NCBI RefSeq assembly: GCF_011799805.1
Contig: NZ_WXUB01000006.1
Location: 1-64,000 of the forward strand
Origin: Maribellus sediminis
GTDB taxonomy: Bacteria; Bacteroidota; Bacteroidia; Bacteroidales; Prolixibacteraceae
Direction: 5' to 3'
DNA length: 64,000 nucleotides
Positions 1-64,000 of this stretch are shown here, in pieces. The first letter of the stretch is position 1; the number at the start of each line of letters is the position of its first letter. A program made the position numbers and the translations under genes. The notes beneath the pieces are model-generated. The model saw nothing but the letters and a program-made list of their open reading frames with translations, had not been told where the DNA came from and did no database searches.

Positions 1-908
1 GTCGCCGGTTGCAATATCTACAACTGTTTCAGGACGCAGGTCGGGAAGTATCACCGTGTCGATAACGTGTACCACTCCGTTTTGCGCTTCAACATCAACA
101 GCTGTAATGTTGCTCATTCGTCCGTTCGGATCGCTGATTGAGGCTCCGCCAACGAGATGGAAAGTAATTTCTTCGCCCAAAACTGTCGGGGCCATCATTC
201 CGTCACTTAAATCGGTGCTCATTACCTCGCCTGCTACCACGTGCATTTTAAGCACGGCATCCAAAGTTTCAACCGGAATGTCGTTTAACGAAGCTAATCC
301 CAGTTCGTTGAGTAAGGCAGCGAATGCATCGTTGGTTGGTGCAAATACTGTAAAGGGGCCTTCGCCACTTAAAATGCCTACAAAATCAGTAGTAAGGTCG
401 CTGCGGGTTAATGCTGCAACAAGACTTGAGAAAGTGCTGTCGCCGGTTGCAATATCTACAACTGTTTCAGGACGCAGGTCGGGAAGTATCACCGTGTCGA
501 TTACGTGTACCACTCCGTTTTGCGCTTCAACATCAACAGCTGTAATGTTGCTCATCCGTCCGTTCGGATCGCTGATTGAGGCTCCGCCATCGAGGTGGAA
601 GGTAATTTCTTCGCCCAAAACTGTTGGGGCCATCATTCCGTCACTTAGGTCGGTACTCATTACCTTGCCTGCTACTACGTGCATTTTAAGCACGGCATCC
701 AAAGTTTCAACCGGAATGTCGTTTAACGAAGCTAATCCCAGTTCGTTGAGCAAGGCAGCAAATGCATCGTTGGTTGGTGCAAATACTGTAAAGGGGCCTT
801 CGCCACTTAAAATGCCTACAAAATCAGTCGTAAGGTCGCTGCGGATTAATGCTGCAACAAGACTTGAGAAAGTGCTGTCGCCGGTTGCAATATCTACAAC
901 CGTTTCAG
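1..908. repeat. 438-bp in-frame tandem repeat encoding FAS1 domains
   Basis: Copy boundaries are at 1, 439 and 877, giving a period of exactly 438 bp (146 codons). By hand alignment, 1-438 and 439-876 differ at 15 positions, of which 12 are synonymous. About 32 bp of a further copy follow from 877. The array lies wholly inside the fasciclin gene. Confidence 0.95.
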
Positions 909-999
909 GAATTGAATCATTGGTCTGTGCCTTACCATTAGTCCAGGCCAGTAACATAAATAAAATTCCAAAAGTAAATTTGAGTAAATTCTGCTTCAT
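1..999 (-). CDS. Tandem fasciclin-domain secreted protein (3' end outside window)
   Basis: The reverse strand reads from an ATG at 999 without a stop to the left edge, so this is the N-terminal part of a longer protein. A signal peptide (residues 1 to about 25, ending GKAQ) precedes fasciclin (FAS1) domains. The typical motifs FTVFAPTNDAFAAL and NGVVHVIDTVILP are clear. Each domain is 146 residues. The first is at 439-908 and the second at 1-470, and a third begins at the edge. The two visible copies differ at 3 amino acids (V/D, E/K, T/I). FAS1 domains usually act in cell-surface adhesion or matrix binding, so an extracellular or periplasmic adhesive role is inferred. A short inverted repeat (1001-1008 with 1026-1033) lies just upstream of the start. 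The total number of repeats cannot be seen. Confidence 0.9.
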   Translation of the reverse strand, partial: MKQNLLKFTFGILFMLLAWTNGKAQTNDSIPETVVDIATGDSTFSSLVAALIRSDLTTDFVGILSGEGPFTVFAPTNDAFAALLNELGLASLNDIPVETLDAVLKMHVVAGKVMSTDLSDGMMAPTVLGEEITFHLDGGASISDPNGRMSNITAVDVEAQNGVVHVIDTVILPDLRPETVVDIATGDSTFSSLVAALTRSDLTTDFVGILSGEGPFTVFAPTNDAFAALLNELGLASLNDIPVETLDAVLKMHVVAGEVMSTDLSDGMMAPTVLGEEITFHLVGGASISDPNGRMSNITAVDVEAQNGVVHVIDTVILPDLRPETVVDIATGD

Positions 1000-1145
1000 A
1001 GTGTTTAACTTTTATCGTTTAAACATTAAACACTAAAAAATATTTTTTGTTTATTCTTTTGATTTATTTATTAAACATTTTTGAATTATCATATCATAAT
1101 AAACTCATTTTATGACACTTAAAAAAATATATCTCTTACAAAAAA

Positions 1146-1173
1146 AAGCCCGCTCCTTAAATGGAACAGGCTT
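1146..1173 (-). terminator. Rho-independent terminator of ilvC
   Basis: On the reverse strand an 11-bp stem with two mismatches (1163-1173 with 1146-1156) is followed by a run of seven T (1141-1147). It lies about 120 nt past the ilvC stop. The rest of the 1000-1292 interval is AT-rich and shows no gene. Confidence 0.75.
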
Positions 1174-1292
1174 CAAGAGTAGTTATATGTAAGTCTGTTT
1201 TTTCTTCTACTTTTTCACGCCTCCGGCTCACCTGAGACGGAGAATCGAAGAATGAAACTTGAACGCAGAAAACAAACGTTCTTCGTTCTTAT

Positions 1293-2768
1293 TTAAATGA
1301 TCGACTTCATTGCACCCATCGCTTCACGCAATTCGGCTCCAATGATTTCCACGTCGTGGTAGCGAATCTCGTCGTTGATGTCAATCAACTCTTTGTTATC
1401 CACATGCGCATCTTTACCTTCGTTAAAGTTTTTACCGATCACATTGGTTTCAATTTTTGCCATAAAATCGGCCAGTAAAGGTTTGCATGCATGATCGAAC
1501 AAATAACAACCATATTCGGCAGTATCCGAAATGGTACGGTTCATTTCAAACAGTTTTTTACGTGCAATGGTATTGGCGATAAGTGGCGTTTCGTGCAACG
1601 ATTCGTAGTAAGCCGATTCTTCTTTAATTCCTGATTCGGTCATCACTTCGAAAGCCAGTTCAACACCTGCCTTAACAAAAGCTACCATCAGTGTTCCGTT
1701 GTCGAAGTATTCCTGTTCACTGATTTCAACATCGCCGGCAGGAGTTTTTTCAAAGGCAGTCTCACCGGTTGCAGCTCGCCATGTCAGCAGTTTTACGTCG
1801 TCATTTCCCCAGTCTTCCATCATGGTCGACGAGAATGCACCACTCATAATATCATCCATGTGCTTTTCGAAAAGCGGACGCATAATTTCTTTCAACTCAG
1901 CTGCCAGTTTATACGCTTCAACTTTTGCAGGATTCGACAAACGGTCCATCATATGCGTGATACCTCCCAGTTTCAAAGCTTCGGTAATGGTTTCCCATCC
2001 GTATTGAACCAGTTTTGAAGCATAACCTGCATCGATTCCTTTTTCCACCATTTTATCGAAACTCAGGATTGAGCCGGTTTGCAGCAATCCGCAAAGAATG
2101 GTTTGCTCGCCCATCAAATCCGATTTCACCTCGGCAATAAACGACGAATGCAAAACACCTGCTTTGTGACCACCTGTTCCGGCAGCATAAGCTTTTGCAA
2201 TTTCAAGTCCGTCGCCATTCGGGTCGTTTTCGCGGTGAACAGCAATTAGGGTTGGAACACCAAAACCACGTTCGTATTCTGCACGCACTTCCGATCCCGG
2301 AGATTTTGGAGCTACCATAACAACGGTAATATCATCGCGGATTTGCATGCCTTCTTCCACAATATTGAAACCGTGTGAATAAGCCAGGCAAGCACCTTTT
2401 TTCATCAATGGCACTACTTTATTTACTACCGGAGTATGTTGTTTATCGGGAGTAAGGTTTAACACCAGATCAGCTTTTGGAACCAGCTCCTCAAAAGTAC
2501 CTACTTCAAAACCGTTTGAAGTTGCATTTACATACGATGCACGTTTTTGCTCGATGGCTTCCTGACGAAGGGCATAGGCCACATTCAATCCACTGTCGCG
2601 CAGGTTCAGTCCCTGGTTTAATCCCTGGGCACCACAACCCAACACTACTATTTGTTTTCCTTTCAGTTTTTCAACACCGTTTGCGAATTCAGTTTCTTCC
2701 ATGAAATCGCATTTTCCCAGTTGCTCCAGCTGAAGACGCAAAGGGAGAGAATTAAAATAATTTGCCAT
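1293..2768 (-). CDS. ilvC: Ketol-acid reductoisomerase (class II)
   Basis: This enzyme converts acetolactate or acetohydroxybutyrate to the dihydroxy acid with NADPH and Mg2+, the second step of valine, leucine and isoleucine synthesis. It acts in the cytoplasm. The nucleotide-binding loop GCGAQG is at residues 44-49, followed by [18 protein letters not shown]. The 491-residue length is that of the long class II enzyme (E. coli type) with a duplicated knotted C-terminal domain, not the 330-residue class I. It stands alone, without other ilv or leu genes nearby. It has its own terminator, and 234 nt without a gene separate it from the AraC gene upstream. I saw no attenuator-like leader there. 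Confidence 0.97.
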
Positions 2769-3002
2769 CTGATCTATTTTTAATTGAAAATAAACTTTAT
2801 ATGAACTCCATCCAATGAAATATTATAGCGGATGAAGAAGTATTTTACAAAGCAACAAAATTCCTGATAAAACGAAGTGTAAAATTACGTGTTTTTTAGG
2901 TAATTTTCATGGATTCAACTTTAAGCCTGTATTACATCATTCAAAACAGACGACTGTTTTTCAATGCGTTAAATCCATAACAAATTAGCACATTTTTAAG
3001 GA

Positions 3003-3881
3003 TCATACTGCTTTCGAACGGTATTGAAGCGGAGAAATGCCGGTTTCGCGTTTAAAGAATTTGGCGAAATAACTTTGGTCGGGGAAATTCAGGCGGGAAG
3101 CGATCTCTGTTACACTGAGGTTTGTGTGCACCAAGAGGCGTTTGATCTCCAAAATCTGTTTGGCCTTTATGATTTGCGACGAAGACTTTCCGGTAAGCCG
3201 TGACACTGTTTGGGTAAGGTGATTGGGAGTAATGGCCATCAAATCGGCGTATTGCGCCACACTCAGGTTCTTCTCGTAATTCTCTTCCACTTTCTGATAA
3301 AACTGTTTAACAATCATGTGTCCTTTTCCGCTCAACACATTCTCCTCACTTTTATAGCGGGCGGCACAGTACGCTAAAATCAGATTAAGCAGCGATCGCA
3401 AAAAATTGATCGAGTAGTTCTCCCCTTTTTGCAGTTCAGCAATTCCGCTTTTAAAAAGGCTTTCAAGAAATTCCACATCATTTTTATCGCTCAGCAATAG
3501 TGGTGGATTATCCTGTCGAATGGTGAAGAAAAACGGAAACTCGATCAGCCGGTTCTGGTTGTTGTAATCGATGAGGTAAAACTCGGGAGTAAATATAAAA
3601 ATGAAACCTTCGATATCGTGCGAAACCTCTATTTTATGTGCCTGCCCCGGCGACATAAAAAACACACACGGCGGTTTAATCTCGTATTTATTTCCGTCGA
3701 TTACATGAAAACCCGAACCGCGCGCCAGGTACAAGACTTCAAAAAAATCGTGACGGTGCGGATACTGCACAGCAAAATGCCGGTTAGCATCAAAAACTTC
3801 AACCTGGAACTGCTGGCTTTCGCGATCGCCGCTGCTAAAGCTGCGAAGGCTGTAAACCGGTATGTTCTCAGCTGATTTCAT
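3003..3881 (-). CDS. AraC-family transcriptional regulator with N-terminal cupin
   Basis: This is a cytoplasmic DNA-binding regulator of 292 residues. The N-terminal part (about 20-160) has the cupin-like sensor pattern of the AraC family, with YPHRHDFFEVLYLARGSG. The C-terminal part (about 190-290) holds the two helix-turn-helix motifs, ending in the family signature FPDQSYFAKFFKRETGISP. The ligand is unknown. It lies 18 nt behind the outer-membrane barrel gene on the same strand and is probably co-transcribed with it. That makes the barrel gene a candidate target or partner, but no operator is visible. The start is the ATG at 3881. Confidence 0.93.
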   Translation of the reverse strand: MKSAENIPVYSLRSFSSGDRESQQFQVEVFDANRHFAVQYPHRHDFFEVLYLARGSGFHVIDGNKYEIKPPCVFFMSPGQAHKIEVSHDIEGFIFIFTPEFYLIDYNNQNRLIEFPFFFTIRQDNPPLLLSDKNDVEFLESLFKSGIAELQKGENYSINFLRSLLNLILAYCAARYKSEENVLSGKGHMIVKQFYQKVEENYEKNLSVAQYADLMAITPNHLTQTVSRLTGKSSSQIIKAKQILEIKRLLVHTNLSVTEIASRLNFPDQSYFAKFFKRETGISPLQYRSKAV

Positions 3882-3899
3882 TCTACTTTGTGGTGAGGT

Positions 3900-4586
3900 C
3901 TAATCCACTAAACTAAAGTGGTAGCCAACCGATAAACGCATCACGCGGCTTTTCATTTCAATGTTATCGCCCATTGACGCGATGTTTGGAATACCGTAAT
4001 CGTATGAAACTGAGATGTCAAGTCCTCCAGGCGACAAGAAACCAAGCCGGCCGGTTAAGCCGTAATCCAGTCGTTTCATATCGTGTTGAGTTTCGTCGCT
4101 TCCCCATCTGATTTTAGCTTTTTCTTCAGCAGAAGCGCCTTCGATGGTTTGCATCGTTGTCCTGTTACCGAAAAGTCCGACTCCAACAAAAGGCCCTACA
4201 CCAATGTAAACCTTATTCAAAGAGCGAAAACGGTAACGGTATTTCAGGTATAATGGAATATCAGCGTAATACAAATTAATGTTGTTTTCTACCGAAAGTG
4301 TTGATACCGCAACTTCCTGTTTTGCGCCTTTCGTGTCGAAAAGCAGGCCGGTTTCAACAACAAGTTCATTGCTTTTGTCTTTCGAAAGCACATAATCGAG
4401 GTAAGCGCCTACATGAAAACCAAATTTACCTGAATAAGTATCTTCGGCTGCCGAAGCTACGCTGCCCTGTTTGTAATCGACTTCGGTGTAATTACCACCA
4501 CCTACAATACTTAAACTTTGTGCGAAAATGGTTCCTGAGAATAAAAGTAACAAAATAACAGTGAGGAGTTTGAATTGGATTTGCAT
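3900..4586 (-). CDS. Outer-membrane beta-barrel protein (porin-like, OMP_b-brl type)
   Basis: A signal peptide (residues 1-22, ending TIFAQ) leads a 228-residue protein of alternating polar and hydrophobic strands. It includes GFHVGAYLDYVL, LPLYLKYRYRF-like strands and a terminal strand MRLSVGYHFSLVD that ends near an aromatic residue, as Bacteroidota eight-stranded barrels do. The substrate and function are unknown. It heads a likely two-gene unit with the AraC regulator downstream. The intergenic region to the divergent PAP2 gene is 124 nt and must hold both promoters. Confidence 0.8.
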   Translation of the reverse strand: MQIQFKLLTVILLLLFSGTIFAQSLSIVGGGNYTEVDYKQGSVASAAEDTYSGKFGFHVGAYLDYVLSKDKSNELVVETGLLFDTKGAKQEVAVSTLSVENNINLYYADIPLYLKYRYRFRSLNKVYIGVGPFVGVGLFGNRTTMQTIEGASAEEKAKIRWGSDETQHDMKRLDYGLTGRLGFLSPGGLDISVSYDYGIPNIASMGDNIEMKSRVMRLSVGYHFSLVD

Positions 4587-4698
4587 TGTTGGTCATATTT
4601 TTAGTTGTTCAGCCAAGATAATCATAATTTGTAAAATTTAATCTTTACCGAAAAAAACGGGCAAGAAAATTACGGGTAGCGGCATAGCTCTATTTTCT

Positions 4699-4706
4699 TA
4701 TTTTTG
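4699..4706 (+). promoter_or_regulatory. Possible Bacteroidetes -7 box (TATTTTTG)
   Basis: TATTTTTG matches the TAnnTTTG consensus but lies only 4 nt before the PAP2 ATG at 4711. If used, the mRNA would be leaderless. No TTTG lies at the expected -33 distance, so chance is plausible. Confidence 0.25.
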
Positions 4707-4710
4707 ATGC

Positions 4711-5511
4711 ATGAAACAAAAAACCGGATTTGTTACAATCACCATATTTTCGATGATTTTCAGCCTATCCACGTACGCCGGGAATCCGCTTCGAACGCTG
4801 GATCCTGCCTTGAATTGTTCGCTGGAAAAAGTGAGTTTGTTTCATAACGATTCTATTCATAACCTGAATTTCAAATACACCGACCGAAAGCGGGGATTTA
4901 AGCCATACATTGCTCCCACCGTTTTGATTGCAAGTGGAACGGCTCTTCATTTTTCAGATGCCAAGTACCAGTTTAACGACTGGGTGCAGGAAAACTTTCG
5001 CTACGAGGGTAGTTTGGATGATTACCTGCGTTTTGCACCGCTGGCTGCGGTTTATTCGTTGAATGCAGTCGGAGTAAAAGGGAAAAATAATTTTGGTAAC
5101 CTGACGGCAATTTCAATAAAAAGTTTTGTATTGAATGACCTGATCGTGTACAGTTTGAAAAAGGCAGTAAATGAGGAGCGACCATCAGGAGGGACACACT
5201 CCTTCCCGTCAGGACACACTTCGGTGGTATTTGCTTTTGCGCAGATTATGCATCACGAATATGGCGAACAGAGTGTCTGGTACAGCGTTGGTGCTTATTC
5301 CTGTGCCGCAACTGTTGGCGTAATGCGAATTGCCAAAGGTGCCCACTGGGCGTCAGACGTGCTGGCAGGTGCCGGAATCGGCATGTTATCAACCGAACTC
5401 GTTTACCTCACCCATCAGTACAAATGGGACTGGGCACACATAAAACAGTTCGATATTTTCCCGTTTTCAGTTGGGCCGCAAAAAGGATTGACGGTGGTTT
5501 ATAATTTTTAG
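4711..5511 (+). CDS. PAP2-family membrane phosphatase
   Basis: This is a membrane-associated acid phosphatase of the type-2 phosphatidic acid phosphatase superfamily. It probably acts on lipid phosphates or undecaprenyl pyrophosphate at the periplasmic face; the substrate is inferred only. A signal peptide (1-24) is followed by the three conserved motifs: KKAVNEERP (150-158), PSGH (166-169, with catalytic His169) and RIAKGAHWASD (Arg206, His212, Asp216). In the third motif the usual Ser before Arg is Met. The length of 266 residues is ordinary. It is divergent from the barrel gene. Its stop codon lies inside a repeat unit (see 5508-5740). Confidence 0.9.
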   Translation: MKQKTGFVTITIFSMIFSLSTYAGNPLRTLDPALNCSLEKVSLFHNDSIHNLNFKYTDRKRGFKPYIAPTVLIASGTALHFSDAKYQFNDWVQENFRYEGSLDDYLRFAPLAAVYSLNAVGVKGKNNFGNLTAISIKSFVLNDLIVYSLKKAVNEERPSGGTHSFPSGHTSVVFAFAQIMHHEYGEQSVWYSVGAYSCAATVGVMRIAKGAHWASDVLAGAGIGMLSTELVYLTHQYKWDWAHIKQFDIFPFSVGPQKGLTVVYNF

Positions 5512-5740
5512 CCGCGAGCTATTAGCCACGAGCTTCTAGCAGGTGGATGATGAATGATGAATAAGCTCGCATGAACGCACGGGCAGGAATTTTTGATTGC
5601 AGATGTTTTCTTGCAAAATCAATCTTTCAGTTAGAAGTTGGCAGTAGGCAAAATTGCAGTAGGCAAAAGCGATTTAAGCATTCTTGCATTAAAGCATTCA
5701 ATCCTTCAATCCCTCAATCCTTTTTTAAAACTGTGCCTTT
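5508..5740. repeat. Mosaic short-word intergenic repeats
   Basis: Two near-identical 11-mers, TAGCCGCGAGC (5509) and TAGCCACGAGC (5523), start in the PAP2 stop codon. From about 5631 come three modules in order: GGCAGTAGGCAAAATTGCAG, then AGCGATTTAAGCATTCTTGC, then repeated CAATCCTTCAATCCCTCAAT. The same modules in other orders occur at 13171-13430 and, inverted, at 33990-34200. Open frames across this stretch are artefacts of the repeats. Confidence 0.7.
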
Positions 5741-5744
5741 ACCG

Positions 5745-6083
5745 CTACTTCAAAAAATCTTCGCGGACAGGATTAAAACTATCAACCAAACGCGCGGTTT
5801 TGCTCAGCAACTTAATGCTGTGCATTTTATAGGGAGGAACCGCAAACATATCGCCGGCTTTCATAGCTTGATCGGGCTCACCTTCGCAATAAAAAACGAT
5901 TTCACCTTCGGCAATGTAACTGGTTTGTTCGTGCGGATGATTATGTGGCGGATCGGCATCAGGCCATGGTCCACCTTCAAAATCTACGATCACCGTCATT
6001 AAATTTTCGGTGTGAATAAGCTTGCGTTTAACCCGCTCGTTCACGTGTTCGTAGGGTACTTCATCAAATTTCAAAATCGACAT
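5745..6083 (-). CDS. Small single-domain cupin (KdgF-like)
   Basis: This 112-residue one-domain cupin has metal-ligand motif 1 as HNHPHEQ (His47, His49, His51, Gln53) and motif 2 as GDMFAVPPYKMH (His88). Its size and the PHEQTSYIAEGE pattern resemble KdgF-type cupins, which linearise uronate breakdown products. Substrate assignment needs more than similarity, because no uronate genes are adjacent. It stands alone, convergent with PAP2 across a repeat-filled gap, with 242 nt of nested inverted repeats upstream. Confidence 0.8.
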   Translation of the reverse strand: MSILKFDEVPYEHVNERVKRKLIHTENLMTVIVDFEGGPWPDADPPHNHPHEQTSYIAEGEIVFYCEGEPDQAMKAGDMFAVPPYKMHSIKLLSKTARLVDSFNPVREDFLK

Positions 6084-6141
6084 ATTTGTTGTTTTCGGCT
6101 AAAATATGAAAATGGAAGGGAATCTAAATCTTCAAAGCCAT

Positions 6142-6284
6142 TTAAATAAGGTTGGTGTTAGCAGTAAAGAAATTCTACTAAGGTTAAAAGGAAAAATAAG
6201 GTTTTGAAGCATCCTTCACAAAACCTTATTTTCAAAGAAAACCTTAGTAATGCTAAAAAGAAATGAATCCAACCTTATTAAAAC
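6142..6284. repeat. 143-bp nested inverted-repeat element
   Basis: Three concentric arms each carry TAAGGTT on the left and its complement on the right: outer about 6143-6155 with 6270-6283, middle 6176-6186 with 6239-6249, inner 6194-6206 with 6219-6231. The centre holds a further GAAG/CTTC pair. No T-run follows, so this is not a simple terminator. It fills most of the gap between the cupin start and the transaldolase stop. Confidence 0.75.
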
Positions 6285-6325
6285 AATTCTTTACAATCTT
6301 GTTAAAACCGATGCAATGATATTGT

Positions 6326-7552
6326 CTAAGAAGTGGTAATTATTTTTCTGATCCGTTCATCCAGTTCAGCCTGATCGGCAGTAAAACTTGCCAGTCCGGC
6401 TAAGTTCAGCAATGTATCAATCGCCAGTTCACCACTTTCTATCCGGTGTGCCCAGCGTTCGTGTTTTGGTATTTTACCATCATCGGCAATAAACTTCAAG
6501 TCGCGCTCGCTAAGATACGGGAACATGTCGCCGCATCCAGCCTGATGAACCCGATCGATGAGTTCATTGCCTGATTTAGGACAATCCTTGTCCAGACTTT
6601 TAGCCAGTTCAAGTTCCTTGTCAGTCACATTCCATATCTTTTCGGGAGCATAAACCACTGCCTCATCTGTTAAATCAACCGGGTAAACCACACCCACCTT
6701 TGACGAAAACTTACCGCTGAGATTCAATTTACCTTCCGATGCCACTTTTGTTGGCATAGTAAAAACATCGGTTCCGGCCAGGGCATCCAGCTGATCGAAA
6801 TTGCGCAAACTTGCTGCGATCAGTTTTGTAGGTTCGGCGTTCGTTTTGGTTAATTCGGTAATATAACGTTGTGATGAGATTACGGCACGTTCACCACCGC
6901 CTTCACCACTTCCAAGGCTATTATCTTTTATGTAGGCTCCGATCCTCCCAAGAAAAACATTGCAGTAATTGGGTTTGGTTATCGCCGCCACCATCACATT
7001 TTGCCGCGCTGAAAATTCGAGCGTAAAATTGATTTTTACACCCAGTTCGCGCAAACGGCGCGCTCCCAGCAATCCAACTGCGGTGTAAGGCACCTTCACA
7101 ATAAATTGCTCCGGATTAATATCGTGATACCGCAGGCCATAATCGATGATCGCATCAAAATTATGGGCAGTATTGGTGTGCAACTCCACGCTAACCTTGC
7201 CTCCAAATTTCTTTGCCAGCCGCATTCCGTGGCGCGCATTCAGGATAAAAGCAATTTCAACGATCTGTTCTTCCAGTGGCAATTCACTTACGATGACTTT
7301 CGCCTTCTCAATAAAATCGTCGTAAATACCTTTTTGGATTTCTTTGTTAACGAGCGTATTATTCGTTGTCAACGCCGTCATTTCAACCGACCAGTTTTTC
7401 TCTGCTTCGTCCATATCTCCGGTATCGAGCCAGAGTTCGGTACCTGCATTGCGAAGTCCCTGCCAAAACGGATCAGGCACAGCAGCTGCTTTCTCTTCAT
7501 TAATTCCGGTCAGCACAAATTGTTTGATTTTTTGTTTCAACGAATCGTTCAT
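6326..7552 (-). CDS. tal: Transaldolase-family protein (long form)
   Basis: This is a cytoplasmic pentose-phosphate enzyme that transfers dihydroxyacetone units between sugar phosphates through a Schiff base. The family pattern LWLDTGDMDEAEKNW, TTNNTLVNKEI and the Schiff-base lysine in FIVKVP (Lys153) support this. So do NVFLGRIGAYIKDN and AASLRNFDQL. At 408 residues it is longer than typical TalB (about 320) or the 220-residue type. The last 120 residues are an added region, so it belongs to a long subgroup whose exact substrate is uncertain. It has its own long upstream region containing the terminator of odhB. Confidence 0.85.
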   Translation of the reverse strand: MNDSLKQKIKQFVLTGINEEKAAAVPDPFWQGLRNAGTELWLDTGDMDEAEKNWSVEMTALTTNNTLVNKEIQKGIYDDFIEKAKVIVSELPLEEQIVEIAFILNARHGMRLAKKFGGKVSVELHTNTAHNFDAIIDYGLRYHDINPEQFIVKVPYTAVGLLGARRLRELGVKINFTLEFSARQNVMVAAITKPNYCNVFLGRIGAYIKDNSLGSGEGGGERAVISSQRYITELTKTNAEPTKLIAASLRNFDQLDALAGTDVFTMPTKVASEGKLNLSGKFSSKVGVVYPVDLTDEAVVYAPEKIWNVTDKELELAKSLDKDCPKSGNELIDRVHQAGCGDMFPYLSERDLKFIADDGKIPKHERWAHRIESGELAIDTLLNLAGLASFTADQAELDERIRKIITTS

Positions 7553-7660
7553 GATGCCTGTTTTTAATTTCTTTTGAATTTACTGAATTCAAAATGCTAC
7601 TCCAAGAAAGGATGAGAATTTTATAGCACGGAACTTAAATTCATCGTAAGCATTGAAAAA

Positions 7661-7702
7661 GGATGGCATCTGTAATTGAATCAACTCATATGGATGCCAT
7701 CC
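7661..7702. other. Hairpin upstream of transaldolase
   Basis: A perfect 10-bp stem GGATGGCATC/GATGCCATCC (7661-7670 with 7693-7702) encloses a 22-nt loop. It lies 109 nt before the transaldolase start and 8 nt beyond the odhB terminator, so it would sit in the transaldolase leader or promoter region. Function is unknown. Confidence 0.5.
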
Positions 7703-7709
7703 AAAAAAA

Positions 7710-7739
7710 AGAACCGTTCCCTGGGAAAGGAACGGTTCT
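7710..7739 (-). terminator. Terminator of the sucA-odhB operon
   Basis: An 11-bp perfect stem (AGAACCGTTCC with GGAACGGTTCT) and an 8-nt loop are followed on the reverse strand by eight T. It lies 23 nt after the odhB stop. Confidence 0.9.
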
Positions 7740-7761
7740 CTAATATTATGTCAGAATAGTT

Positions 7762-9009
7762 TTAAATTCCAAGCAACAACTCGCCGGCATCTTTTCCGTT
7801 GGTAAACATGCGTTCCGGGTTTTCGATCATTTCCTTCACTTTTACCAGGAAGCCTACCGAATCTTTACCATCGATAATGCGGTGATCGTAAGAAAGTGCC
7901 ACGTACATCATCGGGCGGATGACCACCTGGCCGTTTACGGCTACCGGGCGCTCAACAATGTTGTGCATGCCCAAAATAGCGGATTGCGGCGGGTTGATAA
8001 TTGGAGTTGAAAGCAGCGAACCAAACACGCCACCGTTTGTGATGGTAAATGTTCCGCCAGACAATTCGTCCACTGATATTTTTTTTGTTCGGGCTTTTTC
8101 AGCCAGTTCTTTTATTTCAAGTTCAATTTCCGGAATCGATTTACTTTCGGCATTACGAACGATCGGCACCATTAATCCTTTTGGTGTAGAAACCGCGATA
8201 CCAACGTCAACAAACTGCGGCATTACAATTTCGTCGCCATCGATCTGTGCATTTACCATCGGGTGAAATTCAGCAGCAACAGCAACGGCTTTGGTAAAGA
8301 AAGACATAAAACCGAGTTTGAAACCGTGCTTATCGATGAATTTCTGCTGATAGGTTTTGCGCATGTCCATCACAAAACTCATATCGATTTCGTTGAAGGT
8401 TGTGAGCATCGCTGTTTCATTCTTCACCGAAACCAAACGGGCACTCAGTTTCCTTCGCAGGCTCGACATCCGTTCACGGTCTTCATCGCGGCTCGCCACT
8501 TTCTTCGGCATAAAAGTTTCAGCCGATTTTGGTGCTTCCATCGCAGCTTCCACCTCTTTCTTACCCAAACGTTTCAGGCCACTGATCACATCGTCGACCG
8601 AAAGACCGTGCTCCTTCATCATTTCTTTGGCCACTGAAGTGACTTTCACTTTGTCAAACTCTTCCGAAGCTTTTACTTCAGTTGCAGGTGCAACTTCTTT
8701 CTTTTCCTCTGGCTGTGCCTCTTCCTCAGCCTTCGCCTCAGCCTGTGCCGCTTCCTTTTTAGGTGCCGGAGCAACGCTGGTATCGATGGTACAAACAACG
8801 GCACCTACTTCAACACTCTCGCCTTCGGCCGCTTTGTGAGCAATTTTTCCGGCTTCGCTGGCAACAATGGTAAGTGTGGCCTTATCCGATTCAACCTCGG
8901 CAATTTCCTGGTCTTTTCTAACAACAGCACCGTCTTCAACAAGCCAGCTGCCTATTTCTACTTCGGTTATTGATTCTCCCGGACTGGGAACTTTAATTTC
9001 AACGATCAT
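7762..9009 (-). CDS. sucB: 2-oxoglutarate dehydrogenase E2 (dihydrolipoamide succinyltransferase)
   Basis: This is the E2 core of the 2-oxoglutarate dehydrogenase complex. It transfers the succinyl group from E1 to CoA in the citric acid cycle. The N-terminal lipoyl domain (1-75) has the lipoylation site EVESDKATL with Lys43. A charged Ala/Glu/Lys linker (about 80-115) and a shortened peripheral E1/E3-binding region (about 120-155) follow. The catalytic acyltransferase domain contains SYDHRIIDG with His376 and Asp380. It is 49 nt downstream of sucA on the same strand. No E3 (lpd) gene is in the window, so that subunit must be encoded elsewhere. Confidence 0.96.
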
Positions 9010-9058
9010 GGTTTTATTTTTTCGCTATAAGCGTTTTTGTCTAAAAAACTGAGCTCGA

Positions 9059-11791
9059 TTAAATAACGACTTCCTTTGGAATAAAAATGCTTTCGATGAT
9101 TTTATCCAGGCTTTGTTTGTGTTTTTCCATTAAACCTGCTGCCGGACTGGCACTTTCAGGTCGGGAAACCACTTTTAAACCAAGCTCCGGAAGTTTTCTG
9201 TTGATAAACGGCCAGGCTCCCATATTTTGTGGTTCGTCCTGCGCCCATATCAACTCATCGGCTTTCTTGTATTTTTTCAGGATATTTTCAATCTCTGTAA
9301 CCGGAACCGGATTGATCTGCTCAATTCGCACAATGGCAATATTATTTATCGCATTTTCGGTTTGATGTTTGGCCAGATCGTAATACAAGCGGCCACTGGT
9401 AAACACAACCTTTTCAACCAAATCGGGTTCAGCAGTAGCATCATCTATCACCTGGCGGAAACCACCTTCGGCAAATTCACTGAGTTTTGAAACCACCATC
9501 GGGTGTCGCAACAAACTTTTTGGGGTGAATACAACCAGTGGCAAACGCACATCCATTTTTACCTGGCGGCGCAGCAGGTGGAACATATTTGCCGGTGTAG
9601 AAGGCACTACCACCTGGATATTTGTATTGGTGGAAAGTTCGAGGAAACGTTCAATTCGTGCACTCGAGTGCTCAGGTCCCTGTCCTTCGTAACCATGTGG
9701 CAGGAACAAAGTCAGCCCGTTCATCAGTCCCCACTTTTCGAAAGCCGAAGTGATGTACTGGTCGATAATTACCTGCGCCACATTGTGGAAATCGCCAAAC
9801 TGTGCCTCCCAAATGGTTAAACCGTTTGGCTGTGCCAGTGCATAACCATATTCAAAGCCCATCACACCATATTCCGAAAGCAGCGAATTGTAAACATTAA
9901 AAGCTGCCTGATCTTCGGAAACATGTTTTAACGGATAATATTTTTCTTCGGTTCCTTCAATTACAAATGCTGCGTGCCGGTGTGCAAAAGTACCACGTTC
10001 GCTATCCTGCCCGCTCACACGAACCGGATGACCCTCGGCTACCAGCGTTCCGTAAGCCAGCAACTCACCCATTGCCCAATCCAGCCGATCATCGTGGATC
10101 ATCATTTTACGATCGGAAATTATGCGGTCTACTTTTTTAAAGAAAGGCAGATCATTCGGCAGGGTATAAATCTTCTCTGCGATGGCTTTCAGGAACTTTT
10201 TATCGACACCTGTTTCAATCGTTTCAGCAAATAATGCCTTTGATGGCATTTGATATTTATCATATTCGCTGACAAGGAATTGTCGAATTTTCAATTTATC
10301 GATCTTTTCAGAAGCCTTGTATTTTTCTTCCAGAAACTGATCGAATTCTTTTACTTTTTGCTTCGATTCTTCCTGTGTCATCACACCCATTTTTGCGAGT
10401 TTATCGGCATAAATATCACGCGGATTTTTATGCTTTGCGATGGCTTTGTACAACATGGGTTGTGTGAAACGGGGCTCGTCGCCTTCGTTGTGTCCGTATT
10501 TACGGTAACATAAAATATCGATAAATACATCAGAATGAAACTTCTGACGGAATTCCATGGCCAGTTTTATCGTGAAAACCAGGGCTTCCACATCGTCGCC
10601 GTTCACATGAAAAACGGGTGAACGGGTAACTTTGGCAACGTCGGTACAATAGGTACTCGATCGTGCTTCGAGGTAGGGCGTGGTAAATCCAACCTGGTTG
10701 TTAATCACCAGGTGAATTGTTCCTCCGGTTTTGTAGCCCGGTAGCTGCGACATTTGGATGGTTTCGTAAACCACTCCCTGCGCAGCAATTGCAGCATCGC
10801 CATGAATGATGATGGCCGCTGCCTTATCGTAATCTCCTTTAAAAGTGGCTTCAATCTGCGAACGCACCATGCCTTCCACAATCGGGCCAACAGTTTCGAG
10901 GTGCGACGGATTGGGCAACATTTTCAGTTTCACCTGTTTTTTAAAGTCGGTGGTAACCACATTTTCGTAGCCCAAATGGTATTTCACATCGCCCTGAGCG
11001 ATATCGTCTTCAAATTCTTTTCCATAGAATTCCTTAAAAATATTCTCGTAAGGTTTTTCCAGAATATTGGCCAGTACATTTAAGCGGCCACGGTGAGCCA
11101 TCCCGATCACAAACTCTTCAATTCCAAGTTCCGAACCACGTTCGATCACCGAATCAAGAGCAGGAATCAGTGCTTCGGCACCTTCGAGCGAAAATCGTTT
11201 TTGTCCCACAAACTTTTTATGAATGAAGTTCTCGAACCCAACAGCCAGTTTCAGGTGGTAAAAAAAGTGCTTCCGCTTTTCGTCGGTATACGATTCCTTA
11301 TTTTTGGTGCTCTCCATCTTTTCGCGCAACCACTGAACCACTTCGGGGTGACGCATGTAAACGTACTCCACACCCACCGATTCACAATAGGTTTCTTCGA
11401 GATGCGCTAGAATATCTTTCAATTTAGCCGGACCAATGCCAATCTCGTTACCTGCCTGAAAAGTGGTTTCCAAATCCTTTTCTTCGAGGCCAAAGTTCTC
11501 AATTGCCAGCGTTGGCAGGTATTGCCTTCGCGCACGAACAGGGTTTGTTTTGGTAAACAGGTGCCCGCGTTGACGGTAACCAAGTATCAGATTAAGAATT
11601 GCAAATTCTTTGTCGATATTATCGAGTTTTACTGCGGTAGGTTTTTCGGGATAATTTTTACGGGCGAGTTCAAAGCCTTGGAAAAAATGCTGCCAGCTAA
11701 TGTCAACCGAATTCGGGTCTGCCAAATACGATTGGTAAAGGTCCTCGACCGCCTCTAATTCCTGATTTCCCAAAGAAGAAAATTTATCCAT
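9059..11791 (-). CDS. sucA: 2-oxoglutarate dehydrogenase E1
   Basis: This is the thiamine-diphosphate E1 subunit that decarboxylates 2-oxoglutarate and reductively succinylates the E2 lipoyl group. The start MDKFSSLGNQELEAVEDLYQ matches the conserved E1 N-terminus that docks on E2. The family hallmarks GMAHRGRLNVLAN, HGDAAIAAQGVVYET, INNQVGFTT, FEYGYALAQPNGL and QAQFGDF-like WEAQFGDFHN are all present. The 910-residue length is normal for bacterial OdhA/SucA. It is the first gene of the sucA-sucB unit and is divergent from the DUF4293 gene. Confidence 0.97.
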   Translation of the reverse strand: MDKFSSLGNQELEAVEDLYQSYLADPNSVDISWQHFFQGFELARKNYPEKPTAVKLDNIDKEFAILNLILGYRQRGHLFTKTNPVRARRQYLPTLAIENFGLEEKDLETTFQAGNEIGIGPAKLKDILAHLEETYCESVGVEYVYMRHPEVVQWLREKMESTKNKESYTDEKRKHFFYHLKLAVGFENFIHKKFVGQKRFSLEGAEALIPALDSVIERGSELGIEEFVIGMAHRGRLNVLANILEKPYENIFKEFYGKEFEDDIAQGDVKYHLGYENVVTTDFKKQVKLKMLPNPSHLETVGPIVEGMVRSQIEATFKGDYDKAAAIIIHGDAAIAAQGVVYETIQMSQLPGYKTGGTIHLVINNQVGFTTPYLEARSSTYCTDVAKVTRSPVFHVNGDDVEALVFTIKLAMEFRQKFHSDVFIDILCYRKYGHNEGDEPRFTQPMLYKAIAKHKNPRDIYADKLAKMGVMTQEESKQKVKEFDQFLEEKYKASEKIDKLKIRQFLVSEYDKYQMPSKALFAETIETGVDKKFLKAIAEKIYTLPNDLPFFKKVDRIISDRKMMIHDDRLDWAMGELLAYGTLVAEGHPVRVSGQDSERGTFAHRHAAFVIEGTEEKYYPLKHVSEDQAAFNVYNSLLSEYGVMGFEYGYALAQPNGLTIWEAQFGDFHNVAQVIIDQYITSAFEKWGLMNGLTLFLPHGYEGQGPEHSSARIERFLELSTNTNIQVVVPSTPANMFHLLRRQVKMDVRLPLVVFTPKSLLRHPMVVSKLSEFAEGGFRQVIDDATAEPDLVEKVVFTSGRLYYDLAKHQTENAINNIAIVRIEQINPVPVTEIENILKKYKKADELIWAQDEPQNMGAWPFINRKLPELGLKVVSRPESASPAAGLMEKHKQSLDKIIESIFIPKEVVI

Positions 11792-11925
11792 TATTGATTT
11801 TCAATTAACATTTGATTGATATTGAGAAAAACAAAGCTTGGTTTTTATTGTTTAGCCGAATAATCAAATTTTACAGCTAAAATAGCGGTTTATTCGCTTT
11901 TTTTCTAATCGGCATATTATTTGGT

Positions 11926-11955
11926 TTTGAGAAAGATTTGGATTGGCTATTTTTG
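11926..11955 (+). promoter_or_regulatory. Promoter of the DUF4293 gene
   Basis: TTTG at 11926-11929 and TATTTTTG at 11948-11955 (consensus TTTG, about 19-21 nt, TAnnTTTG) are separated by 18 nt. The ATG at 11972 is 16 nt further on, so the leader would be about 10 nt. This also rules out a start further upstream. Confidence 0.55.
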
Positions 11956-11971
11956 CTCAAAATTTGAAAAC

Positions 11972-12415
11972 ATGATACAAAGAATTCAAACTGTTTATAT
12001 TTTGCTTGCCGGCATCCTGGTAGCTACACTTTTAAAATTGAAATTGGCAGATATTTCAGTGAATGACGAGCTCATGCAGTTTTTCGCGAAAGGCATTACA
12101 AAAGGAGAGGAAATTGTATTCAGTGGCCTCCCCATCCTGATATTTATCGCACTTATTACTGTTCTGCACCTGGCCGTGCTGTTTCTATACAAAAAAAGAA
12201 TTCTGCAAATCAGGATACTGGTATTCACTATTATTCTTTTACTCGGACTATTTGGGATGTTCTTTTACTTTACCTATACGGGTTTCGACAGCCCCAAAGT
12301 AGCTTTTAAGATTCCGGTGGCATTTCCGCTGGTAGCAGTTGTCCTCGATTGGATGGCCATCCGCGCAATTGGTAAAGACGAAGCATTGATCAGAAGCCTT
12401 AACCGCATTCGATAA
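11972..12415 (+). CDS. DUF4293 membrane protein
   Basis: This 147-residue four-helix membrane protein of unknown function is found throughout Bacteroidota. The start MIQRIQTVYILLAG is the highly conserved N-terminus of the family. I use the ATG at 11972 because a promoter occupies the region where an upstream in-frame start would lie. Hydrophobic segments are near residues 8-24, 45-65, 75-95 and 110-130. Its conserved N-terminal QRIQT motif faces the cytoplasm by the positive-inside rule. The nucleotidyltransferase gene follows after 37 nt. Confidence 0.88.
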   Translation: MIQRIQTVYILLAGILVATLLKLKLADISVNDELMQFFAKGITKGEEIVFSGLPILIFIALITVLHLAVLFLYKKRILQIRILVFTIILLLGLFGMFFYFTYTGFDSPKVAFKIPVAFPLVAVVLDWMAIRAIGKDEALIRSLNRIR

Positions 12416-12452
12416 TCCGGATTCGAAATTTCAACTCATTAAAACCTACACC

Positions 12453-13175
12453 ATGGAAGCCATGATTTTTGCTGCAGGACTTGGCACCCGCTTACAAAGC
12501 GAGACTTCCGATAAGCCCAAAGCGCTGGTTGAAGTAGGTGGAAAACCGTTGATCAGGCATGCCATAGAAAAAGTGGTGAATGCCGGGGCAACAAAAATTG
12601 TGGTGAATGTGCACCATTTTGCGGAATTGGTGAGCGACTACCTGAAAAGTGAGGATTTTGGGGTTGAGGTTTTGATATCGGACGAAACCGGACGTTTACT
12701 GGAAACCGGTGGCGGACTGAAAAAAGCAGCTCCGCTTTTTTCGGGGAATGATCCCATACTGATTTATAATGTGGACATCCTGAGCGATCTGGATTTGAAG
12801 CAGGTTCTGAAAACGCATCTGGAAAATGAGTCACTGGCTACTTTAGTGGTCAGGGAACGGGAAACCAGCCGCTACCTGAAATTCGACGATGAAATGCAAT
12901 TGTCGGGTTGGATCAATAAAAAAAGCGGAGAAACCAAAGTTTCAAGGCCAGAAGCTTTTTCAGCATCAAGAGAACTGGCATTTAGTGGTATCCACATTGT
13001 GCAGCCCGAAATTTTTAATTACATCCCCCAGGAAGAGCGTTTTTCAATTATTGACTGGTACCTGGAACTGGCAAAAACCAAAACGATTAAAGGTTATTTC
13101 GACCAATCGAAACTGTGGATGGACGTTGGTAAACCAGCAGAGCTGGAGGCAGCGAGAAGGTTGTTTAGCGTTTAG
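12453..13175 (+). CDS. Sugar-phosphate nucleotidyltransferase (MurU/GlmU-N type)
   Basis: This is a cytoplasmic enzyme that activates a sugar 1-phosphate with NTP. The N-terminal signature AAGLGTRL...KPKAL (residues 7-24) is the nucleotide-binding loop, and YNVDILSDLDL contains the metal-binding Asp. The terminal MDVGKPAEL is typical of single-domain transferases such as MurU or mannose-1-phosphate guanylyltransferase. At 240 residues it lacks the left-handed helix acyltransferase domain of GlmU. The partner kinase (AmgK-like) that usually accompanies MurU is not adjacent, so the sugar is unresolved. Its stop codon TAG overlaps the first repeat module of the next gap. Confidence 0.85.
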   Translation: MEAMIFAAGLGTRLQSETSDKPKALVEVGGKPLIRHAIEKVVNAGATKIVVNVHHFAELVSDYLKSEDFGVEVLISDETGRLLETGGGLKKAAPLFSGNDPILIYNVDILSDLDLKQVLKTHLENESLATLVVRERETSRYLKFDDEMQLSGWINKKSGETKVSRPEAFSASRELAFSGIHIVQPEIFNYIPQEERFSIIDWYLELAKTKTIKGYFDQSKLWMDVGKPAELEAARRLFSV

Positions 13176-13430
13176 AGTTCAGTGATCAGTCGCAGTCACA
13201 GTTGCAGTCATAGTTTGCAGTCGCAGCTGACAGAATCGATTTAAGCGTTAAAGCATTTTCGCATTCAGTCCTTCAATCCGTCAGTCCTTCAGTTGGCAGT
13301 TGGCAAAGTTGCAGTTGGCAATCGCAGTCGCAGTTTTCAGTCACAGTTGGCAGAAGGGAGTTAAGCATTGCGGCAATACAGCATTTACGCATTCTAGCAC
13401 TCAAACCGTCAATCCCTCAGTCAATCAATC
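13171..13430. repeat. Mosaic short-word repeats filling the gap between two convergent genes
   Basis: The modules are TTTAGAGTTCAG, runs of CAGTCGCAGTCACAGTT, CGATTTAAGCGTTAAAGCAT, TCAGTCCTTCAATCC and TTGGCAGTTGGCAAAG. A 31-nt stretch at 13293-13323 is present exactly, inverted, at 34022-34052. A 20-mer at 13184-13203 is inverted at 34146-34165. The array starts in the stop codon of the upstream gene and ends in the stop codon of the glycosyltransferase. Confidence 0.85.
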
Positions 13431-14295
13431 TGTAATTCCTGTACTCAAACAAGCGCACTCCAAACCACTTTTCAATGCGGTATAAAATCCGGTATTTCAA
13501 TTTCATATTTATTTTACTGAGTTCGGGTTGAAAGTCCCAGTTTAAACGCTTAATACGTTCTTGCATGATTTCAGGATGTGCGCCTTCGAAGCGCGCCAAT
13601 GCATCGTATTCAGCTCCGTAATCAAATTCCTGCTCGGCCGCTTTTTTACGGGCTTCTTCCTCCGAAATACCATCGTAGAATGCCTTAACTGCTGCTACTT
13701 TTTGTTGCATTTCTCGCGGATGGCGTACCCAACCATAGTGGTAAATTTCGGCAGGCACCTGAACAACACTCAGTTTCTCACCTGCTTTTCGAAATCCCTG
13801 GGCATCTTTATATGAACGAATGGTTTTATCATTTCTGATCACGCGAATTTCTTTTCTGTACCAGTGCCGGCAATCGCCAACATAATCATACGAGCCAAAG
13901 AAGTGACGGTAATCAAAAAGCAGTCCTTCCACTTCATTTCGCCCCAGGTTATCCTCCATGGCTTTTTGTACAGCGGGCAGGTATTTTTCATGCAGAACTT
14001 CATCGCCCTGAATGTAAAAACACCAGTCGTATTCAGCAGGGATTGCGTCCAGAGCCTTGTTGGTTTCGTCGGCATAAACACGGCCGCCTTCTTTTAAAGT
14101 TTCATCCCAAATAGTATCAACAATCGAAATTTTTTCGGGAGCAATCGACCCAATCAGCTGGCGGGTTTCATCGTCGGATTTACCAACAGCCACCACAAAA
14201 TGGTCGCACACAGGAAGCACCGATGAAATGGCTTCCACAACCGGGAAATCAAATTTAACGGCATTTCTTATAAAAGTAAATCCACAGACCTTCAT
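13417..14295 (-). CDS. Glycosyltransferase, GT-A fold (GT2-like)
   Basis: This 292-residue protein has no signal peptide. The N-terminus MKVCGFTFIRNAVKFDFPV is the first strand and loop of a GT-A nucleotide-sugar binding fold. CFYIQGDEVLHE carries an xDxE stretch where the metal-binding DXD normally lies. The acceptor and sugar are unknown. Its ATG overlaps the stop of the upstream membrane-protein gene by 4 nt, so the two are translationally coupled and may serve one surface-glycan step. The last codons and stop (RLID then TGA) lie in the repeat sequence of the intergenic array. Confidence 0.8.
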   Translation of the reverse strand: MKVCGFTFIRNAVKFDFPVVEAISSVLPVCDHFVVAVGKSDDETRQLIGSIAPEKISIVDTIWDETLKEGGRVYADETNKALDAIPAEYDWCFYIQGDEVLHEKYLPAVQKAMEDNLGRNEVEGLLFDYRHFFGSYDYVGDCRHWYRKEIRVIRNDKTIRSYKDAQGFRKAGEKLSVVQVPAEIYHYGWVRHPREMQQKVAAVKAFYDGISEEEARKKAAEQEFDYGAEYDALARFEGAHPEIMQERIKRLNWDFQPELSKINMKLKYRILYRIEKWFGVRLFEYRNYRLID

Positions 14296-14903
14296 GCTTG
14301 CGCTTTTTTCTTCACTAAATAATAGTAGAGAAGAAACTCGATGGCGGAAATAAACATCAGGGTATCGCCCAAAAGTTCGAGTCCTTCTTCGGTAGCAGCT
14401 TTTGCCAGGCGGTAATTTTCGTCGTTGTACAAAATGCGCCAGAATTTGGAACGCCCCATCAAACGACTAAAGACCAGTGTTATCAGTAATCCCGATAAAA
14501 ACCAATGTGCCGCCGGGTTCCTGAAAAAAGCGATACACGACTGCTTTATCTTTTTGAAATCGCGAATAAACAAGAGGACAAAAATTACCAGCACCATTAA
14601 TACCGGATAGATCCATTTATCGATAAGAAAGTTGAATTCGCGGATAAAAGCCATCAGAAAAAACAGGGATACAAAATTGCTGGTCACGCGAATCTCGGTC
14701 CATTTATAACCAATAAAAATATAAATCACGAAAAGCAGGAATAGTAAGGTTTCCTGCCCGATCTCGGTAAAAGTAAGTTCGCCGAAGAAACCTTCTTCCA
14801 TGGGATGGATGGCATCGAAATAAATTCCTTGTGCCATGCCATACAAAAGAAGTCCGTAAACGAGAATTCGTAAGACAACAAAAAATGGTGAATAGATCTT
14901 CAT
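14292..14903 (-). CDS. Multi-pass membrane protein of unknown function
   Basis: I do not recognise the family. The 203-residue protein has five hydrophobic helices (about 5-25, 45-63, 70-90, 100-117 and 135-155) and a final one near 180-197, ending in a basic tail KKKAQA. I prefer the ATG at 14903 over a GTG at 14921, because the ATG gives a better initiator and the same hydrophobic N-terminus. It overlaps the glycosyltransferase gene by 4 nt, which suggests joint function at the membrane. A terminator of the gene upstream lies 46 nt before the start, so its promoter must be short. Confidence 0.7.
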   Translation of the reverse strand: MKIYSPFFVVLRILVYGLLLYGMAQGIYFDAIHPMEEGFFGELTFTEIGQETLLFLLFVIYIFIGYKWTEIRVTSNFVSLFFLMAFIREFNFLIDKWIYPVLMVLVIFVLLFIRDFKKIKQSCIAFFRNPAAHWFLSGLLITLVFSRLMGRSKFWRILYNDENYRLAKAATEEGLELLGDTLMFISAIEFLLYYYLVKKKAQA

Positions 14904-14948
14904 ATGTTCGATTTCGAGCACCTAAATTATAATTTTTATAGCACAAAA

Positions 14949-14978
14949 AAAGCCGGAGAACCTGAATTCTCCGGCTTT
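14949..14978 (-). terminator. Terminator of the M16 peptidase gene
   Basis: A perfect 12-bp stem (AAAGCCGGAGAA with TTCTCCGGCTTT) and a 6-nt loop are followed by a T-run on the reverse strand. It lies 18 nt past the M16 stop. Confidence 0.92.
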
Positions 14979-14996
14979 ACTATCTTTCAAACTATT

Positions 14997-17798
14997 TTAC
15001 TCAGCAGGTGCCAGTGCAACACTGATAACGTTTTTAAAATCGAAATACTCGTTAAACGCTTTTATTGTCGACTCAACACTTAAATTTTCAACGAGTTGAT
15101 TATAGTTTCCAAATTGCGAAAAATCACCATTCTTTATGTAATAGGTGTTACTTAAAATATTCATCCAAAACCTGTTCTCGCGTAATTGCACTTCACGCTC
15201 GCGAAGTAATTTTTCCTTAGCCGTGGCAATTTCCTTTTCAGTAGGCCCGTTTTTAGCATAATCTTGGATGATTTTGAATACCGCCTGCTTTACTTCATCT
15301 AACCTATCGGGAGCAGTTCCATAAAAGATCGAGAAAGTATATTCTGAATCAGGGAATTTTGCAGTTGAAGCCGATGCTCCAGGACTATAAACGCTACTCA
15401 TTTCTTCCCGAATTACTTCATTCAATTTGGCTTCCATAATTTTATTCACTGCATTCAATTGAATCTGGTTCTGAGCATTGTAATCGAAATCGCCATGAAA
15501 TATGATATACTGAATACCTTTGTCTTCCTGCCCTTTGTGAACTACTTTGTTTACAACTCCTTCAGGTTTTTCGATTCCAAGATCCACCCAGTTCTCCTGC
15601 GTATTCAATGTTGGAATTCCTCCGATGTATTTTTCAACCAGCGGTTTAAAAGTTTCCAAATCGATATTTCCTACGAAGAAGAATTTAAAATCGGATGCAT
15701 TCTTAAAACGCTCTTTACCAATTTGCTTGATACGATCGAACGATACTTCATCCAAACGTTCAACCGATAACGGTTTTTCCCGTTCGTTGTAGTTTGACAT
15801 AACCACATTTAAGGTGTCGCGGAAATTGGCTTCAGGCGACATGGATTTGTTCTCAAGAACAGTAGCATATTGTGTCATCAATGATTGAAAGCTCACATCG
15901 TCGAAACGTGGTTCTGTAAAGTAAAGGTACAACATCTGCAAAAGCGTTTCGGCATCTTTTACTGAAGATGAACCGTTAAATCCTTCGCGCAATTCGCTGA
16001 TATAGGGCGACAAACTGAACACTTTATCCGAAAGCATTTTATTCAGTGTGATCTCATCGAAATCGGCAATTCCACTCTCACCCATCACATCGGTGGTAAA
16101 ATCAACCGATACAACATCATTGTTCGGATACAAGGAACTTCCACCCAAACTCCAGGCGTTGAACAGAATTTCGTCGTCTTTAAAATCGGTGGTTTTTACA
16201 ACGATTGTTGCACCATTTTCCAGTTTCCATTCAACAGCATCCACCTTATCCAGTTTGTTCTCAGCTGTAACTTTACTTCCAAATGGCTCGTCGGATAACA
16301 ACGGAACATTGGCAACTGCATCAACATAAGGCTCAACCGCTGTATTTTCAACTTCATCGAGTAAGGCAAGAACCTCTTCTTTAGTCGGAACAATTGTTTT
16401 TTCGTTATCAGGAGCAGTGATAACCACCACCCGATTGTCCTTGGTTACCCAGTCTTTTGCCAGTTGATTGATCTCTTCAACTGTAATGCCCGGAACAAAT
16501 TCCTTGTAATAGGCATACTCATTTTCCATGCCCGGAAAATATTCTTTGGTCATCAGGAAATTGCGCAAATATTCGTTGGCATAACTAATCGATTTGGTAT
16601 TGTTACGCTCGTTATAGGCTTTTTCAATATTATTCAAAACGGCCGTTTTCTGACGCTCAAGCTCTGTTTCGGTAAATCCGAATTTTTTCACGCGCTCGTT
16701 TTCAAGTAAAACTTCTTTTATGCCGGTAGTAATTTTATCGCCTTGTGTTACAGCAACCGAAGTATAGGTGCTCAATGGGCCAATCTGATGTGAATAGGCC
16801 GACTGTCCGGCCAAAAATGGAGGATCTGCCTGCTGTGTTTTTTCCGCCAGTCGATTGTTAATCATGCCTGTATAAAGGTTCTCCATGATTCGTTTACGAT
16901 AATCAGCCAGGGTACTTGCAGTTTCAAGCTTGTGTTTATAATACACATAGGCAATCGGATACTGTGCTTCTTTATCGGTAACAATGCTTACCAAATCTTC
17001 TTCATTACCCGGAATGTCAAAATATTTCTTTTGCCTTGGATTTTCTTTTGGAGGAATTGCCGAAAACTTTTCCTTTATTTCAGCTACCATAGCTTCCTGG
17101 TCGAAATCACCAACCACGATCAACGCCTGCAAATCCGGACGATACCAATCGTTTCTGAACCTTCTTAAAACTTCAGGCTCAAAGTTTTTAAGAATATCAA
17201 GCTGACCAATGGGTAAACGGTTGGCATATTTCGAATCTTTCAGAAATACGGGCAACCATTCTTTACGCATTCGGTCGTTCGCACCTCTTCCCAAACGTTC
17301 TTCTTCTATAATAACACCGCGTTCGGCGTTAATTTCTTCATCTGAATCAGTTACCTGACAGGACCAATCATACAAAACCTGCAGTCCCTTTTCAATATAT
17401 TCAGGCTCGTCGAGAGGCACTTTCAGCATGTAAACCGTTTCGTCGAAACTGGTGTAAGCATTAATTTCCGGACCAAATTCCATTCCGATCGATTCGAAAT
17501 AGTTGATCAACTCATGTTTCGGGAAGTTTTTTGTACCATTAAACGACATGTGCTCGCAAAAGTGCGCCAGTCCCTGCTGGTCGTCATCTTCATCTACCGA
17601 ACCGGCCTTAACCACCAGCATCAGCTCTGCGCGGTTTTCCGGTTCGCTGTTGGCACGAACATAATAGGTCATCCCATTGTCAAGAACACCTGTACTAACT
17701 GCCGGATCTTCAGGCAGCTTGTCACTTAATTTAAAATCAGGCTGAGCAGCCAGCATCAGCGAACTCAGCAGTAAAAATGTGCTAAATAAAAATTTCAT
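14997..17798 (-). CDS. M16-family zinc metallopeptidase (PqqL-like)
   Basis: This is an exported peptidase of the pitrilysin/insulinase clan. A signal peptide (1 to about 18, MKFLFSTFLLLSSLMLAAQ) is followed by the inverted zinc motif HFCEH (79-83) in an active N-terminal half. A second, inactive M16 half comes after about residue 500. The 933-residue length fits the two-half PqqL/YmxG type of Bacteroidota, which degrades peptides in the periplasm. I chose the ATG at 17798 because it opens directly into the signal peptide. The in-frame ATG at 17897 would add 33 residues that hide it. Confidence 0.93.
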   Translation of the reverse strand: MKFLFSTFLLLSSLMLAAQPDFKLSDKLPEDPAVSTGVLDNGMTYYVRANSEPENRAELMLVVKAGSVDEDDDQQGLAHFCEHMSFNGTKNFPKHELINYFESIGMEFGPEINAYTSFDETVYMLKVPLDEPEYIEKGLQVLYDWSCQVTDSDEEINAERGVIIEEERLGRGANDRMRKEWLPVFLKDSKYANRLPIGQLDILKNFEPEVLRRFRNDWYRPDLQALIVVGDFDQEAMVAEIKEKFSAIPPKENPRQKKYFDIPGNEEDLVSIVTDKEAQYPIAYVYYKHKLETASTLADYRKRIMENLYTGMINNRLAEKTQQADPPFLAGQSAYSHQIGPLSTYTSVAVTQGDKITTGIKEVLLENERVKKFGFTETELERQKTAVLNNIEKAYNERNNTKSISYANEYLRNFLMTKEYFPGMENEYAYYKEFVPGITVEEINQLAKDWVTKDNRVVVITAPDNEKTIVPTKEEVLALLDEVENTAVEPYVDAVANVPLLSDEPFGSKVTAENKLDKVDAVEWKLENGATIVVKTTDFKDDEILFNAWSLGGSSLYPNNDVVSVDFTTDVMGESGIADFDEITLNKMLSDKVFSLSPYISELREGFNGSSSVKDAETLLQMLYLYFTEPRFDDVSFQSLMTQYATVLENKSMSPEANFRDTLNVVMSNYNEREKPLSVERLDEVSFDRIKQIGKERFKNASDFKFFFVGNIDLETFKPLVEKYIGGIPTLNTQENWVDLGIEKPEGVVNKVVHKGQEDKGIQYIIFHGDFDYNAQNQIQLNAVNKIMEAKLNEVIREEMSSVYSPGASASTAKFPDSEYTFSIFYGTAPDRLDEVKQAVFKIIQDYAKNGPTEKEIATAKEKLLREREVQLRENRFWMNILSNTYYIKNGDFSQFGNYNQLVENLSVESTIKAFNEYFDFKNVISVALAPAE

Positions 17799-17955
17799 GT
17801 TTCTATAATTGTAAATTTTGTATTGTGTAATGTGAAAACCGATTGAGAATAAAATCTTACGACATAATGTGAGTTTTAATTCACAAACACTTTTCATTGT
17901 AGATGGTTCTATTGAAATTTAATAATGTGTCTGAATTCTTATCGAAAGTTACAAT

Positions 17956-18789
17956 TTATTTTAGTAATGATTGAACTAGTATTGCAAATGCATCCTTTTG
18001 GTTACTCGGAACCAACGGATAACGGTCTTTTATTTCTTCGGGCGAATTGGCGGTAAGAAACGAATGGCGTGTTGTTTCGAGCAGATCGAAATCGTTGTAG
18101 TCGTTCCCAACTCCCAAAGTTTGCTCCGAAGTAATGCCATGACGCCGGCAAATTTCCAAAACACCATTCCCTTTTGAAACTGAACGATGAAAAACTTCGA
18201 GCCAGATGTAGCCTTTTGTGATGGGCGATGAAGCGCGAATCACCCGGATCTCGGGACAAAGCGCTTCAATATTGCTTTTTAGTTGCCGGAAATGATCTTC
18301 ATTCTCTTTCAGAATTACCAGAAACTGGCACAATTGTCCGTTGGGCAAAGTGTTCACTTCCAGTTCGGTGGCATGGGCCTTATTAAACTCGAAATAACGT
18401 TCGAATTCTTCACAAGGCTGTGCACCCCTGAAATAAAAATGCTTGTGGTTATCAGGTACAGGGTAAAAAGCGTGAAAATTCAACTGCTCCTGAACGAAAT
18501 AGTTAAGCAATTTAGTGGCCGATGATTCAATGATATTCTGGCTGTAAATGTGTTCCTGTTTTTGCCAATTATAAACTCCGGCTCCTGATGAAAAAACGAT
18601 GTAATCGAAAGGTACCTCCGGATTCAAGACATCCATTACCTTTTTAAGGTTTCTTCCGGTTGCTGCTACCCGTATTATTTGTTGTTCACCGAGTTGTTCC
18701 AAAGCGAGTAAATTTGCCTTGCTAACACTACGGTCGTCGCGCAGAAAAGTACCGTCCAAATCGGTTGCTACCAGTTTAACGTTTTCCAT
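17956..18789 (-). CDS. HAD-superfamily phosphatase, Cof/YbiV type
   Basis: This cytoplasmic phosphatase acts on small phosphorylated metabolites. Motif I is LVATDLDGTF (nucleophile Asp10, acid/base Asp12). Motif II is in RVAATGRN, and the C-terminal motif GVGNDYNDFDLL holds the Mg2+ ligands. A C2 cap domain (about 80-190) sits between them, as in Cof-type enzymes. The ATG at 18789 is used because it places motif I at residue 8; the earlier in-frame ATG at 18831 has no support. The substrate is not predictable. It is divergent from dapB. Confidence 0.9.
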   Translation of the reverse strand: MENVKLVATDLDGTFLRDDRSVSKANLLALEQLGEQQIIRVAATGRNLKKVMDVLNPEVPFDYIVFSSGAGVYNWQKQEHIYSQNIIESSATKLLNYFVQEQLNFHAFYPVPDNHKHFYFRGAQPCEEFERYFEFNKAHATELEVNTLPNGQLCQFLVILKENEDHFRQLKSNIEALCPEIRVIRASSPITKGYIWLEVFHRSVSKGNGVLEICRRHGITSEQTLGVGNDYNDFDLLETTRHSFLTANSPEEIKDRYPLVPSNQKDAFAILVQSLLK

Positions 18790-18943
18790 GTCTGTCTGAA
18801 TTCGCTGCAAAAATAGCTTTTTTACAACCATTCTGAATGCGTATTGGATAAATTTAGAGTTAAGGTGTTTGACAGAAAAAACGCTGTGTTTATCGAAATC
18901 TTTTTAAGTTTGAAACCGAGGTTCTTAGATTTGTGTATTATTA

Positions 18944-18951
18944 TATCTTTG
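18944..18951 (+). promoter_or_regulatory. Possible -7 box for dapB
   Basis: TATCTTTG matches TAnnTTTG in the 305-nt gap between the HAD gene and dapB. A TTTG occurs upstream (18930) but too close for a normal -33 box. A leader of about 140 nt would result. I see no other feature in the gap. Confidence 0.35.
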
Positions 18952-19094
18952 TGACTTATTTTTAAAAAAGACAAGAGATTATTAGTATCAGGTATTGAGA
19001 CAAAAATTCGAAGTGACAGGAAAAAGTGGACGGACAGATAGCACCGTTATTCTTCTCAATACGCTGTACTCACAACTCACAATCAGAATTTAAA

Positions 19095-19811
19095 ATGAAA
19101 ATTGCACTAATTGGTTACGGAAGAATGGGAAAGGAAATCGAAAAAATCGCCCTCGACCGCGGCCATGAGATCAGCTTAAAAATCGATGTCGACAATCAGT
19201 CGGATCTTACCCTGGAAAACTTAAAAAAATGTGATGTGGCCATCGAATTTACGATTCCAACATCAGCTATTAACAACTATAATTTGTGTTTCGAAGCCGG
19301 TGTGCCTGTAGTTAGCGGAACAACCGGCTGGCTCGACCGGAAAGAAGAAGTTTACAACAGCTGCCTCGCGAAAGATGGCACTTTTTTCTACGCCAGTAAT
19401 TTCTCGGTAGGTGTAAACCTGTTTTTCGAACTGAACCGAAAACTGGCCACCTTAATGGCCGGGCGCAGTGAATACGGCGTTGAGATGACCGAAGTACATC
19501 ACACGCAAAAGCTGGATGCACCAAGCGGAACAGCAATCAGCCTTGCTGACGATATTTTGGAAGTGTTGCCTTCGAAAAATGCCTGGGTAAACGACATAAC
19601 TCCGGCTGAAAACGAATTGAATATTAAATCGGAACGCGAAGGACAGGTTCCGGGAATACATACCGTTAAGTACGAATCGGATGTGGATTACATAGAAATT
19701 ACCCACAGTGCAAAAAGCCGGAAAGGTTTTGCATTTGGGGCAGTTCTGGCCGCCGAATTCAGTAAAGAAAACAAGGGTATTCTTAGTATGAAAGACTTAC
19801 TTAAAATTTAA
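19095..19811 (+). CDS. dapB: 4-hydroxy-tetrahydrodipicolinate reductase
   Basis: This enzyme reduces the cyclic intermediate of the lysine/diaminopimelate pathway with NAD(P)H, supplying DAP for peptidoglycan. The dinucleotide loop is GYGRMG (6-11). The catalytic region EVHHTQKLDAPSGTA contains the conserved HH and Lys. SGTTGW and ASNFSVGVNLF are also family motifs. The ATG at 19095 is chosen because it begins the first Rossmann strand (MKIALIG). The in-frame ATG at 19026 adds an unrelated stretch. It is 11 nt upstream of lepB, the standard Bacteroidota dapB-lepB arrangement. Length is 238 residues. Confidence 0.96.
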   Translation: MKIALIGYGRMGKEIEKIALDRGHEISLKIDVDNQSDLTLENLKKCDVAIEFTIPTSAINNYNLCFEAGVPVVSGTTGWLDRKEEVYNSCLAKDGTFFYASNFSVGVNLFFELNRKLATLMAGRSEYGVEMTEVHHTQKLDAPSGTAISLADDILEVLPSKNAWVNDITPAENELNIKSEREGQVPGIHTVKYESDVDYIEITHSAKSRKGFAFGAVLAAEFSKENKGILSMKDLLKI

Positions 19812-19822
19812 AATCAGAGTAA

Positions 19823-21163
19823 ATGATACGTTCTGTAATTTCAAACAAGTGGTTCAAGTTTATTACCGTTGGAACACTTTATGCTTTGTGGGTGATCTGG
19901 CTGGGCAGCTACCTTTGGTTTCTGGGCCTTGCTGTTATTTTTGATATTTACATCACCGGAAAAGTACATTGGGCTTTTTGGAAAAAGAAAAACCCGCCAA
20001 ACGGTAAACAAACCAAAGTTGTGGAATGGGTGGATGCCATTATTTTTGCGGTTATCGCAGCCACATTCATCCGCATGTTTTTTATCGAAGCTTATACCAT
20101 CCCTACCTCATCGATGGAAAAATCGATGTTGGTTGGCGACTATCTGTTTGTAAGCAAAACGGCCTATGGCCCGAAAACACCAAATACTCCGCTTTCGTTT
20201 CCGTTTGTGCACAATACCATGCCGATAATTGGCGGAAAATCGTATTCCGAAGCCATTGAAAGGCCATATCATCGGTTGGCAGGTTTTACTCATGTGAAGA
20301 ACAACGATGTGGTGGTATTTCATTTTCCCGAAGGTGATACTGTTGCCCTGGGAATGCCAACACAAAGCTACTACCAGTTAGTGCGTCATTACGGAAAAGC
20401 ACGGGTAACCTCGGACACACGAAATTTTGGTGACATTATTTCACGCCCGGTAGATAAACGCGAAAACTACATTAAACGCTGCATCGGGATTGCAGGAGAT
20501 AAAATCGAGATCAAAAAAGGCCAGGTTTTCGTTAACGACAAACCACAGCAGCATTTCGACGGTATGCAGTATAATTACATTGTTGAAACCAACGGAACTT
20601 CGATTAATCCGAAAGCACTTGATAAACTCCATATCTCGGAGGCCGACCGCGGAGTTTTCTCCAGCGAACGCTACATGTTCCCGCTTACCGACGAAGCTGC
20701 TGAAACGCTGCGTGGTTTTGCGAACGTAAAATCGGTTACCAAAATTCTGGAAGAACCCGAAGCATGGGAACCTGATATTTTCCCTTCAGACAAACGTTTC
20801 CCCTGGAATGTCGATAATTTTGGGCCTATCACGATTCCTGCCAAGGGAGCCAGGATTGACCTCACAGTCGACAATCTTCCACTGTACCGCCGCGTCATCG
20901 ATATCTATGAAGACAACGACCTTGAAGTTGACGGCGATGTTATTAAAATTAACGGAGAAGTAGCCACCAGCTACACCTTCAAAATGGATTACTACTGGAT
21001 GATGGGTGACAACCGCCACAATTCGGCCGACTCGCGTTACTGGGGTTTTGTTCCTGAAGACCACGTGGTTGGAAAAGCCAAATTTATTTGGCTATCACTC
21101 GATAAAGACAAAAGCTTCCCATCGAATATTCGTCTGCGGAGAATGTTCAGTGGCGTGAAATAA
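19823..21163 (+). CDS. lepB: Signal peptidase I (long Bacteroidota form)
   Basis: This membrane protease removes signal peptides at the outer face of the inner membrane. Two N-terminal transmembrane segments (about 10-45 and 70-88) precede the catalytic Ser97 in PTSSM. The general base is Lys218 in YIKRCIGIAGD, and box E is DNRHNSADSRYWG near the C-terminus. At 446 residues it exceeds the E. coli enzyme (324) because of a large beta insert (about 235-375) between the Lys box and the DNR box, as expected for this phylum. It lies between dapB and the LapA/WbqC genes. Confidence 0.95.
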   Translation: MIRSVISNKWFKFITVGTLYALWVIWLGSYLWFLGLAVIFDIYITGKVHWAFWKKKNPPNGKQTKVVEWVDAIIFAVIAATFIRMFFIEAYTIPTSSMEKSMLVGDYLFVSKTAYGPKTPNTPLSFPFVHNTMPIIGGKSYSEAIERPYHRLAGFTHVKNNDVVVFHFPEGDTVALGMPTQSYYQLVRHYGKARVTSDTRNFGDIISRPVDKRENYIKRCIGIAGDKIEIKKGQVFVNDKPQQHFDGMQYNYIVETNGTSINPKALDKLHISEADRGVFSSERYMFPLTDEAAETLRGFANVKSVTKILEEPEAWEPDIFPSDKRFPWNVDNFGPITIPAKGARIDLTVDNLPLYRRVIDIYEDNDLEVDGDVIKINGEVATSYTFKMDYYWMMGDNRHNSADSRYWGFVPEDHVVGKAKFIWLSLDKDKSFPSNIRLRRMFSGVK

Positions 21164-21276
21164 GTAAAAAAGACATTAAGAAAATAAGCAGGCCTCACAA
21201 TTGGCTTGTAAGATCTTCGTTTAAAGGATAATAGGCAACTGTTATCCTTTACTTATATTTGTAAAAACATGTAATT

Positions 21277-21627
21277 ATGCAGGCCATCGTCATCCTTCTT
21301 CTTATCCTTGCGGTATTGCTGGTTATCTTTACGCTTCAAAATCAGACCGACCTTACCATTCAGGTCTTTTTTTGGGAAATAAAGGAAGCGCCGCTGGTTT
21401 TGGTTTTGCTGGCCTGCATTCTGTTGGGTTACATTTTGGCCACTATTTATTTCCTTCCCAGAATATGGAAAGTGAAAAAGGACTACAAAAAACTGATCCG
21501 TTTTAACGACGAACTAAAAAAGCTGCATGATCTTGATCACCCGGAAAAACCTAAAGATGAAATTATCGACCCGGAAGGAATGGAATTCGATGACGACGAC
21601 GATGATGATTCTTTTTTTAAAGATTAA
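21277..21627 (+). CDS. LapA-domain (DUF1049) small membrane protein
   Basis: This 116-residue protein has two transmembrane helices (about 3-20 and 40-62) around the motif LQNQTDLTIQVFFW, which is the DUF1049/LapA signature. In other bacteria LapA-type proteins help assemble lipopolysaccharide at the inner membrane; whether that holds here is inferred. The C-terminus is strikingly acidic, with seven consecutive Asp (near 105-111). The gene follows lepB by 113 nt. Confidence 0.8.
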   Translation: MQAIVILLLILAVLLVIFTLQNQTDLTIQVFFWEIKEAPLVLVLLACILLGYILATIYFLPRIWKVKKDYKKLIRFNDELKKLHDLDHPEKPKDEIIDPEGMEFDDDDDDDSFFKD

Positions 21628-21650
21628 AACTTCCAGACCACAAGTCTGTG

Positions 21651-21785
21651 AATAACTACGGCATTTATGCCGGGGGGTCTTACCATCTCTGTGATTATTG
21701 GACTTTAGTCCTTAATTGTCAAATTTATTAGGGCTAAAGCCCGGATATATCTTAACTTCCAAATCCTGGGCATAAATGCCAGAGT
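21651..21785. repeat. Palindrome-of-palindromes element (REP/BIME-like)
   Basis: Four short palindromes lie within 135 bp: CGGCATTTATGCCG (21659), GGACTTTAGTCC (21700), GGGCTAAAGCCC (21731) and GGCATAAATGCC (21769). The outer two are reverse complements of each other, as are the inner two apart from paired compensatory changes. The whole block can therefore fold as one long hairpin or four small ones. No coding potential is seen in the 259-nt gap. Confidence 0.8.
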
Positions 21786-21886
21786 TAGTCAATTTGAACC
21801 CTTCATTTCAGAAGATGCAAAAAAAAGCTACAGCATAATTGTAGCTCTTGTACATTTAATAATTTTGAATCGGTTATTTTTATTGA

Positions 21887-22534
21887 ATGAATTTGAATCC
21901 ATTACTTTTAAGCACGGCCTATTTTGCCCCTGTTCATTTTTATGCGCGTTATTTGCAGCACGAGCCGGTTTACATTGAACAATTCGAGCATTTTCCGAAA
22001 CAAACCTATCGCAACCGCTGCGTCATTTCGGGAGGAAACGGCCCCATTTCGCTGGTGGTTCCGGTGGTAAAAGGTCGTGGCCCGAAAGTGCTGATGAAAG
22101 ACCTGCAGATTTCGTATGATACCGAATGGCAGCGAAACCACTGGCAAACCATCGTTTCCGCCTATAATTCGTCGCCTTATTTCGAATATTACCAGGATGA
22201 TCTGGTTCCGTTTTTTCAGCAAAAAACACAGTTCTTACTCGATTACAACCAGAAAATCCACGCCACCATTTGCGATGCCCTGGATATTGAAAATAAAGTG
22301 ATACTCACCAATGATTTTGAAGCCGTGCCTATAAACACGTTCAATTTACGTGAAGGAATTTCACCTAAAGTTAAGGATAATCCGGATCCCGGATTTCAAC
22401 CCAAAACTTACACGCAGGTATTTAGCGATAAATTTGGCTTTCTGCCTGATTTAAGTATTCTCGATCTGCTGTTTAACGAAGGGCCGAATGCATTTACCTT
22501 GCTCATTCAGAGCATTAACAGTAACATCAAATGA
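21887..22534 (+). CDS. WbqC-family protein
   Basis: This 215-residue cytoplasmic protein belongs to the WbqC-like family, often found in O-antigen or glycan clusters. In Bacteroidota it lies behind dapB and lepB. Visible family traits are the start LLLSTAYFAPVHFYARYL, the motif QTYRNRCVISG and the WQRNHWQTI segment. Its biochemical activity is not established, and a role in a transfer step on nucleotide sugars is only suggested by association. It overlaps the next gene by 4 nt (ATGA), so the pair is co-translated. Confidence 0.85.
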   Translation: MNLNPLLLSTAYFAPVHFYARYLQHEPVYIEQFEHFPKQTYRNRCVISGGNGPISLVVPVVKGRGPKVLMKDLQISYDTEWQRNHWQTIVSAYNSSPYFEYYQDDLVPFFQQKTQFLLDYNQKIHATICDALDIENKVILTNDFEAVPINTFNLREGISPKVKDNPDPGFQPKTYTQVFSDKFGFLPDLSILDLLFNEGPNAFTLLIQSINSNIK

Positions 22535-22803
22535 AAAATCGGGACAACAAACAAATAAAGCTGGGTATTTTTCTGATGGTTTTCTCGGGAGTGTTCTTTG
22601 CTGCCACTATCATCATTCCGTTTTTCGATTTGCCTGCAAAAACCAAGGTAGTTGCTTCAACCACCAGTTTCATTTTAATGGAAGTTGTTTTCTGGCTGGG
22701 CGGATTGCTGGTAGGAAAAGAATTATTTACCCGCTACAAACAAAAGCTGGATCCGCGAAACTGGTTCAAAAAGAAAAACGATACAGAATCAACTTCAGAT
22801 TAA
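22531..22803 (+). CDS. Small two-helix membrane protein (transporter-suffix-like)
   Basis: This 90-residue protein has two hydrophobic helices (about 10-30 and 38-60) and a basic, then acidic, cytoplasmic tail. The pattern KLGIFLMVFSG, then VVASTTSFILMEVVFWLGG and LLVGKEL resembles stand-alone transporter-suffix proteins of unknown role. The start overlaps the WbqC stop. Its own stop codon overlaps, on the opposite strand, the stop codon of the convergent barrel gene. Confidence 0.72.
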   Translation: MKNRDNKQIKLGIFLMVFSGVFFAATIIIPFFDLPAKTKVVASTTSFILMEVVFWLGGLLVGKELFTRYKQKLDPRNWFKKKNDTESTSD

Positions 22804-23387
22804 AGAATACGAAATCCGACCGACACCATGAACGTTGCATTTTTGCCACTGAAAGTTGGTGCCTCGTAGATTTTATTGGCATGTTCCATCTTAAAATCCA
22901 CGGTCATAAATAAAACATCGATACCGGCGCCATATTGCAAACCAACATAATGGTCGTTAAAATATTCCTTGTTGAACTGTGCGTCGTCGATATCGCCTTT
23001 TAGAGTTTTATCGGTTACAAAACCGAAAACCGGTCCGGCCAGCAGGTGCATTTCAATTAATTTCGCATCAAATAAACGAACGCCCAAAAGCAGCGGAACA
23101 TCAACCGCGCTGTAATCGAACTCACCGGCAAAGCTAAGTGGATTATATGAAAAGTCACCACCCTTTTTTGTGAAATACACTTCGGGCTGTACAAAAACCT
23201 TACTCACTCCTATTCGCCCAAAGGCACCAATATGCATTTTCGTGATTGCATCCTCGTTGTAATCTTCAAGGTCCAGACTCACTTTCGAGAAGTTTACTCC
23301 GCCTTTCAATCCCAGATCGAAAATAAGTTGTGCTTTCGAAGTAAGTGCGAAAAAGCCTAAAACTGCAATAAGAATAATCCGTTTCAT
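22800..23387 (-). CDS. Outer-membrane beta-barrel protein (porin family)
   Basis: A signal peptide (MKRIILIAVLGFFALTSKAQ) leads a 195-residue protein with repeated amphipathic strands, such as LIFDLGLKGGVNFSK, HIGAFGRIGVSKVFVQPEVYF and VGLQYGAGIDVLF. It closes with ATFMVSVGFRIL, a typical last barrel strand. It belongs to the same PF13568-like group as the gene at 3900-4586 but is not a close copy. I take the ATG at 23387, since the earlier in-frame ATG at 23480 would bury the signal peptide behind 31 residues. The ligand is unknown. Confidence 0.82.
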   Translation of the reverse strand: MKRIILIAVLGFFALTSKAQLIFDLGLKGGVNFSKVSLDLEDYNEDAITKMHIGAFGRIGVSKVFVQPEVYFTKKGGDFSYNPLSFAGEFDYSAVDVPLLLGVRLFDAKLIEMHLLAGPVFGFVTDKTLKGDIDDAQFNKEYFNDHYVGLQYGAGIDVLFMTVDFKMEHANKIYEAPTFSGKNATFMVSVGFRIL

Positions 23388-23893
23388 ACCATTTAAATAA
23401 ATTGTTTTCAATGATTTCGCATATAATACGTTCCAAACTTCCGGGACTCGTTTCATAGTCCTGTTTGTTATAAACGTCAATTTTAAATTTTGAGTATCAA
23501 TTTACGCAACATTGACAGGATTTTTGAACTCAAAACCCCGTCATTCGATTTTTTTAAGCTAAACCCGCAATTTTTATTTTGACTGAATCAAAATACCGAA
23601 GTAAGCCAAATCCCTGAATCCTACTTCACATAAAACATTAATTATCTATCTGTTAGACACATATCTTAACCATTCTTCGAAGAAGTTCAGCGTTTCAATT
23701 CTGAGTTCACCGATTTACTTTGAATGCTGCTTCAGGCGTTCACGTGGCCTGAAGGGCGCTGTTCAATCTATGACCTTTCCTATTTTATTCTTAACTTCTA
23801 GTAAATAAATACGAATAGCTCAATTAACTGATAAGATCCTTCTACAACCATTTTATACGCCTCATTGCATAACTAACCTAAAATTCAGCGATT
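23388..23893. other. 506-nt intergenic region
   Basis: This is the divergent region between the barrel gene and the large activase gene. It is AT-rich. I found no open reading frame with support, no tRNA and no strong terminator. Only the short palindrome TTCTTCGAAGAA (about 23675) and a GGCCTGAAGG-containing patch (about 23735-23760) stand out. Promoters for both genes must lie here. Confidence 0.6.
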
Positions 23894-26800
23894 ATGAAGT
23901 ACCTCGGTTCTGATATCGGCTCCATCTCGGTTAACACTGTTCTAGTCAATGAAAACAAAGAAATAATTGAAGAATTTTACGATTACAGTCGTGGTCGTCC
24001 ATTCAATACATTGAAAAACCGCCTGTCGGAAATTCTGGAGAAACACGACGACATTTCAGGAACAATTGCGCTGACAGGCACAGGTAGTAAAGTGGCTTCG
24101 GAACTGCTCAACGGTATTGCTGTAAACGAAATTGTGGCCCAATCGAAAGCAGTGATGGAACTTTACCCCGAAGTAAGAACCGTGATAGAAATGGGCGGCG
24201 AAGACTCGAAGCTGATTTTTCTTGAAAAGAATGAGGTGAAGGAAGGAATGAAACTTTCCGATTTTACGATGAACAGTTTGTGTGCTGCAGGAACGGGCTC
24301 TTTCCTCGATCAGCAGGCCAAACGCATTGGTGTTTCTATCGAGAAGGAATTTGGCGAAATGGCACTTCAATCGGAAAAACCACCTCGTATTGCCGGACGC
24401 TGTTCGGTGTTTGCAAAAAGTGATATGATCCACCTGCAGCAAGTTGCCACACCTGTTCACGACATTGTTGCCGGACTGTGTTTTGCAGTGGCCCGGAATT
24501 TCAAAAGCACACTTGGAAAAGGAAAACCGCTTGTAAAACCAATCATTTTTCAGGGAGGAGTTGCTGCCAATCAGGGCATGATTCGGGCATTTACCGAAAC
24601 TTACAACCTTCAGCCCGGTGAGCTGATTATCCCAAAACATTTTGCATCGATGGGTGCAATTGGCGCGGTATTGTTCGCCCTCGAAACCAATAGTTTTTCG
24701 CAAGGAAAAATTTCATTACAGAAATTAACACACTACCTGGAAGTCGGCTCAAACGGTTCGGAGACCTTGCTGAAATTAGCCGACAGAAAACATGAACTGA
24801 TCAAAGATACCTTCTCGCTAAACGGCGAAAAAAACATTGATGCTTATCTCGGAATCGATGTAGGCTCGCTAAGTACAAATGTTGTGATTATCGATAAAAA
24901 CAACAATGTGCTTTCGCGCAGGTACCTGCCAACTGCCAGCCGGCCTTTGGAAGCCATTAAACGAGGATTAGCGGAAGTTGGAGAAGAAATTGGAAGCAAA
25001 GTAGTGATCAGGGCCGTGGGAACAACCGGATCAGGACGCTACCTGACAGGTGATTTTGTAGGCGCCGATTCCATTCAGAATGAAATTACGGCCCAGGCTA
25101 CTGCGGCCATTCAGATCGACCCGGAAGTTGATACCATTTTCGAGATCGGTGGACAGGATTCAAAATACATCAGCATTTCAAACGGTGTAATTGTCGATTT
25201 CGAAATGAATAAGGTTTGCGCTGCCGGAACGGGTTCCTTTCTGGAAGAACAGGCCGATAAACTCGGAATTAATATCATTAATGAATTTGGAGAAAAAGGA
25301 TTGTCGGCCGAACACCCGGCAAAACTGGGCGAACGTTGCACCGTGTTTATGGAAAGCGACCTGAACTCGCATCAGCAAAACGGCACACAAAAAGACAACC
25401 TGATTGCAGGGTTGGCCTATTCCATCGTTCACAATTACCTCAACCGTGTTGTTCGCGATAAGCCCGTTGGGAATAAAATCTTTTTCCAGGGAGGCGTAAC
25501 CAATAACAAGGCTGTTTTGGCGGCTTTCGAAGAAGTTACCGGGAAAGCGATCCACGTTCCACCTCACTTCGATATTACCGGTGCTATCGGTGCTGCTATC
25601 CTGGCACGCCAGTCAATTAACGGAGATGCCAGCCGTTTCAAAGGATTCGAGATCAGTAAAACGAACTACGAAACCGACAATTTTGTTTGTAAATCCTGCG
25701 CCAATCACTGCGAAATAAAACGGGTAAAAATTGAAGGAGAAACAAAGCCGCTGTTCTATGGCGGCATTTGCGACAAATATGAAATTGACGAACGTAAAAA
25801 AGCCGGCGCCGACCTTCCTAATTATTTTGAAGAACGCGAAGCTTTGCTCACTGAAGGATTTCAAAATAAGAAGGAAACTGACAAGATCTCGATTGGAATC
25901 CCCCGTGCCTTAATGAATTATTACCAGCTTTTCGCCTTCTGGAAAACCTTCTTCTCTGAACTGAATTTTAACCTAGTCGTTTCCGATGAATCTGACAAAA
26001 AGATCATTACTGACGCGCTCGAAACCATGGTTTCCGAAACCTGTCTTCCTGTGGAAATGGTACATGGGCATGTGTTGAACCTGATAGAAAAAAAGGTTGA
26101 TTACGTTTTTCTGCCTTTTGTTGTGAATGTGCAGGGCGACCAGGATAATCCCACCAATAATTGCAATTGCCCGTGGGTGCAATCGCATCCGTATTTGGTA
26201 AAAGCTGCTTTTACCGACGAAAAAATCAGGGAAAAACTATTGATCCCATCGCTTCATTTCAGATATTTCGAAAGAGCGCTGAAAAAAGAACTGCAGCAGT
26301 TCTTTTCTGAAAAGTTTGATCTTCCGAAAGCCAAAATAATCAAAGCAATTGATAAGGCAAATGAAAAGCAAAAATTATTCGAAAAGAACATCAAATTAAA
26401 AGGCAGGGATGTACTCAGTAACCTGGATGAAAACACCTGGAACTTTATCATCATCGGACGGCCGTACAACACCGGCGATCCGCTGTTAAACCTTCGACTG
26501 GTTAAAAAGCTTCAGAACATGAATGTTCGGGCCATTCCTATGGATTTCCTGCCTTTGGAAGAAGAAAACATTTTTGAAGATTATCCGGGGATGTACTGGC
26601 CAAACGGACAGAAAATTTTACAGGCCAGCCGGATTATTGCCCGTACAAAAAACCTGTTTGCCATTTACCTCAGTAATTTCCGTTGCGGTCCCGATTCATT
26701 TCTCCTTCACTTTGTAAAAAACGAAATGAAGGGGAAACCATTTATGCACCTCGAGGTGGACGAACACAGCGCCGATGCCGGAATGATCACGCGAATTGAA

Positions 26801-28108
26801 GCTTTTGTTGATAGTTTGAAAGGCTGGAAAATAAACAATGAAGCTAAGCCGGTGGAAGAACAGTCGGAACTGAAGGACACAAGTAAAAAAGTAAGCTTTA
26901 ACGAACGAACCATTTACTTTCCTTATGCGCGGGATGCCGTACATTTTATATCGGCAGCCTGTCGCAGTTGCGATATTCCGAGCGAAGTACTCCCCATGGC
27001 CGACAAAAAAGATCTGGAATTGGGAAGAAAATATACCGATGGACAGGAATGTTTTCCATTTATCTGCACACTTGGAAGCTTTCTTAAAAAGCTGAAGCAA
27101 CCGGGCCTGGATCCGGCAAAAAGCAGCTTTTTCATGCCCGATCATAACGGTCCCTGTCGTTTTGGGGAATACAATAAACTACACCGGCAGGTATTTGATA
27201 AACTTGGATATACTGAGGCAAAAATAGTACATCCGAGTAACGAAGATGCTTATGCCAGCATCGCACCCGGACAATCAACCCGCTGGCGCAAAAATACCTG
27301 GCAGGGAATCGTAGCCGGCGATCTTCTGCGCAAAATGCAGGAACAAACCCGTCCCTATGAAATTGAAAAAGGTGAAACCAATAGGGTATATGAAAAATAC
27401 CTACAGAAAGCCATTGCTTCGGTTGAAAATAACTGTAATGGATTAACCAAAACACTGGAAGAAGCAGCAAGAGCATTCAAAGCCATTCCTGTCAATAATC
27501 CGGGGAGTAAACCGCTGGTTGCCATTGTTGGGGAGATTTTTATGCGCGATAATCCGTATTGTTCCAACTTTCTGGTCGACCGCCTCGAAAAACTCGGAGC
27601 AGAAACCGTGATGGCGCCTTTTGGCGAATGGATCAATTATTCCACCATTCGTTTTGTTCGCGACAGCCGCTGGAAAGGAAACATGAAAAACCTGATCAAA
27701 GCCAAAATCCAGTTGTTCTTTCAAAAAACACTGGAGAAAAAACTCACCGATAGTTTGGGTGGAATTTTCAACCTGGCCCGTGAAGTGGAAGTGGAAGAAA
27801 TGCTCGAAAATTGTGGCGAATTTATTCATAAGGATTACGACGGTGATCCGCCACTTGCCATTGGTTCGGCAGTTTTGCTGGCCGGTAAAAGCATTTCGGG
27901 TGTTGTAAATATTCTGCCATTTACCTGCATGCCGGGAACGATTAATTGTACCGTTTCGCAAAACCTCCGGCAAAAATACCATGGTCTTCCGTGGGAGAAT
28001 TTTGCCTACGACGGAAACGACAACATTGGCGTTGATACCCGATTTGAGGCTTTTATGTTTCAGGTAAAAGAATTTCACGAAAGGCAAAAGCAGCTAAACC
28101 AGAACTAA
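23894..28108 (+). CDS. Giant acyl-CoA dehydratase activase-like ATPase (double BcrA/BadF domain)
   Basis: This 1404-residue cytoplasmic protein begins with two consecutive ATPase modules of the 2-hydroxyacyl-CoA dehydratase activator family (about 1-265 and 315-575). Each has a phosphate loop (GSDIGSISVN; GIDVGSLSTN) and the cysteines that in HgdC bind a [4Fe-4S] cluster between subunits: Cys130 (CAAGTGSF) and Cys170 in the first, Cys442 and Cys482 in the second. A Cys cluster CKSCANHC (599, 602, 606) follows. Next comes a DUF2229-like region (about 670-900) and a C-terminal part (about 1020-1400) related to dehydratase subunits. Such fusions probably use ATP to push electrons at low potential, but the substrate is unknown. 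No dehydratase genes are adjacent. Confidence 0.88.
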   Translation: MKYLGSDIGSISVNTVLVNENKEIIEEFYDYSRGRPFNTLKNRLSEILEKHDDISGTIALTGTGSKVASELLNGIAVNEIVAQSKAVMELYPEVRTVIEMGGEDSKLIFLEKNEVKEGMKLSDFTMNSLCAAGTGSFLDQQAKRIGVSIEKEFGEMALQSEKPPRIAGRCSVFAKSDMIHLQQVATPVHDIVAGLCFAVARNFKSTLGKGKPLVKPIIFQGGVAANQGMIRAFTETYNLQPGELIIPKHFASMGAIGAVLFALETNSFSQGKISLQKLTHYLEVGSNGSETLLKLADRKHELIKDTFSLNGEKNIDAYLGIDVGSLSTNVVIIDKNNNVLSRRYLPTASRPLEAIKRGLAEVGEEIGSKVVIRAVGTTGSGRYLTGDFVGADSIQNEITAQATAAIQIDPEVDTIFEIGGQDSKYISISNGVIVDFEMNKVCAAGTGSFLEEQADKLGINIINEFGEKGLSAEHPAKLGERCTVFMESDLNSHQQNGTQKDNLIAGLAYSIVHNYLNRVVRDKPVGNKIFFQGGVTNNKAVLAAFEEVTGKAIHVPPHFDITGAIGAAILARQSINGDASRFKGFEISKTNYETDNFVCKSCANHCEIKRVKIEGETKPLFYGGICDKYEIDERKKAGADLPNYFEEREALLTEGFQNKKETDKISIGIPRALMNYYQLFAFWKTFFSELNFNLVVSDESDKKIITDALETMVSETCLPVEMVHGHVLNLIEKKVDYVFLPFVVNVQGDQDNPTNNCNCPWVQSHPYLVKAAFTDEKIREKLLIPSLHFRYFERALKKELQQFFSEKFDLPKAKIIKAIDKANEKQKLFEKNIKLKGRDVLSNLDENTWNFIIIGRPYNTGDPLLNLRLVKKLQNMNVRAIPMDFLPLEEENIFEDYPGMYWPNGQKILQASRIIARTKNLFAIYLSNFRCGPDSFLLHFVKNEMKGKPFMHLEVDEHSADAGMITRIEAFVDSLKGWKINNEAKPVEEQSELKDTSKKVSFNERTIYFPYARDAVHFISAACRSCDIPSEVLPMADKKDLELGRKYTDGQECFPFICTLGSFLKKLKQPGLDPAKSSFFMPDHNGPCRFGEYNKLHRQVFDKLGYTEAKIVHPSNEDAYASIAPGQSTRWRKNTWQGIVAGDLLRKMQEQTRPYEIEKGETNRVYEKYLQKAIASVENNCNGLTKTLEEAARAFKAIPVNNPGSKPLVAIVGEIFMRDNPYCSNFLVDRLEKLGAETVMAPFGEWINYSTIRFVRDSRWKGNMKNLIKAKIQLFFQKTLEKKLTDSLGGIFNLAREVEVEEMLENCGEFIHKDYDGDPPLAIGSAVLLAGKSISGVVNILPFTCMPGTINCTVSQNLRQKYHGLPWENFAYDGNDNIGVDTRFEAFMFQVKEFHERQKQLNQN

Positions 28109-28235
28109 TACGTAAATTTGACGTACTCAATTTCAGTTATTGGCTTATATTACAACAAACTCTAAATGCGAAAAAAAGGCTTGGTGTGATAAAATTCAGG
28201 CATGAAAATTGTTTAAAGTTTTGAAACGAATTGCC

Positions 28236-28742
28236 ATGAAACCTTATTTTACCTATACTGCTTTTATTGTTGGGATGCTTCTGCTGTTCAGCTGCTCATC
28301 TCCGCAATATTTCCACGACACTTCCAGTTTCGAACGCCAGAAAGATTTGCAAAACGCCCGGGCTGGAAATGTTTTTGGTGAAATCTTAATGGGAGTATCT
28401 TCAGTTTGTGTCGCAGCTGCCTTCGATGGCGAAGTTGAATATTATCCGAGTGAACAACAATTCAAAAAACTCAAATTGGTGAATCCTACTGCGGATACCA
28501 TGTACGTGAACATGTTAACTGATCTGTATTGGGATAAAGAGAACTACTGTGATTTTATGGACATCAGGATTCCTCCTTTGCAAGAATGCAAAGTGTTGGT
28601 TCCAATGAATGCAAATTACAACCTCTACTTCAGTAACACTCCGCAAAGCGATGACGATGAAATGCTGGAAATTTTCACCACAAAAATAAAACGCATCTCC
28701 TTAAAACCGAACATGACGATCCTTGGAGAAAATGATAACTAA
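28236..28742 (+). CDS. Hypothetical lipoprotein
   Basis: This 168-residue protein has a lipoprotein signal peptide with lipobox LLFSC (Cys20). I do not recognise the mature domain. Visible are a short central hydrophobic stretch (about 46-60, FGEILMGVSSVCVAA) and a C-terminal beta-rich half with PPLQECKVLVPMNANYNLYFS. I take the ATG at 28236 because it directly begins the signal peptide; an in-frame TTG at 28209 is less likely. It lies 127 nt after the activase gene and is likely anchored to a membrane, facing the periplasm or outside. Confidence 0.65.
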   Translation: MKPYFTYTAFIVGMLLLFSCSSPQYFHDTSSFERQKDLQNARAGNVFGEILMGVSSVCVAAAFDGEVEYYPSEQQFKKLKLVNPTADTMYVNMLTDLYWDKENYCDFMDIRIPPLQECKVLVPMNANYNLYFSNTPQSDDDEMLEIFTTKIKRISLKPNMTILGENDN

Positions 28743-29130
28743 AGAAACGGAGCACTACTTCACAAACCTTTTATTTACCTCTTGTTAAAGACCTTATTCA
28801 TTGCTTTTAAGGCCGTTTTTTCATAACTTTAATTAACTCCACCAGCCGAAAACCCGGTTTCTCGTGATGACCAGAGCAGAAAAATCAAAAAATCAACATC
28901 ATGAAGAAACAAGAATTTATCGCATTTGCCCGGGACCATCCGATTTATTGATCACCATTACGAAAATCAACTAAATGTTCCCGTCTTTCTGATCTTATTG
29001 ATGATTTGCAGGCATACCAAAGGCAAATCGCGAACCGAAACCGGAACATCCTACATTCAGAAAAGTACACTAAAGAATCCCCTGTCACCACTCAACAAAA
29101 AAATGTATCAGGTACTAAAAAACATATATT
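28743..29130. other. 388-nt intergenic region with short orphan reading frames
   Basis: This region holds only short frames. One starts at 28901 (MKKQEFIAFARDHPIY, then stop), and an overlapping 35-codon frame starts at 28868. Neither matches a family I know. A decayed gene is possible but cannot be shown. Confidence 0.4.
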
Positions 29131-29964
29131 ATGAAAAATGTGAAAAACTTATCCGGAATCCTAACTCTTGTGTTGTTGACCATGTTTTGTTTAAGCAGCT
29201 GTGACCAGCAACCAAAAGATGTAACCGAACAAATTAAACAAGCTAATGCTACTTTTATGGAAGCCTACAGCAACGGCGATGCTCACGCTTTGGCCATGTG
29301 CTATACTGTTGATGGGAAAGTCTTTCCAGCCAATAGTGAAGCAATTGAAGGTCAGGAAGCTATAGAAGCTTTTTGGAACGGTGCATTAGGAATGGGAATA
29401 GCAAAAGCCGACCTGCAAACCGAAAGTGCCGATGCAATTGGTAATATGGCTGTAGAAATTGGAAAATATAAGCTGTATGCCAAAAACGGACAATTGATTG
29501 ACCATGGAAAATATATGGTAAACTGGACAAAGGTTGACGGAAAATGGAAACTACACCAGGATATCTGGAATACAAGCATACCTGAGCCGCCAATGAAAGG
29601 AGCCTGGAAACTCGTTAGCTACAAAAACATCGCTAACGGTTCAGTGGCTAATAATTTTCCTGATGGACAACTCGAAATGCACCAGATTAAAATCTGGACG
29701 AGCGGTCATTTTGCTTTTTCCGGAACCTACACCGTGAATAATCAATTGAACGATAATTATGGTGGAGGAAGCTACACGCTGAAATCGGGAAATGTCTTTT
29801 CAGAAAACATTGAATATCATTCGGCGAAACAAATGGTTGGAACTTCTGTAAAAATGTTGATAGAAGTTCAGGGAAATATTCTTACCCAAATTTACCCGGC
29901 AGACGACCAGGGCAACTATGACGAAGATAATTACTCTGTCGAGAAATATGAAAGATTAGATTGA
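29131..29964 (+). CDS. SnoaL-like (DUF4440) lipoprotein with C-terminal lipocalin-like domain
   Basis: This is a secreted lipoprotein (lipobox CLSSC, Cys24). Residues about 30-150 form a SnoaL/DUF4440 NTF2-like domain: ANATFMEAYSNGDAHALAMCYT, the mid motif ANSEAIEGQEAIEAFW and the end DGKWKLHQDIWN. From about 157 a second domain starts with GAWKLVSYK and runs in beta strands like the lipocalin-like or DUF4488 group. NTF2-like pockets bind small molecules and may be catalytic; no ligand is predictable. Length is 277 residues. No partner gene is obvious. Confidence 0.78.
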   Translation: MKNVKNLSGILTLVLLTMFCLSSCDQQPKDVTEQIKQANATFMEAYSNGDAHALAMCYTVDGKVFPANSEAIEGQEAIEAFWNGALGMGIAKADLQTESADAIGNMAVEIGKYKLYAKNGQLIDHGKYMVNWTKVDGKWKLHQDIWNTSIPEPPMKGAWKLVSYKNIANGSVANNFPDGQLEMHQIKIWTSGHFAFSGTYTVNNQLNDNYGGGSYTLKSGNVFSENIEYHSAKQMVGTSVKMLIEVQGNILTQIYPADDQGNYDEDNYSVEKYERLD

Positions 29965-30348
29965 AGTGTAGGATTTGCGTCAGATTAAGCAAATAAAAAT
30001 AGCAGCCAACAAAGCAGTTGATCGTCCTAAAACCATCACGCTGGTTTGTTGGTTGCAACGTTTTACGGCAAATACTCCTTCCCGATCGTTTCGAAAAATA
30101 GCTTTGCGAAAGAAATATAAGTACAAATTAAATTTCATCGATTCTTCTGCTTTTCAGGTTATTCTCAATCATACAGACTTTTATTTTTCATTTCAACAGG
30201 AACCAAAAACAGTTATCCATATTCAGAGTCAATTGCCTGTTCATAACCTACTTTTTAATTAACAATTTGACTACCATGTATTGATTGGTATCCACTTATT
30301 CCTTAAATTGTTTAGAGGACAAAAACGAGTAGAGGGGGGACTGACATC
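29965..30348. other. 384-nt intergenic region with one inverted repeat
   Basis: An inverted repeat GCAGCCAACAAA/TTTGTTGGTTGC (30002-30013 with 30044-30055, one mismatch) lies 38 nt after the lipoprotein stop. It lacks a T-run. A 95-codon frame (29975-30262) has no signal peptide, motif or codon bias and is not called. Confidence 0.5.
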
Positions 30349-30546
30349 ATGAAAGCTCAGAGGTACAATATCTGGATCATTATTTCCATAATTCTATTGT
30401 GTGTAACTGCGGTTTTATTTTTTCCGATGGCATTTGATAACAAAGAAGTTTACAAGGCAATTATCTATCTGTCAATCGGTGTAATACTACTTTTGCTGCT
30501 GTTCCTTATAAAGGCTCACGTTTTCCAGATCGATAAAGGAGAATAA
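30349..30546 (+). CDS. Small two-helix membrane protein
   Basis: This 65-residue protein has two hydrophobic helices (about 9-27 and 37-56) joined by a short polar loop (DNKEVYK) and ends in IDKGE. A G-rich stretch (AGAGGGGGGA) lies about 8 nt before the ATG and could serve as a ribosome-binding site. No family is recognised. It could be a regulatory or stress-related small membrane protein, but that is speculation. Confidence 0.5.
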   Translation: MKAQRYNIWIIISIILLCVTAVLFFPMAFDNKEVYKAIIYLSIGVILLLLLFLIKAHVFQIDKGE

Positions 30547-30681
30547 ATCCCGTTCCACATTATCTGAAATGTAATACTTATTCATTTCAGCATTTCTTTC
30601 TGTTTCTCCGCTTAATTTCCGGATCGTTTTATTTTATTATCGCTATTATTATGTCATTTTTGTAGAAATAATTTTATCACG

Positions 30682-31665
30682 ATGAAACAAAATCTCGTAC
30701 TATTTTTTCTTGCATTGATTTTTACTGCCACCACAACATTTGCCCAGGAGAAGTATGTAATTGTCATTCACGGTGGAGCGGGTGTAATGTCGCGCGATAA
30801 AATGAATGAAGAACTTCGGGCCGAATACAAAGCCAAACTCGATGAAGCGCTTACTTTAGGCGAACAGCTTTTAAAGGACGGGGCCGACGCTACCGAGGTG
30901 GTTGTAAAAGTGATTAATGTAATGGAAGACTCTCCCCTGTTTAATGCCGGTAAAGGTGCGGTATTTACGCACGATGGATTTAACGAACTTGATGCATCGA
31001 TCATGGAAGGAAAAACCCTGAACGCCGGAGCTGTTTCAGGTGTTCGCGACATCAAAAATCCGATTTGTGCTGCGCGTGCTGTTATGGAAAATTCGGAGCA
31101 TGTGATGCTCAGCGGAACCGGTGCTTCGGAATTTGCAAAACTTCAGGGCCTCGAAATTGTTCCTAATAAATATTTTTATACTGAGCGGAGGTATGAATCC
31201 TTGCAACAGCTTTTGAAAAAAGAACGCGAAAGAACATCAAAAGATAATATGGGAACTGTGGGTTGTGTAGTGCTCGATACAAAAGGAAACCTGTGTGCAG
31301 GTACATCCACCGGAGGAATGACCAACAAAAAATATGGCCGAATCGGCGATTCTCCAATCATCGGCGCCGGAACTTATGCCAACAATAAAACTTGTGCAGT
31401 TTCGTGCACGGGCCATGGCGAGTATTACATCCGGCTGGGTTTTGCCCGCGATATTTCGGCTTTGGTTGAATATAAAAACCTGAGTGTTGATGAAGCCTGC
31501 CGCGCAGAAATCGACAAACTTTCGAAAATGGGCGGAACCGGCGGTGTGATCGGGCTCGATGCAAAAGGAAACATTGCCATGGAGTTCAACACCAGTGGAA
31601 TGTTCCGGGGCTACATCAAATCAACAGGCGAAAAAGATATTGCCATTTTTAAAGACGAAAACTAA
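30682..31665 (+). CDS. Periplasmic isoaspartyl peptidase / type-2 L-asparaginase
   Basis: This N-terminal-nucleophile hydrolase removes isoaspartyl residues from peptides or hydrolyses asparagine. A signal peptide (1-21, ending TFAQ) exports it. The proenzyme cleaves itself between Gly191 and Thr192 in DNMGTVGCVV, freeing Thr192 as nucleophile. Other conserved stretches are IHGGAGV at the start, NAGKGAVFT, ELDASIMEG, AGTSTGGMTNK, GDSPIIGAGTYA and STGHGE-like SCTGHGE. The 327-residue length is standard. The next gene starts 51 nt later. Confidence 0.94.
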   Translation: MKQNLVLFFLALIFTATTTFAQEKYVIVIHGGAGVMSRDKMNEELRAEYKAKLDEALTLGEQLLKDGADATEVVVKVINVMEDSPLFNAGKGAVFTHDGFNELDASIMEGKTLNAGAVSGVRDIKNPICAARAVMENSEHVMLSGTGASEFAKLQGLEIVPNKYFYTERRYESLQQLLKKERERTSKDNMGTVGCVVLDTKGNLCAGTSTGGMTNKKYGRIGDSPIIGAGTYANNKTCAVSCTGHGEYYIRLGFARDISALVEYKNLSVDEACRAEIDKLSKMGGTGGVIGLDAKGNIAMEFNTSGMFRGYIKSTGEKDIAIFKDEN

Positions 31666-31716
31666 TTTATAGCGAAAGATTTCCGACTTCGGACTTCCAG
31701 CTTCAGACAAAACATT

Positions 31717-33774
31717 ATGAAGTTTCTTTTTCCAACGTTTCTTTTTGCACTTTTTGCGATCGCCATTCCGGTGATCATTCACCTGTTTAGTTTCAAGCGG
31801 CATAAAACCGTGTATTTTAGCAATGTTGAGTTTTTAAAAGACATTAAAAAAGAATCGAAAAAACAGTCGCGCTTAAAACAGTTGCTCATTCTGGCCGCAC
31901 GAATTCTCACCATCATATTTTTGGTTTTCGCTTTTGCCCAGCCTTACATTCCGACCAACAGCGACACAAAAAAGCAAGCCAACCAACTGGTAGCGGTTTA
32001 TGTTGATAATTCGTTTAGTATGAACGCCCTGTCGGAACAGGGACAATTGCTTGAAGTGGCCCGAAACAAAGCGCTTGAAATTTGTCTGGCCTACCCTGCT
32101 GGCACAAAATTCCGGCTGTTCACCAACGACCTGAAACCCATCCATCAGCATGAGCTGAACAAGGAACAGTTTATTCAGCAGGTCTCTGAAATACAGGCGA
32201 CTCCCACAGTGGTTCCGCTTTCGATCATCTACAACCGTTTTGCCGGACAAACCGATATTGGCGACAACACCGATAAAAACCTGTACTTTATTTCCGATTT
32301 TCAACGCGCCGTTACCGATCCCGATAATTTTGAGACTGCCGACATTTTTAGCTACTACCTGCCACTGGTTCCAAACGAAGTGGCGAATCTGTATATCGAT
32401 TCGTGCTGGGTGGAGGTTCCGGCTCACCGACTTGGTCAGGAAGAAACGGTTTATGTGAGCATTAAGAACAGTTCGAACCAGGACTACCAAAACCTGCCCA
32501 TTAAAATGTTTCTGAACGATTCGCTGAAATCAATCACCAACTTTTCGGTGGAAGCTCAAAAAAATATTGTGGCTGAACTGAAATACAACAACAATTCCAG
32601 CGGATTACAACTTGGTCGGCTCGAAATTACCGATTACCCGTTTACACACGACAACAACTGGTACATCAGCTACAAAGTGGATAAAAACCTGAAAGTGCTG
32701 GCCATTTACAGCAACTCCGAAAGTTCGAAGGAAGGCCTGAAATACATCGACGCCTTGTTCGAAAACGACGATTATGTTTTGCTTGACGAAATGAACGAGC
32801 AGAACCTGCAGGTAAACAGGTTGAGCGAATACAATACCATTTTCCTGGTGAACCTCGAGAATTTCTCCAGCGGTTTTCTGAATGAACTGGAAACGGTTGT
32901 AAAAGAAGGGACTTCTGTGGTCATCTTCCCCGAAACAGGTAACAACTTATCCTTTCTCAATAATCTTTATTCACGTTTCAATGCAAATCGTGTGATCGGA
33001 ATTGATTCCACGACCCAGAAAATTGCCGGAATAGAATACGACAACGATTTCTACAAAAACGTATTTAAAAAACGGGAGCAAAATCCGATACTGCCCGAAA
33101 TAAAAAATCACCTGCGTTTTGAAACTGCAACGCGAAGTGATGAAACTAAGCTGCTGGCTTTTCAAAATGGCGACAAGGCACTTTCGCAGCTCAGTTTTGG
33201 CGACGGGAAGATCTGGACCTTCAGCTTTCCGCTTAACACGGCCAACGAGGCATTTGCCAACGATGTCCTCTTTGTTCCCACGCTTTACAATTTTGTGCTG
33301 AACAGTCTGCCCAAGCAGGAGATTTCATTTATTGTGGGTAAGAACAACTTTTACGATCTTCCGGGAAATATCAACTACAGGCTCAGCGCTAATTTTGAAA
33401 TTGAGAACCTGAAAACCGGTGAAAAGATTGTTCCGAATAACACCACTGCAGGGCGAAAAACCCGACTCGACTTTGCCGGACAAATCGTTAGCGACGGACA
33501 CTACCTCATTGAAAACGACGGCAATGTTATTGCATCGATGGCCTTTAATTACAACCGTCAGGAATCCGACCTTCGGTATTTCAGTGAAGAAGAACTTAAA
33601 AACCGACTGGAGGAACTGCAACTAAAGAATGCCACCGTAGTTTCCGGAATCGAACGCAACTTCTCAGAAGTGCTGGACGAACTCCAAAACGGCAAACAAC
33701 TCTGGAAACTGATGCTCCTGCTGGCATTGTTCTTTATTCTTTGTGAGGTGTTGATTGCACGTTTTTGGAAGTGA
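31717..33774 (+). CDS. BatA-domain membrane protein
   Basis: This 685-residue inner-membrane protein has an N-terminal BatA domain: MKFLFPTFLFALFAIAIPVIIHLFSF-type helix, FSNVEFLKDIK, RLKQLLILAARI and a second helix ending FAQPYIP. A von Willebrand-A-like region starts with VAVYVDNSFSMN (about 88-100); a periplasmic beta-rich region follows. A last helix lies near 664-682 (LMLLLALFFILCEVLIARFW). Proteins of this kind are found with MoxR/Bat genes, but none is adjacent here. Between the GT-type neighbours it stands as an orphan. Function is likely envelope stress-related, by family association only. Confidence 0.85.
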   Translation: MKFLFPTFLFALFAIAIPVIIHLFSFKRHKTVYFSNVEFLKDIKKESKKQSRLKQLLILAARILTIIFLVFAFAQPYIPTNSDTKKQANQLVAVYVDNSFSMNALSEQGQLLEVARNKALEICLAYPAGTKFRLFTNDLKPIHQHELNKEQFIQQVSEIQATPTVVPLSIIYNRFAGQTDIGDNTDKNLYFISDFQRAVTDPDNFETADIFSYYLPLVPNEVANLYIDSCWVEVPAHRLGQEETVYVSIKNSSNQDYQNLPIKMFLNDSLKSITNFSVEAQKNIVAELKYNNNSSGLQLGRLEITDYPFTHDNNWYISYKVDKNLKVLAIYSNSESSKEGLKYIDALFENDDYVLLDEMNEQNLQVNRLSEYNTIFLVNLENFSSGFLNELETVVKEGTSVVIFPETGNNLSFLNNLYSRFNANRVIGIDSTTQKIAGIEYDNDFYKNVFKKREQNPILPEIKNHLRFETATRSDETKLLAFQNGDKALSQLSFGDGKIWTFSFPLNTANEAFANDVLFVPTLYNFVLNSLPKQEISFIVGKNNFYDLPGNINYRLSANFEIENLKTGEKIVPNNTTAGRKTRLDFAGQIVSDGHYLIENDGNVIASMAFNYNRQESDLRYFSEEELKNRLEELQLKNATVVSGIERNFSEVLDELQNGKQLWKLMLLLALFFILCEVLIARFWK

Positions 33775-33810
33775 ACTTGATTCTGGATGCTGGATCCTTG
33801 TTACTTGAAT

Positions 33811-33962
33811 TAGATCCCTCTTCGTCAGTCGACGGATCGGGATGACAATTTATCGGTTTATCTGGCGGCGCCGAATAATACTCCTATGCATTACAATCAT
33901 CCTGGCGCCGCGGATGAATTATATTTCTGTCATTCCGAAGGAGGTACGACTGAGGAATCTTT
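33811..33962. repeat. 150-bp nested inverted repeat (GGAATGACA type)
   Basis: The outer arms are AGATCCCTC...GGGATGACA (33812-33847) and TGTCATTCC...GAGGAATCT (33928-33960). The inner arms are GCGGCGCC (33865-33872) and GGCGCCGC (33904-33911). The outer arms resemble the widespread bacterial repeat built from TGTCATTCC and GAGGAATCT. A 76-codon frame across it is an artefact. Confidence 0.8.
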
Positions 33963-34200
33963 TATTAATACTCGATACTGATATTCTAAAAACTGAGACT
34001 GAGACCGAATACTGCAACCATGATTGCCAACTGCAACTTTGCCAACTGCCAATTGAAGGACTGAAGGATTGAAGGACTGAATTCGAAAATGCGTAAATAC
34101 TTTAATGCCAAAATGCTCAAATCGCTTCTGAAAACTGCGACTGCAAACTGTGACTGCGACTGATCTCTGAACTCTAAACTCTGAACCTGCCCGAATGAAT
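33963..34200. repeat. Mosaic short-word repeats, inverted relative to 13.2 kb
   Basis: This stretch is the reverse complement, module by module, of 13171-13430. It includes an exact 31-nt identity (34022-34052 with 13293-13323) and an exact 20-mer (34146-34165 with 13184-13203). The remaining 34200-34319 holds nothing I can name except the promoter region of rocD. Confidence 0.85.
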
Positions 34201-34319
34201 TCGTTCAGGCGGTCTCTGAACTAACTTCCCTGATCTTTCTCACTGCTTTTTAACACTAACAACACCGTTGTTTTTTCATCCTAAAAATTGTAATTCTGCA
34301 TAAACTTAAAACAGAAAAA

Positions 34320-35543
34320 ATGACACAGTTGACTTCGAAGGATTTCATGGCCAAAGAGGACCAGTTTGGCGCACATAACTACCATCCGCTACCCGTTGTT
34401 CTGGCGAAGGGCGAAGGTGTTTTTGTTTGGGACGTGGAAGGAAAAAAATATTTCGATTTTCTGGCTGCCTATTCTGCGGTTAACCAGGGACACTGTCACC
34501 CGAAAATAGTAAAAGCGCTCACCGATCAGGCTGCAACGCTGACCCTCACGTCGCGGGCCTTTTACAACAACGTGCTTGGCGATTGGGAAGAGTACATGAC
34601 CAAACTGTTTGGTTACGATAAAATGCTGCCGATGAATTCGGGTGCCGAAGCCGATGAAACAGCCTTAAAACTCATTCGAAAATGGGCCTACAAAGTAAAA
34701 GGAATTCCTGAAAATCAGGCCAAAATAGTAGTCTGCGACGGTAATTTCCACGGGCGCACGATCACCATTATTTCGATGTCATCCGATCCTGACGCTTACA
34801 GCGACTACGGCCCGTACACTCCGGGTTTTGTAAATATTCCCTACAACGATATCGATCGTTTGGAAAAAGAACTTCAGGATAAAAATGTAGCAGGATTTCT
34901 GGTCGAACCGATTCAGGCCGAAGCAGGTGTTTATGTTCCCGAAGACGGTTACCTGAAAAAAGCTGCTGATCTGTGCAAAAAATACAATGTGTTGTTTGTT
35001 GCCGACGAAGTGCAAACAGGTTTGGCCCGCACCGGCAAAATGCTGGCCTGCGACCACGAAGAAGTTCGCCCTGATATATTGGTGTTGGGCAAAGCGCTTT
35101 CAGGCGGAATGTACCCGGTGTCGTGTGTGCTTGCCGACGACGAGATCATGCTCACCATTAAACCCGGTGAACACGGAAGTACCTATGGCGGAAACCCGAT
35201 TGCAGGAAAAGTAGCCATTGCTGCCCTCGATGTTTTGCAGGAAGAAAAGCTGGTGGAAAATTCAGAGCGGCTGGGTGAATTGTTCCGGAAAGAAATGAAA
35301 GCGATCGATTCGCCACTTATCGAGATCGTACGTGGGAAAGGCCTGTTGAACGCCGTGGCCATTAACCCTACCAATGGCAAAACAGCCTGGGATGTTTGTC
35401 TGGCTCTAAAAGAAAACGGACTGATTGCCAAACCCACACACGAGCACATTATCCGCTTTACACCGCCGCTGGTGATCACCGAAGAACAAATGATGGAAGC
35501 AATTGATATCATCAAAAAGACGATTAAAGAATTTGAGGTTTAA
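34320..35543 (+). CDS. rocD: Ornithine aminotransferase
   Basis: This cytoplasmic PLP enzyme transfers the delta-amino group of ornithine to 2-oxoglutarate, giving glutamate semialdehyde (arginine/proline interconversion). Characteristic stretches are [45 protein letters not shown] and [12 protein letters not shown]. The PLP lysine is Lys258 in LGKALSGG. A terminal [11 protein letters not shown] also fits. The 407-residue length is typical. Although aguA/aguB (polyamine genes) lie 5 kb further on, they are not in one operon with it. A terminator follows. Confidence 0.95.
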
Positions 35544-35566
35544 ACCTCCTTGTTTTGTATTTACAT

Positions 35567-35599
35567 AAATGCCATTTGTGAAAACATCTGGCATTTTTT
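35567..35599 (+). terminator. Rho-independent terminator of rocD
   Basis: AAATGCCA (35567-35574) pairs with TGGCATTT (35589-35596) around a 14-nt loop, and a six-T run overlaps the 3' arm. It is 24 nt past the rocD stop. Confidence 0.75.
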
Positions 35600-35832
35600 A
35601 TGCCCGCAAGTGATCTTCATACCAAACTCCTTTCCAAAGTTTTCCGTACAAACCAGAAGTCACTCGATATTGTGCATCGAAAAAAAGAGTAATAAATCTG
35701 TTGTTTTAGCTTGACAAAGTCTGTTGAAGTTCATAAATTTACTTATAACACACTCATTTTAAACGCTTAATTCGGGACGCAGACAGTATTTTTTCAAAAT
35801 AAAAAATGAAACCACAACATAAAAATTAAACA

Positions 35833-36219
35833 ATGGAACAAAAACTAGACCTGATAATAGAACCCGCAAGCAGCCGGTTCGATGAGAACGACGAACGATG
35901 GTCGGACCAGGTAAATGAACTTTTGGAAGATTGTAAAGCCGAAGTTGGCGAAGTGCGCAAAGAAGTAACGGCAATTGAAGGACAAAAAGGAGGGTTTGAA
36001 GAGATTTTTCTGTTGATCAGCTCTTCGAAAGCGCTCGAACTGGCTTTCGATGTGTTCAAAACCTGGTTGTTCAGGGATAAAACACGAAGCCTGAACATTA
36101 AGGTAAAAAAAGGCGAAGAAGTGATTGAATTCGATCTTTCGGGCCAGGGCTATAAAAAAGAAGAACTGGAAAAATATTTAATGATGGCCATGAAAATGCA
36201 AGCCGATAAAAATGGGTGA
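35833..36219 (+). CDS. EACC1-like effector-associated component
   Basis: This 128-residue soluble protein resembles EACC1 (effector-associated constant component 1), a small partner found beside caspase or trypsin-like effectors in predicted biological-conflict systems. The features used are an N-terminal strand (KLDLIIEP), an amphipathic helix (WSDQVNELLEDCKAE), the EGQKGG turn, the central helix ALELAFDVFKTWLF, and the C-terminal beta hairpin with KKGEEVIEFDL. Its stop overlaps the start of the caspase gene by 8 nt. The function of EACC1 is not known; it may gate or recruit the effector. I judge family membership from pattern and context only. Confidence 0.72.
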   Translation: MEQKLDLIIEPASSRFDENDERWSDQVNELLEDCKAEVGEVRKEVTAIEGQKGGFEEIFLLISSSKALELAFDVFKTWLFRDKTRSLNIKVKKGEEVIEFDLSGQGYKKEELEKYLMMAMKMQADKNG

Positions 36220-38125
36220 AGTCAAATATAAAGCTTTGTTGATTGGTAATAATGTTTTCGAGGTCGATCCGCATCAGTTGCCCGAATTAAAAGGGCCGCC
36301 CAACGACATTCGGGGAATGGAAGACGCCTTAAAACATCCCCAGGTTGGGCTGCATCATCCCGATGACATTACAACGCTGTTGAATGCCACTCACTCCGAG
36401 ATCATTGAAAAAGTGGAAGACTTTTTTTTAAGCGCCACTCCCGATGATCAGTTGTTGTTTTATTACAGCGGCCATGGCTACCTCGACCTCTACGGCAACC
36501 TCTACCTCTGTGCGCGAAACTCGAACACCGACCGGCTAACCGGCACAGCAGTGCCCGACTACATGATCAACAGCATCATCCAAAACTCGAGCAGTAAACG
36601 CGTGATTGTTATCCTCGATTGCTGTAACAGCGGTAAATTCAAGGGAAGCATGGACATTCCGAAACACCTTTTGGGTGAAGGCCGTTTTGTAATTACCAGT
36701 TCGCGCGCCAAAGAATTATCGGTTGATGCCGACGAAAAAGACGGCTACAGCGCATTCACAAAGCACCTGATTCTTGCGCTCCTGTCGAACGAAATTGACA
36801 CCAACAAGGACGGTTATATTTCGCTGAATGAAGTGTACGATTATATTATTCCAAGACTTGAAAAGGAAACCAAACAAAAGCCCAAACGAAACTTTAGCGG
36901 TTCAGGCGGAGAAGTGGCCATTGGAAGATCAAGTGAAGCAGCACCCGGTTCGAAACTCATTGCACCCGGCTCAGTGGAACCGGGCGCTCAGAAACCGATC
37001 CTGGCTATTTCATCATCCGAAATTGAAATAAAGGATGTATCGCCTGACGAGGTGCTGCCCGAAGAGATCATCGATGTGTACAACCAGGGCGGCGGCATTC
37101 TGAACTGGCTGGTAGAGTGCAGCGACGAATGGATAAAAATTGAAAAAGCAAACACCTACTTCAAAATAAATTTCGAGCCCAAACCGGGCAAAAACAGGGG
37201 CCGAATTTATGTGCGCGACCAAAATGGCGGCGGCACCAAACGCATCCAGGTTTTGGTTCAGATGAATGAGCAGATTGAAAAACCGCGGCTTGAATTATCG
37301 GAATACCGCATCGATTTCGGGCAGCTGGTTGTAAACTCCGATGTTCCGAAAAAAATGATCCGCCTGATCAATACCGGCGATGGACAACTTAATGCCAACA
37401 TTTCCTGTACTAACCCGGATTTCCAGGTACAAAGTTCAGGCGATTTTGTTGAGGTGCTGCCAAACGTAAGCCGCGAAGCCGTTCTCGAAGGCCAGCTTAT
37501 TATTCGTTCGGCCGGCGGAAACGAAAACATTCCCCTGAGTGCAGTAGTTGTGCAGGGGCCTATTCTGGGTGTTCAGCCCGCTCAGATCGATTTCGGAACG
37601 GTAACCGAAGGCGAAAACCTGACTAAAACGATTCATGTCAGCAACGAAGGAAGTTCAGACCTGATCTGGCATTTTGAACAGCAGGGCGCTTTCTTTTACA
37701 CCGACAAAAAGAATAACCGCCTTGAACTCACGCTCGATGCCCGTCCGGGAAGCTACCACGGATCGGTTGTGATAAAAAGTAACGGCGGCGACAAAACCAT
37801 CGACATTAAAGGCACGGTTGAACCCAAACCGATAAAGAAAACCGCTCCCCCACCCGTTGACCTGAATGGCTACTGGAACCTCATGAACCAGGGCTACCTG
37901 CTGATCAGCAACTTCGGAAGCGGCTACACCTACCAGGAATTCAACTTAATGGGAGTTGCCGTAGGCCAGGGAAATGTGATGCTCGACAACAACCGGGTAT
38001 TTTTTAACGGTTCGAATATTTTTAGTGGTCCGGTGTCGGGCGAATTTATTTATTCCGGCAACCAGATGAGTGGCTACTTTTTTGTTCTGGGCCAGCAAAT
38101 GAACATGATACTGTCCCGCCAGTAA
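36212..38125 (+). CDS. Caspase-family (C14) peptidase with Ig-like/ASH domains
   Basis: This 637-residue protein has no signal peptide, so it is cytoplasmic. Residues about 1-215 form a caspase-like p20 domain. It begins KALLIGNNVF, has catalytic His88 in YYSGHGYLD and Cys138 in LDCCNSG, and contains an EF-hand-like loop DTNKDGYISLNE (196-207). A Pro/Gly-rich linker (about 230-262) leads to a BACON-like domain (262-351), two ASH/choice-of-anchor-D beta-sandwich domains (355-445 and 448-535) and a last beta-rich domain (545-637, DLNGYWNLMNQGYLLISNFG). Overlap with EACC1 implies one operon and joint action. Cleavage targets are unknown. Such modules are inferred to act as inducible death or defence effectors. 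Confidence 0.85.
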   Translation: MGEVKYKALLIGNNVFEVDPHQLPELKGPPNDIRGMEDALKHPQVGLHHPDDITTLLNATHSEIIEKVEDFFLSATPDDQLLFYYSGHGYLDLYGNLYLCARNSNTDRLTGTAVPDYMINSIIQNSSSKRVIVILDCCNSGKFKGSMDIPKHLLGEGRFVITSSRAKELSVDADEKDGYSAFTKHLILALLSNEIDTNKDGYISLNEVYDYIIPRLEKETKQKPKRNFSGSGGEVAIGRSSEAAPGSKLIAPGSVEPGAQKPILAISSSEIEIKDVSPDEVLPEEIIDVYNQGGGILNWLVECSDEWIKIEKANTYFKINFEPKPGKNRGRIYVRDQNGGGTKRIQVLVQMNEQIEKPRLELSEYRIDFGQLVVNSDVPKKMIRLINTGDGQLNANISCTNPDFQVQSSGDFVEVLPNVSREAVLEGQLIIRSAGGNENIPLSAVVVQGPILGVQPAQIDFGTVTEGENLTKTIHVSNEGSSDLIWHFEQQGAFFYTDKKNNRLELTLDARPGSYHGSVVIKSNGGDKTIDIKGTVEPKPIKKTAPPPVDLNGYWNLMNQGYLLISNFGSGYTYQEFNLMGVAVGQGNVMLDNNRVFFNGSNIFSGPVSGEFIYSGNQMSGYFFVLGQQMNMILSRQ

Positions 38126-38235
38126 GCTGATGCTGAATCTGTTTCAGGTCCATTCGTTTCCGAATCGCTTCAAATTCATTTTGAAAAAAATTCCGAAAAA
38201 TGTAACTTAACAAGCCAACTAAAAAACCTGATATC

Positions 38236-38766
38236 ATGACCAAAACGCTGGTTACCTATTACTCGAATACCGGGAATAACCGCTTCCTGGCAAACGAGAT
38301 CGCCAAACGATTGAACTGCGAGATCGAAGAAATTAAGCCTGTTTTAAACATGCATTTGCTGCTCTTATCAGGAATCGGTTTCGGCAACAAAAGCATAACC
38401 AGGAACCTGGCCGATTACGACCGGGTAATTCTTTGCGGCCCGGTGTGGATGGGAAGCTTTATTTATCCACTGCGGAAATTCATCGAAAAACACCAAAACG
38501 AAGTTAAAGAGTGGCTTTTTGTTACCTGCTGCGGCAGCAGTTACAAATTGAAGGAAGACAAATACGGGCACGAAATGGTGTTTAGAAAAGTACGTGAGGC
38601 ATTTCCCGATCTGAATATCACCTGTACCGCGCTCCCCATTACCATGACCATGCCCGACGAGCAGCAGGAAGACACAAAAGCCATGATGGAAACCCGCCTG
38701 AGCGAAGCCAATTTCGATGGCCTGTTTCTCGAGAAGTTTGATGCTTTGATGGAGGAGATCGCTTAA
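38236..38766 (+). CDS. Flavodoxin-family protein
   Basis: This 176-residue cytoplasmic FMN protein has the phosphate-binding loop YYSNTGNNRFLANEI (8-22), the family signature after the first strand MTKTLVTYY. The second conserved segment DRVILCGPVWMGSFIYPLR forms the loop around the isoalloxazine ring. It is 110 nt after the caspase gene and may be co-transcribed, but its redox role does not obviously fit that module. It is longer than short-chain flavodoxins (about 140) and lies closer to the flavodoxin-like NrdI/EF group. The partner is unknown. Confidence 0.82.
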   Translation: MTKTLVTYYSNTGNNRFLANEIAKRLNCEIEEIKPVLNMHLLLLSGIGFGNKSITRNLADYDRVILCGPVWMGSFIYPLRKFIEKHQNEVKEWLFVTCCGSSYKLKEDKYGHEMVFRKVREAFPDLNITCTALPITMTMPDEQQEDTKAMMETRLSEANFDGLFLEKFDALMEEIA

Positions 38767-39030
38767 TTAAACAGGTTCCAAATTACACACTGAACTAGTT
38801 TTTCTACTGATTAACATATAATTTTAAAGCACTAATCTAGGTGACACCCGAAACGAAAAGCAGCGAATGATTTTTCACCCTGGGATTTGTAGGTTTTATT
38901 CAGTTTTTACATGCATACAATTAATTACAAACTACCACACTGATAATAGACTTGTTTAATATACAATAAAAGCGCTGCGAAAAACGAAATAATCATATAC
39001 ATAAGCTGCAATTTTGAAAAAACACCCACT

Positions 39031-40140
39031 ATGAGTAAAATTATATCAATTACAATTTTGTTATTTATTTCACATGCTCTTTATAGTCAGGAAAACACGG
39101 GATGTGATACTGTAGTATATTTTGTTGTTGAACAAATGCCATTATATCTTGGTGACTACAACACATTTTTGGAGAATGTATCTAATCAAATTGACGCAGA
39201 AACCAATTCCCTGTTGAAGAATAACAACACAAATGTTAATTTCCAAATAACATGCAAAGGTGAAGCTGTTATTACTTCAACAAATTCTGAATTGACGCAG
39301 TTTTATAATGTACTTGAAAATGAATTGAACAAGCTTCAATGGATTCCAGCGCGTCATAATTTTAAAAATGTAACTGTTCAATCAATACTTCCTGTAAGAA
39401 TGATAAATAACAAATTGAATATCCCAATAAATTTTAAAGGTGTGAGGGGGGAATTGGTTAAATGTAAAATTACAGATGAGAGCTCAGGAATTCCGGTTTC
39501 AAACGTTCGGTTAATAACAAAATACAATGATTGCTCCTACTTTTCTAATCAATATGGAGAAGTCGAATTTTATTGTGAGGAAAAAGATGAAATAGAAATT
39601 TCTCATATAAATTATCAATCATTTAGTTTTAGTGCCCCTGAAAATGCAAGTTCGTTTCAGATTAAATTAACAAATATTGTATATGAACTTGAACCCGTCG
39701 ATTTAACAAAATATTCCCCAAATAAACTTCCATATAAGAAAAGCACTTGCAGTTTCGAAAGTTGGCACGAAACGAAACAAAATCAATTTATGATTCTTGG
39801 AATGGGAGATTTTTATGCTCCCGAGTTGGCAGTTTTCAATGGTGGTTATGAATGTCTTGACAATTATATTGTACTTGAATTTGTATTGCCTAAAACTGCT
39901 TCTGAAGATAACTATACTGATACCGTTGATATCTCATTTACTATTGCTGAAGATGGAACGTTAAAAAACATAGTACTTTCAAAGACATTAAATTATGATA
40001 TTGATACCATTGTAAGAAATATTTTTGTCGAAATGCCGAAATGGAAACCAGCAACCCAAGCCAGACAAAAGACAAAACAATCTTTTGTACTTAAGTTAAT
40101 AATCGGAAATAACAAATATTGGGAAAAATACTACGGTTAA
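39031..40140 (+). CDS. AT-rich secreted protein with TonB-C-like domains
   Basis: A signal peptide (1-19, ending LYSQ) precedes a 369-residue protein. An N-terminal TonB-C-like domain (about 25-130, LQWIPARHNFKNVTVQSILPV) is followed by a carboxypeptidase-regulatory-like beta domain (about 140-215, VKCKITDESSGIPVSNVRLI). A second TonB-C-like domain (about 265-369) ends with FVEMPKWKPATQARQKTKQSFVLKLIIG. Such domains occur in Bacteroidota proteins of unknown role. Its DNA is clearly more AT-rich than its neighbours, so recent acquisition is possible. No inner-membrane anchor of true TonB is present, so energy transduction is unlikely. Confidence 0.65.
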   Translation: MSKIISITILLFISHALYSQENTGCDTVVYFVVEQMPLYLGDYNTFLENVSNQIDAETNSLLKNNNTNVNFQITCKGEAVITSTNSELTQFYNVLENELNKLQWIPARHNFKNVTVQSILPVRMINNKLNIPINFKGVRGELVKCKITDESSGIPVSNVRLITKYNDCSYFSNQYGEVEFYCEEKDEIEISHINYQSFSFSAPENASSFQIKLTNIVYELEPVDLTKYSPNKLPYKKSTCSFESWHETKQNQFMILGMGDFYAPELAVFNGGYECLDNYIVLEFVLPKTASEDNYTDTVDISFTIAEDGTLKNIVLSKTLNYDIDTIVRNIFVEMPKWKPATQARQKTKQSFVLKLIIGNNKYWEKYYG

Positions 40141-40311
40141 AACACCTGCCCAAGGGCATGGCTGGGTTTGGCTCTCCCCGCACGTGCCTCCCGATCTGTC
40201 AGCAGAGAATTATTATTCTGCCACGTAAAACGAATTGAAGAAGGAGAAGTAACATCGTCCGCTAACTAATAATCTGTCTGAATTAAGGTGTCGGCTTCGT
40301 TTGATGAACAG

Positions 40312-40590
40312 CTAAAATTCAACAGGTTTATCCAAAACATAAACGCGGACACTCCCATCAACGACGCCATTTTCCTTTTGTAGTTGCTGAATCCGCTCTG
40401 AATTTATAGTCGCCAGAAACTGATCCAGATCTTTTACCTCTGCTGAATAAGCAAAGCTGCTATCCCCGGTGTTTATTCCCAGATTTATCGGGCTGACAAA
40501 AATAGAACTTAACACGGCCGTCAGGGACCGAAATCCTGCTTCCCACGCTGCTGTATCCTTAACCTTTGCTGTAACAATAACTTTAGCCAT
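40312..40590 (-). CDS. Small cytoplasmic protein of unknown function
   Basis: This 92-residue protein begins MAKVIVTAKVKDTAAWEAGF and contains ALTAV-like strands that suggest a small dimeric alpha/beta-barrel (ABM-like) fold, which I cannot confirm. The ATG at 40590 follows AAGGAGACC, a good ribosome-binding sequence, so I reject the earlier ATG at 40647. It is divergent from aguA, with 222 nt between starts. No function is proposed. Confidence 0.6.
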   Translation of the reverse strand: MAKVIVTAKVKDTAAWEAGFRSLTAVLSSIFVSPINLGINTGDSSFAYSAEVKDLDQFLATINSERIQQLQKENGVVDGSVRVYVLDKPVEF

Positions 40591-40783
40591 AACGGTCTCC
40601 TTTCTTATTAGTGAAGTACAAGTACTAAACACCCGGGAGCAATGCAATGTTCAGGTGACTTATTTTGAGCAAGATCAGCAGATCAGTTTGAAGGTGTCGC
40701 TAACTAAGAACACAATTTTAAAAGAACGGGGAATCGCAAATCATCAATTTTTCGAACTTCATGTAAAACACTCACATTTCTTG

Positions 40784-40791
40784 TATTTTTG
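40784..40791 (+). promoter_or_regulatory. Probable -7 box of aguA
   Basis: TATTTTTG at 40784-40791 matches TAnnTTTG and sits 21 nt before the ATG at 40813. No TTTG is found at the -33 distance. Confidence 0.35.
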
Positions 40792-40812
40792 TGCCGAAAA
40801 CAAAAAAAGAAA

Positions 40813-41856
40813 ATGACACAGGATTCAACTGCAAAAGCTACTCGCCGTCTGCCTGCCGAATGGGAGCCGCAGTCGTTTTTGCAACTCACTTTTCCACATG
40901 CCAACAGCGACTGGGAATACATGCTCGACGGAGCTACCCGGTGTTTTGTCGATATAATAAATGCTGCGCGACCTTATCAGCAAGTGCTGGTGGTTTGCGA
41001 TGATATTAAGCGTGTACGTTCCTTTTTCAACGTTACTGAAAACCTCTATTTTACTGAAGCCCCTTCAAACGACACCTGGGCACGCGATCACGGTGGCATC
41101 ACCGTTTTGGAGGCCGGGAAAGCCATTGTCCAGGATTATATTTTTAACGGTTGGGGAAACAAATTTGAAGCCGGGCTCGACAACCAGATCACTCCGCAAC
41201 TATTCGAACAGAAGGTGTTGCAGAATTGCAGCCTTGAAAGTTTCGATTTTGTGCTGGAAGGTGGCTCCATTGAAAGCGATGGTAAAGGAACGATCCTGAC
41301 CACCTCTGATTGTTTGCTGGAGAAAAACCGAAATCCGCACTACTCGAAACAGGAAATCGAAAACATCCTGCTCACCAATTTTGGCGCTGAACGTATTTTG
41401 TGGCTCGATAACGGATACCTTGTCGGCGATGATACCGATTCACACATCGATACACTGGCACGCTTGTGCAACGAGGATACCATTGCTTACGTGGGCTGTA
41501 ACCATCCTGAAGATGAGCATTACCACGCACTCCATAAAATGAAACAGGAATTGCAGCAAATCCAAAAGGCTGACGGAACACCTTATCGTTTGGTGGAACT
41601 GCCTTTCCCTGATGCTTGTTTCGATAGCGAAGGAAACCGGCTCCCGGCTACTTACGCCAATTTCACCATCATCAACAAAGCAGTATTGGTACCTGTTTAC
41701 GGGGTGTCGCAGGATGAAGATGCATTGGAAATTTTAGCAAGCTGTTTCCCGGAAAGAAAAATAATACCTGTAAATTGCAGGGTATTGATCGAGCAACACG
41801 GATCACTGCATTGTGTGACCATGCAGTATCCTGAGGCTGTAAAATTGAAAAGTTAA
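40813..41856 (+). CDS. aguA: Agmatine deiminase
   Basis: This cytoplasmic guanidino-group hydrolase converts agmatine to N-carbamoylputrescine, the first step of putrescine formation by this route. Catalytic Cys334 is in GSLHCVTMQYP. The conserved SNDTWARDHGGI and DTDSHIDTLA segments carry the substrate carboxylate and His ligands, and RRLPAEWEPQ is the family start. I choose the ATG at 40813 since the family start follows at residue 10; the frame at 40789 lies in the promoter. The length of 347 is standard. It is separated from aguB by 210 nt that contain a 144-bp inverted repeat. Confidence 0.95.
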   Translation: MTQDSTAKATRRLPAEWEPQSFLQLTFPHANSDWEYMLDGATRCFVDIINAARPYQQVLVVCDDIKRVRSFFNVTENLYFTEAPSNDTWARDHGGITVLEAGKAIVQDYIFNGWGNKFEAGLDNQITPQLFEQKVLQNCSLESFDFVLEGGSIESDGKGTILTTSDCLLEKNRNPHYSKQEIENILLTNFGAERILWLDNGYLVGDDTDSHIDTLARLCNEDTIAYVGCNHPEDEHYHALHKMKQELQQIQKADGTPYRLVELPFPDACFDSEGNRLPATYANFTIINKAVLVPVYGVSQDEDALEILASCFPERKIIPVNCRVLIEQHGSLHCVTMQYPEAVKLKS

Positions 41857-41879
41857 GGAAAAGAAATTTTTAAAATATT

Positions 41880-42023
41880 TTTGCACCGTTCTTTAGGGCG
41901 GTGACCATAACAAACATGGAGAATGTGTTTTTTAAGAATTATGTAATTTACCAAACTACAAAAATCTTAAAAAACGGCTTATCTTCGATAAGATAGCAAC
42001 ACCGCTCTAAAGAACGGAGCAAA
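41880..42023. repeat. 144-bp nested inverted-repeat element between aguA and aguB
   Basis: The outer 24-bp arms (41880-41903 and 42000-42023) match at all but two positions, beginning TTTGCACCGTTCTTTAG on the left. An inner exact 11-bp pair (GTTTTTTAAGA at 41927-41937, TCTTAAAAAAC at 41965-41975) lies inside, and a small hairpin CTTATC-TTC-GATAAG is near 41978-41993. No target-site duplication is evident. It could be a MITE-like element or a structured RNA in the transcript. Confidence 0.8.
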
Positions 42024-42066
42024 GGATAAATTCATCTAAGATTGAATTATCAAAAACAGTATCAAA

Positions 42067-42951
42067 ATGGACAAACTAAAAGTAGGAATCATACAACAAA
42101 AGCGTTCAGCAAACAAAGCTGAGAACATGCAAAAAAGTCTGGAAGCAATTGCTAAAGCAGCTTCTAAGGGAGCCGAGTTGGTGGTACTGCAGGAACTGCA
42201 TGCCAGCCTGTATTTCTGCCAAATTGAAGATACCTCGTTGTTCGATCTTGCTGAACCGATTCCGGGTCCTGATTCCGATTTTTTTGCCCGGGCGGCCAAA
42301 GAAGCAGGTGTTGTTTTGGTGACCTCACTTTTTGAAAAGCGTGCTCCCGGTTTGTACCACAACACTGCCGTAGTTTTTGAAAAAGACGGATCGCTGGCCG
42401 GGAAATACCGGAAAATGCACATTCCGGATGATCCCGGTTTTTATGAAAAGTTTTATTTCACGCCCGGCGACATGGGATTTGAGCCGATTGAGACTTCTGT
42501 CGGTAAACTTGGCCTGCTGGTTTGCTGGGACCAATGGTATCCTGAAGCTGCCCGTTTAATGGCACTGGCCGGAGCTGAAATGCTGATCTACCCTACCGCT
42601 ATTGGATGGGACCCGAACGATACTGAAGATGAACAAATCCGCCAATTGGATGCCTGGACAATTTCTCAACGCGGTCATGCCGTTGCCAATGGCTTGCCGG
42701 TGATCAGTGTGAACCGCATCGGTTTTGAAGCCGATCCTTCGGGGCATTCTGCCGGAATACAATTCTGGGGAAACTCTTTTGTTGCCGGGCCTCAGGGCGA
42801 GATCATCAAAAAATTTGATACAGACAAAGAGCAAATCGAGGTAGTTGAAATCGACAGGAAACGCACGGAAGATGTCCGCCGGATCTGGCCTTTCCTTCGT
42901 GATCGCCGCATCGATGCCTACGACGAGCTGCTAAAACGTTACCGCGATTAG
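42067..42951 (+). CDS. aguB: N-carbamoylputrescine amidase
   Basis: This nitrilase-superfamily amidase hydrolyses N-carbamoylputrescine to putrescine, CO2 and ammonia, completing the pathway begun by AguA. The catalytic triad is Glu in VLQELHA (near residue 43), Lys in KYRKMHIPDD and Cys153 in LLVCWDQWYPE. Its pattern FFARAAKEAGVVL and PTAIGWDPNDTEDE is typical. The 294-residue length fits. It follows aguA in the same direction, with a 210-nt gap holding a nested inverted repeat, so coupled expression may involve read-through of that structure. Confidence 0.95.
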   Translation: MDKLKVGIIQQKRSANKAENMQKSLEAIAKAASKGAELVVLQELHASLYFCQIEDTSLFDLAEPIPGPDSDFFARAAKEAGVVLVTSLFEKRAPGLYHNTAVVFEKDGSLAGKYRKMHIPDDPGFYEKFYFTPGDMGFEPIETSVGKLGLLVCWDQWYPEAARLMALAGAEMLIYPTAIGWDPNDTEDEQIRQLDAWTISQRGHAVANGLPVISVNRIGFEADPSGHSAGIQFWGNSFVAGPQGEIIKKFDTDKEQIEVVEIDRKRTEDVRRIWPFLRDRRIDAYDELLKRYRD

Positions 42952-43170
42952 GGCTTTTTCACACTGTTCATCGATGAAATAAATAAAGTATGGCAAAATT
43001 GTTTTGTACCCCAACTAATTGTCACGAAAAAAATAAGATTTCAGGTTAAATAAACGTCTGCAGAAAAAAAGCGGATTCTAAATAACAATTTAGAAGAATA
43101 GCTATTAACTTTAGGCTCAAACCAACTCAACGCTACCGAAGCGTAACCATAAACCGTAAATTAAGTTAGT

Positions 43171-44175
43171 ATGTTTATTTCAATTCTGATTTTTGGATTT
43201 TTGTTTGGGCTCATTTTGCAATACGCCAGCCTGAACAAGTACAATACAATTGGTGGCATGGCCACTTTAGATGACCTCACAGTTGCCAAAGCCATTGCCG
43301 TTGCAATTGGTTTGGGAGCCATTTTACTCAACATTGAAATTGGCCTCGGCTTTGCTTCATTTCATGTAAAACCGTTGATTCTGGGTGGAATAGTGATAGG
43401 CGGTATTCTGTTTGGTACCGGAATGGCTATTTTAGGCTACTGCCCCGGTACGCTTGCCATTTCGCTGGGAGAAGGATCGCTGGATGCACTGGCCGGAATT
43501 ATCGGCGGATTATTGGGGGGATTGGTTTTTACACTGGTACTACCTTCGATTAAAAGTATTCTGGGTCCCGATCTTGGAGCTATTTCACTGCAAACACTGA
43601 TTCCTTCGAAAGTAGCTTTTTACGTTGTATTGATCATTATTGGAGTGGTGTTTATCGCCGCAGCTTTCTGGCTGCACGGTTTCGAAAAACAAAAAAACTA
43701 CCGTTGGCTGATTGCCGGTGCACTACTCGCCATTCTGAATACCATCGTTTTCTCACAGTTTGGTTCCGACCGCCCCATCGGCGCTTCCACTACTTATCCC
43801 TATCTCTCGGATGTACTGGCCGGACTTACCCAAAACGATTATTTCGCCAAAATACAAAAGCCGGGACACTGGGAACTGATCTTCCTGGGGGGGGCTTTTC
43901 TGGCCGGATTGATCGGATCGCTGGTCACTAAAACATTCAAACTAAAAATGGTGTACGAGAACTGGGAAAAATACCGCGGAGCCTCGAATGTACAACGTGC
44001 AATCTGGGCATTTATCGGCGGCTTTATCCTGATCTTTGGTGCACGCATGGCCGGAGGATGTACCAGCGGACACGTGATTTCAGGCGGGATGCAAATGGCT
44101 GTCAGCAGCTTGCTCTTTGCCGTGGTTGTTTTTGGCAGCCTCTTACTAACCGGAAAATTATTCTATAAAAGCTAA
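43171..44175 (+). CDS. YeeE/YedE-family sulfur transporter
   Basis: This 334-residue inner-membrane protein has about eight to nine helices and the paired cysteine motifs of the YeeE/YedE family: GYCPGTLAISLGEG in the first half and GGCTSGHVISGGMQ in the second. The E. coli YeeE relative takes up thiosulfate using such conserved cysteines, so a thiosulfate or related sulfur-ion role is inferred. No TusA-like or rhodanese gene is adjacent. The upstream 219 nt and downstream 134 nt hold no other gene. Confidence 0.88.
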   Translation: MFISILIFGFLFGLILQYASLNKYNTIGGMATLDDLTVAKAIAVAIGLGAILLNIEIGLGFASFHVKPLILGGIVIGGILFGTGMAILGYCPGTLAISLGEGSLDALAGIIGGLLGGLVFTLVLPSIKSILGPDLGAISLQTLIPSKVAFYVVLIIIGVVFIAAAFWLHGFEKQKNYRWLIAGALLAILNTIVFSQFGSDRPIGASTTYPYLSDVLAGLTQNDYFAKIQKPGHWELIFLGGAFLAGLIGSLVTKTFKLKMVYENWEKYRGASNVQRAIWAFIGGFILIFGARMAGGCTSGHVISGGMQMAVSSLLFAVVVFGSLLLTGKLFYKS

Positions 44176-44309
44176 TCCATTTTCTGAAGTTCGAATAACT
44201 CACTTAATAAAATCGTAGCCATTTTTATTGTTAATCCCTGAATATTTGCCAAATTAGGAGCACCAATAAAACCTGAGATCCTGCTAATTTTCAAATTAAT
44301 AGTTGAAGC

Positions 44310-46853
44310 ATGAGAAAAATTACTGCAAGTCTGATTGTATTACTGTTGTTTTTTGTGAGCTCGGCACAGGAGAAAATGGATTATTTTCTACCGGGCGATG
44401 TTAGCTACAACCCGGAGATACCAACGCCTGAAGCCTTTTTTAATCAACAAATGGGCGAATGGCACCTCACACATGACCAGGTTCTGAACTATATAAAAAC
44501 AATTAATGAATTGTCGGACCGTGCCATCATGTACGAATATGCCCGAACTTATGAAAACCGGCCGCTGGTGCACCTGGTTTTTACTTCGGTTGAAAATCAG
44601 CAAAACCTCGATGAACTGAAGAAAAAACATTATGACTACTCGGAACCCGGCAGCGAGCTTGCAAAAGATGGTGTTCCGCTGGTGGTAAGTCTCACGTACG
44701 GTGTGCACGGTAACGAATCGAGCGGTACAAACTCATCGGTGCTCACTGCGTATTACCTGGCAGCCGCTGAAGGCGAAAAAATCGACAAGCTTTTAGCCAA
44801 CACGATTATCATTGTTGATCCTTGTCTGAATCCCGACGGATTTACCCGCCACAGTACCTGGGCAAACATGCACCAGAGTGCAGCAGCCAACGGTAATCCC
44901 GATTCGCGCCAGTTTGATGAAGTGTGGCCCGGCGGACGTACCAACCATTACTGGTTCGACCTGAACCGCGACTATTTACTGTTGGTACATCCCGAAAGCA
45001 AGGGTCGTGTAGAAAAGTTTCATGAGTGGAAACCCAATATTGTAACCGATCATCACGAAATGGGTGCCAATTCATCTTTCTTCTTTCAACCCGGTGTACC
45101 AAGCCGGAACAATCCGCTTACCCCTGAAAAAAACTACGAGCTCACGCACGAGATTGCAAAATATCATGCACAGTTCCTCGATAAAATTGGTTCATTCTAT
45201 TTCAGTGAGGAATCGTTTGATGATTATTACTTCGGAAAAGGCTCTTCCTATCCCGACATAAACGGTTCAGTCGGTATTCTTTTTGAACAAGCCGGTTTCA
45301 GAGGACGGATCAGGCAAACGGAAAACGGTGTGCGAAAGTTGGCTTTTGGTATTAAAAACCAGTTTACAACATCGCTCTCAACACTTGAAGCAGCCATGAA
45401 TCTGCACGATGATTTACTCGATATGCAGAAAGAGTTTTATGCTACTGCAGCCGATGTTGCTGATGCAAGTACGGTAAAAGCCTATGTTTTTGGCAGTGAA
45501 ACCGACAAAGTAAAAACCCAACTGTTTATTGATCTCTTACGACGTCACCAGATTGAAGTTTATAAAAACGAAAAGGATCTAACTTGTGACGGTAAAGAAT
45601 TTAGAAGCGAAAGCAGCTACATTGTACCGGTAAAACAAAAGCAGGCACGTTTGATCCTATCACTATTTGAAGAAGTTACTTCCTTTTCCGATACCACATT
45701 TTACGATGTTTCTACCTGGACCATGCCACTGGCTTTCGACCTGAACTATGCCAAACTGACCAATGCCAAACAAATGGCGCAAGGCGATGCGGTAGAGGCA
45801 GAAAAAATTGAAGGTCAGGTAATCGGAGGAAAAAGCTCGCTGGCTTATGTTTTCCGCTGGAATGAATACTCCTGCCCCACTGCTTTGTATTCGCTTCAGG
45901 CAGCCGGTTTGCGTACGAGAGTGGCTACCGAGAAATTTTCATTCAACATTGATAATAAGAACGAAGCTTTTACCTACGGCTCCATCCTTGTTCCTGTCAG
46001 CGACCAAAAACTAAGCGAGGCCGATATTTTCAAGCTGATTACAAGTGTTGCAAAAAATACGGGAGTTGATTTCTACGGACTTTCCACCGGATTGTCACCG
46101 GAAGGAATAGATGCGGGAAGTAACAATTTTGCACTGTTGACCAGGCCCGAAGTTTTATTATTTGTTGGCGGTGATGTGCGCAGCAGCGATGCCGGCGAGA
46201 TCTGGCACCTCTTCGATCAAAGGTTCCATATTCCTGTTACACTGGTGGAATCAGGAATTTTATCGCGTACCAATTTAAACCGCTACACTACCATTATTTT
46301 GGCCGGTAATTTCCGCTCGTGGGATAATACTGAAGAACAGAAACTAAAAACCTGGGCAGAGCAGGGTGGTACTTTAATTGGCTACAAAAGCGGAGCACAG
46401 TGGGCTGCAAAAAGTGGATTTGGAAAAAATACCTATAAAAAACAAGTTGATCCCGACACAACAAAATACCAAAGTTATGCCGAGCGCGGAAAAGAGCGCA
46501 CCTTAAATCTTGTTAGCGGAGCGATCTTTAATGCCCAAATGGATATCACACATCCGCTGTGTTACGGTTATACCGATGGTGAAATTTCAATTTTCAAATC
46601 GGATAACTCGGTAGCCAATTCACTCGAAAAGAAATTTGCAGAACCGGTTAAATACACCGCATCTCCTTATAAAAGCGGATGGGCTTCGGAACCAAATATC
46701 GAACGTATAAAGGATGCACCCGTGGTAAGTGTTGAGTCGCTGGGACGTGGAAAACTGATCAGCTACGAGGACAACATGAATTTCCGGGGCATTTGGTTGG
46801 GCACCTCGAAGTTGTTTACCAACGCTGTTTTCTTTGGAAATCTAATTGAATAA
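44310..46853 (+). CDS. Secreted M14-family zinc carboxypeptidase
   Basis: A signal peptide (1 to about 20, ending SSAQ) exports this 847-residue protein. The M14 fold starts near 60; zinc ligands are His133 and Glu136 in GVHGNESSG and the third His in VTDHHEMG (248/249). DLNRDY and NPDGFTRHS are further M14 stretches. About 450 residues after the catalytic domain form an additional region with a class-1 glutamine-amidotransferase-like fold (RPEVLLFVGGDVRSSDAGE, TTIILAGN), as in Bacteroidota M14 proteins. It probably trims peptides or amide bonds outside the cell. The next gene starts after 14 nt. Confidence 0.88.
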   Translation: MRKITASLIVLLLFFVSSAQEKMDYFLPGDVSYNPEIPTPEAFFNQQMGEWHLTHDQVLNYIKTINELSDRAIMYEYARTYENRPLVHLVFTSVENQQNLDELKKKHYDYSEPGSELAKDGVPLVVSLTYGVHGNESSGTNSSVLTAYYLAAAEGEKIDKLLANTIIIVDPCLNPDGFTRHSTWANMHQSAAANGNPDSRQFDEVWPGGRTNHYWFDLNRDYLLLVHPESKGRVEKFHEWKPNIVTDHHEMGANSSFFFQPGVPSRNNPLTPEKNYELTHEIAKYHAQFLDKIGSFYFSEESFDDYYFGKGSSYPDINGSVGILFEQAGFRGRIRQTENGVRKLAFGIKNQFTTSLSTLEAAMNLHDDLLDMQKEFYATAADVADASTVKAYVFGSETDKVKTQLFIDLLRRHQIEVYKNEKDLTCDGKEFRSESSYIVPVKQKQARLILSLFEEVTSFSDTTFYDVSTWTMPLAFDLNYAKLTNAKQMAQGDAVEAEKIEGQVIGGKSSLAYVFRWNEYSCPTALYSLQAAGLRTRVATEKFSFNIDNKNEAFTYGSILVPVSDQKLSEADIFKLITSVAKNTGVDFYGLSTGLSPEGIDAGSNNFALLTRPEVLLFVGGDVRSSDAGEIWHLFDQRFHIPVTLVESGILSRTNLNRYTTIILAGNFRSWDNTEEQKLKTWAEQGGTLIGYKSGAQWAAKSGFGKNTYKKQVDPDTTKYQSYAERGKERTLNLVSGAIFNAQMDITHPLCYGYTDGEISIFKSDNSVANSLEKKFAEPVKYTASPYKSGWASEPNIERIKDAPVVSVESLGRGKLISYEDNMNFRGIWLGTSKLFTNAVFFGNLIE

Positions 46854-46867
46854 GTTCAACTAATAAA

Positions 46868-48343
46868 ATGAAAACTACTAAACTAAACCAACTGATCTGC
46901 TTAATTTGTTTTGTCGCTTTATCCGGCACAACTTTAAGTAGCTGTAATCAAACAAAAGAACCTGAAAGACCAAATATCCTTTTCTGTATTGCCGACGACT
47001 GGGGCTGGCCGCATGCCTCGTTTTACGGCGACCAGGTGGTAAAAACACCGGCATTCGACAGGCTGGTCAATGAGGGAGTGGTTTTCGAGAATGCCTTTGT
47101 GGCAAGTCCGTCGTGCACGCCCAGCAGAAATGCAATCCTGACCGGACAGCACATCTGGAGGTTGGATGAGGGCGCCAATTTATGGTCAACCCTCGACAAA
47201 GATATACCTGTCTATCCGCTCCTTTTGCAGCAAGCCGGATATTTTACAGGATCGTGGCGTAAATCATGGGGGCCCGGCGATCTTTCAGCCGGAGGTTACG
47301 ATACCATTCACCCTGCAGGGAAAGTATACAACAAAGGATTTAAAGCCTTTCTTGATGACCGGCCCGCCGGCAGTCCGTTTTGCTTCTGGCTTGGAGCATC
47401 AGATCCGCACCGGCCTTACAAAAAAGACAGTGGCCGGGAATCGGGAATCGATCCGAACAGCATTTCAGTTCCTCCTTTTCTGCCTGATGTGGATGAAATA
47501 CGAAGTGACTTTGCCGATTATTATTACGAAGTACAACGCTTTGACGCTGATGTTGCAGAGGCCATCCGCTTGCTCGACAGCATTGGAGAACTGGAGAATA
47601 CCATCATTGTGATGACCGGTGACAACGGGACTCCATTTCCGCGTTGCAAGGCCAACCTCTACGACATGGGGGCCCACGTTCCATTAGCGGTAAGATGGGG
47701 GAAACACATCAAACATGGTGTGGCTAAACAACCCGTCACACTGGTTGATCTCGCTCCAACCTTTCTGGATTTTGCAGGAGTGGAAGTTCCAACTGAAATG
47801 ACTGGAAAATCATTGAAACCCTTATTGTTGGAGCAAAACCGAAATAACCAGGAGGATTCGTTTGTGGTGTATGGTCGTGAAAGACACACTCCGGCACAGG
47901 CCATTCCTTCGATGGATGGTTACCCGGGCAGGGCAATCCGGACAGAGGAGTTTCTTTACATCATTAATCTGTTCCCAGATCGCTGGCCGGCCGGAGTTGC
48001 TGACGGAGCTACCCATCCGATGACCAACTTTTCCGACTGCGACAACGGTCCAACCAAATCGTTTTTGATGGATAATTACAGCAATCCAAAGTACCATCTT
48101 TATTATGACCTTTGTTTCGCGAAAAGGCCACAGGAAGAATTATTCGATGTAATTGCCGATCCCTATCAGATGCATAATCTGGCCGCTGATCCCGATTACC
48201 AAAATCTTAAGGACAGTTTAGCAACACTGCTGATTAATGAACTCAAGCGGACAGAAGATCCAAGGATTCTGAATAACGGGATCGATTTTGATAAATTCCC
48301 TTACAGGGCATCTTACAAGCTGAATACAAAAGAAGTCAAGTAA
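46868..48343 (+). CDS. Lipoprotein sulfatase (S1 family)
   Basis: This is a type I sulfatase that removes sulfate esters from carbohydrates after conversion of an active-site Cys to formylglycine. The signature CTPSR (Cys83) lies in ASPSCTPSRNAIL. Metal ligands are in NILFCIADDWGW and TGDNGTP, and a lipobox near residue 26 (LSSC) would tether it to a membrane. The 491-residue length is normal. Anaerobic or oxygen-dependent maturases are not in the window. It lies between the M14 peptidase (14 nt) and the glycosidase-like gene (51 nt), which suggests joint degradation of a sulfated polymer. Confidence 0.93.
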   Translation: MKTTKLNQLICLICFVALSGTTLSSCNQTKEPERPNILFCIADDWGWPHASFYGDQVVKTPAFDRLVNEGVVFENAFVASPSCTPSRNAILTGQHIWRLDEGANLWSTLDKDIPVYPLLLQQAGYFTGSWRKSWGPGDLSAGGYDTIHPAGKVYNKGFKAFLDDRPAGSPFCFWLGASDPHRPYKKDSGRESGIDPNSISVPPFLPDVDEIRSDFADYYYEVQRFDADVAEAIRLLDSIGELENTIIVMTGDNGTPFPRCKANLYDMGAHVPLAVRWGKHIKHGVAKQPVTLVDLAPTFLDFAGVEVPTEMTGKSLKPLLLEQNRNNQEDSFVVYGRERHTPAQAIPSMDGYPGRAIRTEEFLYIINLFPDRWPAGVADGATHPMTNFSDCDNGPTKSFLMDNYSNPKYHLYYDLCFAKRPQEELFDVIADPYQMHNLAADPDYQNLKDSLATLLINELKRTEDPRILNNGIDFDKFPYRASYKLNTKEVK

Positions 48344-48394
48344 AAAAATTACCATATCCAAGAGGACTAAACAATAAACAATAAGACAGTTAAA

Positions 48395-50386
48395 ATGAGA
48401 ACGATTCTAAACGGATTATTAATTCTTACGATATTGAGTGCCGGGTTCGGTCGGGCAACAGCACAACAATCCCCGAGGTGGAACTTGAATGACAATGGAG
48501 GAATCGTGTGGAAGGTGGAAGCAAATGATTCACACATGGACCACATTGAAATGAGCGGATTCTATGTATCCTCGATTGTGCATTACGGAGTAACAAACGG
48601 ATCGTTGACTCAAAAAGTGCATCTGGTATTTCCAATGTTACGCACCATCCCAAATGACACGCATGCCAGTCTTGCCCATGAAATCGATTATAAAAATCTG
48701 GGCCAGATAAAAATAAACGGACAGGGTATTGAAGAAAAACCCGACCATTTCTATATCGATGGATTATTGGGCTACCATTCAAAAACACCGGGTGGTATTG
48801 AGATCAAGCATGTTCTGTTCCCTTCAACAGATGATGCTGTTTTTCTGGATAAAATTGAGATCAGCAATTCAGGCGCTCAAGCTGTTTCAGTTGAAATACC
48901 AAAGGTTGAATACTCGCATATTACCGATGCAGACAAGGGTGTTTACGGAGCGTATAAAATAAGTGTCCGGTCGACTAAAAGTGGTCAATTTCAGTTAAAA
49001 CCGAACGAATCGTTGAACTATGCTTTGGTTTACACCGGCCGAAAAGCCGGCTTTGAGGAAATTTATATTTCACCTGAATATGAGTTGAACAAAAGAGAAA
49101 AACTGATCAAAGAAACCTTTGCCGATTTGCATTTCGAATCTCCGGATAAGGTATTGAACCAAACTTTTGCTTTTGCCAAATTAAGGGCCGTGGAAAGTAT
49201 TTTCCACACCAAAGGCGGCTTATTGCATGCTCCGGGCGGTGGACGTTATTATGCAGCCATTTGGGCAAACGATCAGGCAGAATATGCCAATCCTTTCTTT
49301 CCCTTTTTAGGCAACCTGGCCGGGAATGAGTCGGCAATGAATTCATTCAGGCATTTTGCCCGTTACATAAATGACGATTTCAAACCAATTCCGAGTTCAA
49401 TAATTGCCGAAGGTACTGATTACTGGAACGGTGCCGGCGACCGCGGAGATATGGCGATGATCGCCTATGGCGCCGGCCGGTTTGCGCTGGCATGTGGTAA
49501 TAAAACCGATGCAAAAGAATTGTGGCCGCTTATTGAATGGTGCCTCGAATATAGCAGGAGAAAGATTAACAGCGACGGTGTTGTTAGCTCCGACAGCGAC
49601 GAGCTTGAAGGTCGCTTCCCTGCCGGGAAAGCCAACCTGAATACTTCATCGTTGTATTACGACGCACTGAAATCAGCCGTTTTACTCGGGAAGGAATTGA
49701 ACATTGATGAAGACCAATTAAACGAATACGCGAATCAGGCTGAAAGGCTTGAAGTTGCCATAGAGAATTATTTCGGAAGTAAGCTTGACGGATTTGAAAC
49801 CTACCGCTACTACAAGGAAAACGACGTACTACGTGCCTGGATTTGCACGCCTTTAACCGTTGATATTTTCAACCGAAGTGAAGGAACAATTGATGCACTT
49901 TTTTCAGATAAACTATGGACCGATGATGGACTGGCCTCGGCCTCGGGAAGCACTACATTCTGGGACAGAGCTACTTTGTATGCGCTGCGTGGAGTATTTG
50001 CTGCCGGAGAAACTAAAAAAGCGATGCCATTTCTGAGCTACTATTCCAAGCGTCGTTTGCTTGGCGAACATGTTCCCTATCCGGTTGAGGCTTATCCCGA
50101 AGGAAATCAGAGGCATTTATCGGCCGAAAGTGCGCTTTACTGCCGTATTATTACTGAAGGCGTTTTTGGAATTCGTCCAACAGGATTCTCGGAGTTTAAA
50201 CTGACACCACAATTACCTGAAGATTGGAATTCGATGGCACTGAAAAATATAAAAGCCTTTAATCAGGATTTTAACATTGAAGTGATTAGGAAAGGATCCA
50301 AACTGGCTGTCAAAGTTTCAAACAGCGAAAAAGTGTTTATTGAGTCACTCATCGAAAATGGTGAATCAATATCCGTGAAACTTTAG
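48395..50386 (+). CDS. Exported six-hairpin glycosidase-like protein
   Basis: A signal peptide (1 to about 24, ending TAQ) leads a 663-residue protein. The first 230 residues are beta-rich (super-sandwich type). From about 245 an (alpha/alpha)6 toroid follows, with the stretch GGGRYYAAIWANDQAEYANPFFPF and the downstream EGTDYWNGAGDRGDMAMIAYGAGRF. The toroid resembles six-hairpin glycosidases (the GH78/GH63-like fold). I cannot assign a GH family or confirm catalytic acids; Asp/Glu in NDQAEYANP and GRFPAGK contexts are candidates. Position behind the sulfatase fits processing of a desulfated glycan in the periplasm. Confidence 0.7.
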   Translation: MRTILNGLLILTILSAGFGRATAQQSPRWNLNDNGGIVWKVEANDSHMDHIEMSGFYVSSIVHYGVTNGSLTQKVHLVFPMLRTIPNDTHASLAHEIDYKNLGQIKINGQGIEEKPDHFYIDGLLGYHSKTPGGIEIKHVLFPSTDDAVFLDKIEISNSGAQAVSVEIPKVEYSHITDADKGVYGAYKISVRSTKSGQFQLKPNESLNYALVYTGRKAGFEEIYISPEYELNKREKLIKETFADLHFESPDKVLNQTFAFAKLRAVESIFHTKGGLLHAPGGGRYYAAIWANDQAEYANPFFPFLGNLAGNESAMNSFRHFARYINDDFKPIPSSIIAEGTDYWNGAGDRGDMAMIAYGAGRFALACGNKTDAKELWPLIEWCLEYSRRKINSDGVVSSDSDELEGRFPAGKANLNTSSLYYDALKSAVLLGKELNIDEDQLNEYANQAERLEVAIENYFGSKLDGFETYRYYKENDVLRAWICTPLTVDIFNRSEGTIDALFSDKLWTDDGLASASGSTTFWDRATLYALRGVFAAGETKKAMPFLSYYSKRRLLGEHVPYPVEAYPEGNQRHLSAESALYCRIITEGVFGIRPTGFSEFKLTPQLPEDWNSMALKNIKAFNQDFNIEVIRKGSKLAVKVSNSEKVFIESLIENGESISVKL

Positions 50387-50417
50387 CCAGGGGACAAAAG
50401 GATTTCAACTCTAAAAT

Positions 50418-52859
50418 TTAATTGCCGGCCAGTATCAGTTTGGGCTGACCTTTTACACGTTCGCGCTTTACTTCGTAATCGCGGGTGTAACTGATCACCG
50501 AAACTCCCTGGTTCATGTATCCGCCAAATTGCGAGAATTTTTCGAAATGATAATTCCCCTGTATCAGATCGATGTGGAAATAGGACAGGCAATCAGTAAA
50601 GTTCTTACCAAAACCTGAAATGGCTTTTAGAAAATACAAGGAAACATCGTAACCCTGAAATCCGAAATTATCAGGCTCGGTGCCAAAGTTGGTTCTAAAA
50701 TCTTCCACAAAATTAATGGTCGGAGGAGCTGAATAATCCACCCAGTATGGAGCAATGTATTTCAATTTCAGGTTATGAAAATGATCGATCTGAATACTCT
50801 GATAATTCGGAAAACGATGCGTTCCGATGAGCGTAATGGAATAATCGCTTGCCAGGTTATTAACGTTTGAAATGGCAATGCTTAAACTACCTTCGTCGGA
50901 AGACGGAATATAAACCACATTTTCTTTGGCTTTCGACATGATGCGACGTAAGCCAAAGGGGCCTTCTGCTTTGAAATCGTAAATCGTAAAATTCACGCCT
51001 TCACGCTGGCTCATCAAACCAGCATTAACAAATTTTTCCTGTAACAATTCTACCAAACGTCCTTCGGGAGTACGGCTGTAATCTTCCGTTTTCAGAATAA
51101 TAAAATTACTGTTGTAATATTCCTCGGCAACCATTTCCGCAGTTTCAGCGGCCAGGTATTCTCTCGAGGGATTTACCTGAAAGTAATAAGGATTCGACTG
51201 AATAAGTGCCGATTGAGAAGCCAGCGGCGAAACCATCGGAATGCCGTTTTTTGCCGACAATTGAGAAACTTCGGCCTGAACATCAGGGTAAATCGGGCCG
51301 ATAATCAGGTCGGTACTTAAGAAGTCGGGATTATAAATATATTGACGAACAGAGTCGGCGTTATGCTGGGTATCGAACACTTTCAACTTTATATCCATTC
51401 CTTCGCGTTGGAGACGATCGAGCGCCAGCAACACTCCTTCGTAAAACTGAACAAAATTCTCGGTGTTGCCATAAAACTTTTTAAATACTTCAATTTTCTC
51501 CACCTCAATGGTAGTATCCTGCAACGAAGTATCATTCAGGAAGTCCGGATTCTCAGGAATTACATCGCTGCCTTCAGCAAGAAGTGTTGAATCCACTACG
51601 GCTGCTTCCTGGTTCAGCGTGTCATTTGCTTCGAGGAATAATGGCAGAAACAGCACAACATTATAGGTTTGCTGATCGAAAAGTCCGCTGTGATCAGGCT
51701 GACAACCTTCCGGAATCTCCAGAACCATGTCCACTTTATAGAAATCGTCAGCAGGTTTTGCTTCAACCACCGGCTGGTCCGAAATCACAACATTATCACT
51801 TTCGGTTTGTGGTTCTTCTTCTTTATGCGGAATCAAAATCGTTTCTCCTTCAACCAAACCACGCTGTTCCAAAACCGGATTGTATTTTTTCAGGTCAAGA
51901 ATCGTTACTGAAAATTTATGCGACAAACCGTATAAAGTTTCGCCTTTCTCCACGTAATGCTTGTCGAAAGCCTCTTCGTTAACCGGCTTAACAACTGCTA
52001 TTTCTTCTTCTCTGACAGGAATTCTAATAACCGCCCCTGCCGGGAAACCGGTATTCAGGATCGGGTTGAGCGCTTTCAACTGCTCTTCTGAAACACCATA
52101 GCGACGGGTGGTTCCCCACAAGGTTTCGCCCGATTCGATGATGTGTTCAAAATATTTATCCGAAAAATCGTTGGTAGCCGGCGTAATTGCGTCACTAACG
52201 TTTTCTTCCTTAGCTTTCGGAATATATAACACCGACCCCGCCTTTAAATTATTGGCGTTGGGATTTAAACTCAGTATCTCACTTTCAGAAACTTTGTATT
52301 TTTTTGATAAGGAATAAAGTGTTTCACCCGAAACCACCTGATGGGCTATTACTTCCGGGGTTTCATCTTTTGGGGTGGTTTCTGCTACCGCTTCAACCGG
52401 TTTATTCCAATATGGAATTTTCAGAATGGTGCCGCGTTTAAATTTCTTTTTATCTGAATTGTAGGCGTATAATTCTTCTACGGTAATTCCATTTTCTCTA
52501 GCAATAAAATAGGCGGTCTCTTTTTTCGATTGAATTTTGTATGGTTTAAATCCGTCAGGCTCTCCTTTTACCTGCGGTTCATCCACTGAAAGATCGGCAC
52601 CTTCTTTAAATGGAATTTTCAAAATCTCGCCAATGCTAAGACCATCGGCCGCTTTCGGATTGTACTTTTCCAACTCCGCACGTTCCAGCTTATATTTTTT
52701 GGAGAGCGAATAAATGGTTTCACCCGTTTTTACCTCGTGCAGGATAAATTTTTCGCCACTAATAACTACAATCTCGTTTTCGTGCAGGTTTTGCCCGGAG
52801 AGCGGTTCAATTCCGACGAAGAGTAACGAAACGAATAGGACGCTAAGAATAAACTTCAT
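50418..52859 (-). CDS. LysM-repeat protein fused to a periplasmic-binding fold
   Basis: A signal peptide (1 to about 22, ending LSGQ) and five LysM modules precede a C-terminal type I periplasmic-binding-like domain (about 400-813). The LysM modules are about 31-80, 95-140, 155-200, 220-270 and 290-340, each with a VxxGETLYxLSKK-like core. The binding-like domain has YNVVLFLPLFLE, QFYEGVLLALDRL and DLIIGPIYPDV. This fusion is typical for Bacteroidota. LysM repeats bind peptidoglycan, while the PBP-like part lacks a known ligand and no ABC transporter accompanies it. It is convergent with the glycosidase gene, with 31 nt between stops. Confidence 0.9.
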   Translation of the reverse strand: MKFILSVLFVSLLFVGIEPLSGQNLHENEIVVISGEKFILHEVKTGETIYSLSKKYKLERAELEKYNPKAADGLSIGEILKIPFKEGADLSVDEPQVKGEPDGFKPYKIQSKKETAYFIARENGITVEELYAYNSDKKKFKRGTILKIPYWNKPVEAVAETTPKDETPEVIAHQVVSGETLYSLSKKYKVSESEILSLNPNANNLKAGSVLYIPKAKEENVSDAITPATNDFSDKYFEHIIESGETLWGTTRRYGVSEEQLKALNPILNTGFPAGAVIRIPVREEEIAVVKPVNEEAFDKHYVEKGETLYGLSHKFSVTILDLKKYNPVLEQRGLVEGETILIPHKEEEPQTESDNVVISDQPVVEAKPADDFYKVDMVLEIPEGCQPDHSGLFDQQTYNVVLFLPLFLEANDTLNQEAAVVDSTLLAEGSDVIPENPDFLNDTSLQDTTIEVEKIEVFKKFYGNTENFVQFYEGVLLALDRLQREGMDIKLKVFDTQHNADSVRQYIYNPDFLSTDLIIGPIYPDVQAEVSQLSAKNGIPMVSPLASQSALIQSNPYYFQVNPSREYLAAETAEMVAEEYYNSNFIILKTEDYSRTPEGRLVELLQEKFVNAGLMSQREGVNFTIYDFKAEGPFGLRRIMSKAKENVVYIPSSDEGSLSIAISNVNNLASDYSITLIGTHRFPNYQSIQIDHFHNLKLKYIAPYWVDYSAPPTINFVEDFRTNFGTEPDNFGFQGYDVSLYFLKAISGFGKNFTDCLSYFHIDLIQGNYHFEKFSQFGGYMNQGVSVISYTRDYEVKRERVKGQPKLILAGN

Positions 52860-53034
52860 GAACTAAGTACTTAAATAATTGGCCAAAATTAACAAATAAT
52901 ACCCAACACAAAAGGTAAACGAGCCATTTTGAAATTAATTTCGCCAAATACCGTAAGCCATCCAAAAAACTTAGCTACGCGTTAATAACGCCCTCTTTTT
53001 GTACTAAAAAGCACCTTTTTTGAGACTATATTTA

Positions 53035-53042
53035 TACTTTTG
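53035..53042 (+). promoter_or_regulatory. Probable -7 box of guaA
   Basis: TACTTTTG matches TAnnTTTG and is 28 nt before the guaA ATG. A TTTG at 53019-53022 is too close to be a normal -33 box, so confidence is modest. Confidence 0.4.
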
Positions 53043-53070
53043 TCGTTTCACCACTTTAAAGGAAATTTAG

Positions 53071-54600
53071 ATGCAAGAAAAGATTTTGATCCTTGACTTT
53101 GGATCTCAATATACTCAGTTGATCGGACGCAAAATCCGCGAGTTAAATGTTTATTGCGAAATTCATCCGTTCAACCATTACCCGGAAATCGACGAAAGTG
53201 TAAAAGGAGTTGTGCTTTCGGGTAGTCCGTACTCTGTCCGCGATGAAGATGCACCACGCCCCGACCTTACCGCAATAAAAGGAAAAATGCCGGTATTGGG
53301 AGTTTGCTACGGCGCACAGTACATGGCTCATTTTTATGGAGGTGAAGTGGCTCCGTCGAATACCCGTGAATATGGCCGCGCCAATCTTGGATTTATCGAT
53401 CACGACAACATTTTATTTAAGGATATTAGTTTGCATTCGCAGGTTTGGATGTCGCATGGCGATACCATCGTTCGTCTACCAAAAAATTATAAGGTGATCG
53501 CGTCAACCGAAGACGTGAATTATGCCGCTTATAAAGTAGATGACGAAGCTACCTGGGCCATTCAGTTCCACCCCGAGGTTTACCACACCACCGAAGGAAA
53601 GCAATTGCTGCAAAATTTTGTTTCCGACATTTGCGGTTGCGAACAAAACTGGACACCCGCTTCGTTTGTAGAAACTACTGTTAACGAATTAAAAGCACAA
53701 TTGGGTAACGATAAAGTGGTACTTGGCTTGTCGGGCGGTGTTGACTCATCGGTTGCAGGTGTTTTGCTGAATAAGGCAATTGGCAAAAACCTAACCTGTA
53801 TTTTTGTGGATAACGGATTGCTCCGCAAAAATGAGTTCGAAGACGTACTGCATTCTTACAAAGACATGGGACTGAATGTAATTGGCGTTGACGCCCGGAA
53901 AAAATTCTGGGACGATTTGGCCGGTGTTACCGATCCTGAAACAAAAAGAAAAATTATCGGCCGGAATTTCATTGAAGTTTTCGACGAAGAAGCGCACAAA
54001 ATACAGGACGTTAAATGGCTGGCTCAGGGAACAATTTATCCCGATGTTATCGAGTCGGTTTCTGTAAATGGTCCGTCGGCTACCATTAAATCGCACCACA
54101 ACGTTGGTGGTCTTCCTGAAAAAATGAAGTTAAAAGTGGTGGAACCACTCAAACTTTTATTTAAAGATGAAGTACGTCGTGTTGGTAAAGCCATGAACAT
54201 CAAGCAGGAACTTCTGGGGCGTCATCCTTTCCCCGGTCCCGGTTTGGGTATCCGGATTTTGGGTGATATCACTCCTGAAAAAGTGACGATGCTGCAGGAA
54301 GCCGATGCTATTTTTATCAACGGACTAAAAAACTGGGGCTTGTACGACGAAGTATGGCAAGCCGGTGTAATGCTTTTACCGGTTCAATCGGTAGGTGTTA
54401 TGGGCGACGAACGAACTTACGAAAACACCGTTGCCTTGCGTGCAGTAACTTCAACTGACGGTATGACTGCAGACTGGGTGCACCTTCCTTATGATTTTCT
54501 GGCAAAAATGTCGAACGAAATTATCAATAAAGTTCGCGGGATCAATCGCGTAGTTTACGATATCAGTTCGAAACCGCCGGCAACAATCGAGTGGGAATAA
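53071..54600 (+). CDS. guaA: GMP synthase (glutamine-hydrolysing)
   Basis: This enzyme amidates XMP to GMP using ATP and glutamine-derived ammonia. The N-terminal class-I glutamine amidotransferase domain (about 1-190) begins [20 protein letters not shown] and has the nucleophile in [10 protein letters not shown] and His/Glu in QFHPEVYHT. The ATP-pyrophosphatase domain has [10 protein letters not shown], and the terminal dimerisation domain ends with [16 protein letters not shown]. The 509-residue length is normal. It is followed 58 nt later by the S41 protease gene on the same strand. Confidence 0.98.
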
Positions 54601-54658
54601 TTGTTACGATTTACACGCAGGCTGTAAAGTGGCAGTCTTCAGCATAAAAAAACGAATC

Positions 54659-56290
54659 ATGAGACAGATTACAGTAAGACAACTCAGAAGATCAGGATTA
54701 AATATTTTATTGGCGCTTGTGCTGATAATTCCTACCATAAATACCTCCGCGCAGGAATCGGTGCAGGAAAGCCAGCTCAAATTTGCGCGTTTGTTGCGCC
54801 TGATCGACGGCTACTACGTTGATTCGGCTAATGTTAGCAAATTAACTGAAGATGCCATCGTTCATCTTTTGGGTGAGTTAGACCCACACTCTACCTACAT
54901 TTCGAAGGAAGAAGTGGATAAAATGAACGAACCATTGAAAGGTAACTTCGAGGGGATCGGGATTTCATTCACCATTTACAAAGATACTTTGATGGTTACC
55001 ACAACCATTCCAGGAGGACCGTCGGAAAAAGTTGGTTTGCGTGCCGGGGACCGGATTGTTGATGTTGACGAAAAAAACATTGCCGGAATCGGACTGAAAA
55101 ATTCGGATGTTTTTGACATGCTCCGTGGCGATAAGGGAACTGAAGTTAACCTTAAAGTGTATCGCAAATCGGAACCGGAGTTACTGGATTTTAAGATTAT
55201 TCGAGACAAGATACCTATCTTCAGTCTTGATGCTTCGTACATGATTAATGAATCTACAGGTTACATCAAACTGAATAAATTTGCGGCGACTACCAACGAG
55301 GAATTCGAAACAGCAATAAAAGAGCTGAAGCAAGACAATCTTCAAAATCTTATTCTCGATTTGAGAGGAAATGGCGGAGGTTACCTGAGAACGGCCATAG
55401 AGCTTTCTGACCAGTTTTTAAAAGACGATCAGATGGTTGTGTATACCGATGGACTAAACGATCCTAAAAGGGATTACAAGGCCACAGCCAAAGGTTATTT
55501 CGAAAAGGGTAACCTGATTGTTCTGGTGGATGAAGGTTCGGCATCGGCCAGTGAAATTGTTTCAGGAGCTATTCAGGACTGGGATCGTGGATTAATTATT
55601 GGTCGCCGTTCGTTTGGAAAAGGACTGGTTCAGAAACCATTCTTTTTAACCGATGGATCGATGGTGCGTTTAACAACAGCTCATTATTATACACCAAGTG
55701 GCCGCTGCATTCAGAAACCTTATGAAGAAGGATTAAGCGAATACAGAAAAGATTATGCGAGCCGTTTATCAAATGGTGAAATGTTTAGCGCCGACAGCAT
55801 TCATTTCGACGATAAACTAAAACACCACACACTCGTGAATGGCAGAAATGTTTATGGTGGCGGTGGTATTATGCCTGATATTTTTGTTCCGCTCGATACG
55901 TCAAGTCATTACGCCTACCTCAATAAATTGCGCAGAAAAAATGTGACTTACAATTATGTGCTCGATTATGTTGACAGTAACCGTGAGTCGCTTCAAAAAG
56001 AATATCCTGATTTTGAGGCATTCAATTCGAAATTTAAGGTTTCGGATGAAGCCATTGAAGAAATAGTGGCGCGTGGAGAAAAAGAAGATGTTGAAAAGGA
56101 TGAGAAAAGCCTGGAATGGGGAATTTCGAAATTAAAAGAGGAATTAAAGGCATACATTGCACGAGACATGTATTCACGAAACGATATGTTTAAAATTTTG
56201 AACCGCGATGACGATGCCATTAACAAAGCCCTTGATGTTTTGAAAAACCAGAATGAATACAACAACCTGTTAGTAACAACCGAATATTAA
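54659..56290 (+). CDS. C-terminal-processing protease, S41 family
   Basis: This is a periplasmic tail-specific protease, 543 residues. A signal anchor (about 12-32) is followed by a PDZ domain (about 90-180, GIGISFTIYKDTLMVTTTIPG). The catalytic domain has the dyad Ser296 in GSASASEI and Lys321 in SFGKGLVQ, 25 apart as in CtpA/Prc. I take the ATG at 54659, since the N-terminal sequence from it forms a clear signal anchor; the ATG at 54629 adds basic residues only. The substrates are unknown. It is followed 3 nt later by pnuC. Confidence 0.94.
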   Translation: MRQITVRQLRRSGLNILLALVLIIPTINTSAQESVQESQLKFARLLRLIDGYYVDSANVSKLTEDAIVHLLGELDPHSTYISKEEVDKMNEPLKGNFEGIGISFTIYKDTLMVTTTIPGGPSEKVGLRAGDRIVDVDEKNIAGIGLKNSDVFDMLRGDKGTEVNLKVYRKSEPELLDFKIIRDKIPIFSLDASYMINESTGYIKLNKFAATTNEEFETAIKELKQDNLQNLILDLRGNGGGYLRTAIELSDQFLKDDQMVVYTDGLNDPKRDYKATAKGYFEKGNLIVLVDEGSASASEIVSGAIQDWDRGLIIGRRSFGKGLVQKPFFLTDGSMVRLTTAHYYTPSGRCIQKPYEEGLSEYRKDYASRLSNGEMFSADSIHFDDKLKHHTLVNGRNVYGGGGIMPDIFVPLDTSSHYAYLNKLRRKNVTYNYVLDYVDSNRESLQKEYPDFEAFNSKFKVSDEAIEEIVARGEKEDVEKDEKSLEWGISKLKEELKAYIARDMYSRNDMFKILNRDDDAINKALDVLKNQNEYNNLLVTTEY

Positions 56291-56293
56291 TCA

Positions 56294-56890
56294 ATGATCG
56301 ACATCATACAGGAATGGCTCCTCAGTAACAAAATTGAATTACTCGGAGCCATTCTTGGTATTATATACATTTACTTTTCAATCAGGCAGAACATCCTCAC
56401 CTGGCCTACCGGATTGCTGACCTCGGCATTGTATGTCGTGGTGTTTTTTCAAGCCAAACTTTATGCCGACATGGGGCTGCAGGCCTATTATGTCGTCATC
56501 AGTTTATACGGTTGGTATTTCTGGCTGAAAGGGAAAAAACCACAGGAACAAGAACAGGTTCCGGTACGTCTCAGTTCAAAACGACTTCGGTACATCCTGA
56601 TTCTGGCCTCAGTTGTTTTGTATGCTATTATCCTTTACATTCTCATAAACTTTACCGATTCCGATGTTCCGCATATGGACGCAATGACCACTGCATTAAG
56701 CATTGTGGCAACCTGGATGCTGGCAAAAAAATACATTGGGCACTGGCTCATCTGGATTTTTGTGGATGCATTCTCTGCCGGATTGTACGTTTATAAAGGA
56801 CTTTGGCCAACCGTAATCTTATTTGTAATTTACACTGTGATGGCCGTGCTGGGTTACCTTGAATGGAAAAAAGATTTAAAAACCGATTGA
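56294..56890 (+). CDS. pnuC: Nicotinamide riboside transporter PnuC
   Basis: This inner-membrane protein of seven helices takes up nicotinamide riboside. The family start IIQEWLLSNKIELLGAILGI, the motif NILTWPTGLLTSALYVVVFF and the C-terminal WIFVDAFSAGLYVYKGLWPT are characteristic. The 198-residue length is normal. Its end overlaps the downstream kinase gene, which would phosphorylate incoming riboside and trap it, so the two form a compact salvage unit. No riboswitch is visible in the 3-nt gap to the S41 gene. Confidence 0.93.
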   Translation: MIDIIQEWLLSNKIELLGAILGIIYIYFSIRQNILTWPTGLLTSALYVVVFFQAKLYADMGLQAYYVVISLYGWYFWLKGKKPQEQEQVPVRLSSKRLRYILILASVVLYAIILYILINFTDSDVPHMDAMTTALSIVATWMLAKKYIGHWLIWIFVDAFSAGLYVYKGLWPTVILFVIYTVMAVLGYLEWKKDLKTD

Positions 56891-57414
56891 GAACTTCACC
56901 CAAAATAATAGCAATAACGGGAGCCGAATCAACAGGAAAGAGTTCACTTACCGAAGCACTTGCGCAGCATTACAAGGTGCCTTTCGAAGCTGAATTTGCC
57001 CGCGAATATATACTGGAGCTGGGCAGGCCTTATACTTTTGAAGATGTTGAATTCATCGCAAAAAAACAGGTTGAAGGGTATAACAGTCTAATTCGTTCGG
57101 ATTATCCTTTCGTAATTCTGGATACCTGGCTGTTAATTACGAAAATCTGGTTTGAAGTGGTTTACAATAAAGTACCTGCCTGGATTGAACAGGAAATACA
57201 AAAACTGAACATCGATTTATTCCTGGTGTGCGATACCGACCTTCCCTGGATTGCTGATAATGTACGTGAAAATGGAGGAGAAAACAGGGCCAAACTTCAA
57301 AAAAGGTACATTGAGGAAATTGAAAAATACAATTTTCAGTATAAAATTATTAGTGGAGTTGGAGAAAAGCGTATCAAAAATGCCATCCATATTTTGAACC
57401 AATTGATCGGTTAA
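56863..57414 (+). CDS. NadR-like ribosylnicotinamide kinase
   Basis: This cytoplasmic P-loop kinase of 183 residues has Walker A in ITGAESTGKSS and conserved RSDYPFVILDTWLLITKIWFE. It resembles the C-terminal kinase domain of NadR, which phosphorylates nicotinamide riboside to NMN. It lacks the N-terminal HTH and adenylyltransferase domains of full NadR, so the adenylylation must come from another protein. The ATG start overlaps pnuC by 28 nt; an in-frame TTG at 56887, with a 4-nt overlap, is an alternative. The pair pnuC-kinase supports the NAD-salvage assignment. Confidence 0.9.
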   Translation: MEKRFKNRLRTSPKIIAITGAESTGKSSLTEALAQHYKVPFEAEFAREYILELGRPYTFEDVEFIAKKQVEGYNSLIRSDYPFVILDTWLLITKIWFEVVYNKVPAWIEQEIQKLNIDLFLVCDTDLPWIADNVRENGGENRAKLQKRYIEEIEKYNFQYKIISGVGEKRIKNAIHILNQLIG

Positions 57415-57469
57415 ATCAACAAAAGAGAAATAATTTCGTTCTAAGGTTAAATTGTCGAGCAATTGTATT

Positions 57470-57477
57470 TAGCTTTG
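57470..57477 (+). promoter_or_regulatory. Probable -7 box of cysE
   Basis: TAGCTTTG matches TAnnTTTG and ends 17 nt before the ATG at 57495, predicting a leader of about 10 nt. No clear -33 box is visible. Confidence 0.4.
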
Positions 57478-57494
57478 CACAACACATTACTACT

Positions 57495-58421
57495 ATGACC
57501 ACAAAAGATTTTGATACCAGAATAATCAAAACTATTGAACAGTTAAGTAATCCCGATTCATATAAGCTGGTTTGTCACGAGCATATGAAAGGTGAGCCAC
57601 TACCTTCGAACAAAAACATCTCGAGAATCATTGAACTGGTTCGGGAGATTTTGTTCCCCGGTTATTTTGCAAGCACAACCTTGCGTGAAGGAACAACGAT
57701 ACATTACATGGGAGTTTATGTTGACGAACTCTGTACACTTCTAAGTGGAGAGATATTGGCCGGAATGTGTTTTGAATGTGAAGATGACACAGCAAATAAA
57801 GTGTTAAAACATACCGAACGCGCCGAAGCCAATACTATTGAATTGATTGAGTTTCTGCCCGAGCTCCGACGTTTATTGGTAAAAGATGTTGAGGCAACTT
57901 TTTTGAACGACCCTGCAGCCAAAAATTTTGGCGAAGTGATTTTCAGTTATCCCGGAATTCGGGCCATTACAAATTATCGTTTGGCGCATAAACTACTTCA
58001 GTTACAGGTACCGCTAATTCCGCGAATTATTTCGGAAATGGCACACAGCGAAACAGGAATTGATATTCATCCTCGCGCTCAAATCGGCGAAAGTTTTACC
58101 ATCGACCATGGAACCGGAGTAGTGATCGGTTCAACCTGTATTTTGGGAAACAATGTAAAAATATATCAGGGCGTAACACTTGGTGCGAAAAGTTTCCCGA
58201 TTGATGAAAAGGGCAATCCAATCAAAGGAATTCCGCGACATCCGATTGTAGAAGATAATGTGGTGATATACGCAGGCGCTACTATTTTAGGTCGCGTCAC
58301 AATTGGAAAAGACTCAGTGATTGGTGGAAACGTTTGGGTGACAAATGACCTTCCGGCCAATTCGCGCGTTATTCAGAAACGAGCAAAAGATATCCCTTTC
58401 ACCGATGGTGCAGGTATTTAA
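57495..58421 (+). CDS. cysE: Serine O-acetyltransferase
   Basis: This cytoplasmic enzyme makes O-acetylserine from serine and acetyl-CoA, the first committed step of cysteine synthesis. The C-terminal half has the left-handed beta-helix hexapeptide repeats: GIDIHPRAQIGESFTIDHGTG, VVIGSTCILGNNVKIYQGVTLGA and RHPIVEDNVVIYAGATILG. The conserved His/Asp of the active site are in HPRA and DHGTG. An N-terminal helical region (about 1-150) precedes it. At 308 residues it is longer than E. coli CysE (273), matching the plant/Bacteroidota EpsC-like type. The usual partner cysK is not adjacent. Confidence 0.94.
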   Translation: MTTKDFDTRIIKTIEQLSNPDSYKLVCHEHMKGEPLPSNKNISRIIELVREILFPGYFASTTLREGTTIHYMGVYVDELCTLLSGEILAGMCFECEDDTANKVLKHTERAEANTIELIEFLPELRRLLVKDVEATFLNDPAAKNFGEVIFSYPGIRAITNYRLAHKLLQLQVPLIPRIISEMAHSETGIDIHPRAQIGESFTIDHGTGVVIGSTCILGNNVKIYQGVTLGAKSFPIDEKGNPIKGIPRHPIVEDNVVIYAGATILGRVTIGKDSVIGGNVWVTNDLPANSRVIQKRAKDIPFTDGAGI

Positions 58422-58438
58422 TTCTAATTCTATTTAAA

Positions 58439-59578
58439 TTGAAAGATTTTAAACTTATTGCAAAAACCCTGGCCGGGCTTGAAGATGTGTTGGCCAAGGA
58501 GGTTAAAAATTTGGGCGGAAAAAACGTTCGACGAGGAAACCGAGCTGTCTTTTATGAAGGCAATCTCGAACTCATTTACAAATCGAATTATCATTTACGA
58601 ACCGCACTTCGCGTTTTAAAAGAGATTGAATATTTTTCATTTAAAGATGTCGACCAGTTTTATTTGAAATGCAAAAAAATTGATTGGACAAAATATTTTT
58701 CACTGGAACAAAACTTCAGGATTGACAGTGTAGTGGTGAATTCGCGTGATTTTAGGAATTCCATGTTTGCATCCTTAAAAGTAAAAGATGCCATTGCCGA
58801 TTACTTTCGCGAAAAAACAGGAAAACGTCCTAACGTTGATACTGACAAACCGGATGTTATTATTAATGTTCACATTTTTAATAATAGCTGCACGCTTTCG
58901 ATTGATAGTTCAGGCGAATCGCTGCATAAACGCGGCTATCGTGTAAAACAGGGTGAAGCTCCCCTTAGTGAGGTTTTGGCTGCCGGCATGATTTTACTGG
59001 CAGGTTGGTATGGCAATTCCGATTTTATGGATCCGATGTGTGGTTCGGGCACGCTGGCAATTGAAGCTGCTATGATCGCTCAAAATATTCCACCGGCAAA
59101 ATTTAGAAAAGAATTTGCCTTTCAGCTTTGGAATGACTTCGACCAGTTACTGTGGGATAAAATTACAGAACCGGCTCCTAAAAGAGAGTTCCGGCACACC
59201 ATATACGCTTCTGATATTTCGGGAAGTAATTTATTAAACGCGCAAACCAATGCACGAAGAGCATTAGTATTTAATAAAATACAATTTCAGAAATCCGATT
59301 TTAAGGATCTTAAGTGTGAGTTTAAAAATGGTACGATTGTGACCAATCCACCGTATGGCGAGCGATTAATACCAGAGGATCTTAATGGTTTGTATCGTAT
59401 GATCGGCGATAAACTAAAACAAGACTATGCCGGCAGCGAAGCCTGGATTTTGAGTTCATCGGTAGAAAGCATGAAACAAATTGGATTAAGACCAGACAAA
59501 AAGCTGGAATTAATGAACGGTGCTCTACCTTGTAAATTTGATAATTATAAATTATTTAGCGGAAAGCGAAATAATTAA
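58439..59578 (+). CDS. THUMP-domain rRNA methyltransferase (RlmL-N/YpsC type)
   Basis: This 379-residue class I SAM-dependent RNA methyltransferase likely modifies 23S rRNA guanine (m2G), by similarity to RlmL or YpsC. The N-terminal ferredoxin-like and THUMP part is about 1-155. The SAM loop is DPMCGSGTLAIEAA, and the catalytic motif IV is TNPPYGERL, the NPPY form that binds target bases. The start is TTG at 58439, 17 nt after cysE; no ATG fits the conserved beginning KDFKLIAKTLAGLEDVLAKE. The specific modified base is unproven. Confidence 0.9.
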   Translation: MKDFKLIAKTLAGLEDVLAKEVKNLGGKNVRRGNRAVFYEGNLELIYKSNYHLRTALRVLKEIEYFSFKDVDQFYLKCKKIDWTKYFSLEQNFRIDSVVVNSRDFRNSMFASLKVKDAIADYFREKTGKRPNVDTDKPDVIINVHIFNNSCTLSIDSSGESLHKRGYRVKQGEAPLSEVLAAGMILLAGWYGNSDFMDPMCGSGTLAIEAAMIAQNIPPAKFRKEFAFQLWNDFDQLLWDKITEPAPKREFRHTIYASDISGSNLLNAQTNARRALVFNKIQFQKSDFKDLKCEFKNGTIVTNPPYGERLIPEDLNGLYRMIGDKLKQDYAGSEAWILSSSVESMKQIGLRPDKKLELMNGALPCKFDNYKLFSGKRNN

Positions 59579-59671
59579 AGAATGAACAGCTTAAAAATTA
59601 ACCAAAAGGGAATTAAAACGCGTCCCGTCTTAACCCCCTGTACTAACAACTTAATTGGTTCTGTATATAGG

Positions 59672-59824
59672 CTACTCTTCTTCCAAGTCAAAAATTTCTC
59701 TGGGACGGGTTGTTGGTCTTGTATCTGCTCCACCTTTGATGGTGTTCATTTCTGCAGTTGTTAAAACGTCAAAACCTAGACTTTTAAAAGTATTTTCTGT
59801 TGATTGTCCCTGTACCCTTTTCAT
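59672..59824 (-). CDS. GG-leader peptide, putative secreted or processed peptide precursor
   Basis: This 50-residue peptide has a double-glycine leader. Residues 1-32 end in LTTAEMNTIKGG, which matches the L-x-x-x-E-M-x-x-I-x-GG cleavage motif of Bacteroidetes natural-product precursors and bacteriocins. The 18-residue remainder starts ADTRPTTRPRE and ends in DLEEE, without Cys. I use the ATG at 59824 because it gives a compact leader; an upstream in-frame ATG at 59890 would run through the repeat at 59829-59868. A peptidase-containing ABC transporter (C39) is not in the window. It is divergent from the TPR-CHAT gene, 134 nt apart. Its role is unknown; processing by the CHAT protein is a hypothesis. 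Confidence 0.65.
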   Translation of the reverse strand: MKRVQGQSTENTFKSLGFDVLTTAEMNTIKGGADTRPTTRPREIFDLEEE

Positions 59825-59828
59825 CGTA

Positions 59829-59868
59829 ATATAGATTGATTTGTTAAACTTTATAAATACACATTCAC
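59829..59868 (-). repeat. Leader-region repeat unit (fourth copy, inverted)
   Basis: On the reverse strand this reads GTGAATGTGTATTTATAAA, a short gap, then AATCAATCTATAT, ending 4 nt before the peptide ATG. The third copy downstream of the CHAT gene (62899-62933) has the same two blocks on the plus strand, so the pair is inverted across the protease gene. Confidence 0.85.
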
Positions 59869-59907
59869 TTATATATTCTGAAAAGGGCAAAAAGGTAACC
59901 CCCTGTT

Positions 59908-59938
59908 TTTGAAAAAAATTAAAAAACTTCTATTTTGG
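59908..59938 (+). promoter_or_regulatory. Promoter of the TPR-CHAT gene
   Basis: TTTG (59908-59911), a 19-nt gap, then TATTTTGG (59931-59938, one mismatch to TAnnTTTG) precede the ATG at 59959 by 20 nt. The leader would be about 14 nt. Confidence 0.45.
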
Positions 59939-59958
59939 CGTAAAATTCACTCATTACG

Positions 59959-62826
59959 ATGTCTAAATCAGGGATTTTTATTTCGCTTTTTCTTTTTCTT
60001 TTTTTTCCTCACAATCTTTTTTCTCAAGAGAAGGATTCAACATGGTATGCAGATAAGTCGGAGCAGCTGTATCTACAGGGAATTCAATTATTTAGAAACG
60101 GTGATGAAAATGAGGCATTAGACACCTTTCTGCTCTGTTTAAAATATAAAATACAGATTTACGGACAAGAAGATTATGAGCTTGGAAAAGTGTATAATGC
60201 TTTGGGTATAGTTAACAGAAATTTAAATAGAAACGACAAAGCAATTCAATATTACAAACTCACCGAGAGTAACTACAAGTTGAATCCGGAGTTAAGACCA
60301 TCCGTTCTCGCTGGATTATATACGAATATTGGAGCTGTATACCGTTCAAAACTGGATTACGTAAATGCTCTCAATTACTACGAACGAGGTTTAAATATCT
60401 TACTAAAACAGGAAACTCCCAATCCAGATAGAATAGACATTGCATATTATTCCATCGCAGAATTAAATTTCCTTATTGAAAACTATGAAAAGGCAATGTC
60501 TATAGCTGAACAATTTAAAAATACCAGTGATACTATTTCTAAAATATACTGGTATACTCTTCTTGCCAATATAGAACAAGAACTTGACAACTTGGATAAA
60601 GCGAGGATTTATCATCAGCACACTATAGACCTGGCTCGACAATATTATGGGGAGAATGATATTGAAACAGCAATCGCATATTTGAATTTCGCTGTTTTTG
60701 AATCTTCTACTAACAATTATACAGAAGGAACGAGAGCACTTGAGAAAGCTTATAATATCATACGTATAATTCAACCACACAAAGGCCTCAAACTGTCTAA
60801 TTATTATGAATTCAAAGGTAATTTACTAAAATCAAAACCTGTTGAGAGCTCTGATATATACTCTTTTAAATCTCAAAAGATAAAAAACCTCGAAGAGGCA
60901 ATAAGTTGGTATAAAAAAAGTTTAAATGCACTTTTTGTAGGAGAGGGTGAGGCTAAGATTGAAGAATTAACAATCGATAATTGCTTGTCGTTTACCGACT
61001 GTATGATTCTGCTAAAAACCATTGCCGACACCCACAATGAGATGGCTTTGCTTGACAAGGAGGAAAAAAGTGCGTTTTATACCGAATCACTGGATGAAGC
61101 TTTACGCTACTATAAAGTGATCGGAAATTTGATTTCAAGAGCTCGAATGGAAATCTCGGGCGATGAAAGTAAGATCCAACTCGCTCAACTGGAATATGAA
61201 ACCTTCACCAAAACCATTGAAACCGCCTATCTGGCCTACGAAGCAAATAATAATGATGACTACCTGGAGTTGGCATTTAACAATTCGGAACAACTAAAAA
61301 GCAGTGCCGTATTTGATAAAATATCCAACGATATTGCCCAGGAAAACAGCTTGATTCCCGATAGCCTGCTCGAACTGGAAAGCAATCTGAATAATACAAT
61401 CTCCATATACAATGAGAGGCTTTTTACAGAAAACAGTGAGGATGAGCCGGATACCGCATTACTTGCTGATTATAATACCAAAATTTTTGAGGCCAGCCGT
61501 CAGCGGGACGAGCTTAACCGTTTTCTGGAACAGCAATATCCTGACTATTATGACCTGAAGTATTCCAAATCAATGTTGTCCATCGAGGATGCTCAAAATA
61601 TGATGGATAAAAAGGATGCCATCCTGGAATATGTACTTACCGAAAACGATTCAATTAGTGAACTTTTTACTTTTCTGATCACTGCAGACAGCAAAAAGTT
61701 TCTGCGACAAGCTATCGACAAGGAAACTGCAGTATCTATGGAGTACATGTATAATTTCATGACGACTCCTGATTATTTATTTACACAAAACGATGATATC
61801 AAGCAATTTTGTGTATCAGCCCATAACATGTACAAGCTCCTGGTGCAGCCCATTTCCGAAGATTTAATCAATAAAAACCTGACCATTATTCCTGATGGGA
61901 AACTAAACTATATCGCTTTCGATGGATTAATTAAAACTATGCCTGATACAAGTGCTTTCATCGACTTTTCGCGGCTGGATTACCTGGTTCGCCACTTTAA
62001 TGTGAACTATGCCAATTCGATGAATATTTTAATGAAACATCGTGCCAAGAAACGGAATCTGAAGAACCAGATTCTGGCTTTTGCTCCTGTATACAATAAC
62101 GAAAAGGTTGTGCTTTCGAATGCAAACTACACACTTTTACCATTACCTGGAGTTCAAAGCGAAGTCGATGCCATTTCCAATACGGTTAAAACCGATATTT
62201 TCCGTGGAACTGATGCAACAGAAGAAGAATTCAGAGCTTTGTGTCAGAACTACGAAATTCTACATTTGGCTATGCACGCGTATATAAACGATTCGCTACC
62301 AGCATTTTCGAGGCTGGCGTTTTCTCCCGTACAGAATGAAAATGATCTGCAAAAAGACGGATGGTTAAACACGGCGGATATCTACAACCTCAATCTTCGA
62401 AATGCCCGTCTTACCGTTCTCAGTGCCTGTAATACGGGGGTTGGTAAAATGCAAAAAGGTGAAGGTTTAATGAGTTTGGCACGTGGATTTCTTTATGCAG
62501 GCTGTCCTTCAATTATCATGTCGTTATGGGAAGTTGAAGACAACGCCGGCACACAAATTATGACCTCGTTCTACAAGTACCTGAAAAACGGAAAAACAAA
62601 GGACGAAGCACTCCGTCTGGCTAAAATCGATTACCTCGATAAATCCAATTCACGTTTGGCACATCCGCATTACTGGATGAGTTTTAAGGCTATCGGCGAT
62701 CCTTCGCCTATCTATACCAGCAACGACATTTACTTCTTTGGCCTTTTAATTATTTTGATTGTTGCGTTTGCCATCGACCAGGGATTGAGAATGAAAAAAG
62801 CCCGTCGTAAACAACGGGCTTCGTGA
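59959..62826 (+). CDS. Exported, membrane-anchored TPR-CHAT protease
   Basis: This 955-residue protein has a signal peptide (1-22, ending FSQ). Many TPR-like helical repeats follow (about 30-330, such as NALGIVNRNLNRNDKAIQYY), then a helical connector. The CHAT caspase-like peptidase domain (about 600-915) has catalytic His773 in LAMHAY and Cys824 in LSACNTG. A single transmembrane helix (about 924-941) and a basic tail KKARRKQ end it. By the signal peptide and C-terminal anchor, the protease faces the periplasm. The first kilobase is markedly AT-richer than the rest, changing near 61000. Neighbours are a divergent GG-leader peptide and a convergent anti-sigma-like TPR protein. The substrate is unknown. 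Confidence 0.88.
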   Translation: MSKSGIFISLFLFLFFPHNLFSQEKDSTWYADKSEQLYLQGIQLFRNGDENEALDTFLLCLKYKIQIYGQEDYELGKVYNALGIVNRNLNRNDKAIQYYKLTESNYKLNPELRPSVLAGLYTNIGAVYRSKLDYVNALNYYERGLNILLKQETPNPDRIDIAYYSIAELNFLIENYEKAMSIAEQFKNTSDTISKIYWYTLLANIEQELDNLDKARIYHQHTIDLARQYYGENDIETAIAYLNFAVFESSTNNYTEGTRALEKAYNIIRIIQPHKGLKLSNYYEFKGNLLKSKPVESSDIYSFKSQKIKNLEEAISWYKKSLNALFVGEGEAKIEELTIDNCLSFTDCMILLKTIADTHNEMALLDKEEKSAFYTESLDEALRYYKVIGNLISRARMEISGDESKIQLAQLEYETFTKTIETAYLAYEANNNDDYLELAFNNSEQLKSSAVFDKISNDIAQENSLIPDSLLELESNLNNTISIYNERLFTENSEDEPDTALLADYNTKIFEASRQRDELNRFLEQQYPDYYDLKYSKSMLSIEDAQNMMDKKDAILEYVLTENDSISELFTFLITADSKKFLRQAIDKETAVSMEYMYNFMTTPDYLFTQNDDIKQFCVSAHNMYKLLVQPISEDLINKNLTIIPDGKLNYIAFDGLIKTMPDTSAFIDFSRLDYLVRHFNVNYANSMNILMKHRAKKRNLKNQILAFAPVYNNEKVVLSNANYTLLPLPGVQSEVDAISNTVKTDIFRGTDATEEEFRALCQNYEILHLAMHAYINDSLPAFSRLAFSPVQNENDLQKDGWLNTADIYNLNLRNARLTVLSACNTGVGKMQKGEGLMSLARGFLYAGCPSIIMSLWEVEDNAGTQIMTSFYKYLKNGKTKDEALRLAKIDYLDKSNSRLAHPHYWMSFKAIGDPSPIYTSNDIYFFGLLIILIVAFAIDQGLRMKKARRKQRAS
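62798..62821 (-). terminator. Terminator inside the end of the CHAT gene, acting on the opposite strand
   Basis: AAGCCCGT (62798-62805) and ACGGGCTT (62814-62821) form an 8-bp stem with an 8-nt loop. Read on the reverse strand it is followed by six T. It would stop transcripts of the anti-sigma-like gene (stop at 62943) 120 nt later, within the last codons of the CHAT gene. Confidence 0.65.
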
Positions 62827-62933
62827 ATGTGTATGCAAATCAATCTATTTTTCTTTTGAATGTGTATCTTTTTTAGTTGAATCAGTCTATTGAAAAAGGT
62901 GAATGTGTATTTATAAACCGAATCAATCTATAT
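62823..62933 (+). repeat. Three tandem copies of the peptide-leader repeat behind the CHAT gene
   Basis: Copies at 62823-62848, 62856-62890 and 62899-62933 each have TGAATGTGTAT followed, after 1 to 11 nt, by AATCARTCTAT. The first copy overlaps the CHAT stop codon. The third is closest to the inverted copy upstream of the peptide (59829-59868). The copies fill nearly the whole 116-nt gap between the convergent stops. Confidence 0.85.
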
Positions 62934-62942
62934 CGAATTTGC

Positions 62943-64000
62943 TTATTTAATGTTATACCTTAACTTCCGTATGATCGCTTTAGCATCATTTTCGTAGTGT
63001 CCTTTTCTATCTATCACAGCCAGCAGTTCTTGTTTTGCTTCCAGCTTGCGATTCATTTTAAGGTAACACAATGCTTTGTACCATTCAGCTTCTTCCACGA
63101 ACAGGTTATTTCCCTGATCTATCACTTTTGAATATTCCTGAATGGCCTTATCAATTTGATTTAAGTTCTGATAACTCATCCCTTTGTAAAACTGTGCTAC
63201 AAATGCTTCATCCGAACTATCAGGAACTTTATTCAGTACTTCTATTGTCGACTGGTAATTATCGTTCTGATAAGCTAATTTGGCTTGCTGAAAGACATCG
63301 ATATTGCTTTCTGCGGAACGTTCAGACGCCCATGTAGACGTTTCGAAGTAATTATCGTATGTTCGGTCAACCGATTGCATATTGTTGAACAAAACGCCCG
63401 ACAAGCCCAGAAGAACGATGATCATAGCCACGCTGTTTCTCCAAAAACGGGTTGAATTCAGGTTGAATTGTGGCATCACTATCGATTTCACTTCTTTCTT
63501 CTCTGCAGATTTGCGTGCATCGCCTAAACTGGCTCGCAGCGATTGAATGTCTTTTTCGCCGATGGCATTGTTTATTTGCTCGCGAAGCGAAACTTCTGCC
63601 ATCAGGTCGGTATTCTCTTTTAATTCGGCACTGAATTCTTCGAGTAAGTCTTCTTCCAACATGCCGTCTATAAAGTCTTCGATGCTTTGCTCACTAACGT
63701 TCCATGAAGTTTCCGCTTCCATGATATTACGCATTTCATCGCGTAACTTCATAATATCCGATTCTTCTATGGCACTCTCAATATCTTTGTGCATGCTCAC
63801 TTCTTCAAGTAAAGCACCATTTTGCTTCAGTTCGGTTTCAAATTCGGCAAGAATATCGTCGCCCATTTCTCCATTCAGGTAGGCATCAATCTCTTCAACC
63901 GAATACTGAGGTTCAACAGATTTGGCAACCTGCTTCAAGGTATCGCGAAGATTTAGAATATCGGCTTCCATTATGGCTTCTTCCAGACCATCGAGGCCTT
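62943..64000 (-). CDS. Anti-sigma-like TPR membrane protein (5' end outside window)
   Basis: The reading frame stays open to the right edge, so the true start is outside. Within it an internal Met lies at 63971, but the preceding codons (GLDGLEEAI) belong to the same repeat and show the protein is longer. Two 69-residue repeats (residues about 3-71 and 72-140, counted from that Met), and a third partial one, resemble the N-terminal anti-sigma pattern: IDAYLNGEMGDDILAEFETEL and IEDFIDGMLEEDLLEEFSAEL. A single membrane helix (about 180-197) and TPR-like repeats (about 220-335) follow. It probably controls an ECF sigma factor or senses the periplasm. It is convergent with the CHAT gene. Confidence 0.75.
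   Translation of the reverse strand, partial: GLDGLEEAIMEADILNLRDTLKQVAKSVEPQYSVEEIDAYLNGEMGDDILAEFETELKQNGALLEEVSMHKDIESAIEESDIMKLRDEMRNIMEAETSWNVSEQSIEDFIDGMLEEDLLEEFSAELKENTDLMAEVSLREQINNAIGEKDIQSLRASLGDARKSAEKKEVKSIVMPQFNLNSTRFWRNSVAMIIVLLGLSGVLFNNMQSVDRTYDNYFETSTWASERSAESNIDVFQQAKLAYQNDNYQSTIEVLNKVPDSSDEAFVAQFYKGMSYQNLNQIDKAIQEYSKVIDQGNNLFVEEAEWYKALCYLKMNRKLEAKQELLAVIDRKGHYENDAKAIIRKLRYNIK

Follow-up and report, generated by a model that had tools for sequence, protein, structure and literature searches.

A double-glycine leader peptide gene beside a TPR-CHAT protease in Maribellus sediminis: one copy of a conserved Bacteroidales gene set with a possible role in ECF sigma factor control

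Near the end of the analysed stretch of the Maribellus sediminis genome (positions 1 to 64,000 of contig NZ_WXUB01000006.1; this stretch of 64,000 nucleotides is referred to below as the window), a short gene encoding a predicted peptide precursor with a double-glycine (GG) leader lies head-to-head with a gene for a TPR-CHAT protease. An anti-sigma-like gene that runs past the window edge and a gene for an ECF sigma factor complete the locus (Table 1).

Table 1. Genes and promoter-like sites of the locus (window positions unless contig positions are stated)
Feature	Position	Strand	Description
GG-leader peptide precursor	59672..59824	-	50 aa; ATG at 59824, stop ends at 59672; 32-residue leader ending ...LTTAEMNTIKGG; predicted mature part ADTRPTTRPREIFDLEEE, 18 aa
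Promoter-like site GGGTTACCTTTTT-N10-GAATATAT	59871..59901	-	precedes the peptide gene; candidate for recognition by the linked ECF sigma factor
TPR-CHAT protease	59959..62826	+	955 aa; N-terminal export signal, TPR array, CHAT 621-914, C-terminal membrane helix and K/R tail
Anti-sigma-like protein	62943..64000, continuing past the window edge to contig position 64457	-	504 aa
ECF sigma gene	contig C10 64441-65028, just past the window	-	own promoter-like site at C10 65041-65068

The precursor reads MKRVQGQSTENTFKSLGFDVLTTAEMNTIKGG up to the predicted cut and ADTRPTTRPREIFDLEEE after it, and the frame coordinates bear out the original prediction of a 50-residue double-glycine precursor without Cys, divergent from the CHAT gene. 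A 72-aa frame starting at TTG is the same frame with an earlier start, the conserved start being the ATG. The precursor is short, its leader end is of the L..(E)M..(I/V)(K/R)GG type, and a profile search revealed it as the sole match in the genome (E = 7.7e-22). With the curated leader model TIGR01847 it scored 14.9 bits, below the cut-off of 15.7. The model of GG peptides modified by radical SAM enzymes (TIGR04149) gave no match to it up to an E-value of 1, and the peptides of two relatives scored 15.7 and 12 bits, under the cut-off of 25; no radical SAM enzyme was recognised by eye in the inspected neighbourhoods.

The CHAT domain (PF12770) of the divergently encoded protein was identified with an E-value of 5.3e-60 and 203.7 bits against a cut-off of 24, and the TPR array precedes it. 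In an alignment of 45 sequences, H769, H773 and C824 are invariant; we take the histidines and the cysteine to be the CHAT active-site residues, and the protein, with its catalytic residues intact, is predicted to be proteolytic. The AlphaFold model (pLDDT 84.7) places the C-terminal hydrophobic helix at residues 923-954, ahead of the K/R tail. This helix and the hydrophobic N-terminus, features common to 33 of the 34 relatives measured, agree with the earlier view of an exported, C-terminally tethered protease. The best Foldseek matches of the CHAT model were the Craspase TPR-CHAT protein and separase, the former at the top with E = 1.4e-13 and a modest TM-score of 0.33 by query length, while the best 60 matches of a PDB sequence search comprised only TPR proteins. 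An anti-phage defence role is unsupported by a PADLOC scan of three proteins, which returned one weak generic TPR match, and no Cas genes were recognised by eye among the neighbouring frames. We know of no role for most exported TPR-CHAT proteins of Bacteroidota.

The sigma factor scored 52.5 bits with TIGR02937 (cut-off 42.9) and 25.6 with PF04542 (cut-off 24). In the model of the adjoining gene product, three tandem N-terminal helical modules (residues 6-72, 187-249 and 256-324) are joined by a single membrane helix (336-359) to a second soluble part, a C-terminal TPR region (386-500). A Pfam search up to an E-value of 0.01 found TPR families only and no anti-sigma family, and the top Foldseek matches were likewise TPR proteins; gene position and architecture nevertheless make an anti-sigma role likely, with the TPR side probably facing the periplasm.

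Two promoter-like sites connect these genes. In the whole 5.6-Mb genome the exact pattern GGGTTACC-N15-GAATA has just two occurrences: one precedes the peptide gene, and the other precedes the sigma gene, ending 12 nt ahead of its ATG. The block upstream of the peptide is conserved in all 20 aligned loci of the genus (of 26 with the peptide frame). Among 45 wider peptide loci chosen by CHAT similarity, a site scoring at least 11 was found upstream of the peptide in 31, compared with none in 59 antisense windows and 16 in 1820 random ones, with a pattern written after viewing the genus alignment and four order-level loci that are themselves among the 45. At a score of at least 10, the site is absent upstream of the peptide in seven of the 45 loci, and 15 of 69 sigma genes have a site of their own scoring at least 11. 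These sites may be used by the linked ECF sigma factor.

Analysis of 37 same-genus genomes showed that the peptide and the CHAT gene occur together in 30 and are both missing from five, which have no anti-sigma match either. The single CHAT-only and peptide-only genomes are exceptions at contig ends, the CHAT gene being cut at a contig start and the peptide lying at a contig end. The latter genome (G022, 99% complete) has CHAT and anti-sigma matches nowhere, a pattern reflecting either an assembly gap or a loss. The position is syntenic in 20 of 20 genus neighbourhoods, and the two genes stand side by side in 28 of the 30 genomes; in the other two, both genes are at contig ends. Where the CHAT gene is of the short type, 43 of 47 loci have a GG frame in the 1 kb ahead of it (a count that takes in both L083 and L196, from one genome, and L085, classed as short owing to a broken CHAT frame), compared with seven in 907 kb of flanking sequence, two of these seven being additional tandem copies in L161; the pattern was drawn up with peptides already in view, and the background was counted with the same pattern. 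In pairs among the four closest loci, the pN/pS of the peptide frame was 0.14-0.49. Conservation, pN/pS and the background counts together rule out a chance open frame. The search of relatives proposed earlier thus upholds the peptide-protease pairing, the frame recurring at the same site rather than being peculiar to this genome; the part that the original prediction missed is the sigma/anti-sigma module.

Of the 45 wider loci, 39 have an ECF sigma gene, convergent with the CHAT gene in 35, and 42 have an anti-sigma-like TPR membrane protein, whose gene lies downstream of the peptide on the same strand in 22. (L196 was dropped from these gene counts, the promoter-site counts and the mature-part statistics as the same genome as L083; one further tally left out both L196 and L092, and five loci in the sample carry double labels: L150 = G007, L151 = G004, L152 = G021, L153 = G033 and L154 = G005.) A HisKA protein is linked in some loci only. 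The peptide was found in none of 29 TPR-CHAT loci sampled outside the order, each with more than 3.3 kb of upstream sequence. Among 28 long-type TPR-CHAT loci, 20 have a sigma gene and 25 lack the peptide by the strict pattern, although a looser GG frame is present in two of the latter, L213 and L216. A homologue of the L082 protein (about 410 aa) is present in 18 of 43 loci without the peptide, 16 of which have it immediately upstream with the same orientation; its Por_Secre_tail and CarboxypepD_reg domains come from a scan of L082 only. Support for the module as a conserved gene set is good.

Within the genus, predicted mature parts share the conserved pattern PKSRDKD-I/V-F/Y-D-x-EEE. The peptide gene is often present in three tandem copies in same-genus genomes, and two Marinifilum loci have four and five copies with one mature sequence per locus. 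In 12 three-copy genomes (those with three leaders in three recognisable types; L005, L006 and L018 were excluded), the cores of the tandem copies match in protein and differ at synonymous sites, with pN of 0.011 at pS of 0.405 over 36 within-genome pairs and about 195 synonymous sites summed, while the leaders have pN of 0.27. Since synonymous sites differ to this extent, we reject the idea that recent gene conversion by itself kept the mature parts constant; old conversion events may have contributed. The 49 distinct mature parts have a median length of 16 residues (range 10-35) and a median net charge of -3, 40 being net negative, and 44 are without Cys.

A candidate exporter is present in the genome as its one C39 peptidase ABC transporter with an adjoining HlyD gene, unlinked to the peptide locus and without a promoter-like site. 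Seven of the 45 peptide loci include a C39 exporter, with HlyD beside it in five, the other two ending there. The exporter is not dedicated, because a C39 protein is also present in four of the five genomes without the module. Export of the peptide by the genome's C39 transporter is plausible. HlyD-type export would place the peptide outside the cell while the TPR-CHAT protein faces the periplasm, so that re-entry across the outer membrane or release into the periplasm must be assumed.

Taking these observations together, one could propose that a secreted peptide here controls an ECF sigma factor via a periplasmic caspase-like protease, and that the locus represents one copy of a module conserved in Bacteroidales; we consider this reading to have an even chance of being right. 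The sigma factor would act at the GGGTTACC-N15-GAATA promoters to transcribe both its own operon and the peptide gene, and the precursor, once cut behind its GG, would be exported through the C39 peptidase ABC transporter and the HlyD adaptor. In the periplasm, the mature, mostly acidic short peptide would meet the TPR array of the inner-membrane-tethered protease and gate the CHAT active site, and CHAT could then cut the transmembrane anti-sigma protein on its periplasmic TPR side, freeing the sigma factor. The outcome would be positive feedback, or negative feedback if the peptide inhibits. That the peptide binds the protease, in which direction it acts and that CHAT cuts the anti-sigma protein are conjectural steps. 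Among the roles offered in the original prediction (substrate, activator, inhibitor or secreted product), we lean towards an activator or signal role for the peptide. The fuller version, to which we give somewhat less than even weight, is that in Bacteroidales the periplasmic caspase/separase-like TPR-CHAT protease is the receptor of a dedicated secreted peptide, passes the signal on by cutting the transmembrane anti-sigma protein and has an autoregulated ECF sigma factor as its output, the mature peptides having diversified by clade like pheromone types.

Two other readings appear improbable to a similar degree. The peptide could be a CHAT substrate, the protease trimming or destroying it after export while the sigma module merely controls expression. 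Clan CD proteases often cleave after Arg or Lys, and the strict adjacency of the two genes and an Arg (R40) invariant in the mature parts of 25 aligned peptides are consistent with this. However, mature parts vary widely from clade to clade and 16 of the 49 have neither Lys nor Arg, so that no shared cleavage motif of this type is visible, and the TPR-CHAT/sigma couple also occurs without the peptide. Alternatively, the peptide could be an inhibitor or lid of CHAT, a small brake under sigma control that provides negative feedback rather than signalling; the sigma-type site of its gene, the anti-sigma gene (itself a brake) that follows in about half of the wider loci, and the prevailing acidity would fit. 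Against this, tandem copies with constant mature parts better suit the dosage of a diffusible signal than a one-to-one inhibitor, and an inhibitor acting in the cell's own periplasm has no obvious need for a GG leader over an ordinary signal peptide.

An antibacterial effector, with the CHAT-sigma genes as its regulation or immunity, is a still poorer candidate. GG leaders and C39 exporters are typical of bacteriocins, and two of the five relatives' peptides scanned passed the cut-off of the bacteriocin leader model. One report (PMC6671954) describes bacteroidetocins as GG-leader toxins of Bacteroidales whose four-gene region has a C39-type ABC transporter gene and, as presented there, no CHAT or sigma gene; they have 42-48 residues and four Cys, and the two studied ones are basic, whereas the present mature part is 18 residues long without Cys. 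The short, mostly acidic and mainly Cys-free mature parts of the family are thus unlike bacteroidetocins, and the fixed position within the genus also argues against a bacteriocin. Inherited synteny of an independent peptide and protease is very hard to sustain: the entire neighbourhood is indeed syntenic inside the genus, but the linkage is maintained across families with different neighbours and different mature parts, and the genes are absent together and share a promoter-like site.

Returning to the proposed peptide-controlled protease, parts of it resemble known systems. GG-peptide signalling is best known from Gram-positive bacteria: the streptococcal ComC/BlpC pheromones have a short precursor, a GG leader and C39 (PCAT) export, and the receptor of such pheromones is a histidine kinase, whereas here the peptide has a periplasmic TPR-CHAT protease as its conserved partner, accompanied by an ECF sigma module. 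DegS is a PDZ serine protease activated by porin-derived peptides. The DegS-RseA-sigmaE system, named in PMC10028731, similarly has a peptide-activated envelope protease that cleaves a transmembrane anti-sigma factor; the present locus differs in its CHAT/TPR protease and dedicated gene-encoded peptide. According to PMC10028731, the TPR-CHAT enzyme Craspase (type III-E) cuts the sigma inhibitor Csx30, and its system (Csx29, Csx30 and CASP-sigma) sets a TPR-CHAT protease beside an ECF-type sigma factor and inhibitor. Craspase is switched on by RNA through Cas7-11. Craspase is also the best structural match of the present CHAT model, but here the protease looks exported and membrane-tethered, a GG peptide gene stands alongside, and inspection of the neighbouring frames by eye recognised no Cas gene. 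Another related arrangement is that of Bacteroidales loci with a T9SS-type secreted neighbour, which have the same protease family and mostly sigma and anti-sigma genes, but the L082-protein homologue in place of the peptide.

Caspase-domain systems with ECF sigma factors and TPR proteins have been described in a paper that does not use the term double-glycine (PMC8195603). A literature search across mainly freely available journal articles, the published ECF classification aside, turned up no account of a GG peptide combined with a CHAT protease and a sigma factor in Bacteroidota. The gene set looks like a so far undescribed route from a secreted peptide to a change in gene expression. If this is true, GG peptides, caspase-like CHAT proteases and anti-sigma proteolysis would be joined in one compact module whose predictions are clear, involving a single protease, a single anti-sigma substrate, one promoter motif and short peptides that can be synthesised, and a CHAT protease outside CRISPR would gain a natural ligand and substrate.

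The peptide frame and the TPR-CHAT protease gene both lie where the original prediction placed them (table). The precursor comprises 50 aa, with a cysteine-free part of 18 aa after the double glycine (GG). The CHAT protein, 955 aa long with TPR repeats, scores 203.7 bits for the CHAT domain (cut-off 24); its N-terminus is hydrophobic, and a hydrophobic helix near the C-terminus is followed by a basic tail. Among solved structures, its AlphaFold model (mean pLDDT 84.7, pTM 0.79) is matched best by E-value by Craspase TPR-CHAT chains and separase; TM-scores are modest, ranging by query length from 0.33 to 0.40 among the five highest-ranked Craspase chains. H769, H773 and C824 are invariant in an alignment of 45 CHAT sequences. 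By this protein, the closest named relatives are Maribellus sp. CM-23, at 60% along the whole protein, and a Draconibacterium MAG, at 74% along its C-terminal part; on this one protein family, a Prolixibacteraceae bacterium (Bacteroidota) is the most likely source of the window.

Coordinates of the features discussed
Feature	Sequence	Positions	Strand
GG-leader peptide gene (ATG at 59824)	window	59672-59824	-
TPR-CHAT protease gene	window	59959-62826	+
Anti-sigma-like TPR protein gene	window	end at 62943	-
Sigma gene, just outside the window	C10	64441-65028	-
246-aa protein gene, beyond the window	L147 (contig C10)	5390-6130 (65389-66129)	
Weaker site before 599-aa protein gene	L136 (own contig C12)	6680 (116649-116679)	
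Site near argS-like gene, relative G009	L142	6741-6890	
Site and ~125-aa family gene	L143	7086-7460	
Site and ~125-aa family gene	L145	6498-6878	
Weak GG-leader match	G051, C3	231039-231113	
C39 gene	G051, C3	227147	
~410-aa secreted protein gene	L082	11894-13129	
Extended second peptide copy	L058	1289-1504	
Extended second peptide copy	L059	1259-1474	
Extended second peptide copy	L097	8742-8939	
Degenerate third peptide copy	L018	4892-5020	

Among 37 genomes of the genus, including the source genome, a CHAT orthologue and the peptide were each found in 31, both in 30, and neither in five (G012, G015, G019, G023 and G025; drafts 70 to 96% complete). In G028, which has CHAT alone, the gene is cut by the contig start, and in G022 the peptide alone is located at a contig end. 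The two genes are adjacent in 28 of the 30 genomes and occupy the ends of different contigs in G001 and G033; no peptide match away from both CHAT and contig ends was detected in the 37 genomes. Outside the genus there is a single match, in the order-level genome G051. It is weak (E=0.0018) and some 3.5 kb away from a C39 peptidase gene; as G051 has no full TPR-CHAT match, this may be a different sort of GG peptide.

In all 20 genus neighbourhoods read, genes for a transmembrane anti-sigma-like TPR protein and a sigma factor lie 3' of CHAT and convergent with it, and no anti-sigma match was found in G022 or in the five genomes lacking both peptide and CHAT. The sigma protein scores above the ECF cut-off. 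Matches of the anti-sigma-like protein are to TPR families only. In its model (pLDDT 70), three helical modules stand in tandem at the N-terminus, a single membrane helix comes next and a TPR domain forms the C-terminal part. In 20 of 20 genus loci the sigma gene adjoins a gene for a 246-aa protein that looks TonB-like, having a single membrane helix at the N-terminus and a stretch rich in Pro and Glu, but has no Pfam match.

The peptide and sigma genes share a promoter-like site. The block 5' of the peptide contains GGGTTACCTTTTT-N10-GAATATAT in 20 aligned genus loci (of 26 with the peptide frame), and a second GGGTTACC site with the same spacing and GAATA (GAATT in two) is present in 20/20 longer genus loci, directly preceding the sigma ATG in the three checked against frames (L146, L147 and L148). 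In a genome-wide search of the source assembly, exact GGGTTACC-N15-GAATA occurs twice, before the peptide and before the sigma gene; lengthening the pattern and allowing up to 3 mismatches returned two further, weaker sites, one of them (3 mismatches) 5' of a gene for a 599-aa protein with a signal-like N-terminus, a possible further sigma target. Across 41 genomes (25 of the genus and 16 of the order), 46 sites were found in 21 genomes, versus 3 for a reversed control. Judged by position, 18 of the 46 lie at the peptide, another 18 at the sigma gene and the remaining 10 elsewhere. The exact site was absent from the 16 order-level genomes, where sites differ in sequence. With a relaxed form of the site, 38 of 45 wider loci score at least 10 and 31 at least 11 upstream of the peptide, versus 6 and 0 of 59 antisense windows and 113 and 16 of 1820 random windows; this site is rarer before sigma genes (at least 11 in 15/69).

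In G009 (locus L142), a GGGTTACC-type site lies close to where an argS-like gene ends, and similar sites are present in L137, L138, L140 and L144. Downstream of the site in L142 are about 95 nt that close with a terminator-like hairpin and a run of T; in relatives, this stretch may encode a small RNA belonging to the same sigma regulon. The source genome has no exact site at this position. In two relatives (L143 and L145), sites 5' of genes from one ~125-aa family (SYLPTAFPAHYYGMPNGKIYLVFSRFY...) mark these as possible regulon members.

Wider loci were selected solely by CHAT similarity. A GG frame was present in the upstream 1 kb of 43 of the 47 short-type CHAT genes (<1030 aa), divergent in 42 of these, and of 3 of the 28 long-type genes; the background was 7 in 907 kb. 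After removal of one duplicate, 45 peptide loci remained. The anti-sigma-like gene occurs in 42 of them, following the peptide gene on its strand in 22, and the sigma gene in 39, convergent with CHAT in 35; four of the six loci without sigma end <1 kb from the CHAT gene. A linked C39 exporter was found in 7/45. Of eight loci inspected in more detail, most chosen for C39 matches, six carry the C39 gene on the peptide's strand with kinase- and partly LytTR-like genes between (HisKA and LytTR Pfam-confirmed in L171 only).

In a phylum sample, 89 of 296 genomes had TPR-CHAT at E <= 1e-60. The best 29 such loci outside the source genome, each with >3.3 kb upstream, contained no such peptide; a sigma match was present in 9 and an anti-sigma-like match in 12. 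Mapped onto a tree of 118 CHAT rows, the label for the peptide requires 15 changes, compared with 37.4 when labels are shuffled, and one group holds 20 of the 25 peptide-less rows. A gene for a ~410-aa secreted protein, typified by that of L082, the one copy scanned for domains, which has Por_Secre_tail and CarboxypepD_reg, and found in 17 further loci, occurs in 18/43 peptide-less loci, directly upstream in the same direction in 16; it is possibly an alternative partner of the same protease-sigma couple.

The predicted mature part has the consensus P-K-S-R-D-K-D-x-F-D-x-E-E-E in 25 genus peptides, from which that of the window departs (PTTRPREIFD). Across clades these parts are short and mostly acidic despite sequence differences: clade-specific forms include DLIIPP, DDDLWPP and YQDKCINEDILV, and among 49 distinct mature parts of the wider loci the median length is 16 residues, with 40 net negative and 44 lacking Cys. 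In 12 analysed genomes, each with three copies bearing three leader types, the ten-residue cores within one genome show pN 0.011 at pS 0.405 (36 pairs), compared with pN 0.060 to 0.072 for the core of the same copy between genomes. The leader ends within one genome reach pN 0.27. Each genome therefore keeps its product constant as protein. In two Marinifilum genomes the copies number 4 and 5, with a single mature sequence in each. Some deep-branching genus members have a second copy with a C-terminal extension ending ...NWVEWLKNWLG, which looks like an amphipathic helix, and the third copy in L018 is an open frame without ATG that extends beyond the usual end.

Precedents are described for several steps: Craspase, a TPR-CHAT protease, cleaves a sigma inhibitor, and in DegS/RseA a peptide-activated envelope protease cleaves an anti-sigma factor (PMC10028731), while GG cleavage in Bacteroidales was demonstrated for bacteroidetocins (PMC6671954). 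In the simplest model, the peptide would be a dedicated ligand gating the CHAT protease. The constancy of the product across tandem copies favours a diffusible signal. Topology is the model's main weakness, since an exporter with an HlyD adaptor should release the peptide outside, and the TPR array is periplasmic. The set that recurs comprises a CHAT protease, exported and tethered, an ECF sigma factor and an anti-sigma-like protein that spans the membrane and carries a TPR domain; in one lineage it is joined by a GG peptide whose gene has a sigma-type site before it. The module is real and conserved; we infer its mechanism in testable form, and there is a fair chance that it represents a new signalling pathway.
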